A stretch of 64,000 bases of DNA from Embleya scabrispora (GTDB taxonomy: Bacteria > Actinomycetota > Actinomycetes > Streptomycetales > Streptomycetaceae). Both the position numbers and the translations under genes were made by a program. The notes under the pieces were generated by a model that saw nothing but the letters and a program-made list of their open reading frames with translations, had not been told where the DNA came from and ran no database searches. Numbering within the stretch: position 1 is the first letter of the stretch; every line of letters begins with the position of its first letter. The DNA lies in the NCBI RefSeq assembly GCF_002024165.1, contig NZ_MWQN01000001.1, forward strand, positions 2,480,001-2,544,000, given 5' to 3'. Positions 1 to 64,000 of the stretch are shown one piece after another.

Positions 1-380
1 CCCAGCATCAGCGACACGGCCAGGCCGACGCCGACCAGGGCGAGGGTGATGCCGCGACGCGCGTAGGGCTCCTTGGCCGCGTACAGGACGGCGTAGCCGC
101 CGAGCGCGGCGAAGGTGGCGTCGCCGAGGCCGAGCGTGGCGGTGACGATCGCGAAGGGGATGCCGACGCCGAGCGCGGCGCGGATCCCGGCGGCCCAGGT
201 GAAGCGTTTCCCGGTGAGCGTGACCAGCGGCCTGATCTGGTTCTGCGGGCCCAACTCCGGCGGATGCACCGCCGGGAAGGGAGGCAACGTCGGCGGCCCG
301 TTCGGGTCCGCCGAGGGCCCGGGCGGCAACGCGAGGGGTGCACGTTCCGGATGGGGTCCCGGGGTCGCCTGATCCTGCAT
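1..380 (-). CDS. FUSC/aromatic-acid-exporter-like membrane protein, N-terminal part
   Basis: An open frame starts at ATG 380 and runs off the left edge of the window without a stop. The first 50 or so residues are Pro-rich and hydrophilic. They are followed by a Lys/Arg-bounded stretch ([14 protein letters not shown]) and at least two hydrophobic segments with the ALGVGIPF and [14 protein letters not shown] patterns that resemble the first helices of FUSC-type inner-membrane transporters. Third codon positions are almost all G or C in this frame, which supports coding. The family call is an inference from the short fragment; a generic integral membrane protein is the safe reading. It is divergent from the RDD gene, with 237 bases between the two starts. 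Confidence 0.6.
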
Positions 381-617
381 GCTCCCATGCAACGCACGTT
401 TCACCGGGAATGCCAAGTTCCCACCCGCATGATCCCGCTCACCGAACCCACCCGGGACCTACCCGGCACCAACCGCTTCGGTATAAGGTGCCGCCTCCAA
501 TGGACTCTCGGGTCGTGGGGGCGACGCCGGGCTCGAACACGGCGCTCACGCGTCGACATGCCCGGGGGTCACCGGCGTCGCGCACGGTGTGCGCGCGTTC
601 TCAGGGGAGAGTTCCGC

Positions 618-1265
618 ATGTCCCAACCTCCGGGTCCGTACGGCCCGCCGCCCGGTTACGGCGTCGAGGGCCAAGGCGCGGGCTACGGCCAACAGCCCGG
701 CTACGGCCAACCGGCCTACGGTCAGCCCGGCCATGGTCAGCCCGGTTACGCCCAGCAGGCCGGCTACGCCCAGCCGTACGGCTACGGCCCGCCGCAGAAC
801 CTCGGCGACTACTGCGCGGGCTGGGGGCGGCGCCTGGGTGGGGCGCTCCTGGACGGGCTCGTCATGTTGCCGGTGCTGATCCCGTACTACATCGGGTTCG
901 CGATGTTCATGGACAAGACCGAGACCACCAGCAACCTCGACGGCAGCGAGACGACCACCTACGACGGCGGGTCCGGTCCGGTCGTGCTGATGATCGTCGG
1001 CGGTGTGCTCTCGTTCCTGTTCGGTCTCTGGCAGCTCTACCGCCAGGGCAAGACCGGTCAGACGATCGGCAAGAAGGCGGTCGGGATCAAGGTGTTGCGC
1101 GAGCGGGACGGCATGCCGACCGGCTTCGGGATGGCCTTCGTCCGCGCCATCGCGCACTTCCTCGACACGATCGCGTGTTTCCTCGGCTGGTTGTGGCCGC
1201 TGTGGGACGACAAGAAGCAGACCTTCGCCGACAAGGTCTGCTCGACGGTCGTGGTCAAGGTCTGA
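618..1265 (+). CDS. RDD family membrane protein
   Basis: 215 residues. Residues 1-60 are a low-complexity tail rich in Pro, Gly, Tyr and Gln (repeats of the type QPGYGQ). From residue 64 a membrane domain begins with Arg-Arg-Leu ([13 protein letters not shown]), then a helix around 80-95, a second at about 125-145 followed by the [10 protein letters not shown] motif, and a last one near the C-terminus ending [14 protein letters not shown]. The Arg plus two Asp arrangement is the RDD signature; the family has transport-related or unknown roles. ATG 618 is chosen because GGGGAGA lies 7 bases upstream; longer in-frame starts have no ribosome site. A strong terminator follows directly. Function unknown. 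Confidence 0.85.
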
Positions 1266-1282
1266 GCGTCCCCGCCGACGCG

Positions 1283-1318
1283 CGCGAGGCGCGGCCCCGT
1301 TCGGGGCCGCGCCTCGCG
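1283..1318. terminator. Bidirectional terminator between RDD gene and purH
   Basis: A perfect 16-bp stem (1283-1298 with 1303-1318) closes a GTTC loop between the convergent RDD and purH genes. No T-run follows, as is usual in very GC-rich actinomycetes. Confidence 0.85.
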
Positions 1319-1334
1319 TGTGTCCGGGGCCGGA

Positions 1335-2921
1335 TCAGTGGAAGAAGTGCCGGGTCCCGGTGAAGTACATGGTGATGCCGGCCGCGCGCGCGGCCTCGAC
1401 CACCTGCTCGTCGCGGACCGAGCCGCCCGGCTGCACGACCGCCTTGACGCCGCCCTCGATCAGCACCTCCAGGCCGTCGGGGAACGGGAAGAACGCGTCG
1501 GACGCGCCCACCGAGCCGGCCGCCCGCTCGCCGGCGCGCTGCACCGCGAGCCGGGCCGAGTCGACCCGGTTGACCTGGCCCATGCCCACCCCGACGGTCG
1601 CGCCGCCGGTCGCGAGCAGGATCGCGTTGGACTTGACCGCGCGTACCGCCCGCCAGGCGAACACCAGGTCGCGCAGCGTGTCGGCGTCGGCCGGCTCGCC
1701 GGTGGCCAGCGTCCAGGCGGCGGCGTCGTCGCCGGGTGCCTGGTAGCGGTCGGCGTTCTGGAGCAGCAGCCCGCCGTCGATCTGGCGGAACTCGACCGGC
1801 GTGCCGGGTGCCTCGGGCGCGCGCAGCACCCGGATGTTCTTCTTCCGGGCCAGCACCTCGACCGCGCCGTCCTCGTAGGCCGGCGCCACGATGACCTCGG
1901 TGAAGATCTCCGCGACCTGCTCGGCCATCGCCACGCTCACCGGCCGGTTGACCGCGATCACGCCGCCGTAGGCGGACACCGGGTCGCTCGCGTGCGCCCG
2001 CAGGTGCGCCTCGGCGACGGTCTCGCCGATCGCGATGCCGCACGGGTTGGCGTGCTTGATGATCGCCACGCACGGCTGCTCGTGGTCGTAGGCGGCGCGG
2101 CGGGCCGCGTCGGTGTCCTGGTAGTTGTTGTAGGACATCTCCTTGCCGTGCAGCTGCTCGGCGCCGGCCAGGCCGCCGGTGCCGTCCACGTAGAGCGCGG
2201 CGGCCTGGTGCGGGTTCTCGCCGTAGCGGAGCACGTTCTCGCGGCGCCGCACCGAGCCGAGGAAGGCCGGGAAGCCCTCGTCGTCGGCCGGGGCGTAGCC
2301 GCTCGAGAACCAGGACGCGACCGCGACGTCGTACGCGGCGGTGTGGCCGAACGCCTCGCCCGCGAGCCGCTTGCGCTGCGCGAGGTCGAAGCCGCCGGCC
2401 TCGATCGCGGCGAGCACGTCGGCGTAGCGGTCCGGGCTGGTCACCACGGCCACGGACGGGTGGTTCTTGGCCGCGGCACGCACCATCGAGGGGCCGCCGA
2501 TGTCGATCTGCTCGACACACTCGTCCGGCGTGGCGCCCGACTCGACGGTCGCGGTGAACGGGTACAGGTTGACCACGACCAGGTCGAACGGCCGGATCTC
2601 CAGCTCGTCGAGTTGCGCGCGGTGCGACTCCAGGCGCAGGTCGGCGAGGATGCCGGCGTGTACGCGCGGGTGCAGCGTCTTGACCCGGCCGTCCAGGCAC
2701 TCGGGGAAGCCGGTCAGCTCCTCGACCTTGGTCACGGGCACGCCCGCGGCGGCGATCCGGCCGGCGGTGGAGCCGGTGGAGACCAGTTCGACCCCGGCGG
2801 CGTGCAGGCCGCGGGCCAGCTCCTCCAGACCGGTCTTGTCGTACACGCTGATCAGCGCGCGACGGATCGGGCGCAGCCCGTCCTGGTCGGCGGGGGTGGG
2901 GGTGGGGGCGGCGGAAGTCAT
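1335..2921 (-). CDS. purH: Bifunctional AICAR transformylase / IMP cyclohydrolase PurH
   Basis: 528 residues, the normal length of the family. It performs the last two steps of purine synthesis: formylation of AICAR with 10-formyl-tetrahydrofolate and ring closure to IMP. The N-terminal MGS-like cyclohydrolase domain shows [17 protein letters not shown] and [16 protein letters not shown]. The transformylase half carries [12 protein letters not shown] and KHANPCG, which holds the catalytic Lys-His pair. Its ATG overlaps the purN stop as ATGA, so the two are translationally coupled and purN is upstream. Ends at HFFH, as in other PurH proteins. Confidence 0.98.
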
Positions 2922-3562
2922 GCGGGGATCCGGACCTTTCTTCCTTCGATGCGGTAGCCCTCGCGGGCCAGCCGGCCCACGACCTCGACGAGCAGGGTGC
3001 GCTCGACAGTCTTGATGCGCTCGTGCAACGCCTCGCCGCCGTCGGCGTGATCGCCGTCCTCGACCGCGACGACGCCCTGAGCGATGATCGGCCCGGTGTC
3101 CACGCCGGCGTCCACGAGGTGCACCGTGCAGCCGGTCACCTTGGCGCCGTACGCGAGCGCGTCCCGGACGCCGTGCGCGCCGGGGAACGAGGGCAGCAGT
3201 GCGGGGTGGGTGTTGACGGTGCGTCCCTCGAAGCGGGCCAGAAAGCGCGGGCCCAGGATCTTCATGAAGCCGGCCGAGACCACCAGGTCGGGCTCGTACG
3301 CGGCGACCGCGGCGGTGAGCGCCGCGTCCCAGTCGGCCCGGGTGGGGTGGTCGGCCACCCGCTCGACGAAGGTGGGTACACCGGCGCGTTCGGCGCGGAT
3401 CGGCCCCGCGATGCCGTCGCGGTCGGCGCCCACGGCCACCACGCGCGCCCCGTACGCGGGATCCGCACACGCGTCGAGCAGGGCCTGCAGGTTGGTGCCG
3501 GAGCCGGAGACGAGGACGACGAGCCGGGCCGGCCCGGGGGTGCGCGGGGCGTGAACGGCCAC
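2918..3562 (-). CDS. purN: Phosphoribosylglycinamide formyltransferase PurN
   Basis: 214 residues. Transfers a formyl group from 10-formyl-tetrahydrofolate to GAR, step 3 of de novo purine synthesis. It opens with [18 protein letters not shown], the phosphate loop, and carries [14 protein letters not shown] (catalytic Asn and His) and DAGVDTGPI (catalytic Asp). GTG 3562 is chosen as the first codon ([10 protein letters not shown]) because the conserved domain begins about 12 residues later; a TTG two codons upstream is possible. It overlaps purH by four bases. The upstream 365 bases form a divergent control region shared with the membrane protein gene at 3928. Confidence 0.96.
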
Positions 3563-3927
3563 TGCTTTCAAGCTCTTTCCGGAAAGGGAAGGGTGGGAAA
3601 AGTGGGAGGGGCACCCAAGGGATTCGGGCTCTCGCCGGGATCTCGCACGGGTCCGGCAGGGCGTTCCCCGACGGGAGGCGGGAACACGGAGCGGCGCCCG
3701 TACGTCGGCAACGATAGCGTCAGGGGGTAGGCAGTACCGAACCGGCGGGGTGGGATGCCATCGGCGGTGCCGGCGAGATCCGGTCGACGGGCCCACGGGC
3801 CGCGGTCGACGGGCCCGCGGGGGCCTTGGGGCCCCGCGGACGCCGCCGCCCGGCTACGGTGCACCCCGCACACGTACGATCCTGGGAAGGGAATCCCGCG
3901 ATCCGGCACGACGAGGGCAGGCAGAGG

Positions 3928-4587
3928 ATGAGTACCGGCAACGAGACCGACGAGCGGGATCCCTACGCCCCGCCGCCGGAGGGTACGCCCGACCGCCCGC
4001 CGGCCGCCCCGTGGAACGTGCCCGGCAACGGGCGAGGGGACGGCGACGGAGGCAACCGACAGGGCCGCGAGGACCGGCCGCAACGGGCGCCGCGCGAGCC
4101 GCGCGAGCAGCCCGACCCGAAGGACGTCCGGGTCCGCAACGCGCGCCTGGCGCTGTGGGCGGGGGTGTGGGCGGTGTTCTTCGCCCTGTTCTTCCCGTCC
4201 GACCTGGGCCTGGTGCTGGGCGTGGTGCTGGGTGTGGTCGCCCTGGCGCTCGGCATTCGCACCGTCCGCGGCACCACCCCGGCCACCGCCGGGCCGCGGA
4301 TCGAGGAGGGTCCGGGCGGCACCGCCCGTCACCCGGGACACGCCCCCGGCGGCCCGGCCCACCGGCCGCGCGTGCGCCGGCCGGCCCGCGCCCGCTCGGG
4401 TGCCGCGCTCGCGGGTCTGGTCACCGGCGCGATCGCGGTGGTCTACGTGCTGGGCGTGTGGACCTTCGAGGCGGTCAACAAGGACTACTACGACTGCATG
4501 GACAGCGCGCTCACCAAGACGGGCGAGCAGCGCTGCCTGGACAAGCTGCCGGACCGGTACCACTGGGTCGTGGACGGCACGTTCTAG
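3928..4587 (+). CDS. Hypothetical membrane protein, two-helix
   Basis: 219 residues, family not recognised. Residues 1-70 are a charged, Pro/Arg-rich cytoplasmic tail; helix 1 (about 75-105, ALWAGVWAVFFALFFP then LGVVLGVVALALGI) is followed by an Arg/Pro-rich linker and helix 2 (about 158-180, LAGLVTGAIAVVYVLGVW). The C-terminal 35 residues contain two Cys (YYDCMDSA and QRCLDK) and would lie on the same side as the N-terminus or outside, depending on whether the first hydrophobic block spans once or twice. The layout resembles DUF4190-type proteins. GAGG sits just before ATG 3928. Its stop codon overlaps the stop of the convergent DUF6350 gene within a shared CTAG. Confidence 0.75.
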   Translation: MSTGNETDERDPYAPPPEGTPDRPPAAPWNVPGNGRGDGDGGNRQGREDRPQRAPREPREQPDPKDVRVRNARLALWAGVWAVFFALFFPSDLGLVLGVVLGVVALALGIRTVRGTTPATAGPRIEEGPGGTARHPGHAPGGPAHRPRVRRPARARSGAALAGLVTGAIAVVYVLGVWTFEAVNKDYYDCMDSALTKTGEQRCLDKLPDRYHWVVDGTF

Positions 4588-6628
4588 GGCTCCCGCCGGG
4601 CTCGGGGCTCGGCCCTGCGGGGCGCGGAATCCCTGGGCGCGGAGTTTTGCGGTGCGGAGTTTCGGGGCTCGGAGTTTCGGGGCTCGGAGTTTCGGGGCTC
4701 GGAGTTTCGGGGCTCGGAGTTTCGGGGCTCGGAGTTTCGGGGCTCCGCGGATCCGAGGGGCAGGTGCGCTCCTGCGTGGTTCGGGTCGGAAGGCAATGAG
4801 GCGAGGGTCGTCTCCGCCGCGGCGGGGGCGGCCTTCGGGCTTTTCGGGGTCTGCGGCCTCCGCGGGCGCTTGGGGCTCGTCGCGTCGTCGGGGCCGATCG
4901 GGGCCGTCGGGCCGGGTGGGCGCGCCGGGCTTCCCGGGGTCTCCCGGCCGCGCCACCAGCTGGCGGCCAGGGCGGCTGGGGCGGCGGCGAGGGCGATCTC
5001 GACGGTGAGCGCGGCGGCGGTGCGCCACACGTTCGGGCCCAGGTCGGCGAGGTTGGCCAGGCCGGCGGTGCCGGTGGCCAGCCGGGTCGAGGCGAGGGCG
5101 AGCAGGCCGACGCCCACACCGGCGCCGACCGCGTGCACGGTGACCGGGACCCAGGACCGGGGCGGCTCGGCGCGGGCCGCGAAGCAGCCCGCCACCACGC
5201 CGGCGAGCACCGGCAGCACCGCGGGGGCCCACGCGGCGGAGGGTACCGTCGCGGGGCCCGGCAGGGCGGCGAGCAGGGGCAGCGTGGGCAGCGTGCCGAA
5301 CGTGCTGCCGGTGGGCGCGATGGTGGTGGCCGCGCCGAGCGCGAAGCCGGTGCCGGCCGCGTAGCACACCGCCCACACGATCGCGTTGGGCACGAGGGCC
5401 GCGCACACCACGGCCAGCGCCGCGAAGCCGACCGCGTCGTCCGTGGTCAGCTTCAGGGCCAGGCGGACCTGCCCCGCGTGGGCGAACAGGCAGACCAGGA
5501 CCAGCAGCGCCCCGCCCGCCGCGAGCACCGCGGCCGAGGCCAGACCGGCGCGGACCGCCGGCACCCGGACCAGGATCGGCCCGAACGCGCCCAGCACACC
5601 GGCGGCCAGGACACCGAGCCCGGCGACCGCGACCGTGTCCGGGACCGGCCGCACGCTCGCGCTGCCGACGCCGGCGGCCACCGCGTACATCAGGCCCGTG
5701 TAGACCGGCACCTGCGCCGCGAGCACGAGCACGGTCCCGGCGATGCCGTCGGCGAGGCGTCGGCCCATCCGACACAGCAGCCAGATCAGCGGGACGGTCA
5801 GACCCAGCGGGGCGAGCCGCAGCGGCACCACGGTCACGATCGGCGCGACGGAGCCGGTGGCGGCGTGGCCGGTCTCCACGATCTCGAAGCCGACGTGATG
5901 CGCGGCGAGCCAGACCCCGCCGACCACGCGCAGCAGCGCCCAAGGGTGGTCGAAGCTGCCCGAGCCGATGCCGCAGGTGGCCACGATCAGCACCAGCAGG
6001 GCGATCGTGCCGAGCCCGGCCGCGGCCACGAGCAGCGCGGACACCACGCCTCGGGCGAGCGCCTGGGCGATCCGGGCGGTGTCGGGACGCCACGCGGCGA
6101 GGGCGGCCAGGGCCGCCGCGCCGGGTGGTGTGGACCGCGCGGGCGGCGCCGAACCGGTGGGGGCGGGCGGGCCCCCGGGACGATCGGGCGGTTGTGCTCG
6201 GGGGCGGCGGGGGTCTCGACCGGGGCGAGCGCGGGGAGGGCGTCCGGGGGACGGTCGGGCCTGGGCGGAACGACCGGCGGCGGGGCGGCGGGGCGCGGAG
6301 GTGGGGGCGGGGGTTCGTGCGCCGTGTCCGGTGCCTGGGGTGCCGCCGAGGGCGTGTGTGCCGTCTCCGGTGCCGCCGGGGGTCGCCGAGGCGTCTGCGC
6401 CGCGTCGTGGGTGTGTACCGCCTCGGCCGCCGGTGCCGGTTCCGCCGTCTCGTCGAGCGCGGTGGGGGTCGTGGTCGACGGCGCGGGCGGCTGGTCGAGG
6501 GGATGCTCGAAGGGCCCGGAGCGGGGCGCGAGCAGGCTCTCCACGCCGACCCACGGGCCGGCTCGGGCCACCGCCCAGGGCGTCGACGAGCCGTGCTCGG
6601 TTTCCGGCATTTCGGTCACGGTCCCCAT
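4584..6628 (-). CDS. DUF6350 family integral membrane protein, apparent frameshift near 6176
   Basis: The gene upstream of purN in actinomycetes is typically a DUF6350 (PerM-like) polytopic membrane protein, and the frame from about 6175 down to 4584 fits: roughly ten hydrophobic helices starting at GVVSALLVAAAGLGTIALL, then WALLRVVGGVWLAAHHVGFEI and a WWRGRE end. Function is unproven; homologues are linked to division or envelope. The N-terminal 150 residues, from ATG 6628 (MGTVTEMPETEHGSS), are Pro/Ala/Thr-rich and have good codon bias in a different frame. The two frames meet at a run of five C on the + strand (6172-6176); one extra base there would join them. The C-terminus carries a pentapeptide repeat tail of about 50 residues. 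Confidence 0.8.
4656..4745. repeat. Six perfect 15-bp tandem repeats in a coding tail
   Basis: Six identical 15-base units (+ strand GGAGTTTCGGGGCTC) follow one another with no spacer, preceded by a degenerate copy at 4641-4655. On the minus strand each unit encodes the pentapeptide NSEPR near the C-terminus of the DUF6350 protein. As the unit is a multiple of three, copy-number change would keep frame. Confidence 0.95.
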
Positions 6629-6750
6629 GCTGCCCGCGCGACTCCGATCCCAGCCGCATATGCCTGTCGGGCGGGGCAAGACACCCCATTTGCTCGATCG
6701 CAAGCATTTAATATGCATTTTCAAGCGACCCTCGGGTACCTCAGCCCTTC
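6629..6750. promoter_or_regulatory. Divergent AT-rich control region
   Basis: The 122 bases between the DUF6350 start and the sigma-like gene contain an unusually AT-rich stretch around 6700-6725 (catttaatatgcatttt) in a 74% GC neighbourhood, with GCAT..ATGC dyads. It is the obvious place for promoters in both directions, but no clear -35/-10 pair stands out. Confidence 0.45.
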
Positions 6751-7932
6751 ATGGGCATCGACGACGAGCACACGGTCCCGCGCGCGAGCGCCCCGGGGTT
6801 CGACGCCCTGGTCGCGGCGACCGCCCCCGACATCGCGCGCTACACGTTCCTGTTGACCGCGAGCCCGGCCCGGGCCGCGCACGTGACCCGGCACACCTTC
6901 GCCCGGGTCTGGCGCGACCTGCCGGACGCGGCGGACACCCCGGCCGACGCCGCCTACGTACGCACCGTCGCCGGCGACCTCGCGCTGGACCGCCGGTTCC
7001 TGGTCCGCCGGGCGCTGTGGCGGCTCGTACCGCACCCCGACCGCACCGCCCGGGTGGTCCCGCACGCCGACGACGACACGCGGCGCGACCAGGACGTCGC
7101 GCTCCTGCGCGCGCTCCAGCGGGTGCCCGCGCACCGGCGCCGGGTCTTCGTCCTGCGGCACCTGTTCGGGATGTCCCCGGAGCAGGTGGCGGCGGAGACC
7201 GAGGCGACCACCGAGGCGACCCGGATCCGGCTGATACACGCCCACGAGGACCTCGCCGACCGGGTCCCGGCGATCACCGGCCCGTCCCCGAACTGCGCCG
7301 AGGCGCACGCGTTCCTGAGCACGCTCACCCGCGACCTGGCCGCCCGCCACGCGCCGCACGTCCCCGGAGCGCACGCCGTACGCGTGGGCAGCCGGGCGCG
7401 GACCGCGGCGCTGGTCACCGTGGTGGTCGCGGCGATCCTGGCGCTCGTCGTGGCCGCACTCCCCCGGCTGCTCAACCCGGGCACCTCCCGCGACTCGCGC
7501 GCGGGCGACCGGGCCCGGTCGCTCACCGCCTCGGAGGCGGCCCGCCGGGTGCCACCGGTGCCCGCCGCGGCGGCCGCGACGCCGGAGGAGACCCCGCCGC
7601 CGCCTGCCGCGGCCCCGCCCGCGCCCGCGGAGCGGGGGGCCGCGCCGGCCGAGGGGCCGGCCACGCCCGAGGCTCCCGCGCCCCCGTCCCCTGTGCCCGG
7701 GCAACCGGCCCTCGGCGTGACGCCGGCCCCCGCCGCCCCGCAGCGGCTCTCGCCGCTGCTGCGACCCGCCACGCCCACCGGCGCCCGGAGCACGAGCGGG
7801 ACGGCGGCCGACCTGCGGGCGCGCACGGGGACCGCGGCGACCGGGCCGGGCGCGCTGCTGGCCCCGGAGCGGGCCTTCGTCCTCGACACGGGTTGCCTGA
7901 ACAACGGGCTGCGCCGGGCGGCGTCGCCCTGA
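6751..7932 (+). CDS. Sigma-70-like protein with transmembrane anchor and Pro/Ala-rich C-terminus
   Basis: 393 residues. The first 185 residues resemble an ECF-type sigma factor: a region 2-like helix (RYTFLLTASPARAAHVTRHTFARVWRDLP) and a region 4-like helix-turn-helix (LLRALQRVPAHRRRVFVLRHLFGMSPEQVAAET). Region 2 is poorly conserved, so true sigma activity is uncertain. A single hydrophobic helix (LVTVVVAAILALVVAALP) lies near residue 222-245, followed by 140 residues rich in Pro, Ala and Thr that would sit outside the membrane. This is the arrangement of anti-sigma/sigma fusions or membrane-tethered regulators. ATG 6751 follows an AT-rich divergent promoter region. A terminator shared with sucD lies downstream. 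Confidence 0.75.
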   Translation: MGIDDEHTVPRASAPGFDALVAATAPDIARYTFLLTASPARAAHVTRHTFARVWRDLPDAADTPADAAYVRTVAGDLALDRRFLVRRALWRLVPHPDRTARVVPHADDDTRRDQDVALLRALQRVPAHRRRVFVLRHLFGMSPEQVAAETEATTEATRIRLIHAHEDLADRVPAITGPSPNCAEAHAFLSTLTRDLAARHAPHVPGAHAVRVGSRARTAALVTVVVAAILALVVAALPRLLNPGTSRDSRAGDRARSLTASEAARRVPPVPAAAAATPEETPPPPAAAPPAPAERGAAPAEGPATPEAPAPPSPVPGQPALGVTPAPAAPQRLSPLLRPATPTGARSTSGTAADLRARTGTAATGPGALLAPERAFVLDTGCLNNGLRRAASP

Positions 7933-7947
7933 CCGACCCGGGACGGC

Positions 7948-7994
7948 ACGACGCCCCGCGCCCCACCGGAAAACGGCGGGATACGGGGCGTCGT
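7948..7994. terminator. Terminator between sigma-like gene and sucD
   Basis: Outer stem of 10 bp (7948-7957 with 7985-7994, ACGACGCCCC and its complement) with further CG pairing inside, between two convergent genes. Confidence 0.7.
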
Positions 7995-8009
7995 CGGTGA
8001 CCGGGTGGG

Positions 8010-8894
8010 TCAGCCGGCCATGATCTCGCGCATCAGGCGCGCCGTCTCGGACGGCGTCTTGCCGACCTTGACGCCGACGGCCTCGAGCGCGTCCTGCTTG
8101 GCCTGCGCGGTGCCCGAGGAGCCCGACACGATGGCGCCGGCGTGGCCCATGGTCTTGCCCTCGGGGGCGGTGAAGCCCGCGACGTAGCCGACGACCGGCT
8201 TGGTGATGTGCTCGGCGATGTAGGCCGCGGCACGCTCCTCGGCGTCGCCGCCGATCTCGCCGATCATCACGATCGCGTCGGTGTCCGGGTCGTCCTGGAA
8301 CGCCTGGAGGCAGTCGATGTGCGTGGTGCCGATGATCGGGTCGCCACCGATGCCTACGGCGGTCGAGAAGCCGATGTCGGCCAGCTCGTACATCATCTGG
8401 TAGGTCAGCGTGCCCGACTTGGACACCAGACCGATCCGGCCCGGCTTGGTGATGCTCGCCGGGATGATGCCCGCGTTGGACTGGCCGGGGGTGATCAGGC
8501 CGGGACAGTTCGGGCCGATGATCCGGGTCTTGTTGCCCTTGGCGCCGGCGAGCGCCCAGAACTGCGCCGTGTCGTGCACCGGCACGCCCTCGGTGATGAC
8601 CACCGCGAGGCCGATCTCGGCCTCGATGGCCTCGACCACGGCGTCCTTGGTGAACTTCGGCGGCACGAAGACCACGGTGACGTCGGCGCCGGTGGCCTCC
8701 ATGGCCTCGGCCACGGTGCCGAATACCGGTACCTCGGTGCCGTCCACGTCGACGGTGGTGCCGGCCTTGCGCGGGTTCACGCCACCGACGATGTTCGTCC
8801 CGGAGGCGAGCATCCGGTGGGTGTGCTTCATCCCCTCGGAGCCGGTCATGCCCTGGACGATGACCTTGCTGTCCTTGGTCAGGAAGATAGCCAT
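8010..8894 (-). CDS. sucD: Succinate--CoA ligase (ADP-forming) alpha subunit SucD
   Basis: 294 residues, standard length. With SucC it interconverts succinyl-CoA and succinate with ATP formation in the TCA cycle. The CoA-binding Rossmann domain opens with [19 protein letters not shown]; the ligase domain carries GPNCPG and the phosphohistidine loop [11 protein letters not shown], where His is the transiently phosphorylated residue. The ATG is preceded by AAGGGAG, and it lies 16 bases behind the sucC stop, so the pair is one operon transcribed sucC then sucD. Confidence 0.98.
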
Positions 8895-8910
8895 GCTGGG
8901 TCGGTCTCCC

Positions 8911-10086
8911 TTACTTCGCGGCAGCGAGCTCGGCGGCCCGCTCGGCCGCGCCATCCATGGTGTCCACCTGCTGGACCAGCGGGTGGTTCGCGTCGGTCAG
9001 GATCTGCCGACCCAGCTCCGCGTTGTTGCCGTCCAGTCGCACGACGAGCGGCTTGGTGACCGCCTCGCCCTTCTGCTTCAGCAGTTCGAGCGCCTGCACG
9101 ATGCCGTTCGCGACCGCGTCGCACGCGGTGATGCCGCCGAAGACGTTGACGAAGACCGACTTGACGTCGGCGTCGCCCAGGATGATCTCCAGGCCGTTCG
9201 CCATCACCTCGGCGGACGCGCCGCCGCCGATGTCGAGGAAGTTGGCGGGCTTGACGCCGCCGTGGTTCTCCCCGGCGTACGCGACCACGTCGAGCGTGGA
9301 CATGACCAGGCCCGCGCCGTTGCCGATGATGCCGACCGAACCGTCGAGCTTGACGTAGTTCAGACCCTTGGCCTTGGCCGCCGCCTCCAGCGGGTCGGCC
9401 GCGTCCTTGTCCTCGAGCGCCTCGTGGTCGGGGTGGCGGAAGTCGGCGTTCTCGTCGAGCGAGACCTTGCCGTCCAGCGCGATGATCTTGCCCTCTTCGG
9501 ACTTGATCAGCGGGTTCACCTCGACGAGCGTGGCGTCCTCTTCGACGAAGACGGTCCACAGCGTCTTGAGGGTCGCGACGATCTGGTCGTGCAACTCGGC
9601 CGGGAACTTCGCCGCCTCGACGATCTCGCGGGCCTTGGCCTCGGTCACGCCCTCGATCGCGTCGACCGGGATCTTGGCGAGCGCGTCGGGGTTCTCCTCG
9701 GCGACGACCTCGATCTCGACGCCGCCCTCGACGGACGCCATCGCGAGGAAGGTGCGGTTGGTGCGGTCGAGCAGGAACGAGACGTAGTACTCGTCCACCG
9801 GCTTGGCCAGCCCGGCCAGCATGACCTTCTTGACGATGTGGCCCTTGATGTCGAGGCCGAGGATCTGCTCGGTCTTCTCGACGACCTCGTCGGTGCTGAA
9901 GGCCAGCTTCACGCCGCCGGCCTTGCCGCGGCCACCGACCTTCACCTGGGCCTTGACGACGGCCTTGCCACCCATGCGCTCGGCGGCGGCCCGTGCCTCC
10001 TCCGGCGTGAAGACGACTTCACCGGGCAGAACCGGCACACCGTGCTTAGCGAAGAGATCCCTCGCCTGGTACTCGAACAGGTCCAC
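8911..10086 (-). CDS. sucC: Succinate--CoA ligase (ADP-forming) beta subunit SucC
   Basis: 391 residues. ATP-grasp subunit that binds nucleotide and succinate. It begins [23 protein letters not shown] from a GTG at 10086, the usual start for this family, with AAGGACGG upstream. Typical blocks are [24 protein letters not shown], and the glycine-rich DIGGGAS followed by VFVNVFGGI near residue 320. First gene of the sucCD operon. Confidence 0.98.
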
Positions 10087-10464
10087 GCGGGTCCGTCCTT
10101 GTGATCGCGATCGGATATGCGGAACATGCGCAGCCGCGTCCGTCGTCGCGCAGGTCCGGCAGGCTCGCCCCCGGTTCCGGTGGACGGCGTCCGCACGCGT
10201 AGCTGATCCGCCTTGCAGGCTATCGGGCAGGAGTGCCGGGCCCGAATCAGGGTCCGGGTCACACCCCCGGGGCGCCTCCCGACCACGGCACCACCGTGTG
10301 TAGAGATCCGCCCGTTTACGCCTGTTCCACCGTGACACAGGGAACACACCAAAACGGACAGTGACCATCCGATGTGTCCGACACCACGCCGGCGCTCGCG
10401 GCGGATGGCCTCGTATGTCAGCGTTCCGAAGCCCTCGGGGGCGGCGCCTGTGGAGAAGCCCGGC
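10087..10464. other. 378-base region upstream of sucC, no gene seen
   Basis: The region separates sucC from the toxin gene. It should contain the sucCD promoter. The only sequence that resembles a known class is GGAAC (10324-10328, minus strand) followed 17 bases later by TCT (10304-10306), the spacing of sigma-E-type promoters in Streptomyces. No coding frame with convincing codon bias was found. Confidence 0.4.
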
Positions 10465-10815
10465 CTACAGGTCCAGGAAATCCCGGAGCCGACCCTGGAT
10501 ATCGGCCAGTTCCGATTCCTCCACGAAGCCCATCCGCCGACCGAAACGCTCGTGCGACACCGCCCGCACGTCCTCGGTACGGGCGAAACTCACACTCGTC
10601 GATCCGGAGCCCGAACTCGACACCCGGACGTGGTGCGGCAGGCCTCGGTCACGACTGGTCAACGGGACCACGATGGCCATTCCGCGAATGTAGCGGTTGT
10701 ACGGGTCCGCCGAGACGATCACGCAGGGGCGCCGTCGGCCCTGCTCATGCCCCGTCACCGGATCAAGATCAAGCATCCATACATCGCCTTGGCGGGGGCG
10801 AAGAGCAGGGCTCAC
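10465..10815 (-). CDS. MazF/PemK family endoribonuclease toxin
   Basis: 116 residues. A small beta-barrel toxin that cleaves mRNA. The pattern RQGDVWMLDLDPVTGHEQGRR, then RPCVIVSAD, IVVPLTS and a C-terminal helix (LADIQGRLRDFL) are those of MazF/PemK/CcdB-fold toxins; the early Arg-Gln-Gly-Asp-Val/Ile and the PCVIVS strand are hallmarks. GTG 10815 overlaps the antitoxin stop as GTGA, so toxin follows antitoxin with translational coupling. The pair sits between core genes sucC and the VWA gene, and is probably an accessory insertion. Confidence 0.9.
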   Translation of the reverse strand: MSPALRPRQGDVWMLDLDPVTGHEQGRRRPCVIVSADPYNRYIRGMAIVVPLTSRDRGLPHHVRVSSSGSGSTSVSFARTEDVRAVSHERFGRRMGFVEESELADIQGRLRDFLDL

Positions 10816-11066
10816 CGAGTGCCCTCGTCATCCAGGCCATCGGCAAGCGTCGCTTCCCATTCGGCCTGCTCCGCACGATAGGACCGCCACTCGTCCGGAT
10901 CCGCCTCCAGCCGGGTATAGGCCACGTCGATGGCTGCGAAACGCTCGGCCCTCTCCTCCCGCTCTATGGCCGCAGCAATCACCGCGCCCATCGACATCTC
11001 ACGTTGCTCCGCCAGGCGTGCGATGCGGTCTCGCACCTTGGCGTCCACCTTCACTGTGGTTTGCAT
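10812..11066 (-). CDS. Ribbon-helix-helix type antitoxin partner of MazF
   Basis: 84 residues. The N-terminus (MQTTVKVDAKVRDRIARLAEQREMSMGAVIAAAIERE) has the strand-helix-helix layout of ribbon-helix-helix DNA-binding antitoxins. The acidic C-terminal half (EADPDEWRSYRAEQAEWEATLADG) is the sort of segment that wraps a toxin. It is the upstream gene of the pair, as expected. Short repeats overlapping its start may be its own operator. Confidence 0.82.
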   Translation of the reverse strand: MQTTVKVDAKVRDRIARLAEQREMSMGAVIAAAIEREERAERFAAIDVAYTRLEADPDEWRSYRAEQAEWEATLADGLDDEGTR

Positions 11067-11112
11067 ACCGATCAGGTTACCTCGAAGGCTACCGATCGGG
11101 ATACCGTTACGG
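11066..11112. promoter_or_regulatory. Direct repeats upstream of the antitoxin gene (candidate operator)
   Basis: TACCGATCAGG (11066-11076) and TACCGATCGGG (11090-11100) are near-identical direct repeats 24 bp apart, and a third related TACCGTTACGG follows at 11102. On the minus strand they lie immediately before the antitoxin ATG, where autoregulation by toxin-antitoxin complexes normally acts. Confidence 0.5.
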
Positions 11113-12270
11113 CTCGGGCGCGGGAAGCGGCAGGCCCTGGAGCGCGGCGGCCATCACCTCCGGGAACAGGTCGGGGGTGCAGGCGAAGGCGGGGCTGCCG
11201 ATTGCCGCCAGGGCGGCGGCGTTGGTGTGGTCGTAGGCCGGGGCGCCCTCGTCGGAGAGGGCCAGCAGGGTGAGGAAGGTGGTGCCGGCGGCCTGCATGC
11301 CCGCCGCGCGGCGGACCATCCCGTCCCGCACACCGCCCTCGTACAGGTCGCTGATCAGCACGACGACGGTCTCCGTCGGCCGGGTGATCAGCGACTGGCA
11401 GTAGGTCAGCGCGCGGTTGATGTCGGTGCCGCCGCCGAGGCGGGTGCCGAAGAGCACGTCGACGGGGTCGCTCAGCCGGTCGGTCAGGTCGACCACGCTC
11501 GTGTCGAAGACCACCAGCGAGGTCCGCAGCGCGTGCATCGAGCCGAGCACGGCGCCGAACACCGACGCGTAGACCACCGAGGCGGCCATCGAACCCGACT
11601 GGTCGACGCACAGGATCACGTCCTTGTGCACCCCGTGCCGTCGGCGCCCGTAGCCGACCAGGCGCTCCGGCACGATCGTGCGGTGCTCGGGCTGGTAGTG
11701 GCCGAGGTTGGCCCGGATCGTGGCGTTCCAGTCGATGTCCCGCGGGCTCGGGCGGTGCACCCGGGTCGAGCGGTCGAGCGCTCCCCGGACCAGGCTCGTG
11801 GTGCGTTGCGCGACCCGGCGCTCCAGGTCGTCGACGACGCGGCGGACCACCGCGCGGGCGGCCTCCTTCGTCGCCTCGGGCATCAGCGCGGTGAGCGCGA
11901 GCAGGGTGCCGACCAGGTGCACGTCGGGTTCGACGGCGGCCAGCATCTCCGGCTCCAGGAGCAGCCGGGTCAGGTCGAGCCGCTCGATCGCGTCCTGCTG
12001 GAGGATGCTCACCACGCCCGCCGGGAAGTAGGCGCGGATGTCGCCGAGCCAGCGGGCCACCGACGGCGCGGAGGCGCCGAGGCCGGCGGCGCGCGGCCCG
12101 GTCGCCCGGCGGCTGCCGCGCGGGGCCTGGGTCTCGGGGCGGTACAGCGCGCCCAGCGCCTGGTCGATCCGGGCGTCGTCGCCGGTGAGCCCGCGGCCGG
12201 TGCCGTCGGGTTCGCCGCCCAGCACCAGGCGCCAGCGGCGCAGCCGTTCGTCGTCGGCCTCGCTCGTCAC
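11107..12270 (-). CDS. VWA-domain protein of the MoxR/SWIM module
   Basis: 387 residues. The C-terminal half is a von Willebrand A domain with the metal site DQSGS (VILCVDQSGSMAAS), then LVVFDTSVVDLTDRL and a Gly-rich GTRLGGGTDINRAL, and VVVLISDLYEGG. The N-terminal 200 residues are helical and unassigned (VARWLGDIRAYFPAG). VWA proteins of this kind work with MoxR AAA+ ATPases. The GTG start 12270 overlaps the stop of the DUF5682 gene (GTGA), so it is the last gene of the coupled set MoxR, DUF5682, VWA. Substrate and role unknown. Confidence 0.88.
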   Translation of the reverse strand: MTSEADDERLRRWRLVLGGEPDGTGRGLTGDDARIDQALGALYRPETQAPRGSRRATGPRAAGLGASAPSVARWLGDIRAYFPAGVVSILQQDAIERLDLTRLLLEPEMLAAVEPDVHLVGTLLALTALMPEATKEAARAVVRRVVDDLERRVAQRTTSLVRGALDRSTRVHRPSPRDIDWNATIRANLGHYQPEHRTIVPERLVGYGRRRHGVHKDVILCVDQSGSMAASVVYASVFGAVLGSMHALRTSLVVFDTSVVDLTDRLSDPVDVLFGTRLGGGTDINRALTYCQSLITRPTETVVVLISDLYEGGVRDGMVRRAAGMQAAGTTFLTLLALSDEGAPAYDHTNAAALAAIGSPAFACTPDLFPEVMAAALQGLPLPAPEP

Positions 12271-14543
12271 GGGGTCACCTCCCGGTCCGCCAGGCCCAGG
12301 ATCCGGGCCAGCAGCGGCAGTACGGCGTCGGCGCGCCCGCCGTCGAAGTGCTCGGCGGTCGCGATCGGGACGGCGGCCCCCGCCGGGGTGCGGATGCGCT
12401 CGCCGAGCAGCCGCCGCTCGGGCGCGGCGAAGGTGGCGAAGGTGCGGCGCAGCAGCGGCAGGATCTCCACGAACAGGTCGTCGGGGGTGCCGGTGATCCA
12501 GGCGTCGACCAGGTCGAGGAGCCCTTCGTCGTGGATCAGCAGCATGCCGCCGCCGGCCAGGAATCCCTCGATCCAGGCCGCCGATTCGCGATGCGGGACG
12601 CCCCGGGTGAGGGCGCGGGCCAGGCGGGGCGCGGCCGCCTCCGGCGCGAGGCGGCCCAGGTCGAGCAGCAGGCGGGTGGCGCGGCCGGCGAGCAGGCCCG
12701 GCAGGTCCTCCCGGTCGGCGAGTCGCCGCAGGGTGGTGTACCACTCGTCCTGTCGGCGCTCCGGCAGCAGTTGTACGGCGGCGTGCACGTCGTCGAGGCG
12801 ACGGCGCATCGCGGCGGCTCCGTCGGAGTCCAGTCCGGCGCAGGCCGCGGGCAGCCCGACGCAGATCCGGACCACCAGGCCGGCCACGACGGTGTCGAGC
12901 GCCGAGGTGTCGGTGCCGCGGACGTCGCCGTAGCGCAGCGCCCGCACCAGTCCCGGCAGCGCCTCGGCGAGCCGGCCGACGTCGGCGTCCAGGGCGGCGC
13001 GCCGGTCCAGCACCCGCATGATCACCGGCAGCGCGTCGGGCAGGTCGGCGCGCAGGCAGCGCTCGGCGACCTCGGTGACGTCGGCGAGCGATTCGGCCCG
13101 GATCGCCAGGTCGCTCGCGCGCGCCTCGGCCGCGGCGACCACGGTGGTCCCCCACACACCCGCCTCGGCCACCCGGATGGCCAACTCCGGCTGCCAGTCG
13201 AGCCGCCAGGTCTCGCGGAAGGTGCCCCGGCTCTCCCGGCCCGGGACCGGCACACCCCACGGGACGTCGAGCAGGGCGAGCCGGTTGAGCAGTCGGCTGC
13301 GGTCGGCGTGCGAGTCCTTGCGCAGGTCGAGTTCCAGTTCGCGGGCGGCGGGCTCGGGCCGCAGCCGCAGCCGGCGCTGCTCGCGGGTGAGGTCGCGCTG
13401 GAGCGGTACGGCGGGCACCGTCGGCGGCACCTCGCCGATCACGTCGCCGACCACGAGGGCGTCGTGCACCAGCGCGAGCGGCCCGGTGACGCCGTCGCAC
13501 ATGACCGCGCGGACCGCTTCGAGGGTCTCGTCCAGACCGGCCAGCGGTCGTCCGCGCAGCGCGGCGAGCGCGTCGGCGTGGCGGGTCGCCTCGATCACAT
13601 GCGCGGAGGAGACCGGGTGGCCCGCCTCGCGCAGCAGCGTGGCGATCCGGACGAACCAGCGGGGCAGCGGGTCGGGCTCGGCGGCGGTGTCGAACAGGTG
13701 CCGGTACCAGCCGGGGGACGCGACCCCGGCCCCGTAGCCGGAGCTCTGCGCGAGGCGGTGGTGGGTCCACGGCACCCACGTGGTCTCCACCTTGACCGCG
13801 GCCCGGTGCGGCGCGAGCAGCGCGCGGTCGGCGGCGGCGGAGCGCGGGTCGGCGAGCGCGGGCACGTGCCAGGCGCCGCACACCACGGCGATCCGGGTGT
13901 GTCCGGCCCGGTGTGCGGAGCGGACGCACTGGCGCATGTACGCCTCGCGCAGTCGTTCGATGTCGGGTTCGGCGGTCGGGTCCGGGTCTGCGGGCCGCTC
14001 GTCCTCGCGCAGCGCGGCCATCGCGTCGGCGAGCGCCGCGAAGGGCCGCAGCGGGTCGTCGGCGGGCGCACGGTGTTCGATCACGTCCTCCCACCAGTGC
14101 TCGGCGTCGTCTCGACCGGCCAGTCGGGCCAGGGCGGCGATCGGGTCCACCGGGGGCAGGACGGGCTCGGCCGGTTCCTCGCTCTCGCGCTCGCGGCGGG
14201 CCCGGTCGAGGGTGAAGGACACCGCGACCGGCAGGTCGATGAACCGGACCGGGACACCGTGCCCGCTCGCGTGGGTGATGGCCACCCATTCGGGGCTGAA
14301 GTCGGCGTACGGCCAAAAGCCCGCCTGGGCGGGATCGTCGATCGCGTGCGCGAGCAGCGCGACGGGCGGACGCAGACCGGGCTCGGCGGCGAAGGACAGC
14401 AGCGGGTCGGCCTCGGGAGGACCCTCGATCAGCACGATGTCGGGCCGCAGCCGGTCCAGCGCGGCGCCGACCGCCCGGGCCGAGCCCGGGCCGTGGTGCC
14501 GCACGCCGAGCAGGGTCGGTCGCGCGGCCGAGGGCCGCGCCAT
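12267..14543 (-). CDS. DUF5682 family protein
   Basis: 758 residues, cytosolic, no signal peptide or membrane helix. It opens TLLGVRHHGPGSARAV and DIVLIEGPPEADPLL, the pattern of DUF5682, which looks like a distant ChaN/TraB-type fold in its first 300 residues (HTRIAVVCGAWHVPAL). The rest is helical with many Arg/Leu/Ala repeats and no motif I recognise. Start ATG 14543 shares a base with the stop of the MoxR gene (TGATG), and its end overlaps the VWA gene. This tight coupling argues for a complex with fixed stoichiometry. Confidence 0.85.
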   Translation of the reverse strand: MARPSAARPTLLGVRHHGPGSARAVGAALDRLRPDIVLIEGPPEADPLLSFAAEPGLRPPVALLAHAIDDPAQAGFWPYADFSPEWVAITHASGHGVPVRFIDLPVAVSFTLDRARRERESEEPAEPVLPPVDPIAALARLAGRDDAEHWWEDVIEHRAPADDPLRPFAALADAMAALREDERPADPDPTAEPDIERLREAYMRQCVRSAHRAGHTRIAVVCGAWHVPALADPRSAAADRALLAPHRAAVKVETTWVPWTHHRLAQSSGYGAGVASPGWYRHLFDTAAEPDPLPRWFVRIATLLREAGHPVSSAHVIEATRHADALAALRGRPLAGLDETLEAVRAVMCDGVTGPLALVHDALVVGDVIGEVPPTVPAVPLQRDLTREQRRLRLRPEPAARELELDLRKDSHADRSRLLNRLALLDVPWGVPVPGRESRGTFRETWRLDWQPELAIRVAEAGVWGTTVVAAAEARASDLAIRAESLADVTEVAERCLRADLPDALPVIMRVLDRRAALDADVGRLAEALPGLVRALRYGDVRGTDTSALDTVVAGLVVRICVGLPAACAGLDSDGAAAMRRRLDDVHAAVQLLPERRQDEWYTTLRRLADREDLPGLLAGRATRLLLDLGRLAPEAAAPRLARALTRGVPHRESAAWIEGFLAGGGMLLIHDEGLLDLVDAWITGTPDDLFVEILPLLRRTFATFAAPERRLLGERIRTPAGAAVPIATAEHFDGGRADAVLPLLARILGLADREVTP

Positions 14544-15655
14544 CAGGCCGGGTCCGCGTCGCGACAGGCCCGGTAGAAGTCCTGCCAGTCGGCGCGCGGG
14601 CGCACCGCGGTCTCCAGGTATTCGCGCCAGACCAGGGTGTCGGCGGCCGGGTCCTTGACCACCGCGCCCAGGATCCCCGCCGCCACGTCGGCCGAGCGCA
14701 GCACACCGTCACCGAAGTGCGCGGCGAGCGCGAGGCCGCCGGTGACCACGGAGATCGCCTCGGCGGTGGACAGCGGCCCGGACGGGGTCTTCAGCCTGGT
14801 CCGGCCGTCTTCGGTGAGGCCGGCGCGCAGTTCGCGGAACACCGTCACCACACGCCGCAGTTCGGCCTCGGCGCCGGCCACCGGCGGCAGTTCGAGGCCG
14901 GAGCCGAGCTGGGCCACCCGGCGGCTGACGATCTCCACCTCCGCGTCGGCGGTCGCGGGCAGCGGGAGCACCACGGTGTTGAACCGGCGACGCAGCGCCG
15001 AGGAGAGTTCGTTGACCCCCCGGTCTCGGTCGTTGGCGGTGGCGATCAGGTTGAACCCGCGCACCGCCCGCACCTCGTCGTTCAACTCCGGCACGGGCAG
15101 GGTCTTCTCGGACAGGATGGTGATCAGCGAGTCCTGCACGTCGGCCGGGACGCGGGTCAACTCCTCGACCCGGGCGAGAAGTCCGCGGCTCATCGCGCGC
15201 ATCACCGGGCCGGCCACCATGGCCGCGCGGCTGGGCCCGTGGGCGAGCAGTTGCGCGTAGTTCCAGCCGTAGCGGATGGCCTCCTCGGGGGTGCCGGCGG
15301 TGCCCTGGACCAGCAGCGTGGAGTTGCCGCACACGGCGGCGGCCAGATGCTCCGCCACCCACGTCTTGGCCGTGCCCGGCACGCCGAGCAGCAGCAGCGC
15401 CCGGTCGGTGGCCAGCGTGGTGACGGCGACCTCGACGATCCGGCGCGGCCCGATGTACTTGGGCGAGATCACCGTGCCGTCGGGCAACGTGCCGCCGAGC
15501 AGGTAGGTGGCCACCGCCCACGGCGAAAGCTTCCAGCGCGGCGGCCGGGGCCGCTCGTCGGCGGCGGCGAGCGCGGCCAACTCGTCGGCGAACGCGTCCT
15601 CGGCGTGCGCCCGGAGCACATCCCGCTCGACCTGCTCACCCGATTCGGCAGACAC
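14543..15655 (-). CDS. MoxR-type AAA+ ATPase
   Basis: 370 residues. Walker A is GVPGTAKTW near residue 100; sensor 1 is LIATAND; the arginine region is SALRRRF. The Walker B position reads LARVEELTR, without the usual Asp-Glu pair, as in this MoxR subgroup, which resembles the YehL group of enterobacteria. A GTG at 15655 (VSAESGEQVERDVL) fits GGGGGAG 11 bases upstream; GTG 15664 in the same frame is an alternative. The partner genes for VWA, DUF5682, DUF5691 and SWIM proteins surround it. MoxR ATPases usually remodel or activate other proteins; target unknown. Confidence 0.88.
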   Translation of the reverse strand: MSAESGEQVERDVLRAHAEDAFADELAALAAADERPRPPRWKLSPWAVATYLLGGTLPDGTVISPKYIGPRRIVEVAVTTLATDRALLLLGVPGTAKTWVAEHLAAAVCGNSTLLVQGTAGTPEEAIRYGWNYAQLLAHGPSRAAMVAGPVMRAMSRGLLARVEELTRVPADVQDSLITILSEKTLPVPELNDEVRAVRGFNLIATANDRDRGVNELSSALRRRFNTVVLPLPATADAEVEIVSRRVAQLGSGLELPPVAGAEAELRRVVTVFRELRAGLTEDGRTRLKTPSGPLSTAEAISVVTGGLALAAHFGDGVLRSADVAAGILGAVVKDPAADTLVWREYLETAVRPRADWQDFYRACRDADPA

Positions 15656-15887
15656 GCCCGTCACGGCTCCCCCATTGCTCGAACGAACCCGAACAGGGAC
15701 AAGTCTGCCGGTCGGGTCCGACACTCCCGCTGCCGAACGGGGGCCACCCGGGAGGCACGCGCCTCGCGCGTCGGCGGCTGCCTTGGGGTCACTCACAAGG
15801 GTGACGGCACGTCGATCTCGGACGTTGCGGGGAAGTCTGTCTACTATCGTCCCAGGGTCCATTGACGACGATGGGAGGCCGCCGGTG

Positions 15888-16466
15888 ATGACGCAGGCAC
15901 TGCCGGAATGGTTTTACCCCGGTCCCGAGGACGGCTGGACCGCCGAGGATCTCGATCGGCTCCCGCCCGAGGCTCCGCGTCGGATAGAGCTGATCCACGG
16001 AGCCCTCATCGTGATGTCCCCGCAGTCGTTGTTTCACATGCGCGTGCTGAATCGGCTCAACGCCGCGCTCGAAGCCCAGGCTCCGACCACCCTGTTCGTC
16101 GCGCGGGAGATGACGATCCGCCTGGGCCGCCGGTCGCGTCCGGAGCCCGACATGACGGTGGTCGACGCCGCCGCCGCACGGAACCCGGAGCTGACCGCGT
16201 TCGAACCCGCCGACGTTCGCCTGGTGGTCGAGGTCGTATCGCCCGAGTCGGAGGAACGCGATCGCACCGTCAAGCCGACGCTCTATGCCAAGAGCGGTAT
16301 CGCCCACTATTGGCGCATCGAGAAGGACATGGGCGTCGCGGTGGTCTACGTCTACGAGCTCGACCCCACCACGACGGCGTACGTCCCGACGGGCGTGCAT
16401 CGCGGCGTGATGAAGCTCGACGTGCCGTTTCCGCTCGTGCTGGACGTGGGCGCGTTGACGCGCTGA
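15888..16466 (+). CDS. Uma2 family putative nuclease
   Basis: 192 residues. Matches the Uma2/DUF820 family of restriction-endonuclease-fold proteins: PRRIELIHGALIVMSPQS, RPEPDMTVVD, VRLVVEVVSPESEERDRTVK and YAKSGIAHYWRIE, containing the Asp, Glu-x-Ser and Lys typical of the PD-(D/E)XK core. GGGAGG lies 9 bases before ATG 15888; the adjacent GTG 15885 is possible. It is on the opposite strand to its neighbours and separates the MoxR gene from DUF5691, so it looks like an insertion in the module. These genes are often multicopy in actinomycetes and cyanobacteria; cellular role unknown. Confidence 0.88.
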   Translation: MTQALPEWFYPGPEDGWTAEDLDRLPPEAPRRIELIHGALIVMSPQSLFHMRVLNRLNAALEAQAPTTLFVAREMTIRLGRRSRPEPDMTVVDAAAARNPELTAFEPADVRLVVEVVSPESEERDRTVKPTLYAKSGIAHYWRIEKDMGVAVVYVYELDPTTTAYVPTGVHRGVMKLDVPFPLVLDVGALTR

Positions 16467-16476
16467 GCCTCGAGAG

Positions 16477-17955
16477 TCAGCCGCCCAGCAGTTCCGCGCG
16501 CATCGTCGCGCGGTAGCGCAGGGTCGCGGCCAGGGCGCGGAAGGCCTTGGGCCATTCGCCGTCGCCTTCGGCGAGCGCGTCCACGCGGTCGACCAGGGCC
16601 GGGTCCAGGCCGCGGCCGGCGACGTCCCTCGCGCCGCTGAAGCTCCAGGGGTACGCGCCGGACTCGGCCGCCGTCGCGAAGGCGTCCAGGACCGCGTCGC
16701 CCAGGGAGAGCGGCCACGGGGTCGGGCAGTTGGTGAGCAGTTGCAGGGCCTCGGACAGGCCGTGCGCGGCGATGTGGCGGGCCACGTGGTCGGCGCACTC
16801 GGCCGGCGGCAGCACGGTGAGCAGGCGGGTGGGCGCGCCGCGACCGGCCAACGCGCGGGCCCAGTCGACGTCGCGTTGGAGCACCGCCGCGCGGGCCCAC
16901 CCCTCCCGGACGTCCTCGGCGAACCGGCGCGGCAGCGCACGGGCCGCGATCTCCTCGGGGCTCGCCCCGAACACCTCCCGCCACACCGACAGCGGCGTGG
17001 CCGCGACGACCTCGCCCAGCCACCACGAGTGGTCCTCGCGCCCGGTCGGCGAGGACCGGTCGATGCCGTCGCGCACCATCGCCTCGTCGCACTCGCCCGG
17101 CGGCACCACCAGCACCCGCCCCGCTCCGTCGGGCCGCAGGCAGGCCCGGCCCCGCGCGCTCATCCGGGCCACGAACGCCGATTCGGGCAGCGCACCGAGG
17201 CGTCGCGCCGCGGCCACCCGGACCACCTTGGCCCGATCGTCCAGGGCCGCCTCCAGGAAGGCCTCGTCGCCCGCCGTCGCCCCGGCGGCCAGCGCCTCGA
17301 CGAACACCGCGCGGTCCTCGGCCGGTTCGGCCCGCCAGGTCCGGGCCAGCAACTCCCTGGCCGCGTCCGGGTCCGCCGCCCGCAACACCGCGAACGCGGC
17401 CAGCCGCTCACCGAACCGGCCGTGCCGCCACAGGTCGATCGGGTCGTCGGGATCCCCGGCCGCGATCCGGGTCAGCCAGGCCCACTCCGGATTGAGCCCG
17501 GCCAGCCAACGCCCCCTCGGCCCGGCGAGTTCGGCCACGACCGCCCGCAGATCCGTGCGCGAGCGGGCCGCGGTCAACAGGCCCGGCAGTTCGGACTCGG
17601 GTGCCCGCAGACCGGCCGTCCGGGCCAGGGCCAGCCATTCCGGCAGGAAGTCCATCCCGTCGCCTTCGAGCAGGATCCGCAACCGCGCCCGGGCCGGCTC
17701 CGGCACGGACGGTCGCGGGTCCACCTCGGTGCACGGCTGCGGCGGCGCGCCCGCGGGGGCTCGGCGGCCCGCCCGCCGATGCACCATCACGATCGCCGCC
17801 AGATCGAGCAGCCGCACCGCCTCGTCGGTCCGGTCCACGCGCGCGGCCAACTCGCCCAACGCGCCCTCGGCGGGCCATTCCGCGGCCCTGCGCCGCCCGG
17901 TGCCCACCAGTGCCGCCGACACCAGGTCGTCCCACACCGGATCCGCGACCCGCAT
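16477..17955 (-). CDS. DUF5691 family protein
   Basis: 492 residues, soluble, Ala/Arg/Leu-rich and helical. It begins MRVADPVWDDLVSAALVGTGRR and continues with helical repeats of about 35 residues (for example AFLEAALDDRAKVVRVAAARRLGAL), reminiscent of HEAT-like repeats. Members of DUF5691 are found between SWIM and MoxR genes in actinomycetes, and here it follows a SWIM gene and precedes the Uma2 gene. GGAAGGGGAG is upstream of ATG 17955. No catalytic motif seen; a scaffold or adaptor is possible but not shown. Confidence 0.8.
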   Translation of the reverse strand: MRVADPVWDDLVSAALVGTGRRRAAEWPAEGALGELAARVDRTDEAVRLLDLAAIVMVHRRAGRRAPAGAPPQPCTEVDPRPSVPEPARARLRILLEGDGMDFLPEWLALARTAGLRAPESELPGLLTAARSRTDLRAVVAELAGPRGRWLAGLNPEWAWLTRIAAGDPDDPIDLWRHGRFGERLAAFAVLRAADPDAARELLARTWRAEPAEDRAVFVEALAAGATAGDEAFLEAALDDRAKVVRVAAARRLGALPESAFVARMSARGRACLRPDGAGRVLVVPPGECDEAMVRDGIDRSSPTGREDHSWWLGEVVAATPLSVWREVFGASPEEIAARALPRRFAEDVREGWARAAVLQRDVDWARALAGRGAPTRLLTVLPPAECADHVARHIAAHGLSEALQLLTNCPTPWPLSLGDAVLDAFATAAESGAYPWSFSGARDVAGRGLDPALVDRVDALAEGDGEWPKAFRALAATLRYRATMRAELLGG

Positions 17956-18033
17956 CCGAACTCCCCTTCCACACTCGGCGATCGGCCGTCGAGGACCGGC
18001 ATCGGCGTCGAACCTCCGGCTCGACCGGGCCGG

Positions 18034-19350
18034 TTACAGCGGGACGGCCTGGCCCTCGTGCCAGGCGGTCACCGGCACGAATCCGCGCGCGCCGTATTCG
18101 CCGAACACGGTCAGCCCCGTACCGCCGGACATCGCGGACAACCGCCACAGCGCCTGCTCGCCGGTCCGGGCGCGGTCCACCGGCAGCCAGAACCCGTCCG
18201 CGCCGGCGATGCGCCACCCCATCGGCTCCGGCACCGCCAGCACGTCGGCGAGCACCACCGGCCAGGCCTCCAGCCACGGCTCGCGGCGCAACGCCTCGGC
18301 GTAGGCCAGGGTCGCCTCCTCGGGCCCCACCCCGGCCGGCTCGGCCCCGGCGGCCGGCTCACCGGTCCGCTCGCCCAGCGCCACCCGCAGCGGCACCGCG
18401 TCGTCGTGGAAGGCCGCGTCGGCCTCGATGGTGCGCCCCACGGGCAGGGCCAACTGCGGCGCCCGCCCCTGCGGCCCGAAGGCCAGCACCAGCGCGGGCC
18501 GGCCCGACCCGGTGCCGCGCAGCCAGATCCGCCGCTCGGTCAGCCCGCCGTCGACGCTGTCCCGGCTGCCGAGCACCAGCCACCGATCGTGCACCGCGGT
18601 GCCCTCGGCCCGCGCCGCCCGCAGCACGTCCTCCGCGTCCACGGTCCAGCCGATGCGCGCCCGCAGTCCGGCCACCAGGGACGGATCCAGGTCGTCGGCG
18701 TGTTCGTGGGCGCGCAGGAGCAGCCACAACTCGGCGTAGTCCTCCAGCAGTCGGCCCGGCCAGCCCTCCGCCCCGGACGCGGGTATCGCGCCCGCCGCGC
18801 GCAACCTGGCGGCCAGGCCGGGGGCCTTGGCGTCGACCATACGCTCCGCGATGCCGTCCCACATCGCGTATCCCTCACGCTCGGTGCCCGCCAGACCCTG
18901 GTGCACCCGATCGGCCAGCCACCGGCGCAACCGCTCGGTGCCCTCGGCGACTTCGGCCGCCCGCCGCTCGGCCCGCCGCCGGGCCGCGGCGGGATCGGCC
19001 GGACCGGCCCGCCCCCGCCGTCCGGCCGCCGGGGCGTCGACCCAGTCGGGAGCGCTCGCCCCGACCGGCACCGCGGCCGGATCGTTCGCCCACAGGAGCA
19101 TCAGGCCGAGGGCGTGTACGCAGGGAAAGCCCGGTCGGGGGCACGAACATCGCCCCGTGGGACCGGCGGGATCGACCACCGTGCGGTAGGCCGTCGCGCC
19201 GCCGCCCGACCCCCAGATCGGGCCGTGCGCGGCCGTCGAGGCGCCGGTGGCCGACCACGACTCCGGTCTCGCGAGGGCGCTCCCGGCCGTGCGTGCTGCG
19301 GCGTCGGGGGCCAGTGCCAACACCCGTTCCGCGGTCCACCGTTGCTGCAT
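18034..19350 (-). CDS. SWIM zinc-finger domain protein
   Basis: 438 residues. A SWIM motif CSCPRPGFPCVHALGL (CxC...CxH) lies around residue 60-75, a zinc-binding module used for DNA or protein contacts. The rest is helical, with a second region (LVLGSRDSVDGGLTERRIWL) of beta character. ATG 19350 (MQQRWTAERVLALAPD) is chosen as start because this is where the conserved N-terminus begins; a longer in-frame start exists 30 bases upstream. First gene of the SWIM, DUF5691, (Uma2), MoxR, DUF5682, VWA set. Confidence 0.88.
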   Translation of the reverse strand: MQQRWTAERVLALAPDAAARTAGSALARPESWSATGASTAAHGPIWGSGGGATAYRTVVDPAGPTGRCSCPRPGFPCVHALGLMLLWANDPAAVPVGASAPDWVDAPAAGRRGRAGPADPAAARRRAERRAAEVAEGTERLRRWLADRVHQGLAGTEREGYAMWDGIAERMVDAKAPGLAARLRAAGAIPASGAEGWPGRLLEDYAELWLLLRAHEHADDLDPSLVAGLRARIGWTVDAEDVLRAARAEGTAVHDRWLVLGSRDSVDGGLTERRIWLRGTGSGRPALVLAFGPQGRAPQLALPVGRTIEADAAFHDDAVPLRVALGERTGEPAAGAEPAGVGPEEATLAYAEALRREPWLEAWPVVLADVLAVPEPMGWRIAGADGFWLPVDRARTGEQALWRLSAMSGGTGLTVFGEYGARGFVPVTAWHEGQAVPL

Positions 19351-19449
19351 GACGGCCACGGTACGGGCCCGCACCGACACGTGTGTGCGAGCCCGTCGAA
19401 CCCGCGGATCGCAGCGGGCCCGATGTCCGGATCCGGGCGAAGTGCCCGG

Positions 19450-19860
19450 TCAGGCGGCGGTGGTCGCCACGTGTGCGCGCACCCAGTCGACGATGTCGGT
19501 GGTCGGCGCGCCCGGGGTGAACACCGCCGCGACACCGATCCGCCGCAGCTCGGGGACGTCCTCCTCCGGGATGATCCCGCCGCCGAACACCAGGATGTCC
19601 TCGGCCTCGCGCTCCTTGAGCAGTTCGATCACCTTGGCGAAGAGCGTCATGTGCGCGCCGGAGAGCACCGAGAGGCCGATCGCGTCGGCGTCCTCCTGGA
19701 TGGCCGTCTCGACGATCTGGACCGGGGTCTGGTGCAGCCCGGTGTACACCACCTCGAAGCCCGCGTCGCGCAGTGCGCGCGCGACCACCTTGACCCCACG
19801 ATCGTGTCCGTCGAGCCCGGGCTTGGCCACGACGATCCTGATCGGTCCGGGAACACCCAT
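19450..19860 (-). CDS. icmB: Isobutyryl-CoA mutase small subunit, cobalamin-binding (IcmB type)
   Basis: 136 residues, the size of Streptomyces IcmB. The B12-binding motif DGHDRG supplies the cobalt-ligating His; SVLSGAHM and GGGIIPEEDV complete the flavodoxin-like fold. With a separately encoded large subunit it interconverts isobutyryl-CoA and n-butyryl-CoA. ATG 19860 is set by GGAGG five bases upstream; an ATG four codons earlier has no site. No large subunit gene is in the window. A methylmalonyl-CoA mutase B12 subunit is the alternative reading. Confidence 0.85.
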   Translation of the reverse strand: MGVPGPIRIVVAKPGLDGHDRGVKVVARALRDAGFEVVYTGLHQTPVQIVETAIQEDADAIGLSVLSGAHMTLFAKVIELLKEREAEDILVFGGGIIPEEDVPELRRIGVAAVFTPGAPTTDIVDWVRAHVATTAA

Positions 19861-20017
19861 CACTGCCTCCATGTACGTAGCGAAGCCCTCGCCCGGAGCG
19901 TAACCCCCACCCGGTCGGCACACGGGCGGCGGTCGACGGCGTCCGCCCGGACGGGTGTCGCCGCGGCGGACCTCGTCACCCGCCCGGCCGCCTGACCTGC
20001 GGTTCCGATCGCGAGGA

Positions 20018-20047
20018 TTGTCCTGTGAACGTCAAGGGAGCTACAGT
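20018..20047 (+). promoter_or_regulatory. Putative housekeeping promoter of the M23 peptidase gene
   Basis: TTGTCC (20018-20023) and TACAGT (20042-20047) are spaced by 18 bases, a fair match to the sigma-HrdB consensus. Transcription would begin near 20054, upstream of the AAGG ribosome site at 20074. Confidence 0.5.
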
Positions 20048-20085
20048 CCGTTTCCGACCGGCCCCCGAAACGTAAGGCGACGTAG

Positions 20086-21756
20086 GTGACGGACGTTCGC
20101 TACCCGAGTGCGCAGCAGCAGGCTCGCCACGGGTCGGACACCGAGGGTGCGTATTCCCCCTACGGCTCGTCCGACCCGGTCCACGGCGGCTACGACCAGG
20201 GCTACGAGTACGGCGCGAACGCCTACTCGGGCGACCCGAGCGGCGGTTGGCCCGCGGTCGACGCGGCGGGCGGGTGGGGTGTACCGACACCCGCGTACGA
20301 TGGATACGACACCGGCACCGGCTACCCCGCGGCGGCCGGCTACGCGTCCGGCGGGTACGCCGCCGTCGACCACTCCGGCACGCAGTACTCCGCCGTCGAC
20401 CACACCGCCGTCGGCTACGACACGACGGGCCACGGCTCGGGCGGCTACGACACCTCGGGGTACCAACCCGCCTACGACGCCTCGGGATACGTCCAGGTGC
20501 CGGGCCACGACGGCTACGGCAACGGCTCGTCGGACGGCTACAGCGGGTCCTACGACGCCTCCGGCGGCCATGCCGCGACCGGCACCTACGGCTACCCCGC
20601 GGTCCAGGACACCGGCTACGGCACGCAGACGCAGACCTGGGCGGTCACCGACACCGCGGTGCAGGATCCGGCGCCGGCGCCGTACGTCGATCCCGCGTGG
20701 GACGGCGGCTCGAACACCGGTATGTGGTACGCCGCTTCGGACACCGCCGCGTGGGAGTCCGACACCTGGTACTCCCCCGTCCCGGTGCGCGACGACGCCG
20801 ACAAGTGGTCGGGCGGAAACCGCTCGACGACGGACCTGTTCGACGACGGCACCACGCGTGCGCCGGCCGAGCCCGCGTTCGATGTCGGCGACCATGACCT
20901 CAGCGTGCCGGCCCGCACCGACACCGAGACCGACGCGGACGACGCGCGCGTCGAGCCGGCCGGGAAGCCGAAGGCCCGGGAGGCCCGGGAGGCCAAGGCC
21001 ACCAAGGGAGTCAAGGAAGCCGGGGAGTCCGCCGACAAGGCCCGGGTGAAGCGCAAACGCGCGTTCCCGCTGACCGCCGGCGCCCCGCTCGCGGTGATGG
21101 GCGCGGCGGCGATGGCCGTCGCGGCGGTCGGGGGCCTGCACACCGCGGGCGCCGAGACCAAGGACGCGGACCCGGTGGCCGGCGGCGAGGATCTGCCGCT
21201 GATGTCGCCGATGGACAAACAACTGGTGGATCTCCAGGTCGGCGCCGAGGACTTCGCCGAGCGCGCCAGTCGCGCGCAGACCCGGGTCTCGCTCCAGGAG
21301 CGCCAGGAACAGGCCCAGCAGGACCAGGAAGCCGAGCGCAAGCGCCGGGAGTCCCTCCGGCCCAAGTTCGTGCTTCCGGTCGCCCAGAAGGGCCTCAGCG
21401 CCTATTTCGGCTCCTCCGGCTCGCGCTGGGCGCACACCCACACCGGCATCGACTTCCCGGTGGACCTGAGCACCCCGGTGTTCGCGGTGATGGACGGCGT
21501 GGTGCGCACGCAGGTCAACTCGGCCTACGGGAACATGGTGATCCTGACCGGCAAGGACGGCACCGAGACCTGGTACTGCCACCTGACCCGGGCCAAGATC
21601 CGCTCCGGTCCGGTCAAGGCGGGCGACGTGATCGCCTACAGCGGCGACACCGGCAACAGCACCGGCCCGCACCTGCACTTCGAGGTCCGGCCCGGCGGCG
21701 GCGCCCCGATCAACCCGCTGCCCTGGCTGCGGGCGAACGGCCTCGACCCGACCTGA
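20086..21756 (+). CDS. M23 family metallopeptidase, membrane-anchored
   Basis: 556 residues. The first 300 or so are a cytoplasmic low-complexity region rich in Tyr, Gly, Asp and Ser (GYGTGYPAAAGY-like). A basic stretch KRKRAFPL precedes one helix (GAPLAVMGAAAMAVAAVGG), and the extracytoplasmic part contains a helix-forming Gln/Glu/Arg stretch and a LytM domain with HTGIDF (zinc His, Asp) and GPHLHFE. Such enzymes cut or regulate cross-links in peptidoglycan. GTG 20086 has AAGG eight bases upstream. The long Tyr/Gly-rich tail is unusual for this family. Confidence 0.92.
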   Translation: MTDVRYPSAQQQARHGSDTEGAYSPYGSSDPVHGGYDQGYEYGANAYSGDPSGGWPAVDAAGGWGVPTPAYDGYDTGTGYPAAAGYASGGYAAVDHSGTQYSAVDHTAVGYDTTGHGSGGYDTSGYQPAYDASGYVQVPGHDGYGNGSSDGYSGSYDASGGHAATGTYGYPAVQDTGYGTQTQTWAVTDTAVQDPAPAPYVDPAWDGGSNTGMWYAASDTAAWESDTWYSPVPVRDDADKWSGGNRSTTDLFDDGTTRAPAEPAFDVGDHDLSVPARTDTETDADDARVEPAGKPKAREAREAKATKGVKEAGESADKARVKRKRAFPLTAGAPLAVMGAAAMAVAAVGGLHTAGAETKDADPVAGGEDLPLMSPMDKQLVDLQVGAEDFAERASRAQTRVSLQERQEQAQQDQEAERKRRESLRPKFVLPVAQKGLSAYFGSSGSRWAHTHTGIDFPVDLSTPVFAVMDGVVRTQVNSAYGNMVILTGKDGTETWYCHLTRAKIRSGPVKAGDVIAYSGDTGNSTGPHLHFEVRPGGGAPINPLPWLRANGLDPT

Positions 21757-21796
21757 GCCCGACGCGCGTCGGGGATCCGGGACCTATCGTGGACGG

Positions 21797-22714
21797 ATGA
21801 GCTCATCCGAGGCGCAGTTCACCGCCGAGACCGGAAACCGTGGCGAATTCGTCCGGCAGGCCAACCGGTTCACCGGGCGGCCGGAGCCGGAGCGCGGGCG
21901 ATATCAGCTGGTGGTGTCCCTGGCCTGTCCGTGGGCGCATCGGGCGATCATCGTCCGTCGGCTGCTCGGGCTCGACGACGCGCTGGGTCTGTCCGTGGTG
22001 GACCCGATCCGGGACGAGCGCGGATGGCGGTTCACCAACCACCCGGACGGGCGCGATCCGGCAACCGGGCTGGCGTTCCTCGCCGACGCCTATCGGGCCA
22101 GTGACCCCACCTACGCCGGTCGGGTGACCGTACCCGCGATCATCGACCTGACCACCGGGCACGTGGTCACCAACGACTATCCGCAGATCACCCTCGACCT
22201 CTCCACCCGCTGGACCGCGCTGCACCGGGCCGACGCGCCCGATCTGTACCCCGAGCACCTGCGCGCGGAGATCGACGCGATCAACGCGGACGTGTTCCGG
22301 GACGTGAACAACGGCGTGTACCGGTGCGGGTTCGCCACCTCGCAGGCCGCCTACGAGGAGGCGTTCGACGCCCTGTTCGCCCGGCTGGACCTGCTGGAGA
22401 AGCGGCTGAGCGGGCAGCGCTTCCTGGTCGGCGAGTCGATCACCGAGGCGGACATCCGGCTGTTCACCACGCTGGTCCGCTTCGACGCGGTCTACCACGG
22501 CCACTTCAAGACCAATCTGCGCAAGCTGACCGAGTATCCGGTCCTGTGGGCCTACGCCCGCGACCTGTTCCAGACCGAAGGCTTCGGGGACACGGTCGAC
22601 TTCGACCACATCAAGCGGCACTACTACGTCACACACGACGCGATCAACCCGACCGGAATCGTCCCAAAGGGCCCCGACCCAAAACTCTGGCACACCCCCC
22701 ACAACCGCGCCTGA
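21797..22714 (+). CDS. Glutathionyl-hydroquinone reductase-like GST family protein
   Basis: 305 residues. Thioredoxin-fold domain with the active motif CPWAHR near residue 48, then TVPAIIDLTTGHVVTNDYPQI and a helical C-terminal domain (EADIRLFTTLVRFDAVYHGHFK). This is the Xi/ECM4/YqjG class that reduces glutathionyl-hydroquinones; in an actinomycete the thiol is likely mycothiol. A -10-like TATCGT lies six bases before ATG 21797, so a leaderless start is possible. Downstream lies the long G-rich repeat field. Confidence 0.92.
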   Translation: MSSSEAQFTAETGNRGEFVRQANRFTGRPEPERGRYQLVVSLACPWAHRAIIVRRLLGLDDALGLSVVDPIRDERGWRFTNHPDGRDPATGLAFLADAYRASDPTYAGRVTVPAIIDLTTGHVVTNDYPQITLDLSTRWTALHRADAPDLYPEHLRAEIDAINADVFRDVNNGVYRCGFATSQAAYEEAFDALFARLDLLEKRLSGQRFLVGESITEADIRLFTTLVRFDAVYHGHFKTNLRKLTEYPVLWAYARDLFQTEGFGDTVDFDHIKRHYYVTHDAINPTGIVPKGPDPKLWHTPHNRA

Positions 22715-22729
22715 CCCCACAGACGGGCG

Positions 22730-23300
22730 CGGCACGCGGGACGCGGCGCGGGGCGAGGCGCGGGGCGAGGCGAGACGCGAGGCGGGGCGAGGGGCGGGGC
22801 GAGGGGCGGGGCGAGGGGCGGGGCGGGACGCGCGGGGCGGGGCGGGGCGGGGCGGGACGCGCGGCGCGGCGCGGAACGCGAGGCACGGCGCGGCGCGAGG
22901 CGAGGCGGGGCGAGGCGGGGCGCGAGGCGGGGCGAGGCGCGAGGCGGGACGCGCGGCGCGGGGCGGCGCGGAACGCGAGGCACGGCGCGGCGCGAGGCGA
23001 GGCGCGAGGCGGGGCGAGGCGGGACGCGCGGCGCGGGGCGGGACGCGCGGCAAGGCGCGGCGCGGGGCGGCTCGTGGTGGTGGACGGGACGCCAGGCAAG
23101 GCGCGAGGCGCGGCACGGGAAGCGGGGTGCGGCTTGTGGTGCGTGGTGCGGCGGGACGTGGCACGGGTGCAGGGCGGAGTGTGCGGGGTGCGGAACGGGC
23201 GCGGGATGCGGGTCCGGGGCGCGGGGACGCGAGGTAGCGCGGAGACGCAGGCGCGGAGGCGCGGAGGCGCGGGGGTGCCGGCACCGGACCGTGGTCCGGA
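22730..23300. repeat. G-rich low-complexity repeat field
   Basis: About 570 bases in which the + strand is made almost wholly of G, C and A in short units such as GGCGAGGCGCGGGGCG and GGGGCGAGGGGCGGGGCG. There are many runs of four or more G. A 40-odd-base block (containing GGAACGCGAGGCACGGCGCG) occurs twice, near 22874 and 22970. No reading frame here has plausible codon use. It lies between the convergent GST-like gene and a small membrane protein gene, before a strong terminator hairpin. Confidence 0.85.
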
Positions 23301-23374
23301 GGGACCAAGGGCGCGGGCGCGAGGCGGCAAAGGGGTACGGGCGCGAACCCCGTGCCGTGCCGGCCGAGTGCGCA

Positions 23375-23413
23375 CGAGGGGGCGGGTGGGCTGTTTGCCC
23401 ACCCGCCCCCTCG
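23375..23413. terminator. Strong bidirectional terminator
   Basis: Perfect 17-bp GC-rich stem (23375-23391 with 23397-23413) around a TGTTT loop, between the convergent GST-like gene and the gene ending at 23434. Confidence 0.9.
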
Positions 23414-23433
23414 TCGTATGCCTGCCGTGTCGA

Positions 23434-23961
23434 CTACTTGGTCAGGTCGACGGCCGGCGGGGTGTCGTCCGGGCCGCCGTCGGAGGCGGCCGCCGGAGCG
23501 GCCGAGGATCCGGCCGGTGAGTCCGGCTCGGCCGGGGCCTCGACCACGGCCATGTTCTCGGTCTCGGTTTCCGCCGCGGCCTCGATGCCGGTTCCGGCCT
23601 CGATGTCGGACTCGAAGCCGGCTGCCGGTTTCGGCCCGAGGGTCCCGACCCCGAGGGTGCCGACGTGGTCCTCGTGCCCCTCCCGGCCGCCGAACGCCGT
23701 GCCGCCCGGCTCCGACGCCGCCGGCGTGAAGAACCCGGCCGGCGGCGTGGGTGCGGCCTCGGATCGGCCGGGCGGCAACATCGACCACAGCGCCCCGGCG
23801 AGGCCCGCCAGGCCCACCCCGATCGCCGCGGTGGCCAGCGACCACTCGGGGCTGATCAGCGCGTGACCGCCCGCTCGGAGCAGGTACGCGATCGCGATGC
23901 CGGTGAACACCACACCCGCGATCAGGGCCATCGGGTCGAAGCGCTGCCTGTTCGTCCTCAT
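23434..23961 (-). CDS. Small membrane protein with acidic tail
   Basis: 175 residues, not recognised. Two helices (ALIAGVVFTGIAIAYLL and LATAAIGVGLAGLAGALWSML) are followed by a 110-residue tail rich in Glu, Pro, Ala and Gly. GGAGGG is nine bases before ATG 23961. It follows the PspC/LiaF-like gene by 73 bases on the same strand and so may belong to that envelope-stress locus. Confidence 0.7.
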   Translation of the reverse strand: MRTNRQRFDPMALIAGVVFTGIAIAYLLRAGGHALISPEWSLATAAIGVGLAGLAGALWSMLPPGRSEAAPTPPAGFFTPAASEPGGTAFGGREGHEDHVGTLGVGTLGPKPAAGFESDIEAGTGIEAAAETETENMAVVEAPAEPDSPAGSSAAPAAASDGGPDDTPPAVDLTK

Positions 23962-24034
23962 CGGGATTCGCCCTCCATCCGGGTCACGCCGCTCGTCGGT
24001 GTCCTGCGCGGGTCGACCCGCTCGATCGTCGCGC

Positions 24035-25330
24035 TCATCGCGGCTGCCGTCCGTGGTCGCCGTACAGCAGTTCCACCTGGCCCGCGCCGACCTTCAGGTC
24101 CAGCGTGATCGTGCCGCGCTCCGGCTGCGCGATCGGCTCCACCGTCTCGCTCCGGTCCGGCCGCCAGCCGTCGTCGCGACCGCTCATCGTGCGCACGTCG
24201 CCGACGTCGGAGCGGGCCTTGAACACCACCCTGACGTCCTTGGGCACCCACACCTGGATCTGCCCGGCGCCCACGGTGGCCTTGACCGTCGCCGCACGGG
24301 CCGGCCCGAGGTCCAGGGTGCGCAGGTCCAGGTCCAGGTCGCCGCCGCCGAGGTGGTACGACCCGGGCAGCGCCGCGACCGAGGTCGGCGTGTACGTGCG
24401 CTCCCCCCACGGCCCGGTCAGCGGCACGGTGATCGCGGTGAGCCCGGCGAGCAGCGCGGTGAGCGCGAGGGCGGGCAGGATCAGCAGCCGGGCCCGACCG
24501 AACCAGGTGCCCGCGAGCAGACCCAGGCCGACGACGCCCAGCACGATCGCCACCGCGACGGTGAACGTCACGTCGGCCGCGTCGGTGCGGTTGAGCACCC
24601 ACAGCAGGCCGCCGACCATCATGGCCACCGACAGCGTGGCCGGCACCACGTACGAGCGCGGACGCTTCGCCGGCCGGCCCGGCTCGGCCGCGACCGGCTT
24701 CGCGGGCGGTTGCCCGTCCTCCGGCGCCGAGCCGGCACCGGGCACCTGCCACCACATCGGCGGTCTCGGGGCGGTGTCGCCGGCCGGGACGGTGTCGACC
24801 GGCGCGGGAGCGCCCGCCATCGCCGCGACCCCCGCCGTCCGCGCGGCGGCCTCGGACCTGCGTTTCGTGTCGGTCCAGACCATGAACAGGACCACGGCGG
24901 TGATCATCATCAGCGGGACCGACGGGCCGAAGCCCGAGTCCAGATACGTGAAGAACAAGGCGACCCCCATCACGGCGACCACGGTGGCGGCCGTCGCCCC
25001 GCGGTCGAACTTCCCGGAGAGCACCCGGCGCAGCACCGGCTGCTCCTCTCCACGGGCCGGGATCAACAGCCAGCCCAGGCTGTACACCAGTACGCCCACC
25101 CCGCCGAAGAGCGACAGCACCGCGAAGACGATGCGGAAGATCACCGGATCGAGGCCGAAATGCTCGCCGAGCCCGCCGCACACGCCGGAGACCATGCGGT
25201 CGTCGACGCTGCGCAACAGTTGGGGCCGAGTGGTCGTCGTCGTGGGCGCCGCCGACGACCCCGGAGGGCCGCCCGGGACGTCGCCGGCCCGGTTGCCGGC
25301 CGAGACACCGGGTTTCATGTCGTCGTTCAT
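24035..25330 (-). CDS. PspC and LiaF-like C-terminal domain membrane protein
   Basis: 431 residues. After a Thr/Pro-rich start, a PspC domain (LLRSVDDRMVSGVCGGLGEHFGLD...) with a membrane helix is seen at about 35-95, followed by further hydrophobic helices (four or five in total). The C-terminal 110 residues (LDLRTLDLGPARAATVKATVGAGQIQVWVPKDVRVVFKA...) have the beta-repeat form of the LiaF/DUF2154 envelope-sensing domain. Proteins of this kind detect membrane or wall damage. It is divergent from the PspC-kinase gene, 118 bases away, and probably shares control with it. Confidence 0.85.
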   Translation of the reverse strand: MNDDMKPGVSAGNRAGDVPGGPPGSSAAPTTTTTRPQLLRSVDDRMVSGVCGGLGEHFGLDPVIFRIVFAVLSLFGGVGVLVYSLGWLLIPARGEEQPVLRRVLSGKFDRGATAATVVAVMGVALFFTYLDSGFGPSVPLMMITAVVLFMVWTDTKRRSEAAARTAGVAAMAGAPAPVDTVPAGDTAPRPPMWWQVPGAGSAPEDGQPPAKPVAAEPGRPAKRPRSYVVPATLSVAMMVGGLLWVLNRTDAADVTFTVAVAIVLGVVGLGLLAGTWFGRARLLILPALALTALLAGLTAITVPLTGPWGERTYTPTSVAALPGSYHLGGGDLDLDLRTLDLGPARAATVKATVGAGQIQVWVPKDVRVVFKARSDVGDVRTMSGRDDGWRPDRSETVEPIAQPERGTITLDLKVGAGQVELLYGDHGRQPR

Positions 25331-25448
25331 GGGTCCATCGTGGCCTGCGCGCGGCCCCGTTCCCATCGGGCTCCGCCCTGGTCCGCCCCTGGCCCGACCC
25401 CGAGAGGGAATCAGGGTCGGGCCCTGATGCGCCCGGACTTGCCGGCGT

Positions 25449-26723
25449 GTGACGATCGGTCGTGTGACCGCCGTATATCCGCCCCCCGCCGCGCCGAACC
25501 GGCCCGTGCACCCGACGCCGAAGCTCCGCCGCGCCGCGTCCCACCGGTTCGCCGGCGGCGTCGCGCGCGGCCTGGCCGAGCATCTCGGCGTCGAGGTGGT
25601 GGTGCTGCGCGTCGCCTTCGTCGCGCTCGCGTTCTTCGCGGGTCTGGGCGTGGTCCTGTACGCGGCCTTCTGGATCTTCGTACCGCAGAGCGTGGGCACC
25701 GCGGCCCCGCCGAGCCGCGAGCGCGGCCGGGAACGGCATCAGGCGCTCGCGCTGATCATCGTGCTGATCGCGGCGACCATGCTCACCGGACTCGGGACCG
25801 ATACCGACACCGGCTCCGGCGACTGGTTGTGGCCGCTGCTCGTGGCCGGGCCCGGGGTGATCCTGCTGTGGCGTCAGGCCGACGAGTCGCAGCGGCAGCG
25901 CTGGTTCTCGCTGGACGGGCGCAGCCGGGTGGCGGGCTGGCTGCGCGCGCTGATCGGCGCCACGCTGGTGGTCGCGGGCCTGATCTTCTTCTCGCTCGGC
26001 CGGGGCGGCATCGGCGACGCGCTGGCCGCGATGCGCGGGGCGGGCCTGCTCCTGGTCGGCCTGCTGGTCATCTTCGGCCCGTACCTGCTGCGGCAGACCC
26101 GCGAGCTGGGCGCCGAGCGCCGGGCCCGCATCCGGGCCCAGGAGCGGGCCGAGGTGGCCGCGCACGTGCACGACTCGGTGCTGCACACGCTGACCCTGAT
26201 CCAGCGCCAGGTGGAGGACCCGCGCGAGGTGGCCCGACTGGCCCGGGCGCAGGAGCGCGAGTTGCGGGCCTGGTTGTACCGCCCCGACGGCGAGGAGCCG
26301 GACCGCACCTTCGCCGCCGCGCTGCGCGGGGTCGCCGCCGAGGTGGAGGACGCGCACGGGGTGTCCATCGAGATCGTGTGCGTGGGCGACTGTCCGGTCG
26401 ACGACCGGCTGTCCGCGCTGATCGCCGCCGCGCGCGAGGCGATGGTCAACGCGGCGAAGTACGCGGGCGGCGCGGCCATCTCGGTGTTCGGCGAGGCCGA
26501 CGAGGACACGGTCACGGTGTTCGTCCGCGACCGAGGACCCGGTTTCGACCCGGACGCCGTACCCGCCGACCGGCTGGGTGTGCGAGAGTCCGTGCTCGGG
26601 CGCATGCGCCGCAACGGGGGCGCCGCGAACATCCGCAGCGAACCCGGCGAGGGCACCGAGGTCGAGCTGGAGATGCGCCGCGCCGACGCCGGCCGGTCCG
26701 CTGTGGGAAGGACGAACACGTGA
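25449..26723 (+). CDS. PspC-domain sensor histidine kinase
   Basis: 424 residues from GTG 25449 (GTG 25464 is an alternative). The N-terminal PspC domain (RFAGGVARGLAEHLGVEVVVLRVAF) is followed by about four more helices, then a HisKA_3 dimerisation box EVAAHVHDSVLHTLTLIQRQ with the phosphorylated His near residue 241. An HATPase domain follows, with N-box REAMVNAAKYA and DRGPGFDPDA. It forms a pair with the LuxR regulator that overlaps its stop codon, and stands divergent to the PspC/LiaF-like gene: a sensor of envelope stress is the likely role. Confidence 0.93.
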   Translation: MTIGRVTAVYPPPAAPNRPVHPTPKLRRAASHRFAGGVARGLAEHLGVEVVVLRVAFVALAFFAGLGVVLYAAFWIFVPQSVGTAAPPSRERGRERHQALALIIVLIAATMLTGLGTDTDTGSGDWLWPLLVAGPGVILLWRQADESQRQRWFSLDGRSRVAGWLRALIGATLVVAGLIFFSLGRGGIGDALAAMRGAGLLLVGLLVIFGPYLLRQTRELGAERRARIRAQERAEVAAHVHDSVLHTLTLIQRQVEDPREVARLARAQERELRAWLYRPDGEEPDRTFAAALRGVAAEVEDAHGVSIEIVCVGDCPVDDRLSALIAAAREAMVNAAKYAGGAAISVFGEADEDTVTVFVRDRGPGFDPDAVPADRLGVRESVLGRMRRNGGAANIRSEPGEGTEVELEMRRADAGRSAVGRTNT

Positions 26724-27397
26724 ACACCTCCGAGACGAGTAGCGCACCCGTCGAGGGCACGCCCCGCACCCGGGTGGTCCTCGTCGACGACCACCGGATG
26801 TTCCGCACCGGCGTGCGCGCCGAGATCGGCGAGGCGGTCGAGGTGGTCGGCGAGGCCGACGACGTGGCGAGCGCGGTGGCCGTGGTCACCGAGACCCGCC
26901 CCGAGGTGGTCCTGCTCGACGTGCACCTGCCCGGCGGCGGCGGGGTCGAGGTGTTGCGCCGGTGCGCGTCGCTGATCCCGGCGGTGCGCTTCCTGGCGCT
27001 GTCCGTGTCGGACGCCGCCGAGGACGTGATCGGGGTGATCCGGGGCGGCGCCCGGGGCTATGTGACCAAGTCGATCACCGGCGACGAACTGATCCGCGCG
27101 ATCGGCCGGGTCGGCGAGGGCGACGCGGTGTTCTCGCCGCGCCTGGCGGGCTTCGTACTGGACGCGTTCGCGGCCACCGACGTGCCGCCGATCGACGAGG
27201 ACCTGGACCGGCTCACCCAGCGCGAGCGCGAGGTGCTGCGGCTGATCGCGCGCGGCTACGCCTACAAGGAGATCGCCCGCCGACTGGTCATCTCGGTCAA
27301 GACGGTGGAGACCCATGTCTCCGCCGTGCTGCGCAAGTTGCAGTTGTCCAACCGGCACGAGCTGACCCGCTGGGCGACGGACCGGCGACTGGTCTGA
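26720..27397 (+). CDS. LuxR-family response regulator
   Basis: 225 residues. Receiver domain with VVLVDDHRMFR and phospho-acceptor Asp near residue 67 in LLDVHLPGG, then a GerE helix-turn-helix (LTQREREVLRLIARGYAYKEIARRLVISVKTVETHVSAVLRKL). GTG 26720 overlaps the kinase stop as GTGA, so the two are translationally coupled. The cognate partner is the PspC histidine kinase. Its targets likely include the divergent PspC/LiaF-like gene. Confidence 0.95.
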   Translation: MNTSETSSAPVEGTPRTRVVLVDDHRMFRTGVRAEIGEAVEVVGEADDVASAVAVVTETRPEVVLLDVHLPGGGGVEVLRRCASLIPAVRFLALSVSDAAEDVIGVIRGGARGYVTKSITGDELIRAIGRVGEGDAVFSPRLAGFVLDAFAATDVPPIDEDLDRLTQREREVLRLIARGYAYKEIARRLVISVKTVETHVSAVLRKLQLSNRHELTRWATDRRLV

Positions 27398-27411
27398 GCC
27401 GAAAACGGCAC

Positions 27412-27478
27412 CCGACGACACACGACGGCGCCCGTCCCCGGGACGAATCCGGGGACGGGCGCCGTCGTGTGTCGTCGG
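27412..27478. terminator. Very long bidirectional terminator
   Basis: A perfect 30-bp inverted repeat (27412-27441 and 27449-27478) with a 7-base loop lies between the convergent response-regulator and NlpC/P60 genes. Confidence 0.95.
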
Positions 27479-27487
27479 TGTCCGGGA

Positions 27488-28573
27488 CTAGCCGGGTCGG
27501 ATGGCCGCGAGGAACGGCATCGAGTCCAGCGGCGCCTTGGTCACGGTCTTGCCCGGGCGCGGGGCGTGCACGATCGTGCCGTTGCCGAGGTACATGCCCA
27601 CGTGCCGGTTGTCCGAGTAGAAGAACACCAGGTCGCCCGGCTGGAGGGCGCTCTTGGCGATCTTGGGACCGTCGTTGATCTGGGTCCAGGTGGTGCGGCT
27701 GAGCGAGACGTTGGCCGCCTTCCAGGACGCCTGGGTCAACCCCGAGCAGTCGTAGGAGCCGGGGCCCTCGGCGCCGGACACGTACGGCTTGCCGATCTGC
27801 GCCAACGCGAAGTTGATCGCGGCCTGGGCCCGCCCGGAGGCCGGGACGTTGGTCGCCGGGGCGTTGTCCTTGTCCTTGTCCCGGGAGCTGCGGTCGTTGC
27901 CGCGCGTGGTGTCGTTCGCGTGCTCGTCCGAGTTGAGCACGTCCTCGCGCTGCTTCTCGGTGAGCGTGTTGAGCAGCCGCTGCGCCTCGGCGAGCTTGGC
28001 CTGGATGTCGGTCTTGTTCTTGTTCAGGTCGGTGCGCAGCTTCTCCAGTTCCGCGAGCTGCGAGGAGGCCTCGGTGCGGTCCTGCTGGAGAACTCGGGCC
28101 TGCGCCGCGATCTGCTTCAGCTTCGCGGCCTGCTGGCCGTCGAGCTGGGACATCATCTGCGACTTCTGCAGGTAACCCTCGGGGTCGCCGCTGAGCGCGA
28201 GCGAGAGCGACGGCGGGAGGCCGCCGCTGCGGTACTGGTTGGCCGCCAGGACACCGATCTGGTCGCGCAGGGCGTTCAGCGCGGCCTGTTCCTCGGTGAT
28301 CCGGGCCTGGGTCTGGTTCGCGGTGCCCTGCTGCTTCTCGATCTGTTCCTCGACGCCGTTGGCGGCGTCGGTGGCCTTGACCACGTCGCTGTGCAGCTGG
28401 TTGACGCGGTCCTTGGTCTGCTGGAACGACTGCGCGGGGTCCGCGCTCGCGGTGCCGGCGAAGGTCATCACGCCGGTCATCGTCGCGGCGGCGGTGACCA
28501 CGGTCGCGGCGGTACGCACGGCGGTGCGCGGCTTGGGCTTGCGGTGTTGCCCGGGTCGACGTTGGGACGCCAC
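27488..28573 (-). CDS. NlpC/P60 endopeptidase (RipA-like, secreted)
   Basis: 361 residues from GTG 28573. A basic N-terminus and a helix (TVVTAAATMTGVMTFAGTASADP) form a secretion signal with an ASA-D cleavage site. Residues 50-220 are a long coiled coil. The C-terminal NlpC/P60 domain has the catalytic Cys in YDCSGL, His in DNRHVGMYLG and IVHAPRPG. It hydrolyses peptidoglycan stem peptides, in actinomycetes often for growth or sporulation. A c-di-AMP riboswitch lies in its leader. AAGGAG is 11 bases before the start. Confidence 0.95.
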   Translation of the reverse strand: MASQRRPGQHRKPKPRTAVRTAATVVTAAATMTGVMTFAGTASADPAQSFQQTKDRVNQLHSDVVKATDAANGVEEQIEKQQGTANQTQARITEEQAALNALRDQIGVLAANQYRSGGLPPSLSLALSGDPEGYLQKSQMMSQLDGQQAAKLKQIAAQARVLQQDRTEASSQLAELEKLRTDLNKNKTDIQAKLAEAQRLLNTLTEKQREDVLNSDEHANDTTRGNDRSSRDKDKDNAPATNVPASGRAQAAINFALAQIGKPYVSGAEGPGSYDCSGLTQASWKAANVSLSRTTWTQINDGPKIAKSALQPGDLVFFYSDNRHVGMYLGNGTIVHAPRPGKTVTKAPLDSMPFLAAIRPG

Positions 28574-28590
28574 TGGTGGCGGGTCTCCTT

Positions 28591-28760
28591 CCTCGGCCGC
28601 CTACCGGGTTAGCTGACGGGTTCGGGCGGAAGAAGGCGCCCTACGGTGCCGAAGCACCGATTCACCCCAAGGGACTGCGAGGGTCCCCGGTTCCGGCTTC
28701 GCGTCGCGGCGACCATGGTTGCCCACCGTCACCGAAACCCGTCACCGAATTCGGCGGAGG
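28591..28760 (-). promoter_or_regulatory. c-di-AMP (ydaO/yuaA) riboswitch
   Basis: In the leader of the NlpC/P60 gene the minus strand carries the hallmarks of the ydaO class: GGAACCGGGGACC, TTGGGGTGAATC (28659-28670 region), then CCCGAACCCGTCAGCTAACC followed by GGTAGGCGG (28597-28626 region). The closing stem is formed by the flanks 28591-28599 and 28752-28760. Such switches turn off wall-lytic genes when c-di-AMP is high. The 3' end runs into the ribosome site of the gene. Boundaries are approximate. Confidence 0.92.
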
Positions 28761-29090
28761 CGATCGTGTCGACCGGGTGGCCGACCTCGAGCCGATCGCC
28801 TGCCGCAGAACACTAGTCACACGCGTGTCAGGACCATCACCATTGGCCTTCACATTGCCGAAACTTTACCAAAGTCACCGTTTCCATCTCCGCGTATCAC
28901 GGGAAAAGCGCCCGGATTCCTTAAAGTCGATCTTGATCCCTTTTGGCGATCTTTAGTGGTATTCGACCGGTGTGCGAGACGTCGACCGCCGCCGGCTAGG
29001 CTGCCGGTCGGCGGCGGCGTTCCCGGCGTCGGCGCCCGGAACGCCGGCCTGGTGCGCGTCGGGGCGATGATCGACGAGGGGTTGTACGAC
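28761..29090. other. Divergent intergenic region, promoters of NlpC/P60 and membrane genes
   Basis: 330 bases without a gene. Between 28850 and 28960 the sequence is clearly AT-rich (for example cctttaaag-like and gatctttagtggtattc stretches), which suggests promoter or binding sites. No single -35/-10 pair could be assigned with confidence. Confidence 0.5.
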
Positions 29091-29447
29091 GTGGACGTTC
29101 TGCGGCAGATCCTGCTGGTGCTGCACATCGTGGGCATCGCGGCCCTGCTCGGCGGCTTCCTCACCCAGATGTCCGCGCTGCGCACCGGCGACGTGCGGAT
29201 CGTGCCCGCGATGACGCACGGTGCGCTGACCATGCTCGTCACCGGCCTGGCCCTGGTGGGCGTGGTGCGGTCCGGCCTGGACCGGGACGTGGACACCGCC
29301 AAGATCGGCACCAAGCTCGGCATCCTGCTGGTCGTCCTGCTGCTGGTCTGGGGCAACCGCCTCGCGGAGCGGGTGTCCTCGCGTGTCCTCGGCGCGATCG
29401 GCCTGCTGACCGTGGCGAACATCGCCATCGCCGTCATGTGGACCTGA
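29091..29447 (+). CDS. Small four-helix membrane protein
   Basis: 118 residues, not assigned to a function. Four helices: QILLVLHIVGIAALLGGF, ALTMLVTGLALVGVV, KLGILLVVLLLVWG and VLGAIGLLTVANIAIAVMW. Several similar Streptomyces proteins are annotated only as integral membrane proteins. GAGGGG lies nine bases before GTG 29091; ATG 29067 in frame is an alternative. It converges with the PIG-L gene with 13 bases between. Confidence 0.75.
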   Translation: MDVLRQILLVLHIVGIAALLGGFLTQMSALRTGDVRIVPAMTHGALTMLVTGLALVGVVRSGLDRDVDTAKIGTKLGILLVVLLLVWGNRLAERVSSRVLGAIGLLTVANIAIAVMWT

Positions 29448-29460
29448 GCCCCCCGCCTCG

Positions 29461-30180
29461 CTAACGGGTGTCCACCACCCGGAACACCTCGGCCATGCGT
29501 CCGGCGCCCAGGTCGAACCGCGCCGCGTTGCCCTCCAGCATCGACACGACGTGCTCGCGCAGCTCCGGCAGATGGCCCGTCTGGCTCTCGTGCGACAGCA
29601 GCGCCGCGATCTTGCGTTCGAACACCTCCGTCACGTCCACCGCGTGGTTCGGCGCCGCGGTCGGCGACAGCCAGGTCTCGGGCACCGTCCACTCCTTCAG
29701 CCCCTCCGCCTCCAGCAGTTCGGGGTGGGCGAACGGGTTGCGCGCGTCCGGATAGATCGCCCGCATCGCCGCCTCGCCGGCCTCCAGGTGATCCGGGTGG
29801 CTCGGCGCCAGCCGGGACCAGTCCCGCTCCGGACTCGGAATCACCATGCGCTGCGGGCGCACCTGCCGGATCACCCGGCTGATGTCGCGCCGCAGTTCCA
29901 TGGAGGCCGCCACCCGCCCGTCCGGATACCCCAGCCAGTACAACTGCCGCACCCCCACGTGCGCCGCCGCCGCGCCCTGCTCCGCACGCCGGATCCCGCC
30001 GATCTCCGACCGCGGCACCGCCGGATCGAACCCGCCCGCGTCCCCGTCGGTGACCAGGCAGTAGCTCACCTCGATGCCCGCCTCGGTCCACGTGGCGACC
30101 GTTCCCGCCGCCCCGAAGTCGATGTCGTCCGGGTGCGCGGCCAGCACCAGGACCCGCTCCACGTCGCGATCGTCCAGCAC
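29461..30180 (-). CDS. PIG-L family deacetylase
   Basis: 239 residues. The LmbE/PIG-L motif AHPDDIDFGAAG holds the Asp and His for zinc, and SHPDHLEAG adds the second histidine. The family removes acetyl groups from amino sugars; it is shorter than mycothiol enzymes MshB/Mca (about 290), so a related enzyme of unknown substrate is more likely. GTG 30180 has GGGAG 7 bases upstream. A row of 10-bp repeats sits immediately upstream. Confidence 0.9.
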   Translation of the reverse strand: MLDDRDVERVLVLAAHPDDIDFGAAGTVATWTEAGIEVSYCLVTDGDAGGFDPAVPRSEIGGIRRAEQGAAAAHVGVRQLYWLGYPDGRVAASMELRRDISRVIRQVRPQRMVIPSPERDWSRLAPSHPDHLEAGEAAMRAIYPDARNPFAHPELLEAEGLKEWTVPETWLSPTAAPNHAVDVTEVFERKIAALLSHESQTGHLPELREHVVSMLEGNAARFDLGAGRMAEVFRVVDTR

Positions 30181-30190
30181 GATGTACTCC

Positions 30191-30230
30191 CTTGATCCGA
30201 CTTGATCCGACTCGATCCGACCCGCTCCGA
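30191..30230. repeat. Four 10-bp tandem repeats upstream of the PIG-L gene
   Basis: CTTGATCCGA, CTTGATCCGA, CTCGATCCGA and CCCGCTCCGA follow directly in 30191-30230. The 10-base period equals one helical turn, so bound proteins would face the same side. They lie just upstream of the PIG-L ribosome site and 150 bases from the divergent pcrA start. Confidence 0.75.
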
Positions 30231-30380
30231 CCCCATCCGCCGGCCGGGCGGGCGGCGGATCCGCCGATCCCGCTCGACCGGATGTCCGACGGCGCGAAGA
30301 TGGTTGTCGGCGCAATGATCCCTGGCCGCGACGACGGCCCGGGCACGACCCGCCCGACACCCACCTAGACTCGGGGAACG

Positions 30381-32897
30381 ATGAGCAGCCTCTTCGACGA
30401 CATCCCCCTGCCCGGTTTCGACGCCGCGGCCACCAAGTCCCCCGCCGGCTCCGCGGACGAGATCCCGCTGCCGCCCGAGCCGGACGAGAACCACGTGTAC
30501 GGCCTGCCGGAGGACTATCCGGACGACCTGTACGAGGGGCAGTACGCACCGCCACCCGAGCCGCGCGACGCCTACTACCGCAACGGCGCCCCGCGCCCCG
30601 TGGTGGACCCGGCCCGGCTGCTCGACGGGATGAACCCGCAACAGCGCGCCGCGGTCGTGCACGAGGGGTCCCCGCTGCTCATCGTGGCGGGCGCGGGCTC
30701 CGGCAAGACCCGCGTACTGACCCACCGCATCGCCCACCTGCTCGCCTCCCGCCACGTGCACCCCGGCGAGATCCTGGCGATCACCTTCACCAACAAGGCC
30801 GCCGCCGAGATGCGCGAGCGGGTCGAGGCGCTGATCGGACCGCGCACCAAGGCGATGTGGGTGTCCACCTTCCACTCGGCCTGCGTACGCATCCTGCGGC
30901 AGCAGTACAAGAAGCTCGGCATGAGCTCCTCGTTCTCCATCTACGACTCGGCCGACCAGCAGCGGCTGATGGCGATGGTCTGCCGCGACCTCGACCTGGA
31001 CCCGAAGAAGTTCCCGCCGCGCAAGTTCAACGCGCAGGTGTCCAACCTCAAGAACGAACTGATCGACCACGAGGACTTCGCGGCCAAGGCGATCAACGAG
31101 TCCGAGCGCATACTGGCGCAGGCCTACACGATGTACCAGGAGCGGCTGCGCCAGGCCAACGCGCTCGACTTCGACGACCTGATCATGACCACGGTGCACC
31201 TGCTCCAGGCGTTCCCGGACGTCGCGGAGCACTACCGGCGGCGGTTTCGGCACGTGCTGGTGGACGAGTACCAGGACACCAACCACGCGCAGTACACGCT
31301 GGTCCGCGAACTGGTCGGCGGCGCGGCCGGCAGCGGCCCGCGCCTGACGGTGGACGGCGAGTTGGTCGACCCCGCCGAGGCCGGGCTCGTCGGGCTCGAA
31401 CCGGCCGAGTTGTGCGTGGTCGGCGACGCGGACCAGTCGATCTACGCGTTCCGCGGCGCGACCATCCGCAACATCCTCGACTTCGAGGCCGACTACCCGA
31501 ACGCCACCACGATCCTGCTGGAGCAGAACTACCGCTCCACGCAGACCATCCTGAGCGCGGCCAACGCGGTGATCGAGCGCAACAGCAACCGGCGCGCGAA
31601 GAACCTGTGGACCGACGCCGGCGCCGGCACCCCCATCGTCGGCTACGTCGCGGACGACGAGCACGACGAGGCGCAGTTCGTCGCCGACGAGGTGGACCGC
31701 CTCACCGACGCGGGTCACACCAAGCCGGGACAGGTCGCGGTGTTCTACCGGACCAACGCCCAGTCCCGCGTCTTCGAGGAAGTCTTCATCCGGGTCGGCC
31801 TGCCGTACAAGGTCGTCGGCGGCGTGCGCTTCTACGAGCGCCGCGAGGTCCGCGACGTGCTCGCCTACCTGCGCCTGCTGGCCAACCCCGACGACACGGT
31901 CTCGCTGCGCCGGATCCTGAACGTGCCCAAGCGTGGCATCGGCGACCGGGCCGAGGCGTGCCTGGACGTGCTCGCGACCCGCGACCGCATCCCGTTCGCC
32001 CAGGCGCTGCGCCGGGCCGACGACGCGCCGGGCCTGGCCAAGCGCTCGGCCAACGCGGTCAAGGGCTTCGTCCGGCTCCTGGACGACCTCACCGCGGTGG
32101 TGGACGGCGGCGCGGGTCCCGCGACCGTCCTGGAGGCGATCCTGGAACAGAGCGGCTACCTCGCCGAGTTGCAGGCGTCCAGCGACCCGCAGGACGAGAC
32201 CCGGATCGAAAACCTTCAGGAACTCGCGGCGGTGGCGCTGGAGTTCGAGCAGGCCCAGGCGCAGGAGGGCGGCTCGGGCACGCTCGCCGACTTCCTGGAG
32301 CGGGTCTCGCTGGTGGCCGACTCCGACCAGATCCCCACCGACGCCGAGGACGGCGGCGTGGTCACCCTGATGACCCTGCACACCGCCAAGGGCCTGGAGT
32401 TCCCCACGGTGTTCCTCACCGGCCTGGAGGACGGCGTCTTCCCGCACATGCGCTCGCTCGGCGACGCGAAGGAGTTGGAGGAGGAGCGCCGGCTGGCCTA
32501 TGTGGGCATCACCCGCGCCCGCGAGCGGCTCTACGTCACGCTGGCCAAGATGCGCAGCGCGTGGGGCGCGCCGTCGTACAACCCGCCGTCCCGTTTCCTG
32601 ACCGAACTCCCGGAGAAGCTGGTCGACTGGCGCGGCACCTCGCCGTCGGCGGCCAAGGCGATGTCGGCGACGAAGTCGACGGTCGGCTCGCGCGGCGGCT
32701 TCGGCAAGGGCGCGCAGATCAAGGAACGTCCGGCCATCGCACTGTCCCCGGGCGATCGGGTCACCCACGACAAGTTCGGCCTGGGCACGGTGGTCTCCAC
32801 CGCCGAGACCGGTGACAAGGCGAAGGCCACCATCGATTTCGGCGCGGGCGGCGAGAAGACCCTGCTGCTGCGCTACGCGCCGGTGCAGAAGTTGTAG
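30381..32897 (+). CDS. pcrA: ATP-dependent DNA helicase PcrA/UvrD
   Basis: 838 residues. Superfamily 1A helicase: Walker A AGSGKTRVLTHR near residue 100, the DEYQDTN Walker B, QNYRST, and motif VALMTLHTAKGLEFPTVFL-like (TLMTLHTAKGLEF) and VGITRARERL. A Tudor-like C-terminal tail (DRVTHDKFGLGTVVS) is typical of PcrA. The first 75 residues are an acidic extension before the conserved core. It acts in nucleotide excision repair and replication restart. TAGACT about nine bases upstream of ATG suggests a near-leaderless mRNA. Confidence 0.97.
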   Translation: MSSLFDDIPLPGFDAAATKSPAGSADEIPLPPEPDENHVYGLPEDYPDDLYEGQYAPPPEPRDAYYRNGAPRPVVDPARLLDGMNPQQRAAVVHEGSPLLIVAGAGSGKTRVLTHRIAHLLASRHVHPGEILAITFTNKAAAEMRERVEALIGPRTKAMWVSTFHSACVRILRQQYKKLGMSSSFSIYDSADQQRLMAMVCRDLDLDPKKFPPRKFNAQVSNLKNELIDHEDFAAKAINESERILAQAYTMYQERLRQANALDFDDLIMTTVHLLQAFPDVAEHYRRRFRHVLVDEYQDTNHAQYTLVRELVGGAAGSGPRLTVDGELVDPAEAGLVGLEPAELCVVGDADQSIYAFRGATIRNILDFEADYPNATTILLEQNYRSTQTILSAANAVIERNSNRRAKNLWTDAGAGTPIVGYVADDEHDEAQFVADEVDRLTDAGHTKPGQVAVFYRTNAQSRVFEEVFIRVGLPYKVVGGVRFYERREVRDVLAYLRLLANPDDTVSLRRILNVPKRGIGDRAEACLDVLATRDRIPFAQALRRADDAPGLAKRSANAVKGFVRLLDDLTAVVDGGAGPATVLEAILEQSGYLAELQASSDPQDETRIENLQELAAVALEFEQAQAQEGGSGTLADFLERVSLVADSDQIPTDAEDGGVVTLMTLHTAKGLEFPTVFLTGLEDGVFPHMRSLGDAKELEEERRLAYVGITRARERLYVTLAKMRSAWGAPSYNPPSRFLTELPEKLVDWRGTSPSAAKAMSATKSTVGSRGGFGKGAQIKERPAIALSPGDRVTHDKFGLGTVVSTAETGDKAKATIDFGAGGEKTLLLRYAPVQKL

Positions 32898-32918
32898 CGC
32901 CGGTCTCGTCGAGACGAG

Positions 32919-32954
32919 CGCGGGCCGGGTCGATGTCCCTCGACCCGGCCCGCG
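32919..32954. terminator. Terminator between pcrA and membrane protein gene
   Basis: 15-bp perfect stem (32919-32933 with 32940-32954), six-base loop, between convergent genes. Confidence 0.88.
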
Positions 32955-32972
32955 TACGTGTTACCGGTCCGC

Positions 32973-34211
32973 TCAGCCCGCGATCTGGATCTCGTACGGC
33001 GCCGACTCCACGCCGGAGGCGGACACCACGCACAGCTCCACCCGGCCCGGCTCCACGTCGACCGGGACCGGGACGACCACGCACGCGTCGGAGGGGTTGG
33101 CGAAGCCGGTCTCGGCCGGGATCAGCGGGGCGTGCACGTGGACCGCGCCGAACTTGACCACCACGCGCGCCAGCAGGTCCGCCTCGTGCGAGCCGCCCGC
33201 CGCCAGGTTGATCCCGCGCACCTCGATGTCGTCGCCCTGGCGGACCGCGGAGTCCAGGTCGCCGCGCGTGCGCACGCGCACCACGGACAGGATCACCGGG
33301 CGGTCGTTCTCCGCCAGCTTGCCGGCGAGGTAGGTGACCACCGAGACCACGGCGAGCGCGACCAGCGTGGCCGGGATGTCCGGGAGCCGATCGGGGTCGC
33401 GGGCCAGGCCGACCACGACGAAGCCGACCGCGACGAGGTTGACCAGGACGTACTGGGCGTCCACGAACGAGGCCCGGCCCGCGTCGTCGGTGACCAGGTC
33501 GCGCAGCGAGGCCTGGTCGGCGCGGAGCTTTTGGAGCACCCGACGGCCGACCTTGTCGCCGACGATCCGGCGTACCGCCACCGCGGCGAGCAGCGGCGCG
33601 GCCACCAGGGTGATCTGGTCGAGCGCGACGTCGCCCAGTCGATCGAGCAGCCGGTCGCGCTGTCCGTCCCCGGACGCGGCGGCCAGCCGCATGCCCAGGA
33701 AGGCGAAGCAGTACATCAGCGCCACCATCCACAGCGCGGCGACCGCCTTGGAGGTGGACAGGCGCCCGTCCAGGCCCCGTACGGGCGCGAACACGCCGCC
33801 CTGGGCCCGGGCGGCCCAGCCGACCACGCTGAGCGCTCCGGCGACCACCACGGCCGCCACGATCCCGGCGGTGCGCGCTCCGGTCCAGCCCGCGCCGATC
33901 GCGGTCAGCGCCTGCACCAGGACGAGCACGGCGACCAGGAACCACAGCACGATCAGCGCACGACCGCCGAGCACCTGTAGCCACGCCCGCCCCTGGGCCC
34001 GCCGCATGGCGGCCAAGTCCTGGGCCCTGCCCCGCAGTTCGTCGGAGATCCATTGGCGCGCGCCGCCGTCGGAGTGGGCGACCGCCGTGGGCACGCCCTC
34101 CTTGCGGGCGAGCGCCCGCCGCAGCGTCTCGAAATCGGCGACGGTCCTGCGGTATTCCTCCCGGACCACGCAATGACAGTCCGGTCCGTGCACACCGACA
34201 CCGTGCGCCAC
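32973..34211 (-). CDS. Membrane protein with C-terminal IPT/TIG-like domain
   Basis: 412 residues from GTG 34211, preceded by GGGGAGGG nine bases upstream (upstream in-frame ATGs at 34238 and 34274 lack a site). After a cytoplasmic N-terminal 90 residues (REEYRRTVADFETLRRAL), two helices (ALIVLWFLVAVLVLVQAL, TAGIVAAVVVAGALSVVGW), then two to four more. The last 110 residues are beta-rich with DDIEVRGINLAAGGSHEADL and VELCVVSASGVESAPYEI, the pattern of an immunoglobulin-like IPT/TIG fold, probably outside. Function unknown. Two palindromes lie upstream. Confidence 0.72.
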   Translation of the reverse strand: MAHGVGVHGPDCHCVVREEYRRTVADFETLRRALARKEGVPTAVAHSDGGARQWISDELRGRAQDLAAMRRAQGRAWLQVLGGRALIVLWFLVAVLVLVQALTAIGAGWTGARTAGIVAAVVVAGALSVVGWAARAQGGVFAPVRGLDGRLSTSKAVAALWMVALMYCFAFLGMRLAAASGDGQRDRLLDRLGDVALDQITLVAAPLLAAVAVRRIVGDKVGRRVLQKLRADQASLRDLVTDDAGRASFVDAQYVLVNLVAVGFVVVGLARDPDRLPDIPATLVALAVVSVVTYLAGKLAENDRPVILSVVRVRTRGDLDSAVRQGDDIEVRGINLAAGGSHEADLLARVVVKFGAVHVHAPLIPAETGFANPSDACVVVPVPVDVEPGRVELCVVSASGVESAPYEIQIAG

Positions 34212-34240
34212 TTCGCCACGCCCTCCCCACCACCACATAC

Positions 34241-34272
34241 GAACGTGCTCGTTCAGCGGCACATTGTGCCGC
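34241..34272. promoter_or_regulatory. Adjacent palindromes upstream of membrane protein gene
   Basis: GAACG-tgct-CGTTC (34241-34254) and GCGGCACA-T-TGTGCCGC (34256-34272) are perfect inverted repeats 2 bases apart, just upstream of the chosen start 34211. They look like operator sites for a dimeric repressor. Confidence 0.5.
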
Positions 34273-34408
34273 ATCCGAGAGGGCCGTACGGGCCCGGTCC
34301 GGCGATCGCGCGCAATCTCGATCCGAGACCCGCCGCAAGGCCAACCCCCGTGTCCCACAAGGCGTTGCGCCGGCTCGTCGACCCGGCCGCGGCCAGCTCC
34401 GGGAACGC

Positions 34409-34444
34409 CGCCGGCCCCCGTCCGAAATCGGACGGAGGCCGGCG
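34409..34444 (-). terminator. Terminator of guaA
   Basis: 17-bp stem with one mismatch (34409-34425 with 34428-34444), located 44 bases after the guaA stop on the minus strand. Confidence 0.78.
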
Positions 34445-34487
34445 AAAGCACCCACGATCGAGGGATCGAGCGGATCGACGCGGGAGG

Positions 34488-36077
34488 CTACTCCCACTCG
34501 ATGGTGCCCGGGGGCTTGCTCGTCACGTCGAGGGTGACCCGGTTGATCTCCCGGACCTCGTTGGTGATCCGGTTGGAGATCCGGGCCAGCAGGTCGTAGG
34601 GCAGGCGCGACCAGTCGGCGGTCATGGCGTCCTCCGAGGACACCGGACGCAACACGATCGGGTGACCGTAGGTGCGGCCGTCGCCCTGGACGCCGACCGA
34701 GCGCACGTCGGCGAGCAGCACCACGGGGCACTGCCAGATCTCCCGGTCGAGCCCGGCCCGGGACAACTCCTCGCGGGCGATCGCGTCCGCCTCGCGCAGG
34801 ATCTCCAGCCGGTCGGCGGTGACCTCGCCGATGATCCGAATCCCCAGGCCGGGGCCCGGGAACGGCTGCCGCCAGACGATCTCGGACGGCAGGCCCAACT
34901 GCTCGCCGACCGCGCGCACCTCGTCCTTGAACAACTTGCGCAGCGGCTCGATCAGCTTGAACTGGAGGTCTTCCGGCAGCCCGCCGACGTTGTGGTGCGA
35001 CTTGATGTTCGCGGTGCCGGTGCCGCCGCCGGACTCGACCACATCCGGGTAGAGCGTGCCCTGGACCAGGAACTCGACCTCCTCGCCGTGCGCGCCCGCC
35101 TCGGCGACCACCTCGGCGGCGGCCTGCTCGAAGACCCGGATGAACTCGCGCCCGATGATCTTCCGCTTCTCCTCGGGGTCGGTCACCCCGGCGAGCGCGG
35201 TCAGGAAGCGCTCCTGGGCGTTCACCACCTTGAGCGAGACCCCGGTGGCCGCGACGTAGTCCCGCTCGACCTGCTCGGGCTCGCCCTTGCGCAGCAGGCC
35301 GTGGTCGACGAACACGCAGGTGAGCTTGTCGCCCACGGCGCGCTGGACCAGGGCCGCGGCGACCGCGGAGTCGACCCCGCCGGACAGGCCGCAGATCACG
35401 TGCTTGTCGCCGACCCGCTCGCGGATCAGCTCGACCTGCTCCTCGACGATGTTGACCATCGTCCAGTTCGCCTTGAGCTTCGCGCCCGCCTTGAGGAAGC
35501 GCTCCAGGATCGCCTGGCCGTGCTCGCTGTGCATCACCTCGGGGTGGTACTGCACGCCGTACAGCCGCGCCTCGTCGTTCTCGATCGCGGCGACCGGCGC
35601 ACCCGCGCTGGTCGCGGTGACCGTGAAGCCGGCCGGCGCGGCGGAGACCGAGTCGCCGTGCGACATCCACACCGACAGGTCGGTGGGCAGCCCGTCGAAC
35701 AGGGTGCTCCGCGGGCCGGTCACGGCCAGCGGGGTGGCGCCGAACTCGGCGAGACCGGTCTTCTCGACCACCCCGCCCAGGGTCTGCGCCATGGCCTGGA
35801 AGCCGTAGCAGATGCCGAGCACCGGAACGCCGGCCGTGAACAGCGCCGGGTCGATGCTGGGCGCCTCGTCCGCGTACACCGAGGAGGGGCCGCCGGACAG
35901 GATGATCGCGGCCGGGCGCTTGGCGAGCATCTCCGGCACGGGCATGCTGTGCGGCACGATCTCGCTGTATACGTGCGCCTCGCGCACCCGGCGGGCGATG
36001 AGCTGGGCGTACTGGGCGCCGAAGTCGACGACGAGGACGGTTTCGGTGCCGCCTCCGTCCGGGCTGGCAAAGGTCAC
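34488..36077 (-). CDS. guaA: GMP synthase (glutamine-hydrolysing) GuaA
   Basis: 529 residues. Amidates XMP to GMP. Glutaminase domain: [14 protein letters not shown] at the N-terminus, catalytic Cys in [10 protein letters not shown], His in VQYHPEV. The ATP-pyrophosphatase domain follows with the P-loop LSGGVDS near residue 230, and the dimerisation domain ends ...[10 protein letters not shown] as expected. Together with guaB and guaB3 downstream in the window it forms the GMP branch. Strongly conserved. Confidence 0.98.
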
Positions 36078-36116
36078 GAGGGGCCTTCCGGCGAAGCGAA
36101 AAAGGGGTGTACGCCG

Positions 36117-36122
36117 ATTCTA
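36117..36122 (-). promoter_or_regulatory. -10 element candidate for guaA
   Basis: TAGAAT on the minus strand, about 40 bases upstream of the guaA start. No good -35 is seen 17-18 bases further on. Confidence 0.35.
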
Positions 36123-36183
36123 CCGGCGTCGCGCGGGTGACCCCGGCTGGTGCCCGCTCCCGCCGGCGCGGCATACTGCCGCC

Positions 36184-36255
36184 ATGTCCTCGTTCGGCGT
36201 GACGCGCAGCTTTAGCTATGGCACCGGGATCCCCGGCGCCACCGTCACCGCCTGA
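36184..36255 (+). CDS. 23-residue peptide, possible leader peptide ahead of chorismate mutase
   Basis: A short ORF of 24 codons including the stop encodes MSSFGVTRSFSYGTGIPGAT plus VTA. It contains two Phe and one Tyr within the first 12 codons, including TTT and TAT, codons that are rare in this genome. A -10-like CATACT (36172-36177) ends six bases before the ATG, fitting a leaderless transcript. Twenty-two bases after its stop comes a 16-bp hairpin, then the chorismate mutase gene. This resembles a transcription attenuator responding to aromatic amino acids, but no family is known to me and it may be chance. Confidence 0.45.
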   Translation: MSSFGVTRSFSYGTGIPGATVTA

Positions 36256-36277
36256 ACGCGGCACAGCCACAGGCAGA

Positions 36278-36314
36278 CGAAGACGCCCCGGGTCCGGTAC
36301 CCGGGGCGTCTTCG
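36278..36314 (+). terminator. Intrinsic terminator or attenuator hairpin before chorismate mutase
   Basis: Perfect 16-bp stem (36278-36293 with 36299-36314), five-base loop, 48 bases ahead of the chorismate mutase ATG and just behind the 23-residue ORF on the same strand. Confidence 0.8.
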
Positions 36315-36362
36315 CGTTCGTGTCGAGGCCCCGGATCCGACCCCTTCCGGAGAGCAGGCCGC

Positions 36363-36650
36363 ATGGACGACACCACCATCACCCCGCCGCAGACGCCCGA
36401 GGCCGTGATCGACACGGGCCGCGCCCGCATCGACGACCTCGACCGGCGGATCATCGCGCTGATCACCGAGCGGGTGGACATCTCCGTCGAGATCCAGCGG
36501 GTCCGCGTCGCGGCGGGCGGCGCCCGCGTGCAGCTGTCCCGCGAGATGGAGGTCATCGCCCGCTACCGCGAGGGGCTGGGCAAGCCGGGCACCACGGTCG
36601 CGCTGACCCTTCTGGAGTTGTGCCGCGGCCGGGTCGGCCCCCGGGCGTAA
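36363..36650 (+). CDS. Chorismate mutase, AroQ type
   Basis: 95 residues. Converts chorismate to prephenate for Phe and Tyr synthesis. All-helical AroQ fold: ARIDDLDRRIIALITERVDISVEIQRVR with the catalytic Arg and the later VIARYREGLGKPGTTVALTLLELCRG. GGAGAG is eight bases before ATG 36363. The leader region includes the small ORF and hairpin described separately. Confidence 0.93.
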   Translation: MDDTTITPPQTPEAVIDTGRARIDDLDRRIIALITERVDISVEIQRVRVAAGGARVQLSREMEVIARYREGLGKPGTTVALTLLELCRGRVGPRA

Positions 36651-36816
36651 CCTCATCGCGCCGGCGGTCGTTGTGACTGATGGCCGGCCCGCTTCATGCG
36701 CGGGCCGGGCACCGCAAGGCCGCCGACGCGATGAGGCGCGCTCACCAGCGCGCCGTGGGACCTCGCGTTGGTGCCGTGACCGGGACGCAGGGGACAGCAA
36801 CCGGTCACAACCCCGC

Positions 36817-36854
36817 CGGCGGCCGGTGTCGGGGACGCCCGACACCGGCCGCCG
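36817..36854. terminator. Bidirectional terminator between chorismate mutase and dehydrogenase genes
   Basis: 17-bp perfect stem (36817-36833 with 36838-36854) around GACG, in the convergent gap. Confidence 0.88.
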
Positions 36855-37056
36855 CGCCTTGGGTCGATCTGCGGATCGACCCCGGCGCGTCGGGCTTCGG
36901 CGTGCCCCATTCACCACGAATCCCACGCACCACCAAAGTCGCGCAACGCGGATCTTTCACACCAAAGCCGTCGGCAGCGCCAAGAGTAGCGGGATTCCCC
37001 ACCCCCATCGGTGGTTCCGGCGCAGTGCGCGACCGCCCCGGGGGCGTCCGGTTAGC

Positions 37057-37097
37057 GCAAATGACGATCATTAACCGGTTGATAAATGTCATTTTGC
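37057..37097. promoter_or_regulatory. AT-rich dyad of about 41 bases, candidate protein binding site
   Basis: GCAAATGAC (37057-37065) and GTCATTTTGC (37088-37097) are inverted copies; the centre is ATTAACCGGTTGAT, itself nearly palindromic. At about 40% GC it stands out in the convergent gap, far from the starts of either gene. Confidence 0.55.
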
Positions 37098-37252
37098 CCC
37101 GACTTGGCAGTCCCTCACTCGGCCGCGCTCGGCGAACGGAATTCACCCTTCCTCCGTCTCGCGCCCCGCGAGCCGCACACACGCCTGCCGGCGACCGGCG
37201 CGCGCCGGGTGTCGCGGGCACGGCACCCGTGGGCACCGGCCGCACGAGCGGA

Positions 37253-38830
37253 TCAGCGCACGCGCAGGGTCTTCATGATGCGCAGGGACAGCGTCAGCGA
37301 GCGGGCCCACTGCTCGTCGGTCATGCCGAAGGGAGCGGCGATCGGGAGGAGCCGCTGGGTGGCCACGGTCTGCGCCTCGGTGAACTTCATGATCCCCTCC
37401 GCGCCGTGTCGTCGGCCGAGTCCGGAGTCGCCCATGCCGCCCATCGGGGCGCCCGCGCTGCCGTACGCGGCCGCGTAGCCCTCGTTGACGTTGACGGTGC
37501 CGGCGCGCAGTCGGCGGGCGAGTGCTTCGCCGTGTCGGGTGTCGCGGGTCCAGACGCTCGCGTTGAGGCCGTACGCGCTCTCGTTGGCGCGGGTGAGGAC
37601 CTCCTCCTCCTCGGTGTAGCGGTACACCGACACCACCGGGCCGAAGGTCTCCTCGGCGCACACCGCCATCTCGGGGGTGACGTCGGCGAGCACGGTGGGT
37701 TCGTAGAACAGCGGGCCGAGGTCGGGTCGGGCCCTGCCGCCGACCAGCACCGTCGCGCCCGCCTCGCGGGCCTCGTCCACATGGCGGGTGACCGCGTCGA
37801 GTTGCCGACGCGAGACCAGCGAGCCCATGTCGGTGTCCCACCCGTAACCGGGCGCGAGGCGCATCGCCTGGATCCGGCCCAGGAAGCGGTCCACGAACGC
37901 GTCGTGCACGTCCTGGTGCACGTACATCCGCTCGATCGAGACGCACAGTTGGCCGGCGGAGGAGAAGCAGGCGCGCACCGCGCCCTCGGCGGCCCGGTCC
38001 AGGTCCGCGTCCGCCAGCACGATCATGGCGTTCTTGCCGCCGAGTTCCAGCGACGCGCCGACCAGTCGCTCGGCGGCGCGTCGGGCGACCTCGCGGCCGG
38101 TGCGGGTGGAGCCGGTGAAGCCGACGTAGTCGGCGCCCTCGACCACGGCGGTGCCGATCACGGGTCCGTCGCCGAGCACGATCTGCCACAGGTCCTCGGG
38201 CAGGCCGCAGTCGATCAGCACGTCCTGGGCCCACAGCGCGGTCAGCGCGGTCTGCGTGTCGGGCTTCATCACCACCGCGTTGCCCGCGACGAACGCCGGG
38301 ATCGCGTCGCCGATGGACAGCGCCAGCGGGTAGTTCCACGGCGACACCAGTCCGACCACGCCCTTGGGGTGGCGCACCTCGACCGCCTTCGTCAGCACCG
38401 GCAGCGCGCCGGCGCGGCGGCGCTCGCGCAGGTAGCCCGCCGCGCGCCGGCCGTAGTGCCGCGAGCACAACGCGACGTCCAGGACCTCCTCGAAGGCGTG
38501 CTTGCGCGCCTTGCCGGCCTCGGTCTGCACGATGTCCAGGATCTCCGCCTGGCGCTCCAACACCCGGTCGTGAAAGCGCAGGAACACCGCGGCCCGCTCA
38601 CGCACCGAACGCTTCGCCCACGCGGTCTGCGCGAGCCGCGCCCGGGCGAACGCGGACGTGACGTCCTCCGGGGTGGACTCGGGGAGTTCGGCGATCGGCG
38701 ACCCGTCGAACGGACTACGGGTCGTCACCTTCGTCGGTACGGCGCCGGTCACCACGCGCCGCGCCAGTCGCTCGGCGGGCAGGTGGGGCACGACGATGGA
38801 GGCTGCTGCGGGCGCTGCGATGTCCGTCAT
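37253..38830 (-). CDS. gabD2: Succinate-semialdehyde dehydrogenase (NADP-type)
   Basis: 525 residues, aldehyde dehydrogenase superfamily. Catalytic Glu lies in LELGGKN, the catalytic Cys in SAGQLC (FSSAGQLCVSIERMYV), and SPWNYPLAL and VGFTGSTRTGREVARR are typical cofactor contacts. The match to GabD2 of actinomycetes (end LRIMKTLRVR) is close. It oxidises succinate semialdehyde to succinate. A -10 TAGGCT six bases before the ATG indicates a leaderless mRNA. Confidence 0.9.
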   Translation of the reverse strand: MTDIAAPAAASIVVPHLPAERLARRVVTGAVPTKVTTRSPFDGSPIAELPESTPEDVTSAFARARLAQTAWAKRSVRERAAVFLRFHDRVLERQAEILDIVQTEAGKARKHAFEEVLDVALCSRHYGRRAAGYLRERRRAGALPVLTKAVEVRHPKGVVGLVSPWNYPLALSIGDAIPAFVAGNAVVMKPDTQTALTALWAQDVLIDCGLPEDLWQIVLGDGPVIGTAVVEGADYVGFTGSTRTGREVARRAAERLVGASLELGGKNAMIVLADADLDRAAEGAVRACFSSAGQLCVSIERMYVHQDVHDAFVDRFLGRIQAMRLAPGYGWDTDMGSLVSRRQLDAVTRHVDEAREAGATVLVGGRARPDLGPLFYEPTVLADVTPEMAVCAEETFGPVVSVYRYTEEEEVLTRANESAYGLNASVWTRDTRHGEALARRLRAGTVNVNEGYAAAYGSAGAPMGGMGDSGLGRRHGAEGIMKFTEAQTVATQRLLPIAAPFGMTDEQWARSLTLSLRIMKTLRVR

Positions 38831-38836
38831 GGCACC

Positions 38837-38866
38837 AGCCTAGACAGCGCTACTTTCGGGTAACAA
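38837..38866 (-). promoter_or_regulatory. Promoter of the succinate-semialdehyde dehydrogenase gene
   Basis: On the minus strand TTGTTA (38866-38861) and TAGGCT (38842-38837) are 18 bases apart. The -10 ends six bases before ATG 38830, so transcription would begin at or next to the start codon. Confidence 0.65.
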
Positions 38867-38923
38867 GAACCGTCCGGCGCGCGGACGGGCCCGACCCGCC
38901 CGCACGCCGTTCCCGGGCCCGAT

Positions 38924-40315
38924 TCAGTCGGTGTCGAGGTCGGCCAACGCCGACTCGATGGCGCGGTGATACGTGGGATACGCGTACATCATGTCCCGCA
39001 GCGTGGCCACCGGGACCGCCGCGCGCACGGCCACCACGAGCGCGCCCAGGATCTCGCCGCCGGCCGGACCGGCGGTGGTCGCGCCGACCAGTACACCCCG
39101 GTCGGCGTCCTCGATCACCTTCACGAAGCCGCGCGCGCCGGTGATGTGTCCGCGCGAGGAGGCGGCCAGGTCCGCGTGGCCGATCCGCACGGAGAGCCCG
39201 GCGGCGCGGGCCTGACGCTCGGTCAGGCCGACCGCGCCGATCTCCGGGTCGACGAACGTCACGCGCGGCAGCGCGCTGTGGTCCGCGTCGGGCCCGGCGG
39301 CGCCCCGACCGGCCGCGTGCAGGACCGCCTTGGTCACGATGGCCGACTGGTACATCGCCACGTGGGTGAACGCGCCCTGCCCCGTCACGTCGCCGACCGC
39401 CCAGACCGCGGGCGCCGTGCCGCCGGGCTGCACCCGCAACTGCCCGTCCACCGGCAGCGCGTGCGCGTGCGGGTCGACGCCCAGCGCCTCCGCGCCGAGC
39501 GCGGGCAGGTCCACCCGGCGGCCGGTGGCCACGAGCAGCTTCTCCGCCTCGATCGAACGCCCGTCGGACAACTCGACGGTGAACGTCTTCCCGTCGTGCG
39601 CGACCCGCTCGGCCCGTACGCCCAGGTGGATCTCGACGCCGTCCTCGCCCAGAGCCCATGCGGCCAGGTCGGAGGATTCCGGCTCCTCGACGGCCAACAC
39701 CCGCTCGCCGTTCTCCACGATCGTCACCCGCGTGCCGAACCGAGCGAACACCTGGGCGAGTTCGAGGCCGATCGCGCCGCCGCCGAGCACCGCGAGCGAA
39801 GCCGGCGCCTCGGTGGTCTCGATCGCCTCGCGGTTGGTCCACAGCGGAGTGCCCGCCAGGCCCTCGATCGGCGGGACGAAGGCCTTGGTGCCGGTGCCGA
39901 CCACGATCGCGTGCCGGGCCCGGAAGCGCCGCGCCCCGTCGGGGCCGGTGGCCTCGACGGTGTCCACGCCGGTGATCCGGCCGGCGCCGCGCACGAAGGT
40001 CATGCCCTTGTCGACCAGCCGGTCCACGGCCGCCGTGTCGTCCCAGTCGGCGGTCAACTCGCGAAGCCGTGCGGCCAGCGGCGCCCAGTCGGGGTGCTTC
40101 TCGGTCCGGGCCCGGGCCGCCGCGTACACCATCGCCTTGGACGGGATGCAGCCCCAGTACGGACACTCGCCGCCGACGAGGCCGTCCTCGATGCCCACCA
40201 CGTCCAGTCCGGCCGAGGCGAGGTTCCCGGCGACGGCCTCACCGCCGACGCCGAGGCCGAGGACGATCACGTCGACGTCGACGGTCGCGACGTCTTGGGG
40301 GTGCTGCGTGCTCAC
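38924..40315 (-). CDS. FAD/NAD-dependent pyridine nucleotide-disulfide oxidoreductase
   Basis: 463 residues. Class I disulfide reductase: FAD-binding DVDVIVLGLGVGGEAVAGNLA, the redox pair in GGECPYWGCIPSKAM, NAD-binding LGGGAIGLELAQVF, and VWAVGDVTGQGAFTH. The C-terminal interface domain ends YAYPTYHRAIESAL in place of the lipoamide dehydrogenase HPTxxE. This makes a dihydrolipoyl dehydrogenase or mercuric reductase unlikely; a related thiol reductase of unknown substrate is the best call. It lies in the same direction as the dehydrogenase and kinase genes. Confidence 0.9.
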   Translation of the reverse strand: MSTQHPQDVATVDVDVIVLGLGVGGEAVAGNLASAGLDVVGIEDGLVGGECPYWGCIPSKAMVYAAARARTEKHPDWAPLAARLRELTADWDDTAAVDRLVDKGMTFVRGAGRITGVDTVEATGPDGARRFRARHAIVVGTGTKAFVPPIEGLAGTPLWTNREAIETTEAPASLAVLGGGAIGLELAQVFARFGTRVTIVENGERVLAVEEPESSDLAAWALGEDGVEIHLGVRAERVAHDGKTFTVELSDGRSIEAEKLLVATGRRVDLPALGAEALGVDPHAHALPVDGQLRVQPGGTAPAVWAVGDVTGQGAFTHVAMYQSAIVTKAVLHAAGRGAAGPDADHSALPRVTFVDPEIGAVGLTERQARAAGLSVRIGHADLAASSRGHITGARGFVKVIEDADRGVLVGATTAGPAGGEILGALVVAVRAAVPVATLRDMMYAYPTYHRAIESALADLDTD

Positions 40316-40382
40316 TGGTGTACCTCCGGGGGTGGCTGGGCTCCCTCGGACCGTACCCCGGGACGGGTGTCGGACTCGCGCG

Positions 40383-42188
40383 TCACCGGGCCTGGAAGGA
40401 CTCCGTCATCTTCTTGAACCGGTCCAGCGAGACCGTGTCCCAGTTGGTCTCGTAGGACGCCACGTACAACGCGTAGTCCCTGTTGCCGTTGGTCACGATG
40501 CCCAGATTGCTCGCGTGACTGGGGATCCGTTTGGTCGTGTCCTCGCCGATCGGGTCGCCCCGCCAGGTGTACTCCCACAGTGCGGCCTTGCGCGCGCCGG
40601 CCGGAACCGGGGTGTAGTCGCGGAGTTGCAGGCGCTCGTACCCGTCCTTCTTCTCCGCGGTCGGCTCGATCCGCGTGAAGTTGCCCTTGGGGTCGTTGCC
40701 GATCTGCGTCAGGCCGATCAGGTAAACCGTCTGGCGGTCCGCCGTCAGGTACTTGATCTGGTCGCCACTCGCGCCGGAGACCGTGCGGGTCGCACCCTTG
40801 GGCAGGAACAGGGAGAACCCGGACGGGTCCTTGACCAGTTCGTAGCCGGCGGGCGGGACCGACCCGTTCGACGCGGAGGCGGACGGTGACGCGGTGGGCG
40901 GAGCGGCGCTCGCCGGCGGCTGGGTCTGCGGCTGCGTGGCCGGCCCGGAGGCGGGCGGATTCGACGTCGCCTTGTCGCCCTTGTCGTCGTCCCGGGTGAC
41001 CAGGAATCCCACCGCGGCGCCGCCCGCGATCAGCGCGACCACCAGTACCACGACCGCGACGATCCGGCCGCGGCGGCGCGGCTCGGGGCTCGGCTGGTGC
41101 GGCGGCGCGGGAGTGTGCGGGATGTGCGGCGGTTGCGGGGGTACGCCGGTGCGGGTCGGCGACGCCTCGGCGGGCGAATACGCCGGTTGCGACCAGGAGT
41201 TCGGCGGCGTGTTGCCGCCCGGATGTCCGGTCGCGCCCGTGTCGTGGCTCGGCTGCGCGTGCCCGTGCGGATCGTACGGCCGAGCCGGGGTGGTCGGCCC
41301 GCCGGGGTCGGCGACCGGGGTCGGCGGCGGCGGGACCGCGCCGTACTGCCGCGACGGCGTCGAGTTCGCCACCTCGCGCAGGATCCGGGCGCCGTCCTCC
41401 ACGCTCATCCGCAGGTCGACGTCCTTGACCAACCAGCCCGCGATCACCGGTTCGAGCCCGCCCGCGTGCCGGGGCGGGTCGGCCTCGTCGTTCAGGATCG
41501 CGTTCAGCGTGCTGATCATGGTGCCCCGGCGGAAGGGGTTGCGTCCCTCGACCGCCATGTACAGCACCACGGCGAGCGACCACAGGTCGGCGGCGAGCAG
41601 CGGGCGTTTGCCCTCGGCCCGCTCCGGCGACAGGAAGTCCGGCGACCCGACCAGCATGCCGGTGGTGGTGAGCGTCGCGGTACCGGTCGCGGTGGCGATC
41701 CCGAAGTCGGTCAGCACCACCCGCCCGTGCGGGGTGACCAGGATGTTCGCGGGTTTGACGTCGCGGTGCAGCACACCCTTCTGATCGGCGGCGATCAGCG
41801 CGTCGAGCACCTTCAGGCCCAGTTCGGCGGCGTCCGCCGGGGTCAGCGTGCCCTGCGTCTCCAGGATCTCGGCAAGCGACTGGGCCTCGACCAGCTCCAT
41901 CACGATCCACGGGATGCCGCCGTCCTCGACGACGTCGTGGATGGTGACCACGTTCGGGTGCCCGATCCGGGCGGCCGTGCGGGCCTCGCGCATCGTGCGC
42001 TCGCGGGCGAGCTCCTTCTCCTCGTCGTCGAGGTGGTCGGGCAGCCGCAGCTCCTTGATCGCGACGTCGCGGTGCAGCATCTCGTCCACGGCACGCCATA
42101 CCGTGCCCATGCCGCCTCGGCCGAGCATGGTGCCCAACCGGTAACGCCCGCCGACCACCCGACCGCGCGTGCCCCCGGTCTGTGCCAC
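40383..42188 (-). CDS. Eukaryotic-type Ser/Thr protein kinase, array member 1
   Basis: 601 residues from GTG 42188, preceded by GGGGAGGG. Kinase domain 15-280: GRGGMGTVW, AIKEL Lys, HRDVKPANIL, DFGIA, SPE and LWSLAVVLY. A 90-residue Pro-rich stretch precedes a single helix (IVAVVVLVVALIAGGAAVGFLV), and then an extracytoplasmic domain of about 150 residues with GFSLFLPKGA and ALWEYTWRGDP. No PASTA repeats. The C-terminal domain recurs in two other members of the array, and I infer that it binds a common ligand. Confidence 0.93.
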   Translation of the reverse strand: MAQTGGTRGRVVGGRYRLGTMLGRGGMGTVWRAVDEMLHRDVAIKELRLPDHLDDEEKELARERTMREARTAARIGHPNVVTIHDVVEDGGIPWIVMELVEAQSLAEILETQGTLTPADAAELGLKVLDALIAADQKGVLHRDVKPANILVTPHGRVVLTDFGIATATGTATLTTTGMLVGSPDFLSPERAEGKRPLLAADLWSLAVVLYMAVEGRNPFRRGTMISTLNAILNDEADPPRHAGGLEPVIAGWLVKDVDLRMSVEDGARILREVANSTPSRQYGAVPPPPTPVADPGGPTTPARPYDPHGHAQPSHDTGATGHPGGNTPPNSWSQPAYSPAEASPTRTGVPPQPPHIPHTPAPPHQPSPEPRRRGRIVAVVVLVVALIAGGAAVGFLVTRDDDKGDKATSNPPASGPATQPQTQPPASAAPPTASPSASASNGSVPPAGYELVKDPSGFSLFLPKGATRTVSGASGDQIKYLTADRQTVYLIGLTQIGNDPKGNFTRIEPTAEKKDGYERLQLRDYTPVPAGARKAALWEYTWRGDPIGEDTTKRIPSHASNLGIVTNGNRDYALYVASYETNWDTVSLDRFKKMTESFQAR

Positions 42189-42422
42189 GTACCCTCCCCG
42201 CATCGGCCGGCTGTCCCGCCGGCCATCTTCGGTCTGCAACCCGCCACATTAGATGCGACGCCCCGGGGTTCGGCGAGCGGATCCGCCGACCGGACCGTTT
42301 CGGGCCCGCCTCTCGCACCGCGTCGGCGGCCCCGCAGGCAGGCCCCGTCGCGCCCGTGACATGGGGTTTTCCGGCCGCGGGCGACCCGCGGTCGATGCTC
42401 GATCGGGTGGCGGCGAATCCGA

Positions 42423-44108
42423 TCAGGTCGGCGTGCCCGCGCGGGTGGGCGGCGGGTCGGTGACCGGCGGGCGGGTGGTCGTGGCGGTCGTCGGCGGCTT
42501 GCTCGTGGTCGGCGGCCTCGTGGTGGGCGGGCGCGTCGTGGGCGGGCGGGTGGTCAACGTCTCCGTGTTCGTCGGCCGCGAGGTGCGGGTCGACCCGGAT
42601 CCCTGGCTGCCAGTGCCCGGGGTGCCGTTGTCGTTGTTCCCGGCGCCGGTCGAGGAGCCGGTGGTGTGCAGCAGGTCGTTGCGGGTCCCGCTCCCGGGCG
42701 GGTTCGCGGCGCCCGAGACGACGGGCCGGGTGTCGGCGACCTTCACGTCGCCCGAGTCGCGACCGCCGCCACCGCCACCGCCCTGCCCGCCCAGCGCGTT
42801 CGGCACGAAGATCGCCAGCGCGGCCACCGCGGCGGCGACCATGGTGCCGAAGACGACGGCCTTGCGGCGCTTCTTCTTCGTGGCGGCGTCGGCCGCGGCC
42901 GACGAGCCGCCGGAGGAGCCGCCGGCCGGGCCGATCAGCACCGGGTTGACCCGGTCGTCGGCGGTGGCCGAGCCGTGCACCGCGTCGGTGGGCGACCAGG
43001 CGTGCGCGCCGGTCGCGGGGTAACCCCCGCCGGGACCGCCCGGATCGGCGGAACTGGCCGCGCCGAACGGCGGCACGGAGGCGGCCGGCGGCTGCCGCCA
43101 GTCCGGCTCGGGCCCGGGCTGCGGCGTCGGTATCGGCGTCGACGGGGTCTGCGGGGTCGGCGGCGGGGCCGGCTGCCAGGACGAGCGGGTGGCACCGCGG
43201 ACGCCGCCCGGGTCCTCGACGGTCGCGGTGCCCGGCGGGATCGGGCCGGCCGCGTTCCACGGGTCCTCGGGAAGCGGCTCGACGTCGACCAGCGCGGCGG
43301 TCAGGAGTCGTTCGGTGGTGTCCTCGTCGGCCCGTTCCAACGGGTCCTTGCGCAGCAGTGCCTCGATGGCCGGCCACAACGCGCCGGACTGCCGGGGCGG
43401 CGCGGGCTCGTCGGTGAGCACCGCGCTGAGCGTGTCCATCGCGCCCGACCGGCGAAACGGCGAGAAACCCTCCACCGCCTGGTACAGGGTCACCCCGAGC
43501 GACCACAGGTCGGAGGCCGGACCGGGCCGACGCCCGAGCACCCGCTCCGGCGCCAGGTATTCGGGCGAGCCGACCAGCATCCCGGTCGCGGTGAGGGTGA
43601 CGGAGCCGGCCACGGTGGCGATGCCGAAGTCGGTCAGCACGATCCGGCCACCGGGCGCCATCAGGATGTTGCTGGGCTTCACGTCGCGGTGCAGGACGTC
43701 GGCCGCGCGGGCGGCGCGCAGCGCGGCGAGCACCGCCAGGCCGACCTCGGCCGCCTCGTGCGGGGCCATCCGGCCCTCGTCGAGCACGTCGGTGAGCGAG
43801 GGCGCGCGGACCAGTTCCATCACGATCCACGGGCGCCCGTCGTCCTCGGCGACGTCGAAGATGGTGACCACGTTCGGGTGGGTGATCCGGGCGGCCGCGC
43901 GGGCCTCGCGCAGTGCCCGCTCGCAGCGCCCCTGGGTCTCCATCTCGTCCAGGTCGTCCGGGATCCGGACCTCCTTGACCGCGACGTCGCGGCGCAGCAG
44001 CTCGTCGAAGGCGAGCCACACCGTGCCCATGCCGCCTCGACCAAGCGGTTCGCCCAGGCGATAGCGCCCGTCCACCAGGCGGCCGTGCGAGCCGCTGTCG
44101 TGTGCCAC
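42423..44108 (-). CDS. Eukaryotic-type Ser/Thr protein kinase, array member 2
   Basis: 561 residues. Kinase domain with GRGGMGTVW, AVKEVR Lys, HRDVKPSNIL, DFGIA and LWSLGVTLY. A membrane helix (AVVFGTMVAAAVAALAIFVPNAL) follows a Pro-rich linker. Unlike its neighbours it lacks a folded C-terminal domain; the tail is Thr/Pro/Asn-rich (TTRPPTTRPPTTRPPTT-type) and may extend through the wall. GTG 44108 has GGGGAGG five bases upstream. In S. coelicolor a corresponding array of kinases is implicated in sporulation and spore-wall synthesis. Confidence 0.93.
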   Translation of the reverse strand: MAHDSGSHGRLVDGRYRLGEPLGRGGMGTVWLAFDELLRRDVAVKEVRIPDDLDEMETQGRCERALREARAAARITHPNVVTIFDVAEDDGRPWIVMELVRAPSLTDVLDEGRMAPHEAAEVGLAVLAALRAARAADVLHRDVKPSNILMAPGGRIVLTDFGIATVAGSVTLTATGMLVGSPEYLAPERVLGRRPGPASDLWSLGVTLYQAVEGFSPFRRSGAMDTLSAVLTDEPAPPRQSGALWPAIEALLRKDPLERADEDTTERLLTAALVDVEPLPEDPWNAAGPIPPGTATVEDPGGVRGATRSSWQPAPPPTPQTPSTPIPTPQPGPEPDWRQPPAASVPPFGAASSADPGGPGGGYPATGAHAWSPTDAVHGSATADDRVNPVLIGPAGGSSGGSSAAADAATKKKRRKAVVFGTMVAAAVAALAIFVPNALGGQGGGGGGGRDSGDVKVADTRPVVSGAANPPGSGTRNDLLHTTGSSTGAGNNDNGTPGTGSQGSGSTRTSRPTNTETLTTRPPTTRPPTTRPPTTSKPPTTATTTRPPVTDPPPTRAGTPT

Positions 44109-44217
44109 GTGGTCCTCCCCAAGACCGTGGACACCACCCGATCCGCCCCGTCGGCGCGTCTTTGGCGTCACGTGTAGGACGTCCGGCGGGTGCCGAAGGT
44201 TCCGTTCCGGGCCGGGC

Positions 44218-46170
44218 TCAGCCGCCCGGCGTGAAACTCTCCCGCGCCGCGTCGAACGCCGAACGCACCAGCGCCGCGCCGCCGTCGGGGCCGGAGACCC
44301 AGAAGTCCCAGGTCCGGCCGTCCTCGACGAAGCGCATGTTGATGGATCGGCGCACCGTGCCCCGGTCGTTCCAGGTGAACTCCCAGAGCCCGGCGACCTG
44401 TCCGTGCACGGTCGTGCAGAGCAGGCGGATCAGGTGGTAGTCCGTGCCGTTTCCGATGAAGCTGCCCGGTCCCAGGCCCTTGGATGCCTGTATGACCAAT
44501 TCGCCGCAGGGATCACCGTGCGCGTCGGACGCGTCGGGACGCACGCCGAGGCGGTACATGTCGTCCGTCGAGCGGTAGAAGACCCGCTCACCGGCCGCGT
44601 CGCGCACGGTCCACTCGGCGGGCACGAGCACGCTGAACGCACCGCGCGCGATGACCCGCCGAAACCCGCCCGCCGGGTCGACCGGACCGGACCCGCCTGG
44701 AACGACGACGGCGCCACTCGCCTGTACGCCACCGACACCCTGCGGCCCGGAAGCGGTCGCCGAGGCCGCCCCCCGACGATCGGCCCGCTCCACCCACACC
44801 CCGACGGCCACCCCGACCACGGCAAGCAGCACCCCTACCACCACCGCACCCACCACGACGAACACCCGCCGCGACGACCGGCCGAACGCGGACCGCGCAA
44901 CCGGGGCGGGCGACGCGACCGGGGCCACCGACGCGGCCGCGCCGAAGGGAAGTGCCGCCTGCGCCGACGCGGACGATCCGGGCGCCTCGGGCGACCCGGG
45001 CGGAAAGTCCGGCCCTCGCGGCGCGGGATGCGCGGGCGGGGCCGCCGACTCGGGCGGCGAGAGCGAGGCGGCCGGGACGGGCACCGCAACCGGGACCACG
45101 GACCCGGGCAACGCGGGCGGGCCGAGCACCTCGGGCAACCCGGGCGGACGGACCGACCCCGGCGGCGCGGGATGCGCGGGCGGGGCCGCCGACTCGGGCG
45201 GCGAGAGCGAGGCGGCCGGTGTCGGTGGAGTGTGCGCGCCCGGCAGGCCCGTCGGGTCCGCCGGCGGCGCCGCCTCCGCACCCGGCAGGGATGTCGCCGA
45301 CAGGGCCGGGTCGGGGGCGGGGGGAGTGCGGCGCGCGCCCGTCCCGCGCCGCTCCCCCACTCCGCCCGCGCTCGCCGCCGCCAGCAACACGGCCGCGTCC
45401 GCCGCCGTCATCCGCGCGGCCGGATCCGGCGTGAGCAGCCCGAGCACCGCCTCGGCCAGCGGCCCGGCGTGGGTGGGCGGCGGGCACCTGCCCAGCGCCA
45501 CCGCCTGCAACGTGGCCAGCGGATTGTCCCGGCGGAACGGCGAGAATCCCTCGACCATCTCGTACAACGTCACGCCCAGCGACCACAGGTCGGCCGGCGC
45601 CCCGGACGGCCGCCCGCTCGCCCGCTCCGGCGCCATGTACTCCGGGGTTCCCGCGGTCGCGCCGGTCTCGGTGACCGCGGGCGCGTCCGGGTGCGTCGCG
45701 ATGCCGAAGTCGGTGAGCACCACGCCGTCGTCCTCGTCCACGATCACGTTGGCGGGCTTCACGTCCCGGTGCTCGATGCGGACCCGGTGCACGGCGGCCA
45801 GCCCCGCGAGCATGCGCGCGCCGATCCGCGCCACCCGCTCCGGCGCCATCGCGCCCTCGGCGATCAGCGCGGTGAGCGGCCGACCCGGCAGCAGTTGCAT
45901 CACGATCCACGGCCGGCCGTCCTCGACCACGATGTCGAACACGGTGACCACGTTCGGGTGCCGGACCCGCCCGGCGGCCCGCACCTCGCGCTGCATCCGC
46001 GCCGAACGCCGGGCCACCTCCTCGGCGTCGAGCCAGTCGGGCAGCCGCAACTCCTTGATCGCCACGTCCCGCCCGATCTCCGGGTCGTGGGCCCGCCACA
46101 CCACCCCCATGCCGCCGTGCCCCAGCACCTCCGTCAACCGGTACCGCCCCGCGAGTACGCGCCCACTCAT
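44218..46170 (-). CDS. Eukaryotic-type Ser/Thr protein kinase, array member 3
   Basis: 650 residues. Kinase motifs GHGGMGVVW, AIKELR, HRDVKPANVIV, DFGIA and LWSLGVTLYEM are intact. The long linker (residues 265-440) is Pro/Ala/Ser-rich and contains a 48-residue direct repeat (AASLSPPESAAPPAHPAP block), matched at DNA level by a 58-bp repeat. One helix (VFVVVGAVVVGVLLAVVGVAVGVWV) is followed by an outer domain with FSVLVPAEW and GLWEFTWNDRG, related to that in members 1 and 4. Start ATG 46170. Confidence 0.93.
   Translation of the reverse strand: MSGRVLAGRYRLTEVLGHGGMGVVWRAHDPEIGRDVAIKELRLPDWLDAEEVARRSARMQREVRAAGRVRHPNVVTVFDIVVEDGRPWIVMQLLPGRPLTALIAEGAMAPERVARIGARMLAGLAAVHRVRIEHRDVKPANVIVDEDDGVVLTDFGIATHPDAPAVTETGATAGTPEYMAPERASGRPSGAPADLWSLGVTLYEMVEGFSPFRRDNPLATLQAVALGRCPPPTHAGPLAEAVLGLLTPDPAARMTAADAAVLLAAASAGGVGERRGTGARRTPPAPDPALSATSLPGAEAAPPADPTGLPGAHTPPTPAASLSPPESAAPPAHPAPPGSVRPPGLPEVLGPPALPGSVVPVAVPVPAASLSPPESAAPPAHPAPRGPDFPPGSPEAPGSSASAQAALPFGAAASVAPVASPAPVARSAFGRSSRRVFVVVGAVVVGVLLAVVGVAVGVWVERADRRGAASATASGPQGVGGVQASGAVVVPGGSGPVDPAGGFRRVIARGAFSVLVPAEWTVRDAAGERVFYRSTDDMYRLGVRPDASDAHGDPCGELVIQASKGLGPGSFIGNGTDYHLIRLLCTTVHGQVAGLWEFTWNDRGTVRRSINMRFVEDGRTWDFWVSGPDGGAALVRSAFDAARESFTPGG
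45018..45219. repeat. Two identical 58-bp direct repeats 144 bp apart within a kinase gene
   Basis: 45018-45075 and 45162-45219 are identical. The period is 144 bases (48 codons), so the duplication keeps frame and doubles a Pro-rich block in kinase 3. Confidence 0.92.
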
Positions 46171-46204
46171 CGCCGCCCCCGACCGGATCGTCTTCCGGGC
46201 CCGG

Positions 46205-48082
46205 TCAGCCGGCGATCGACAGGTGACGGCGGGCGTGCTCGTAATAGGCGCCGGCCGTGCCCCACAGGTCGTCGCGACCGCGCACGGTCAGCCAGTAGCG
46301 CAGGCCGGACGTGGTGCGCACGACCAGGTCCTTGCCGTGGTACGTGGTCAGGTCCTGGCCGCGCCAGACGTACTCCCACTCCGCGGCCTCGTGGCCCCGG
46401 TAGTCGATGGCCTGCAGGAGCAGCCGCTCGTAGTCCTCGCCGTCCAGCCGCTCCCGGCCGCCGACGCTGCCGTGCTCGCGGTGCGCGACCGACTCCTCGG
46501 GGGCCATCACGATGCCCCGGTCGACGGTGACGGTGACCGAGATCAGCCGGTCCGGGTCGGTCACCGTCAACCCGCTCTGGCTGTCCGTACAGGTCCAGCC
46601 CTCCGGCACGGGCAGCGCGAAGCCCAGATCGGTGCGGCGCCGCCGGCGCAGTCGCGGTATCACCTTGTTGTCCACGAGCGGACCGACCACCAGGCAGCCG
46701 CCGATCAGCGCGCCGACGACGATCGGGTTCGGATTGATCTTCGCCGCCTCCAGCGCGCCGCCGGCGATCACCCCGAGCAGCATCGCGACCGGCACCGACC
46801 GGGAGATCCGCCGGTGCGGCAACACCAGCCACACGCTCAGCGCGAGCGCGAGCAGCACGATCGTGTACATCCCGGTCCAGTTGCCGAACGCGGCCAGCCA
46901 GCGCGCGCCGGCTGCGGTGGCGATGCCGACCGAGGTCAGGATGGTCGTCCAGTGCCGGAACCACCAGCGCGGCCAGCGCCGGTAGCGGGCCCGGAACGCG
47001 CCGCCCTCGCGGGGCAGGCGCACGTTGGTGGAGGTCTCGTCCAGGCTCCCCCGGGCGCCGCCCCGGGTGCCCGTGCCCGCCCGGGCCGGCGGGCGCGGCG
47101 TGCCCGGCGCCCGCGACGTGCCGGGGCGCGGCGGGATGTGCGGATGTCCGGTCACCCGCACGCCGTGCCGCCGCACCGCGCCGGGCCGGGTCCGGTCCGG
47201 CACGAAACGCTCGGAGGTCGATCCGCCGGCCGCGGTCGGCGTCTGTTCGACGATCTCCAGGAGCAGTTCGCGCACCTGGGCCACCGAGCCGCGCCGGGCC
47301 GGGTCCTTGACCAGCAGCGCCTTCAGCACCGGGGTCAGCGGGCCGGCCAGGAAGATCTCCGGGAAGCGGCCCGCGGCCACCGCGCCGAGGGTGGCCGCGT
47401 GCGTGTTGCGGCGAAACGCCGGTCGGCCCTCGACCGCCTCGAACAGCGTCGCGCCCAGCGACCACAGGTCGGCCGGCGGCCCGGGCGGCTCGCCCGCGAT
47501 CTGCTCCGGCGCCAGATATTCGGGCGAGCCGACCATCGCGCCGGCCTGGGTGAGCGTGGCGCTGTCCTCGACCGAGGCGACCCCGAAGTCGGTGAGCACC
47601 ACCCGGCCGTTGCGGGCCAGGAGCACGTTGGCGGGCTTGACGTCGCGGTGCAGCACGCCGACCTCGTGCGCGGCCTCCAGCGCGGCGAGCAGGCGCAGGC
47701 CCAATTCGGCGACCTGCTCGGGCGGGATCGGCCCCTCCTTGTCCAACTCCTGGGCCAGGGAGAGCCCGCGGACCAGTTCCATCACGATCCAGGGCCGCTC
47801 GTCCTGCTCGGCGACGTCGAAGATGGTCACCACGTTCGGGTGGTCGATCCGGGCCGCCGCCCGCGCCTCGCGCATCATCCGCGCGCTCAGCGTGCCGCGC
47901 TCGTCGTCGTCCTCGTAGCGGGGCAGCCGCATCTCCTTGACCGCCACGTCGCGGTCCAACATGGTGTCCACCGCCCGCCACACGGTGCCCATCCCGCCCC
48001 GGCCCAGCTGATCACCCAGGCGGTATCGCCCCGCCAGCAGACGCTCGGGCGCTTCCGGGTCGGTCAAGTCTCTCGCTCCCAT
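46205..48082 (-). CDS. Eukaryotic-type Ser/Thr protein kinase, array member 4
   Basis: 625 residues. Kinase motifs GRGGMGTVW, AVKEMR, HRDVKPANVLL, DFGVAS and LWSLGATLFEAVEG. After an Arg/Pro-rich linker come three or four helices rather than one (TTILTSVGIATAAG, MYTIVLLALALSVWLVL, SVPVAMLLGVIAGGALEA, NPIVVGALIGGCLVVG), then a C-terminal domain with GFALPVPEGW and AEWEYVWRGQDLTTY. With an even number of helices that domain would be cytoplasmic, with three it would be outside as in kinases 1 and 3. No good ribosome site precedes ATG 48082. First gene of the array on this strand. Confidence 0.9.
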   Translation of the reverse strand: MGARDLTDPEAPERLLAGRYRLGDQLGRGGMGTVWRAVDTMLDRDVAVKEMRLPRYEDDDERGTLSARMMREARAAARIDHPNVVTIFDVAEQDERPWIVMELVRGLSLAQELDKEGPIPPEQVAELGLRLLAALEAAHEVGVLHRDVKPANVLLARNGRVVLTDFGVASVEDSATLTQAGAMVGSPEYLAPEQIAGEPPGPPADLWSLGATLFEAVEGRPAFRRNTHAATLGAVAAGRFPEIFLAGPLTPVLKALLVKDPARRGSVAQVRELLLEIVEQTPTAAGGSTSERFVPDRTRPGAVRRHGVRVTGHPHIPPRPGTSRAPGTPRPPARAGTGTRGGARGSLDETSTNVRLPREGGAFRARYRRWPRWWFRHWTTILTSVGIATAAGARWLAAFGNWTGMYTIVLLALALSVWLVLPHRRISRSVPVAMLLGVIAGGALEAAKINPNPIVVGALIGGCLVVGPLVDNKVIPRLRRRRRTDLGFALPVPEGWTCTDSQSGLTVTDPDRLISVTVTVDRGIVMAPEESVAHREHGSVGGRERLDGEDYERLLLQAIDYRGHEAAEWEYVWRGQDLTTYHGKDLVVRTTSGLRYWLTVRGRDDLWGTAGAYYEHARRHLSIAG

Positions 48083-48276
48083 GCAGCCGCGGTCCCGCCG
48101 CGCGATCGGGTGGTTGCCTTCCCATACTCCTGTCCGGCGGCGCGCGGGGTCCACCGGTTCGCGGACGAACCTCGCCGACGACACCTGACCGGCGTATCGA
48201 TGGAACGTGACAACGCCCGGGAAGGTGCCCACGACACTCCGGATCAACCGCCGGGAACGGGGCGCCGCCGCGGGCC

Positions 48277-49983
48277 TCAGCCGGGGACGATGTCCTCCGC
48301 CCCGAGCCGCACCGCGTCCGCCGTGTGGTCGTCCGTCTGCTCCTGCGAGGACCGCTCCGCCTCGATCCGCTTCAGGTAGTAGTCCACCTCCCGCCGCAAC
48401 CGCTCCTCCTCCCACCCCAGCACCCGGGCCATCAAGGCGCCACAGGCCCGGGCCGCCCGCGCGCCCCGGTCGAACGTCTCGATCGACACCCGGGTCCGGC
48501 GGTCCAGCACGTCGCCCAGGTGCAACGCGCCCTCGTGGGTGCACGCGTACACCACCTCCGCGGCCAGATAGTCGTCCGCGCCGTCCAGCGGATACGCCAA
48601 CTCCGGCTCCGCCGCGATCAGCGCCAGCGGCTCCTCGATCAGCGACCCGTACCGGTTCAACAGGTGCTCCACCCGGGCCACGTGCAGGCCGGTGCGCGCC
48701 GCCGTCGAGGCCCGCGCGTTCCACAGCGCCCGGTACCCCTCCGCACCCACCAGCGGCACCGTCGCGGTGCAACTCGGCGGCACCTTGCGGTCCAAGCCGT
48801 GCACGGCGGCGTCCACCGCGTCCGCGGCCATCACCCGATACGTCGTGTACTTGCCGCCGGCGACCACCACCAGGCCGGGCACCGGGTGCGCCACGGTGTG
48901 CTCGCGGGACAACTGCGACGTGGCGTCCGACTCGCCCGCGAGCAGCGGCCGCAGGCCCGCGTACACCCCCTCGACGTCCTCGCGGGTCAGCGGCACCGCG
49001 AGCACCTCGTTGACGTGGTCGAGCAGATACTCGATGTCCGTCCGACTCGCCGCGGGATGCACCTTGTCCAGGTCCCAGCGGGTGTCGGTGGTGCCGACGA
49101 TCCAGTGCCGGCCCCACGGGATCACGAACAGCACGCTCTTCTCGGTGCGCAGGATCAGCCCCGTCGAGGAGTGGATCCGATCCCTGGGCACCACCAGGTG
49201 GATGCCCTTGGAGGCGCGCACGTGGAACTGCCCGCGCTCGCCGACCATGGCCTGCGTCTCGTCCGTCCACACCCCGGTCGCGTTGACCACCTGCCCGGCC
49301 CGGACGTCGTACGTCGCGCCGGTCTCCATGTCGCGCACGTGCACCCCGACCACGCGCTCGCCCTCGCGCAGGAAGCCGGTCACCTCCGCCCGCGAGGCCA
49401 CGTGCGCGCCGTAGCCGGCGGCGGTGCGCACCAGGGTCATCGTGTACCGCGCGTCGTCCACCTGCGCGTCGTGGTACTGCACCGCGCCCACCAGCGCGTC
49501 CTTGCGCAACGCCGGGGCGAGGCGCAGCGCCTGACGCCGCGTCAGCTGTCGGTGCCGGGGCAGCCCCGGATCCCGACCGGCCGACATCGCCATCGTGTCG
49601 TAGAGCGTCACCCCGGCGGTGACGTACGGCCGTTCCCAGCCGCGATGGCGCAGCGGGTACAGGAACGGCACCGGCTTGACCAGGTGCGGCGCCAGCGTGC
49701 GCAGCAGCAGCCCGCGCTCGCGCAGCGCCTCGCGCACCAGCGCGAAGTCCAGCATCTCCAGGTAGCGCAGCCCGCCGTGGATCAGTTTGCTGGAGCGGCT
49801 GGAGGTGCCCGACGCCCAGTCGCGCGCCTCCACCAGCCCCACCGACAGGCCCCGGGTGACCGCGTCCAGGGCGGTGCCCGCGCCGACCACGCCGCCTCCC
49901 ACCACGACGATGTCCAGTTCGCGCTCGGCCATCCGCCGCAGCGCCCGCGCGCGCTCCCCGGGCCCCATCGCCGTGCTCCGCAT
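48277..49983 (-). CDS. glpD: Glycerol-3-phosphate dehydrogenase GlpD
   Basis: 568 residues. FAD-dependent oxidation of glycerol-3-phosphate to dihydroxyacetone phosphate at the membrane. N-terminal FAD motif DIVVVGGGVVGAGTALDA, then GTSSRSSKLIHGGLRYLE, KGIHLVVPRD, and GGKYTTYRVMA. GGAGG is six bases before ATG 49983. The kinase array follows, as in Streptomyces genomes. Confidence 0.96.
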   Translation of the reverse strand: MRSTAMGPGERARALRRMAERELDIVVVGGGVVGAGTALDAVTRGLSVGLVEARDWASGTSSRSSKLIHGGLRYLEMLDFALVREALRERGLLLRTLAPHLVKPVPFLYPLRHRGWERPYVTAGVTLYDTMAMSAGRDPGLPRHRQLTRRQALRLAPALRKDALVGAVQYHDAQVDDARYTMTLVRTAAGYGAHVASRAEVTGFLREGERVVGVHVRDMETGATYDVRAGQVVNATGVWTDETQAMVGERGQFHVRASKGIHLVVPRDRIHSSTGLILRTEKSVLFVIPWGRHWIVGTTDTRWDLDKVHPAASRTDIEYLLDHVNEVLAVPLTREDVEGVYAGLRPLLAGESDATSQLSREHTVAHPVPGLVVVAGGKYTTYRVMAADAVDAAVHGLDRKVPPSCTATVPLVGAEGYRALWNARASTAARTGLHVARVEHLLNRYGSLIEEPLALIAAEPELAYPLDGADDYLAAEVVYACTHEGALHLGDVLDRRTRVSIETFDRGARAARACGALMARVLGWEEERLRREVDYYLKRIEAERSSQEQTDDHTADAVRLGAEDIVPG

Positions 49984-50157
49984 CCGCCACCTCCGAATTC
50001 GATCATCACGCAAGGGACCACACGGACGGCGACGACGCGCCCCTCCTGCGTGTACCCATTGCCCCGCCGCCCGGACCCCGCACGCGCCGCACGACCCGCG
50101 CGCACCCTGCGGGGAAGGTGCCGGTGAGCCGCCCGGAAGCCGCCCGCAAACGACGAA

Positions 50158-50188
50158 CGGCCCCGAACACCGAGGGTGTTCGGGGCCG
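50158..50188 (-). terminator. Terminator of guaB3
   Basis: 14-bp perfect stem (50158-50171 with 50175-50188), three-base loop, 15 bases after the guaB3 stop. Confidence 0.85.
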
Positions 50189-50203
50189 GACGGGAGATTC
50201 GGA

Positions 50204-51319
50204 TCAGTGCGCGGGCGAGACCGTGACCTCGACCTGCTGGAACTTCTTCAGCTCCGAGTAGCCCGTGGTGGCCATCGCCCGGCGCAGCGCGCCGAACAGG
50301 TTCATCGAACCGTCGGACACGTGCGAGGGGCCGAGCAGGATTTCCTCCAGGGTGCCCACCGCGCCCAGGTTCATCCGCCGGCCGCGCGGCAGCTCGGGGT
50401 GGTGCGCCTCGGAACCCCAGTGGTGGCCGGCGCCGGGGGCGTCGCTCGCCCGGGCCAGCGCCGAGCCGATCATCACCGCGTCCGCGCCGCACGCCACCGC
50501 CTTGGCGATGTCGCCGCTGCGGCCCACGCTGCCGTCGGCGACCACGTGCACGTAGCGGCCGCCCGACTCGTCGAGGTAGTCCCGCCGCGCCTCGGCCACG
50601 TCGGCCACCGCCGTCGCCATCGGCACCGCGACGCCGAGCACGCCGCGGGTGGTGTGCGCCGCACCGCCGCCGAAGCCGACCAGGACGCCGGCCGCGCCGG
50701 CCCGCATCAGGTGCAGCGCGCCCTGGTAGGTCGCGCACCCGCCGACGATCACCGGCACGTCGAGGTCGTAGATGAACTGCTTGAGGTTCAGCGGTTCGGC
50801 CCGACCGGACACGTGCTCCGCCGAGACGGTGGTGCCGCGGATGACGAACACGTCGACCCCGGCGTCGATCACGGCCTTGTGGTACTGCGCGGTGCGCTGC
50901 GGCGACAGCGCCGCGGCGGTGACCACGCCCGAGTCGCGGATCTGCTTGATCCGCGCGCCGATCAGCTCCTCCTTGATCGGCTCGGCGTAGATCTCCTGCA
51001 TCCGCCGGGTCGCCGCGTCCTCGTCGAGCGCGCCGATCTCCTCGATCAGCGGCGTCGGGTCCTCGTAGCGGGTCCACAACCCTTCGAGGTTGAGCACGCC
51101 GAGGCCGCCCATCCGGCCGACCTCGATCGCGGTCTGCGGCGACACGACGCTGTCCATCGGCGCGGTCAGGAACGGCAGCTCGAACCGGTACGCGTCGATC
51201 TGCCACGCGATCGAGACCTCTTCGGGGTCCCGGGTCCGCCGGCTGGGGACGATGGCGACGTCGTCGAAGTGATAGGCACGCCGGCCACGCTTGCCCCGGC
51301 CGATTTCGACCTCAGTCAC
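50204..51319 (-). CDS. guaB3: GuaB3 family IMP dehydrogenase-related protein
   Basis: 371 residues, IMPDH/GMP reductase TIM-barrel without CBS domains. It contains LTAPMDSVVSPQTAIEVGRMGGLGV and VVADGSVGRSGDIAKA. The catalytic-loop position, which reads GPGSICTTR in guaB, is here GGGAAHTTR, so the Cys of true IMP dehydrogenases is replaced by His. GuaB3 proteins have been linked to GMP reductase-like activity. GTG 51319 is preceded by GGAGAGG. An inverted repeat CCCCGTA..TACGGGG lies upstream (51358-51379). Expressed separately from guaB. Confidence 0.9.
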   Translation of the reverse strand: MTEVEIGRGKRGRRAYHFDDVAIVPSRRTRDPEEVSIAWQIDAYRFELPFLTAPMDSVVSPQTAIEVGRMGGLGVLNLEGLWTRYEDPTPLIEEIGALDEDAATRRMQEIYAEPIKEELIGARIKQIRDSGVVTAAALSPQRTAQYHKAVIDAGVDVFVIRGTTVSAEHVSGRAEPLNLKQFIYDLDVPVIVGGCATYQGALHLMRAGAAGVLVGFGGGAAHTTRGVLGVAVPMATAVADVAEARRDYLDESGGRYVHVVADGSVGRSGDIAKAVACGADAVMIGSALARASDAPGAGHHWGSEAHHPELPRGRRMNLGAVGTLEEILLGPSHVSDGSMNLFGALRRAMATTGYSELKKFQQVEVTVSPAH

Positions 51320-51454
51320 GTTGCGCCTCTCCTGCTGGAATCGGTGGCTGGGAAAATCCCCGTATCCCAGGGTACGGGGCGAGTACGCAGGCGAGAGGCC
51401 CCGCCCGGCGTACGGACGGGGCCCCTCGGTGTAGTACGGATACCACGGCGCCCG

Positions 51455-53080
<1,626 letters not shown>

Positions 53081-53164
53081 CTACTGGCCCCGCGCGGTGC
53101 TTCGAGCCCGCTTGCCGACGGTGGGCACAACGGCACACCCGGCCCCGACCATTCCCGGCCGGCC

Positions 53165-53371
53165 TCAGCACCGGTCCGGCACCACCCGACGGCGGTTCGC
53201 GGCGGTGCCGTCCACCTCGGCGAGCAGCGCGTCGAACAAGCCGACGATCCGGTCCTGGACGGGGAGCGGGCGCCGCCGGCGCAACTGCTCCACGAGCTCG
53301 TCGTCCTGGCGCAGCAGACCCAGGTCGGCGGTGCCGGATCGGCCGCCGAACCGCACACCGCCGCCGCTCAC
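53165..53371 (-). CDS. 68-residue protein coupled to shbA
   Basis: Starts at GTG 53371, which overlaps the shbA stop as GTGA. The frame reads [18 protein letters not shown], then helical [14 protein letters not shown] and [20 protein letters not shown] to the stop. No family recognised. The tight coupling suggests it acts with the sigma factor, for example as a regulator or partner. Codon bias fits coding. Confidence 0.6.
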
Positions 53372-53982
53372 GCGGTCTTCTCCTCGCCCGCCAACGCCCG
53401 CAGGCGGGTCAGCGCGCGATGCTGGGCGACCCGCACCGCACCGGGCGACATGCCCATCGCCCGCCCGGTCTCCTCGGCGGACAACCCGACCGCGACCCGC
53501 AGCACGAGCAGTTCGCGCAGGTTGTCGGGCAGTCTGCCGAGCAGGGCGCGCGCGTGCGCGGCGTCGCTGCGCCGCACCACCTGGTCCTCGGGCCCGGGGT
53601 GGTCGTCCACCGCCTCGGGCAGATCGCAGGTGGGCACCGCGCCGCGCATCGCGGCGCGCTGCACGTCGACCACCTTGTGTGCCGCGATACCGAACACGAA
53701 CGCCTCGAACGGGCGCCCCTCGTCGCGATATCGCGGCAGCGCGGAGAGCACCGCCAGGCACACCTCCTGCGCGGCGTCGTCGGCCGCGTGCTCGGCGCCG
53801 GAGACCCGGCCGAGCCGGGCCCGGCAGTAGCGCAACACCAGCGGTCGGACGTAGGCGAGCAGTTCGTCGGTCGCCTGCACATCCCCCTGGACCGCGCGGA
53901 CGACGACGGCACGCATGCCGTCGTCGGCGTGCGCGTGTGCTTCGTACGACTCGTCCGGCATTCGCTCGGGGGTCCCACCCAT
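53368..53982 (-). CDS. shbA: RNA polymerase sigma factor ShbA
   Basis: 204 residues from ATG 53982; start 53961 (MPDESYEAH) is possible. ECF-type sigma factor adjacent to guaB, the location of ShbA in Streptomyces, where it drives expression of the principal sigma factor gene hrdB. Region 2 is [14 protein letters not shown]...[41 protein letters not shown]; region 4 is [52 protein letters not shown] -10 seven bases upstream suggests a leaderless mRNA. Confidence 0.9.
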
Positions 53983-54108
53983 GCCATTCAGTATGCAGGG
54001 ATCGGCGACCGAATTCCGGCCGTGCCGACCCGGGGGACTCATCCGGCCCCCCGGGCAACGGCATTCACCGCACGGACCCTCGCCCGTCGGGGGCCGTCGG
54101 CACCCGCC

Positions 54109-54212
54109 TCATCGCACAAGTCCCCACCGACCGTGCCCGCCCGGACGAACCCCCGGGCCCTCGCGCTCGGGGAGGTCCTCGCGGACGTTCGTCATCGCAC
54201 GAGTCCCCACCG
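54109..54212. repeat. 21-bp partial duplication of the bldM 3' end
   Basis: 54109-54129 and 54192-54212 are the same 21 bases with a single change (tcatcgcacaagtccccacc versus tcatcgcacgagtccccacc, then G). The latter codes for the last residues and stop of BldM. The former lies 83 bases beyond the stop. Confidence 0.8.
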
Positions 54213-54803
54213 GAATCCCAGCGCGACCGCGTGTGCCCGGTCGGACGCGCCCAACTTCTTGAACAGGCGTCGGGCGTGGGTCTTGACCGTGTCCTCCGAC
54301 AGGAACAACTCGCGCCCGATCTCGGCGTTGCTGCGCCCGTGGCTCATGCCCTCGAGCACCTGGATCTCCCGTGCCGTCAGGGTCGGCGCCACGCCCATGT
54401 CGGGCGAGCGCAACCGCCGGGGCGCCAGCCGCCACGTCGGGTCGGCGAGCGCCTGGGAGACGGTCGCGCGCAGTTCCGCGCGCGACGCGTCCTTGTGCAG
54501 ATATCCCCGAGCCCCGGCGGCGACCGCGAGGGCCACCCCGTCCAGGTCCTCGGCCATCGTCAGCATGATCACCCGTGCGCCGGGGTCGCCGGCCAAAAGG
54601 CGGCGCACCGCCTCGACGCCGCCGAGCCCGGGCATCCGCACGTCCATGAGGACGAGGTCGGACCGCTCCGCGCCCCAGCGCCGCAGTACCTCCTCGCCAC
54701 TCGTGGCCGTCGTCACCCTCTCGACGCCGGGGACCGTGGCCACCGCCCGCCGCAGGGTCTCCCGAACCAGCGGGGAATCGTCGCAGACCAGGACGGTCGT
54801 CAT
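54192..54803 (-). CDS. bldM: Developmental response regulator BldM
   Basis: 203 residues, the length of BldM. An orphan LuxR-type regulator needed for aerial growth and sporulation. Receiver with VLVCDDSPLVRE, Asp54 in LMDVRMPGLGG, and the helix-turn-helix APTLTAREIQVLEGMSHGRSNAEIGRELFLSEDTVKTHARRLF. It ends ALGFRWGLVR. Start ATG 54803 has GGAGG six bases upstream. A sigma-BldN promoter is present about 140 bases upstream, and whiD is divergent. Confidence 0.97.
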   Translation of the reverse strand: MTTVLVCDDSPLVRETLRRAVATVPGVERVTTATSGEEVLRRWGAERSDLVLMDVRMPGLGGVEAVRRLLAGDPGARVIMLTMAEDLDGVALAVAAGARGYLHKDASRAELRATVSQALADPTWRLAPRRLRSPDMGVAPTLTAREIQVLEGMSHGRSNAEIGRELFLSEDTVKTHARRLFKKLGASDRAHAVALGFRWGLVR

Positions 54804-54939
54804 CGCCGGCCTCCGCAGTGGATCCGCGTCACGTTGAGCCTCCACGCCTGTACGTACCGTTTCCTTTGCGGCGGTCCCGAGGATCGGTGGCTCGGGATCC
54901 CGTCCCGACCGCCCTCATCGCCAACCGCTTCACCCACCC

Positions 54940-54966
54940 CAACGAGCATCACTCGAAAGGGTTACG
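54940..54966 (-). promoter_or_regulatory. Sigma-BldN-type promoter of bldM
   Basis: On the minus strand CGTAAC (54966-54961) is followed, after exactly 16 bases, by CGTTG (54944-54940). This is the -35/-10 pair used by the sporulation sigma factor BldN at bldM P1 in S. coelicolor. The start site would be near 54933, giving a leader of about 130 bases. Confidence 0.85.
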
Positions 54967-55239
54967 GGGGGAGTTCCGCTCCGCCGCCACCACAACGAGG
55001 CGACCGTCCCGAAGGACACGCAAGGGTGAAGCCCGGCCGACCCACCCCACCCTGGAGTCGGCCCGCATCCCGGCTCCCCGCTGCCCCGAGCCCCGAATGC
55101 CCCTCCATGCCCATCATGCCCATTCGCACCACATCACCCCGATTCGCCCGATACTCCCGCCGCCGAGCCCAGCCTGGGTAATTTTTTCGAGATTCGATGC
55201 ATAAGTCGGAATTAGGATTGGAACTGATCATTTCGTGAC

Positions 55240-55277
55240 ACAGTCGCACCTACTTCTGATCGCTTGATCACGACTGT
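55240..55277 (+). promoter_or_regulatory. Nested inverted repeats in the whiD control region
   Basis: ACAGTCG (55240-55246) and CGACTGT (55271-55277) flank TGATC-gctt-GATCA (55257-55270). The nested dyads lie 75 bases upstream of whiD in an AT-rich stretch and may be bound by a developmental regulator. Confidence 0.45.
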
Positions 55278-55351
55278 TCTGCACGGTCCGCACCAGAGGT
55301 GGCATCCCTGCTCACCGATCACTCGTACGCGATAAGCAAGAGGGACGAGTC

Positions 55352-55684
55352 ATGGCTGATTTCTCGCGACTCCCCGGCCCCAACGCCGACCTGTGGGACT
55401 GGCAGCTGTCGGCAGCCTGTCGCGGAGTCGACAGCGCACTGTTCTTCCATCCCGAAGGCGAGCGAGGCGCCGCCAGGGTCGCCCGGGAGGCTTCGGCCAA
55501 GGAAGTCTGCATGCGGTGCCCGGTCCGTCGCCAGTGCGCCACGCACGCGCTCAAGGTGCGCGAGCCGTATGGCGTATGGGGCGGGCTCACCGAGGACGAA
55601 CGGGTGGAACTCGACAGCGACCGCCGGCACGGGGTCGCCGCGGAACGGGCGGCCGCGGCGAGCGGCGCGTCCGTGACGCACTGA
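55352..55684 (+). CDS. whiD: WhiB-family iron-sulfur regulator WhiD
   Basis: 110 residues. Begins MADFSRLPGPNADLWDWQLSAACRG, a near-identical match to Streptomyces WhiD, with four cluster Cys: Cys23, then CMRCPVRRQC at about 53-62. A GVWGG turn follows, and a basic end. It binds a [4Fe-4S] cluster and is needed for spore maturation. AGAGGGA lies before the ATG. Divergent with bldM, as in S. coelicolor, and followed by two strong hairpins. Confidence 0.97.
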   Translation: MADFSRLPGPNADLWDWQLSAACRGVDSALFFHPEGERGAARVAREASAKEVCMRCPVRRQCATHALKVREPYGVWGGLTEDERVELDSDRRHGVAAERAAAASGASVTH

Positions 55685-55763
55685 CCTTCGGGCAACGGCC
55701 CACGCGGGCACCCGCGCCTCGCCTCCCGCCCGACGGCGAAGCCCGACAACACCATCGCGAAAC

Positions 55764-55809
55764 ACGTTCGGCGGCCCGTCCCCAAGCCCGGGGGCGGGCC
55801 GCCGAACGT
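55764..55809. terminator. Terminator hairpin downstream of whiD
   Basis: 20-base arms (55764-55783 and 55790-55809) pair with a single G.T exception around a six-base loop. Confidence 0.85.
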
Positions 55810-55822
55810 CGACGCGGGTCGG

Positions 55823-55868
55823 TCCCGCGCGTCCCGTGCCGACACGTGTCGGCACGGGACGCGCGGGA
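55823..55868. terminator. 46-bp perfect palindrome between whiD and SDR gene
   Basis: The arms of 23 bases are complementary with no loop bases (centre between 55845 and 55846). It lies 12 bases before the SDR stop and serves both strands as a terminator or cruciform. Confidence 0.85.
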
Positions 55869-55880
55869 GGATTCGGCCCG

Positions 55881-56699
55881 TTATTGGGAGGCGGTCATGT
55901 CCATCTCCCACACCTTCGGCCAGTCCTTGCCCCGGAAGGAGGCGTCGGTGCCGCCGTCGCAGAAGACCACGGAGCCGACGAAGAAGCCCGACTCGCCGCC
56001 GAGCAGGAACGCCACCAGCGCGGCTATCTCCTCGGGTCGGCCGCCGCGACCGGCCGGGATGGTGTTCAGGAACATCTCCATGCCCTCGGCGGTCAGCGGG
56101 TCGGTGCGCCCCTCGGCCGTCATCGGGGTCTCGATCAGGCCCGGCGCGATCGCGTTGAGCCGAATACCGTCGGCGATGTACTCGGCGCACCGGGTGCGGG
56201 CGTACCAGGCGAGCGCCGCCTTGGTCGCGGGGTAGGCCTGGAGCGCCGCGAACTCGCCGAACGCCTCGGCGGCCGCGCTCGCCCCCGCCTCGTCCCCGGC
56301 CAGGCACGCGTCGGCCACCTCGACCGGCCAGTTGGGCTGCGCCGTCGTGGAGTTCGAGCTGATCAGCACGACCGAGGCACCGTCGCCCGCGGCGAGCAGC
56401 GGACGCAGCCCCTCCAGGAGCACGATCGCGCCGAAGTAGTTCACCGACACCAGCAGGGCGCCCGACCGACCGGTGGCCGCGGCCAGGCCCGCGAACGGCA
56501 CGAAGCCGTCGAGCACGCCGCCGGACAGCTCGGTGACCCGCGTGATCGCCTCGGCCCGCCCCTCGGCCGTGCCCAGGTCCACGGTGACGTCGGCGTCGCG
56601 CAGGTCGACGCCGATCACCCGGTGCCCGTCCGCCTCGAGCCGGGCCTTGGTCGCGGCGCCCAGGCCGGAGGCCGCGCCGGTGATCGCGTAGGTACCCAT
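55881..56699 (-). CDS. SDR family NAD(P)-dependent oxidoreductase
   Basis: 272 residues. Short-chain dehydrogenase: cofactor motif TGAASGLGAATKARLEADG, VISSNS-like ISSNSTT, YPATKAAL (the active Tyr-x-x-x-Lys), and IAPGLIETPM. Substrate unknown; many related enzymes reduce 3-oxo or steroid-like alcohols (3-alpha-HSD type). ATG 56699 has AAGGAG four bases upstream. An operator-like palindrome just upstream suggests TetR-family control. Confidence 0.9.
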   Translation of the reverse strand: MGTYAITGAASGLGAATKARLEADGHRVIGVDLRDADVTVDLGTAEGRAEAITRVTELSGGVLDGFVPFAGLAAATGRSGALLVSVNYFGAIVLLEGLRPLLAAGDGASVVLISSNSTTAQPNWPVEVADACLAGDEAGASAAAEAFGEFAALQAYPATKAALAWYARTRCAEYIADGIRLNAIAPGLIETPMTAEGRTDPLTAEGMEMFLNTIPAGRGGRPEEIAALVAFLLGGESGFFVGSVVFCDGGTDASFRGKDWPKVWEMDMTASQ

Positions 56700-56743
56700 G
56701 TGTCTCCTTCGTGCTGCTCGACGGGATCGGCCGCACCCGGCGG

Positions 56744-56758
56744 CTGACGGTCCGTCAG
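56744..56758. promoter_or_regulatory. TetR-type operator candidate
   Basis: CTGACGG-T-CCGTCAG, a perfect 15-bp inverted repeat, lies 45 bases before the SDR start, where a repressor would block the promoter. Confidence 0.6.
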
Positions 56759-56804
56759 TTATCGGGCTCGGGCACTCTCGCAGATCGGGCCGGCGGCGAA
56801 AAGG

Positions 56805-56844
56805 CCGACGGGCCCGACCGCGGGGATGCGGTCGGGCCCGTCGG
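56805..56844 (-). terminator. Terminator of groEL
   Basis: 17-bp perfect stem (56805-56821 with 56828-56844), six-base loop, 62 bases after the groEL stop. Confidence 0.88.
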
Positions 56845-56905
56845 GGACGTGCGGGGTGGAACCGGTGCCCGGGAGTCCGGGCGCGCGGAACCGGTGCGCG
56901 TGGGA

Positions 56906-58657
<1,752 letters not shown>

Positions 58658-58668
58658 TCAGCGCGATG

Positions 58669-58977
58669 TCACTTCTCGATGATCGCGAGCACGTCGCGGG
58701 CCGAGAGAACGAGGTATTCCTCGCCGTTGTACTTCACCTCGGTGCCGCCGTACTTGCTGTACAGCACGGTGTCACCGACGGCGACGTCGAGCGGCAGACG
58801 CTGACCGTCCTCGAAACGACCCGGGCCCACGGCCAGGACGACGCCCTCCTGGGGCTTCTCCTTGGCGGTGTCCGGGATCACGAGACCCGACGCGGTGGTC
58901 TGCTCGGCCTCAAGCGTCTGAACCACGATGCGGTCCTCGAGCGGCTTGATGGCAACCTTGGTGTTGGCGGTCGTCAC
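58669..58977 (-). CDS. groES: Co-chaperonin GroES
   Basis: 102 residues from GTG 58977, preceded by GGGAGG seven bases upstream. The Cpn10 fold is seen in [41 protein letters not shown] and [16 protein letters not shown]. First gene of the groES-groEL1 operon, controlled by HrcA at the CIRCE sites. Confidence 0.98.
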
Positions 58978-59072
58978 GATGCGACCTCCCCCTTCGGAGA
59001 TCTCACGGAAAAATGTCTGTCGGCGAGCGGGACAGATCCGTCGTCGCGGGTGCCGGACCTGCTCGTATCGCA

Positions 59073-59099
59073 CTGGCACACTCATGGGGAGAGTGCCAG
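59073..59099. promoter_or_regulatory. Second CIRCE-like HrcA operator
   Basis: On the minus strand CTGGCACTC and GAGTGTGCCAG pair with a seven- to nine-base centre, so the match is imperfect. It lies downstream of the -10, in the transcribed leader. Confidence 0.72.
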
Positions 59100-59104
59100 C
59101 ACAG

Positions 59105-59133
59105 ACACTAGGTGGCGGTTAGCACTCCGTCAA
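59105..59133 (-). promoter_or_regulatory. Promoter of groES-groEL1
   Basis: TTGACG (59133-59128) and TAGTGT (59110-59105) on the minus strand are spaced by 17 bases. The -35 lies within the centre of the main CIRCE, so HrcA binding occludes it. Confidence 0.85.
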
Positions 59134-59145
59134 CCAGAGTGCCAG
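59119..59145. promoter_or_regulatory. Main CIRCE HrcA operator
   Basis: TTAGCACTC (59119-59127), nine bases, then GAGTGCCAG (59137-59145): the known TTAGCACTC-N9-GAGTGCTAA pattern with two changes. Confidence 0.95.
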
Positions 59146-59223
59146 ATTCAGCGCGTCGCGAGCGTTCTTCATACCGGTGGGCCGCGGATCGGTGGGGGTG
59201 GGGCGCTCGGCGAGAATGGCCGT

Positions 59224-60411
59224 GTGCACACCGACGCCATCGAAGCCCTCGCCGCGCTGCTGACCGACGAGGGCCGCTCCCTGCTCGATCTGCTGGCCGA
59301 TCACGACGCCGCGCACGAGTTGTCGCTGGCCACCCGGTTGCGTCGGGAACATCCGCCGGAGTTGATCGCCGCCGCGCTCACCCAGTCCCGGTTGCGGCAG
59401 CGCGGCCGGGCCAAGTTCGGAGCGGACGCGGACCGGATGTTCTTCACGCCCAACGGCCTGGAGCAGTCCACCCGGACCTCGGTGGCCGACCACCGGGCCG
59501 CCCGGCTGGCCGCGGCCGGCGTCCGCCGGGCGATTGACCTGTGCTGCGGCATCGGCGGCGACGCCCTCGCGCTGGCCCGCGCCGGGATCGCGGTGCACGC
59601 GGTCGATCTCGATCCGCCGACCTGCGCGGTGGTCCGGGCCAACGCCGACGCGCTGGGCCTGGCCGACCTGCTCACGGTCGAGTGCGCGGACGCGACCGAG
59701 GTGAACCCGTCCGGCTACGACGCGGCGCTGATCGACCCGGCCCGGCGTACCGCCCGCGGCCGCACCTTCGACCCCGAGTCGTACGCGCCGCCCTTCTCGT
59801 TCCTGACCACCCTCGCCGCCCGTGTCCCCGCCGGCGCGGCCAAGGTGGCCCCCGGCATCCCGCACGAGATCGTGCCCGCCGGCATGGAGGCGGAGTGGGT
59901 CTCCGACCGCGGCGACGTCAAGGAGGCGGTGTTGTGGTGGGGCGGGCTCGCCCGGGCCGGCCTGCGGGCCACCCTGCTGCCCGGCGGCGCCGAACTGACC
60001 TCGGGGTCGGTCCGGCAGGCGCCGGTGGGCCCGATGCGCCGCTACCTCTACGAGCCGGACGGTGCGGTGATCCGGGCCCATCTGGTGTCCGAGGTCGCCG
60101 AGTCGGTGAACGGCAACCTGGTGGACGAGACGATCGCCTACCTGACCTCGGACCGGCTGGTGGCCACCGCGTTCGCGAGCGTGTACGAGATCACCGACGT
60201 GTTGCCGTTCAACCTCAAGCGGCTCAAGGCCCTGTTGCGCGAGCGCGGCGTCGGCACCCTGACGGTCAAGAAGCGCGGCTCGGCGGTCGAGCCGGAGGAG
60301 GTCCGCCGCCGAGTCCGCCCCACCGGCCCGAACGCGGCCACGGTGCTGCTGACCCGGGTGGCGGGCGCGCCCACGATGCTGATCGGTCGTCCGGTGTCCG
60401 GCACCGGATGA
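59224..60411 (+). CDS. Class I SAM methyltransferase with THUMP-like C-terminal domain
   Basis: 395 residues from GTG 59224. SAM motif I AIDLCCGIGGDALALARAG near residue 105, then AVDLDPPTCAVVRANADAL and a DPARRTARGR catalytic-site motif. The last 100 residues (LPFNLKRLKALLRERGVGTLTVKKRGSAVEPEEVRRRV) match the THUMP-like domain. A modification of RNA is probable by analogy; target unknown. It diverges from groES and is 79 bases from the CIRCE site. Confidence 0.9.
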   Translation: MHTDAIEALAALLTDEGRSLLDLLADHDAAHELSLATRLRREHPPELIAAALTQSRLRQRGRAKFGADADRMFFTPNGLEQSTRTSVADHRAARLAAAGVRRAIDLCCGIGGDALALARAGIAVHAVDLDPPTCAVVRANADALGLADLLTVECADATEVNPSGYDAALIDPARRTARGRTFDPESYAPPFSFLTTLAARVPAGAAKVAPGIPHEIVPAGMEAEWVSDRGDVKEAVLWWGGLARAGLRATLLPGGAELTSGSVRQAPVGPMRRYLYEPDGAVIRAHLVSEVAESVNGNLVDETIAYLTSDRLVATAFASVYEITDVLPFNLKRLKALLRERGVGTLTVKKRGSAVEPEEVRRRVRPTGPNAATVLLTRVAGAPTMLIGRPVSGTG

Positions 60412-60439
60412 CCCGGGCCCGGCCGAGGCGCTCCTCGGC

Positions 60440-61330
60440 TCAGCCGATGTAGTCCTCCAGGCGCGCGATCGTGAAGCCCTGGGCCTGGATCTTGCGCAGC
60501 ATGTTGCCGAACATCTCGGTCATCGTGGTGCCCTTGAGCTCACTCGGGCCGCGGAAGTGGGCCAGGATGATGTCGCCCGGGTGCAGCTTCTTCTCCCCCA
60601 CGTACTGCATGTCGTTGATCTGCATCGACTCCTGCCACTTGACGATCGCGCCGATCCCGCCGCAACCGCCGGCCACCGTCTGCGTGGTCGCGTTCCAGTT
60701 GCCGTAGGGCGGCCGGAACAGCGTCGGGCGTTTGCCGTACAGCTCGCCGAGCCGGTCCTGTTGGCCGCAGATCTGGTGCTTTTGCGCGTCGGCGCCCAGG
60801 GTCTTCAGATCGGGGTGGGAGAGCGTGTGGTTCTGCACGGTGGCGCCGAGGTCCTGGAGCTTGCGGAAGTATTCCGGGTCCTGGCGCACGTAGGTGTCGT
60901 TGAGGAACATCGCCACCGGGATGCGCAGGTCCCGCATCATGTCCAGGAACTTGGGGTCCTTCTCCGCGCCGTCGTCGATCGTGATGAACACGATCTTTTC
61001 CTGCGTGGGGATCTTCTCCACCATCGGCGGCTTGGGCCCGCCCCCCTTGATCGGCTTGTCCGCGGGCGGGGCGGGCGGCGCGGCGAACGGCTTCAGGTTC
61101 CACTTCGCGGCGAGGGCGGCGGGGTCGGCGCCGGGGGTGTCCGGCTTGGCCGCGGGCGCCGGTTTGGCGGCGGTGGTCGAGGTGCCGCCGGAGGGTGCCC
61201 GCGTGGCCTCGACCGACGACGTGCCGTCGGATCCGCCGCAGCCGGTCAGCGCGAGCAGCAGCACGCCGGCCAGGCCGACGCCGGCCGAGGCGAAGACGCC
61301 TCGCCGCTTTTGTACCGTTCCATGCACCAC
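60440..61330 (-). CDS. Polysaccharide deacetylase family lipoprotein
   Basis: 296 residues. A lipoprotein signal with lipobox LTGC (ALTGCGGSDGTSS) gives attachment to the outer face of the membrane. The NodB domain shows VFITIDDG (metal Asp), HTLSHPDL (His-x3-His) and RPPYGNW. The family removes acetyl groups from chitin or peptidoglycan. The final 120 residues belong to the same domain (ILAHFRGPSELKGTTM). GTG start with GGAAGGG upstream; the next codon is also GTG. Confidence 0.93.
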   Translation of the reverse strand: MVHGTVQKRRGVFASAGVGLAGVLLLALTGCGGSDGTSSVEATRAPSGGTSTTAAKPAPAAKPDTPGADPAALAAKWNLKPFAAPPAPPADKPIKGGGPKPPMVEKIPTQEKIVFITIDDGAEKDPKFLDMMRDLRIPVAMFLNDTYVRQDPEYFRKLQDLGATVQNHTLSHPDLKTLGADAQKHQICGQQDRLGELYGKRPTLFRPPYGNWNATTQTVAGGCGGIGAIVKWQESMQINDMQYVGEKKLHPGDIILAHFRGPSELKGTTMTEMFGNMLRKIQAQGFTIARLEDYIG

Positions 61331-61524
61331 TGTCGCCGGCCCTTCCGTCGCCTGGACCGTTCGCCCGATCCACCCGCGCCCACGCTACGCGGGGCGGCGG
61401 CCTGTCACGGTCCGGACAAGCCCTGTTCAAGGGACTGTCGAAGAACTGTTGAGCGGCCGATGAGCTGGGCACACTCCCGGCAAGGCCAATGGCACGTGCG
61501 GCGGCGCGCAGCCATCAGCCAAGG

Positions 61525-61579
61525 CACTCGACCCGCGTCCGGCTTGCGAATGGCCTCCTCGTCGGACGCGGGTCGAGTG
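61525..61579. terminator. Hairpin downstream of the tsaB-rimI-tsaD cluster
   Basis: 17-base perfect arms (61525-61541 and 61563-61579) with a 21-base loop, between the last gene of the t6A cluster and the deacetylase gene. The long loop makes an efficient terminator less certain. Confidence 0.6.
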
Positions 61580-61626
61580 TTGCGCGGACGAGGCGGGACC
61601 GGGGGCGCGACCGGGGGCGGGGCCTT

Positions 61627-61902
61627 TCAGGGCCCGACGCTGAGCCGTTCGAAATTCCAGGTGTGCGGCGGCCGGGCGACCAGGGCGGTCGGCGGCTCGG
61701 GCAGCGCCACCGGCGGGCCGGTCCACAGCGCGATCACCACCACGCGGTCCCCGTCGGGTCCGTCCGGGGCGGCGAACACCTCGATCCGCTCCAGGCCGGG
61801 CGCGTCGACCACGGTGGGCAGCGCCGCCTCGTGCACCCACGCGGCCAGCGCCGAACCGTCGCCGGGCTCGGTCCTGGCCTCCCACATCGCCGCGATCGCC
61901 AT
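61627..61902 (-). CDS. Small antibiotic biosynthesis monooxygenase-like protein
   Basis: 91 residues. A dimeric alpha/beta-barrel pattern is suggested by MAIAAMWEARTEPGDGSALAAWV, PGLERIEVFAAPDGPDGDRVVVIALWTG and the end HTWNFERLSVGP. The ATG is two bases behind the tsaD stop, which indicates co-translation. Its relation to t6A synthesis is unknown; the fold call is tentative. Confidence 0.65.
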   Translation of the reverse strand: MAIAAMWEARTEPGDGSALAAWVHEAALPTVVDAPGLERIEVFAAPDGPDGDRVVVIALWTGPPVALPEPPTALVARPPHTWNFERLSVGP

Positions 61903-61904
61903 GG

Positions 61905-62948
61905 TCAGGACACCGCCTGCGAGACGGTGACCGGCATCGACGAGTCGGCCGGGATGGACAGCGTGGAGGGGGCCCGGCCGCGGGCGACCATCTCGGCGCC
62001 CAGCGCGGCGACCATCGCGCCGTTGTCGGTGCACAGGCCCGGTCGCGGCACGCGCAGCACGATCCCGGCCGCGTCGCAGCGCTCCCGCGCCAGCGCCCGC
62101 AGGCGGGTGTTGGCGGACACGCCGCCGCCCATCATCAGGTGCTCGACGCCGTTCTCCTTGCAGGCCCGGATCGCCTTGCGGGTGAGCACGTCGACCACCG
62201 CCTCCTGGAAGGAGGCCGCCACGTCGGCCACCGGCACGCTCTCCCCGGCCCGCTGCCGGGCCTCGACCCAGCGCGCGACCGAGGTCTTGAGGCCGGAGAA
62301 GGAGAAGTCGAACGGCGCGTCGCGCGGACCGGTCAGCCCGCGCGGGAAGGCGATCGCGGCGCGGTCGCCTTCCCGCGCCCACCGATCGATCACCGGCCCG
62401 CCCGGGAAGCCGAGTCCGAGCACCCGCGCGACCTTGTCGAACGCCTCGCCCGCCGCGTCGTCGATGGTCGACCCCAGCGGGCGCACGTCGGAGGTGATGT
62501 CGGGCACGAGCAGCAGCGAGGAGTGCCCGCCGGAGACCAGCAGCGCCATGCACGGCTCGGGCAGTCTGCCGTGCTCCAGCTGGTCCACGCACACGTGCGA
62601 GGCCAGGTGGTTGACGCCGTACAGCGGCTTGTCGAGGGCGACCGCGTAGCCCTTGGCAGCGGCGACGCCGACCAGCAGCGCGCCCGCCAGGCCGGGTCCC
62701 GAGGTGACCGCGATCGCGTCGATGTCGCCCATCGTGACGCCCGCGTCGGCGAGCGCGCGCCGCACCGTCGGCACCATCGCCTCCAGGTGCGCGCGACTGG
62801 CGACCTCGGGCACCACACCGCCGAACCGGGCGTGTTCGTCGACGCTGGAGGCGACCGCGTCGGCGAGCAGCGTGGTGCCGCGCACGATGCCGATGCCAGT
62901 CTCGTCGCACGAGGTCTCGATGCCCAGGACGAGTGGTTCGTCAGCCAC
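61905..62948 (-). CDS. tsaD: tRNA N6-adenosine threonylcarbamoyltransferase TsaD
   Basis: 347 residues. Transfers threonylcarbamoyl to A37 of ANN-decoding tRNA. ASKHA fold: [14 protein letters not shown] at the start, metal His in VNHLASH, GLKTSV and [11 protein letters not shown]. It overlaps rimI by eight bases. Standard length of the family. Confidence 0.98.
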
Positions 62949-63429
62949 CGGTGGCCGTTCCTTCCCGACGTTCCTTCAGATCGCAGCGCATCACCAACGC
63001 GTCCACGTTGGCGGGCTGGTAGTAGCCCCGGCGCACGCCGATCCCCTTGAAGCCGAAGCGCTCGTACAGCGCCTGCGCGCGGGCGTTGTCCACCCGCACC
63101 TCGAGCAGTACGTCCCGGCAGCCGCGGGCCACGGCCAGGTCGAGCAGTTCGGTCAACAGCAGCGCGCCCAGGCCCGTGCCCCACCGATCGCGACGCACCC
63201 CGATGGTCTGCACGTCGCCCTCGTCGCCGATCACCGCGAGCCCGGCATATCCCGCCAGGCCGCCGGTCTCGTCCTCGGCGACCACGTAGTGCCGCATCTC
63301 GGGCTCCGACAACTCGGACCAGAACATGCCCGCCGACCACGCGTCCTCGGCGAACAACTCGTGTTCGAGTCGCATCACGGCCTCGATGTCCCACCATCGC
63401 ATCCGCCGCAGGCGAGACCCGAATTCCAT
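62941..63429 (-). CDS. rimI: Ribosomal protein S18 alanine N-acetyltransferase RimI
   Basis: 162 residues. GNAT fold: [19 protein letters not shown], acetyl-CoA loop [19 protein letters not shown] and [27 protein letters not shown]. Modifies ribosomal protein S18 or the TsaD complex neighbours by analogy. TAGACT (63436-63441, minus strand) is six bases before ATG 63429, consistent with a leaderless start; MRWWD (63402) is an alternative. It lies between tsaB and tsaD in the usual order. Confidence 0.93.
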
Positions 63430-63468
63430 GCGGGAAGTCTAGGGCCTGCCCGGCGGATCCCGGCGGGG

Positions 63469-64000
63469 CTACGCCCCGGGCGGGGGCCCCGCGGGGGTGA
63501 CGGCCTTGTAGCCGGCGGGGACCTGGGCGTCGGGGCGGCGCAGGTAGAGGGGCTCCGGCGGGAGCAGGGCGAGGCCGGCGGTCAGGCGTTCGACGGCGAA
63601 CGCCGCGAGTGCGGCGGCGTCCGGGTGTTCGGGGCCGCGCACGTCCGCGAACGAGTCCGGGTACAGCGCGGCGCCCGCGCCGACGGCGGGCAGCGCGGTG
63701 ACGGTCGCGGCCAGGTCGCCGGCGCGGTCCACCGACGGTCCCTCGACGCGCGTGTGGGCGTCGTCGTACCGCGCCCAGTAGACCTCCTTGCGGCGCGCGT
63801 CGGTCGCGGCCGTGAACGGCCCGGCGACGGTGGCGTCGCGGCCGGCGGCGTACGCGAGCGCGTCCAGGGTGCAGACGCCGTGCACGGGGATGCCGAGCGC
63901 GTCGCCCAGCGCGAGCGCGGTCACGATGCCCACCCGCAGGCCGGTGTACGGCCCGGGGCCGACGCCGACCGCGATGTCGGTGAGCTCGGCGCGGGTGCGT
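63469..64000 (-). CDS. tsaB: TsaB, threonylcarbamoyladenosine synthesis protein, partial (N-terminus outside window)
   Basis: The frame enters from the right edge without a start, so the N-terminal part is missing. Readable: ELTDIAVGVGPGPYTGLRVGI, which is the TsaB signature, then a linker and LDALAYAAGRDAT, YWARYDD and LYLRRPDAQVPAGYK at the end. It partners TsaD and TsaE in t6A formation. Downstream genes rimI and tsaD follow on the same strand. Confidence 0.93.
   Translation of the reverse strand, partial: RTRAELTDIAVGVGPGPYTGLRVGIVTALALGDALGIPVHGVCTLDALAYAAGRDATVAGPFTAATDARRKEVYWARYDDAHTRVEGPSVDRAGDLAATVTALPAVGAGAALYPDSFADVRGPEHPDAAALAAFAVERLTAGLALLPPEPLYLRRPDAQVPAGYKAVTPAGPPPGA

Follow-up and report, generated by a model that had tools for sequence, protein, structure and literature searches.

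The window, i.e., the whole stretch of 64,000 nucleotides that was analyzed, carries a gene for a monofunctional chorismate mutase (CM) of 95 amino acids at positions 36363-36650 of the forward strand, which is the putative controlled gene of the elements described below. The product matches Pfam CM_2 (E-value = 2.8e-9) and scores above the cut-offs of the NCBIfam models NF005894 (110.6 bits; cut-off, 73) and TIGR01808. It matches only itself in the 10.96-Mb genome, which is that of an Embleya-like member of Streptomycetaceae, at an E-value of 0.001 or less, and it is 94% identical to the CM of Embleya hyalina and 85% identical to a CM of E. scabrispora. The gene guaA runs leftward from 36077 and CM runs rightward from 36363; thus, the two are divergent neighbors. 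CM is probably transcribed alone, because the next frame runs the opposite way. A perfect 9-bp inverted repeat (CCGGCCCGC/GCGGGCCGG) was seen by eye at 36684-36708, shortly past the CM stop codon, and is probably the CM terminator.

On the forward strand between guaA and CM, a -10-like hexamer, CATACT, is recognizable from its sequence at 36172-36177, and a start codon lies 6 nt downstream. This codon opens a leader ORF of 23 codons (36184-36255; peptide MSSFGVTRSFSYGTGIPGATVTA, followed by the stop), whose arrangement recurs within the family Streptomycetaceae. The key codons, as identified by codon counts over 105 leaders, are the Phe codon TTT (codon 10; 36211-36213) and the Tyr codon TAT (codon 12; 36217-36219). 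Hairpin A (strands 1 and 2; 36219-36241), which was found by folding, begins at the Tyr codon and has the form UGGC-A-CCGGG AUC CCCGG-C-GCCA. A small, weak stem, B (GCCUG:CAGGC; 36250-36274), was noted by eye around the stop codon. Twenty-two nucleotides after the stop codon of the leader ORF, a terminator-like hairpin, T (strands 3 and 4; 36278-36314), is supported by folding and covariation; its arms (36278-36293 and 36299-36314) form 16 bp without a mismatch and enclose a 5-nt loop. Because guaA lies in the opposite direction, hairpin T ends no upstream gene. An antiterminator (strands 2 and 3; 36228-36296), in which the loop and 3' arm of A pair with the 5' arm and apex of T, is predicted from the folding of RNA prefixes. 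The likely ribosome binding site of CM, GGAGAG (36349-36354; by eye), is outside the hairpins. The leader as a whole (36184-36362) folds with -93.2 kcal/mol (z = -3.8), and none of 200 shuffled sequences was as stable. The earlier note on this DNA had described a frame with TTC, TTT, and TAT near its start, a -10 box six bases upstream, and a 16-bp hairpin after its stop codon, all ahead of a CM gene. The hexamer with its ATG at 36184, the hairpin, and the identity of the gene are as described there; the 23-codon frame and its three codons are also present, except that only TTC (codon 4) is near the start, while TTT and TAT are in the middle of the frame.

An Rfam search at the locus gave no match at the gathering score, and searches with locus L001 and four relatives (E-value ≤ 5) and with five further loci (E-value ≤ 1) gave only matches far below that score and no T-box. 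A T-box or a riboswitch at this locus was rejected since no Rfam aptamer or T-box matched at the gathering score. Elsewhere in the window, a c-di-AMP riboswitch (RF00379, 85 bits) is located at 28583-28721 on the reverse strand, just ahead of a 361-amino-acid ORF (27488-28573, reverse strand) whose end resembles, by eye, an NlpC/P60 cell-wall hydrolase; such pairs of riboswitch and hydrolase are described for Streptomyces lividans and S. coelicolor in a passage of PMC8079986. Two neighboring frames on the reverse strand (40383-42239 and 42423-44171) resemble, by eye, Ser/Thr protein kinases whose tails are rich in Pro and Thr.

Conservation of the leader and its codons in Streptomycetaceae

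Of 150 Streptomycetaceae genomes that were searched with the CM protein, 110 gave a match. The upstream DNA was read at 112 CM loci (30 from the genome search, two named records, and 80 that were fetched); named duplicates (L032-L037 and L039), non-actinobacterial loci (L041-L044), L005, and some dozen CM places that were weak, split, or at the end of a contig are outside this count. The leader is present at 105 of the 112 loci (96 by script and 9 more by eye among the 16 misses of the script), including those of E. hyalina, E. scabrispora, Yinghuangia seranimata, Actinacidiphila oryziradicis, Streptomyces galbus (L038), S. humicola, and S. daqingensis. Since 105 of 112 loci share it, the arrangement is more than chance. 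Conservation of the ORF, which had been set beforehand as a test in the earlier note, is thus observed within the family, and it extends to eight other families (see below). The seven loci without a leader are four second CM copies (L115, L118, L123, and L124), in whose genomes the first copy does have the leader, and three divergent CMs (L119, L121, and L122).

A covariance model of 104 family leaders (R1) was used to search for the leader in 27 family genomes, comprising 21 without a CM match (of 40 such genomes) and 6 with a weak or split CM. None of the 21 genomes without a CM match has a leader. Only one genome of the 27, G081, gave a strong match (99.8 bits), which is a true leader, and its CM is in two pieces; the other 26 gave no R1 match above 39 bits. 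The DNA of six weak R1 matches (L201-L206; 33-39 bits), from family genomes in which CM is absent or nearly so, was also read and has no leader. The 21 genomes of one genus, g14, comprise 16 without a CM match and 5 with only a weak CM, and the leader is found in none of them.

The 105 leaders start with ATG (103) or GTG (2), and the distance between the end of the -10-like hexamer and the start codon is 6 nt in 60 leaders and 7 nt in 45. The chosen hexamer, of the form xAxxxT, is CATACT in 65 leaders, CATAAT in 14, and another sequence in 26; these figures describe a fit rather than a blind count, as A at position 2 and T at position 6 were conditions of the script, which also picked the best start. 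A -10-like box at 6 to 7 nt from the start codon suggests leaderless initiation. The peptides are 21 to 28 residues long and typically read M...F-x-F-T-Y-G-T-G-W-S-G-C-H-G-R-A, with a nearly invariant core, F-(T/S)-Y-G, and variable residues on the N-terminal side of the aromatic block.

The key Phe position is occupied by Phe in all 105 leaders, with TTT in 102 and TTC in 3, and the key Tyr position by TAT in 100, TAC in 2, and a codon for another residue in 3, e.g., His in E. hyalina (L002/L032). In the seven genes of the window that were counted, TTT accounts for 4 of 85 Phe codons and TAT for 6 of 74 Tyr codons, figures that refer to window genes and are not genome-wide. There is little exchange among aromatic residues at the two key positions, and a second aromatic residue precedes the key Phe by one to three codons in 91 of the 105 leaders. 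Of the two sensors, Phe is kept better, as the key Tyr is missing from 3 of the 105 leaders, in agreement with the AroR leader discussed below. The Trp residue of GTGWSG was considered as a sensor and dropped, since it sits in the loop of hairpin A and is often replaced. Phe and Tyr are thus the conserved residues, which supports the Phe/Tyr attenuation proposed in the earlier note.

In seven of the 105 leaders (L031, L056, L060, L077, L090, L093, and L103), a single base is inserted between the Tyr codon and strand 2, which alters the end of the peptide and leaves the RNA of strand 2 intact. The tolerance of these frameshifts with unchanged RNA argues that the 3' half of the frame is kept as RNA and the aromatic block as codons. 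A different function of the conserved block would be ribosome arrest by the nascent chain, which is the principle of TnaC-like systems: the FTYG chain, e.g., with a bound aromatic compound, would arrest the ribosome, and the hairpins would read the arrest out. The conservation of F-(T/S)-Y-G in both sequence and position, with Phe in 105 and Tyr in 102 of 105 leaders, would fit an arrest peptide, whereas the variable residues on its N-terminal side and the variable length (21 to 28) would not, and the addition of Trp to the block before genes for another enzyme of the pathway (see below) is what a codon sensor would predict. We consider arrest by the peptide very unlikely.

RNA structure and the predicted mechanism of attenuation

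The pairing of hairpins A and T was evaluated in 104 distinct sequences, in which 95.4% of the pair cells are standard and 64 cells are changed on both sides, compared with 15.6 in shuffles (0 of 500 shuffles were as high). When the partner is slid by one to three columns, pairing falls to 32 to 48%; the structure was drawn from the very sequences that were tested, which biases this comparison in its favor. Covariation is concentrated in T: pairing reaches 95.6% in its 15-pair helix, and both sides have changed at 8 of the pairs. The nine pairs of hairpin A are 95% kept, with four pairs that never vary and one that is changed on both sides, and the fold of A has a mean z of -2.8 over 59 distinct sequences. 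MAFFT combined with RNAalifold also recovers A and T; it does not recover the alternative pairing, as expected with overlapping strands. Stem B is GCCUG:CAGGC here and, by eye, GUCUG:CAGAC in many relatives; its candidacy as a strong covarying stem was rejected because the shuffle test gave a mean z of only -0.78, and the stem is considered weak. The run of T residues after hairpin T is weak, with 4 T residues in 12 nt here and a mean of 3.5 over the 105 leaders.

The antiterminator was evaluated in RNA prefixes that were cut before the 3' arm of T and in which 15 to 18 nt from TTT were hidden as a stand-in for a stalled ribosome. With 15 nt hidden, the prefix of L001 takes the antiterminator fold at -31.1 kcal/mol, and in the masked minimum-energy folds of 15 loci at 15 to 18 nt, the loop and 3' arm of A pair with T. 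In all 105 masked prefixes (15 nt), 7 nt or more of T are paired with strand 2, and the mean length of this pairing is 13.4 nt, compared with 10.0 nt when strand 2 is shuffled. On the other hand, 83 of the 105 unmasked prefixes, including that of the window, already take the antiterminator fold, and A is kept in only 22; once the leader is complete, all 105 fold into T. The RNA thus has three forms that compete, but equilibrium folding alone gives no switch between them, and timing and the ribosome would have to decide. The masking of strand 1 as the event that flips the fold was rejected, since these 83 prefixes flip anyway.

Evidence that the antiterminator is under selection is mixed. In the family alignment, covariation of the antiterminator in a fixed register is 0.032, compared with 0.033 in shuffles, i.e., none beyond chance, so that the support from the family is mostly the invariance of GC-rich, palindromic CCGG boxes. 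When the register is free, only 1 of 10,000 permutations of the partners is as good as the true partners in duplex energy (86 distinct pairs), and for the extension of the helix beyond the CCGG boxes, 0 of 10,000 are as good with 61 pairs and 45 of 10,000 when each loop type is represented once (23 pairs); some relatedness is left in by these permutations, and the helix-extension test does not include L104. The loop of A and the apex of T also change together, as AACCCGG:CCGGGTT in Yinghuangia (L006) and, outside Streptomycetaceae, where families are given by number, as GAGTCCGG:CCGGGCTC in f31 and f37, as GGACTCCGG:CCGGAGTCC in f46, and, within f17, as CCGGCCCG:CGGGCCGG versus CGGACCCG:CGGGTCCG (no control was run for these comparisons). 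The longest unbroken helix between strands 2 and 3 is 6 bp in the window and only 5 bp in L046, L101, L116, and L182, and the best match between the two strands sits elsewhere in L164. By these comparisons, the terminator-like hairpin is well supported by covariation and the antiterminator only partly.

Taken together, the leader is most likely an attenuator of the trp/phe type, in which the ribosome governs transcription, and CM would probably be made mainly when Phe and Tyr run short. Transcription would begin at or next to the ATG, and the leader ORF would be translated as a leaderless message. When charged tRNA-Phe and tRNA-Tyr are ample, the ribosome would reach the stop codon, on or near strand 2, hairpin A could re-form behind it, and T (strands 3 and 4) would end transcription before CM. 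With uncharged tRNA-Phe, and probably also with uncharged tRNA-Tyr, the ribosome would pause on UUU-NNN-UAU and cover strand 1. With UUU in its A site, the ribosome would extend about 12 nt further, so that strand 1 would be hidden and strand 2 would be free. Strand 2 and the loop of A would then pair with the 5' arm of T, T could not form in time, and CM would be transcribed.

Some of the same observations would also suit a passive hairpin, i.e., an mRNA-stabilizing or processing element or a terminator of stray transcription, preceded by an upstream ORF that is translated from a leaderless start and has no regulatory role. Its poor U-tract and the lack of a switch in equilibrium folding are compatible with such an element, and leaderless starts are common, constituting 17% of the S. 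lividans transcripts according to a passage of PMC8079986. The choice of codons, the conservation of strand 2 irrespective of frame, and the ability of this strand to pair with T would be left unexplained, however, and T has no upstream gene to end because guaA runs the other way; we regard this explanation as very unlikely. The dyad TATGGCA..CCGG..TGCCATGG could also serve as a DNA operator, located just past the promoter, to which a regulator of the aromatic pathway binds, with the ORF being incidental. It is a near-perfect palindrome soon after the predicted transcript start and is little changed within Streptomycetaceae; however, the sequence of the palindrome differs in other families and still starts at the Tyr codon, its loop changes together with the apex of the terminator in several of them, and the rare Phe and Tyr codons and the added Trp codons have no explanation in an operator, which makes an operator very unlikely.

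Related leaders in other families and comparison with known attenuators

R1 was also applied to 394 genomes from the class, and 40 non-family or secondary matches were read, among which were 7 CM leaders and 20 leaders of 3-deoxy-7-phosphoheptulonate (DAHP) synthase. Twelve R1 matches, often lone terminators, were judged by eye to be false (L168, L181, L184, L186, L189-L191, and L194-L198), and one (L172) is the antisense of a true leader. The 7 CM leaders are from f31, f35, f37, f46, and f48 (e.g., MTSAATRFFYGYRPPVAVAAV). The aromatic block is doubled (YFYGTGFFYEK) in the CM leader L166 of f31. All of the 20 other leaders precede DAHP synthase in f17 (L162, L163, L165, L167, L170, L171, L173, L175-L180, L183, L185, L187, L188, L192, L193, and L199). 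These leaders are of the FYG/FWYG type with a nearly fixed CTGCGCTGA end, and most of them have Phe, Trp, and Tyr codons. The f17 leader probably attenuates the aromatic pathway as a whole.

A second model (R2), which was made from those 20 DAHP synthase leaders only and applied to the same 394 genomes at an E-value of ≤ 1e-5, matched 39 f17 genomes, 29 Streptomycetaceae genomes at their CM leaders, and one other genome, G236, whose match (L237) was judged false. R2 finds the family CM leaders and R1 finds those of f17; thus, the two sets detect each other, to which shared GC-rich terminators may contribute, with R2 taking only one other terminator at its threshold. A CM profile search of 51 hand-picked non-family genomes, in which f31, f35, f37, f46, and f48 were chosen partly for their R1 matches, gave CM in 13 genomes at 14 places; an FYG or FYQG leader precedes 12 of the 14, which adds f4, f18, and f21. 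FYG-type leaders before CM are therefore found in eight families besides Streptomycetaceae, and the leader family appears wider than could be seen from the window alone. The leaders of f4, f18, and f21 were scored without terminators, and 30 CM loci each were read in f4 (61 genomes searched) and f18 (35 genomes searched). An FYG or FYQG leader is present at 26 of the 30 loci in f18, with 23 of 30 passing the start/-10 score. In f4, an FYG leader is present at only 5 of 30 (L248, L261, L263, L267, and L268), which indicates that the device is dispensable. One further locus, L282, was flagged as a leader by the script and rejected by eye.

DAHP synthase supplies Phe, Tyr, and Trp, and CM supplies only Phe and Tyr. 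Trp is present in the aromatic block at 37 of 38 f17 DAHP synthase loci (38 loci from 36 genomes, L227 being the same as L243 and L230 the same as L244; G386, G442, and G502 of the 39 genomes are not among them) but in only 4 of the 105 CM leaders from Streptomycetaceae; this contrast is between one family and one family, with few independent events, and its Fisher value should not be taken at face value. At least two f4 CM leaders run against the rule, as L261 and L263 hold Trp near the block (SWRFFYG and LWRFFYG). With these exceptions, codon content appears to follow the target gene. We lean slightly toward the broader interpretation that a single old regulatory leader, an "FYG element," is widespread in the class Actinomycetes and has come to stand before genes for different steps in aromatic synthesis. 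The CM version would read Phe and Tyr, the DAHP synthase version of one large family would have been retuned with Trp codons so as to read all three amino acids, and UUU/UAU, rare in the genes of the window, would be the near-fixed sensor in Streptomycetaceae.

A survey of Actinobacteria by Seliverstov and coworkers in 2005 reported elements at trp, ilv, leu, cys, and ileS, and, according to its conclusion, it found no conserved control by RNA ahead of the operons for Phe or Tyr (PMC1262725). A literature search found no report of the present leader, subscription papers and supplements being outside its scope. The claim in the earlier note that such a leader is not known for this gene therefore agrees with our search as far as the present leader is concerned and needs qualification for CM activity in general, since E. 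coli pheA has the PheL attenuator according to a passage of PMC11802643. The predicted mechanism is an ordinary one that is well supported by comparison, and none was found described at CM in this phylum. If it operates as predicted, it fills the gap at the Phe/Tyr branch point that the 2005 survey left in Streptomyces and its relatives, and the leaders would allow sensor codons, RNA pairing, and target genes to be compared across a natural series. The aromatic amino acids of Streptomyces feed many antibiotics, and the leader would, if the prediction is true, be a defined control site that engineers could remove.

PheL of the enterobacteria is a Shine-Dalgarno-led leader with a run of many Phe codons, whereas the leaders described here are predicted to be leaderless and usually hold two or three aromatic codons, as F-x-F-T-Y. 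As outlined in PMC11802643, PheL is likewise a Phe leader before a gene with CM activity, pheA, and is regulated by charged tRNA-Phe; unlike the monofunctional CM here, PheA is a bifunctional CM-prephenate dehydratase. Like the present leader with its predicted terminator, the TrpL attenuators of Streptomyces have a short ORF with codons for the product, a GC-rich terminator, and overlapping complementary boxes (passages of PMC1262725 and PMC8079986), and TrpL of S. lividans is leaderless (PMC8079986), as is predicted here. They differ in their Trp codons, in their targets (trpE and trpS), and in the poly-U that follows the trp terminators in the account of PMC1262725, which is poor here. Table 4 of the S. 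lividans reannotation (PMC8079986) gives eight leader peptides found by 5'-end mapping (alaS, ilvBHC, thrS, trpS, leuS, leuA, trpE, and metN), none of which belongs to CM or to Phe/Tyr; they are the same kind of object as the CM leader. AroR before aroF in Corynebacterium glutamicum (reported by Neshat et al. in 2014 and summarized in PMC11802643 and PMC7356990) is also an actinobacterial leader peptide, with Phe-Tyr-Phe, and limitation of Phe, but not of Tyr, acts on it (PMC11802643). It controls the DAHP synthase AroF and not CM, and the likeness is one of description rather than of sequence. Nevertheless, in both systems, a ribosome stalled under Phe limitation raises, or is here proposed to raise, the transcription of an aromatic-pathway gene, and AroR thus appears to be the nearest relative of the CM leader in function.
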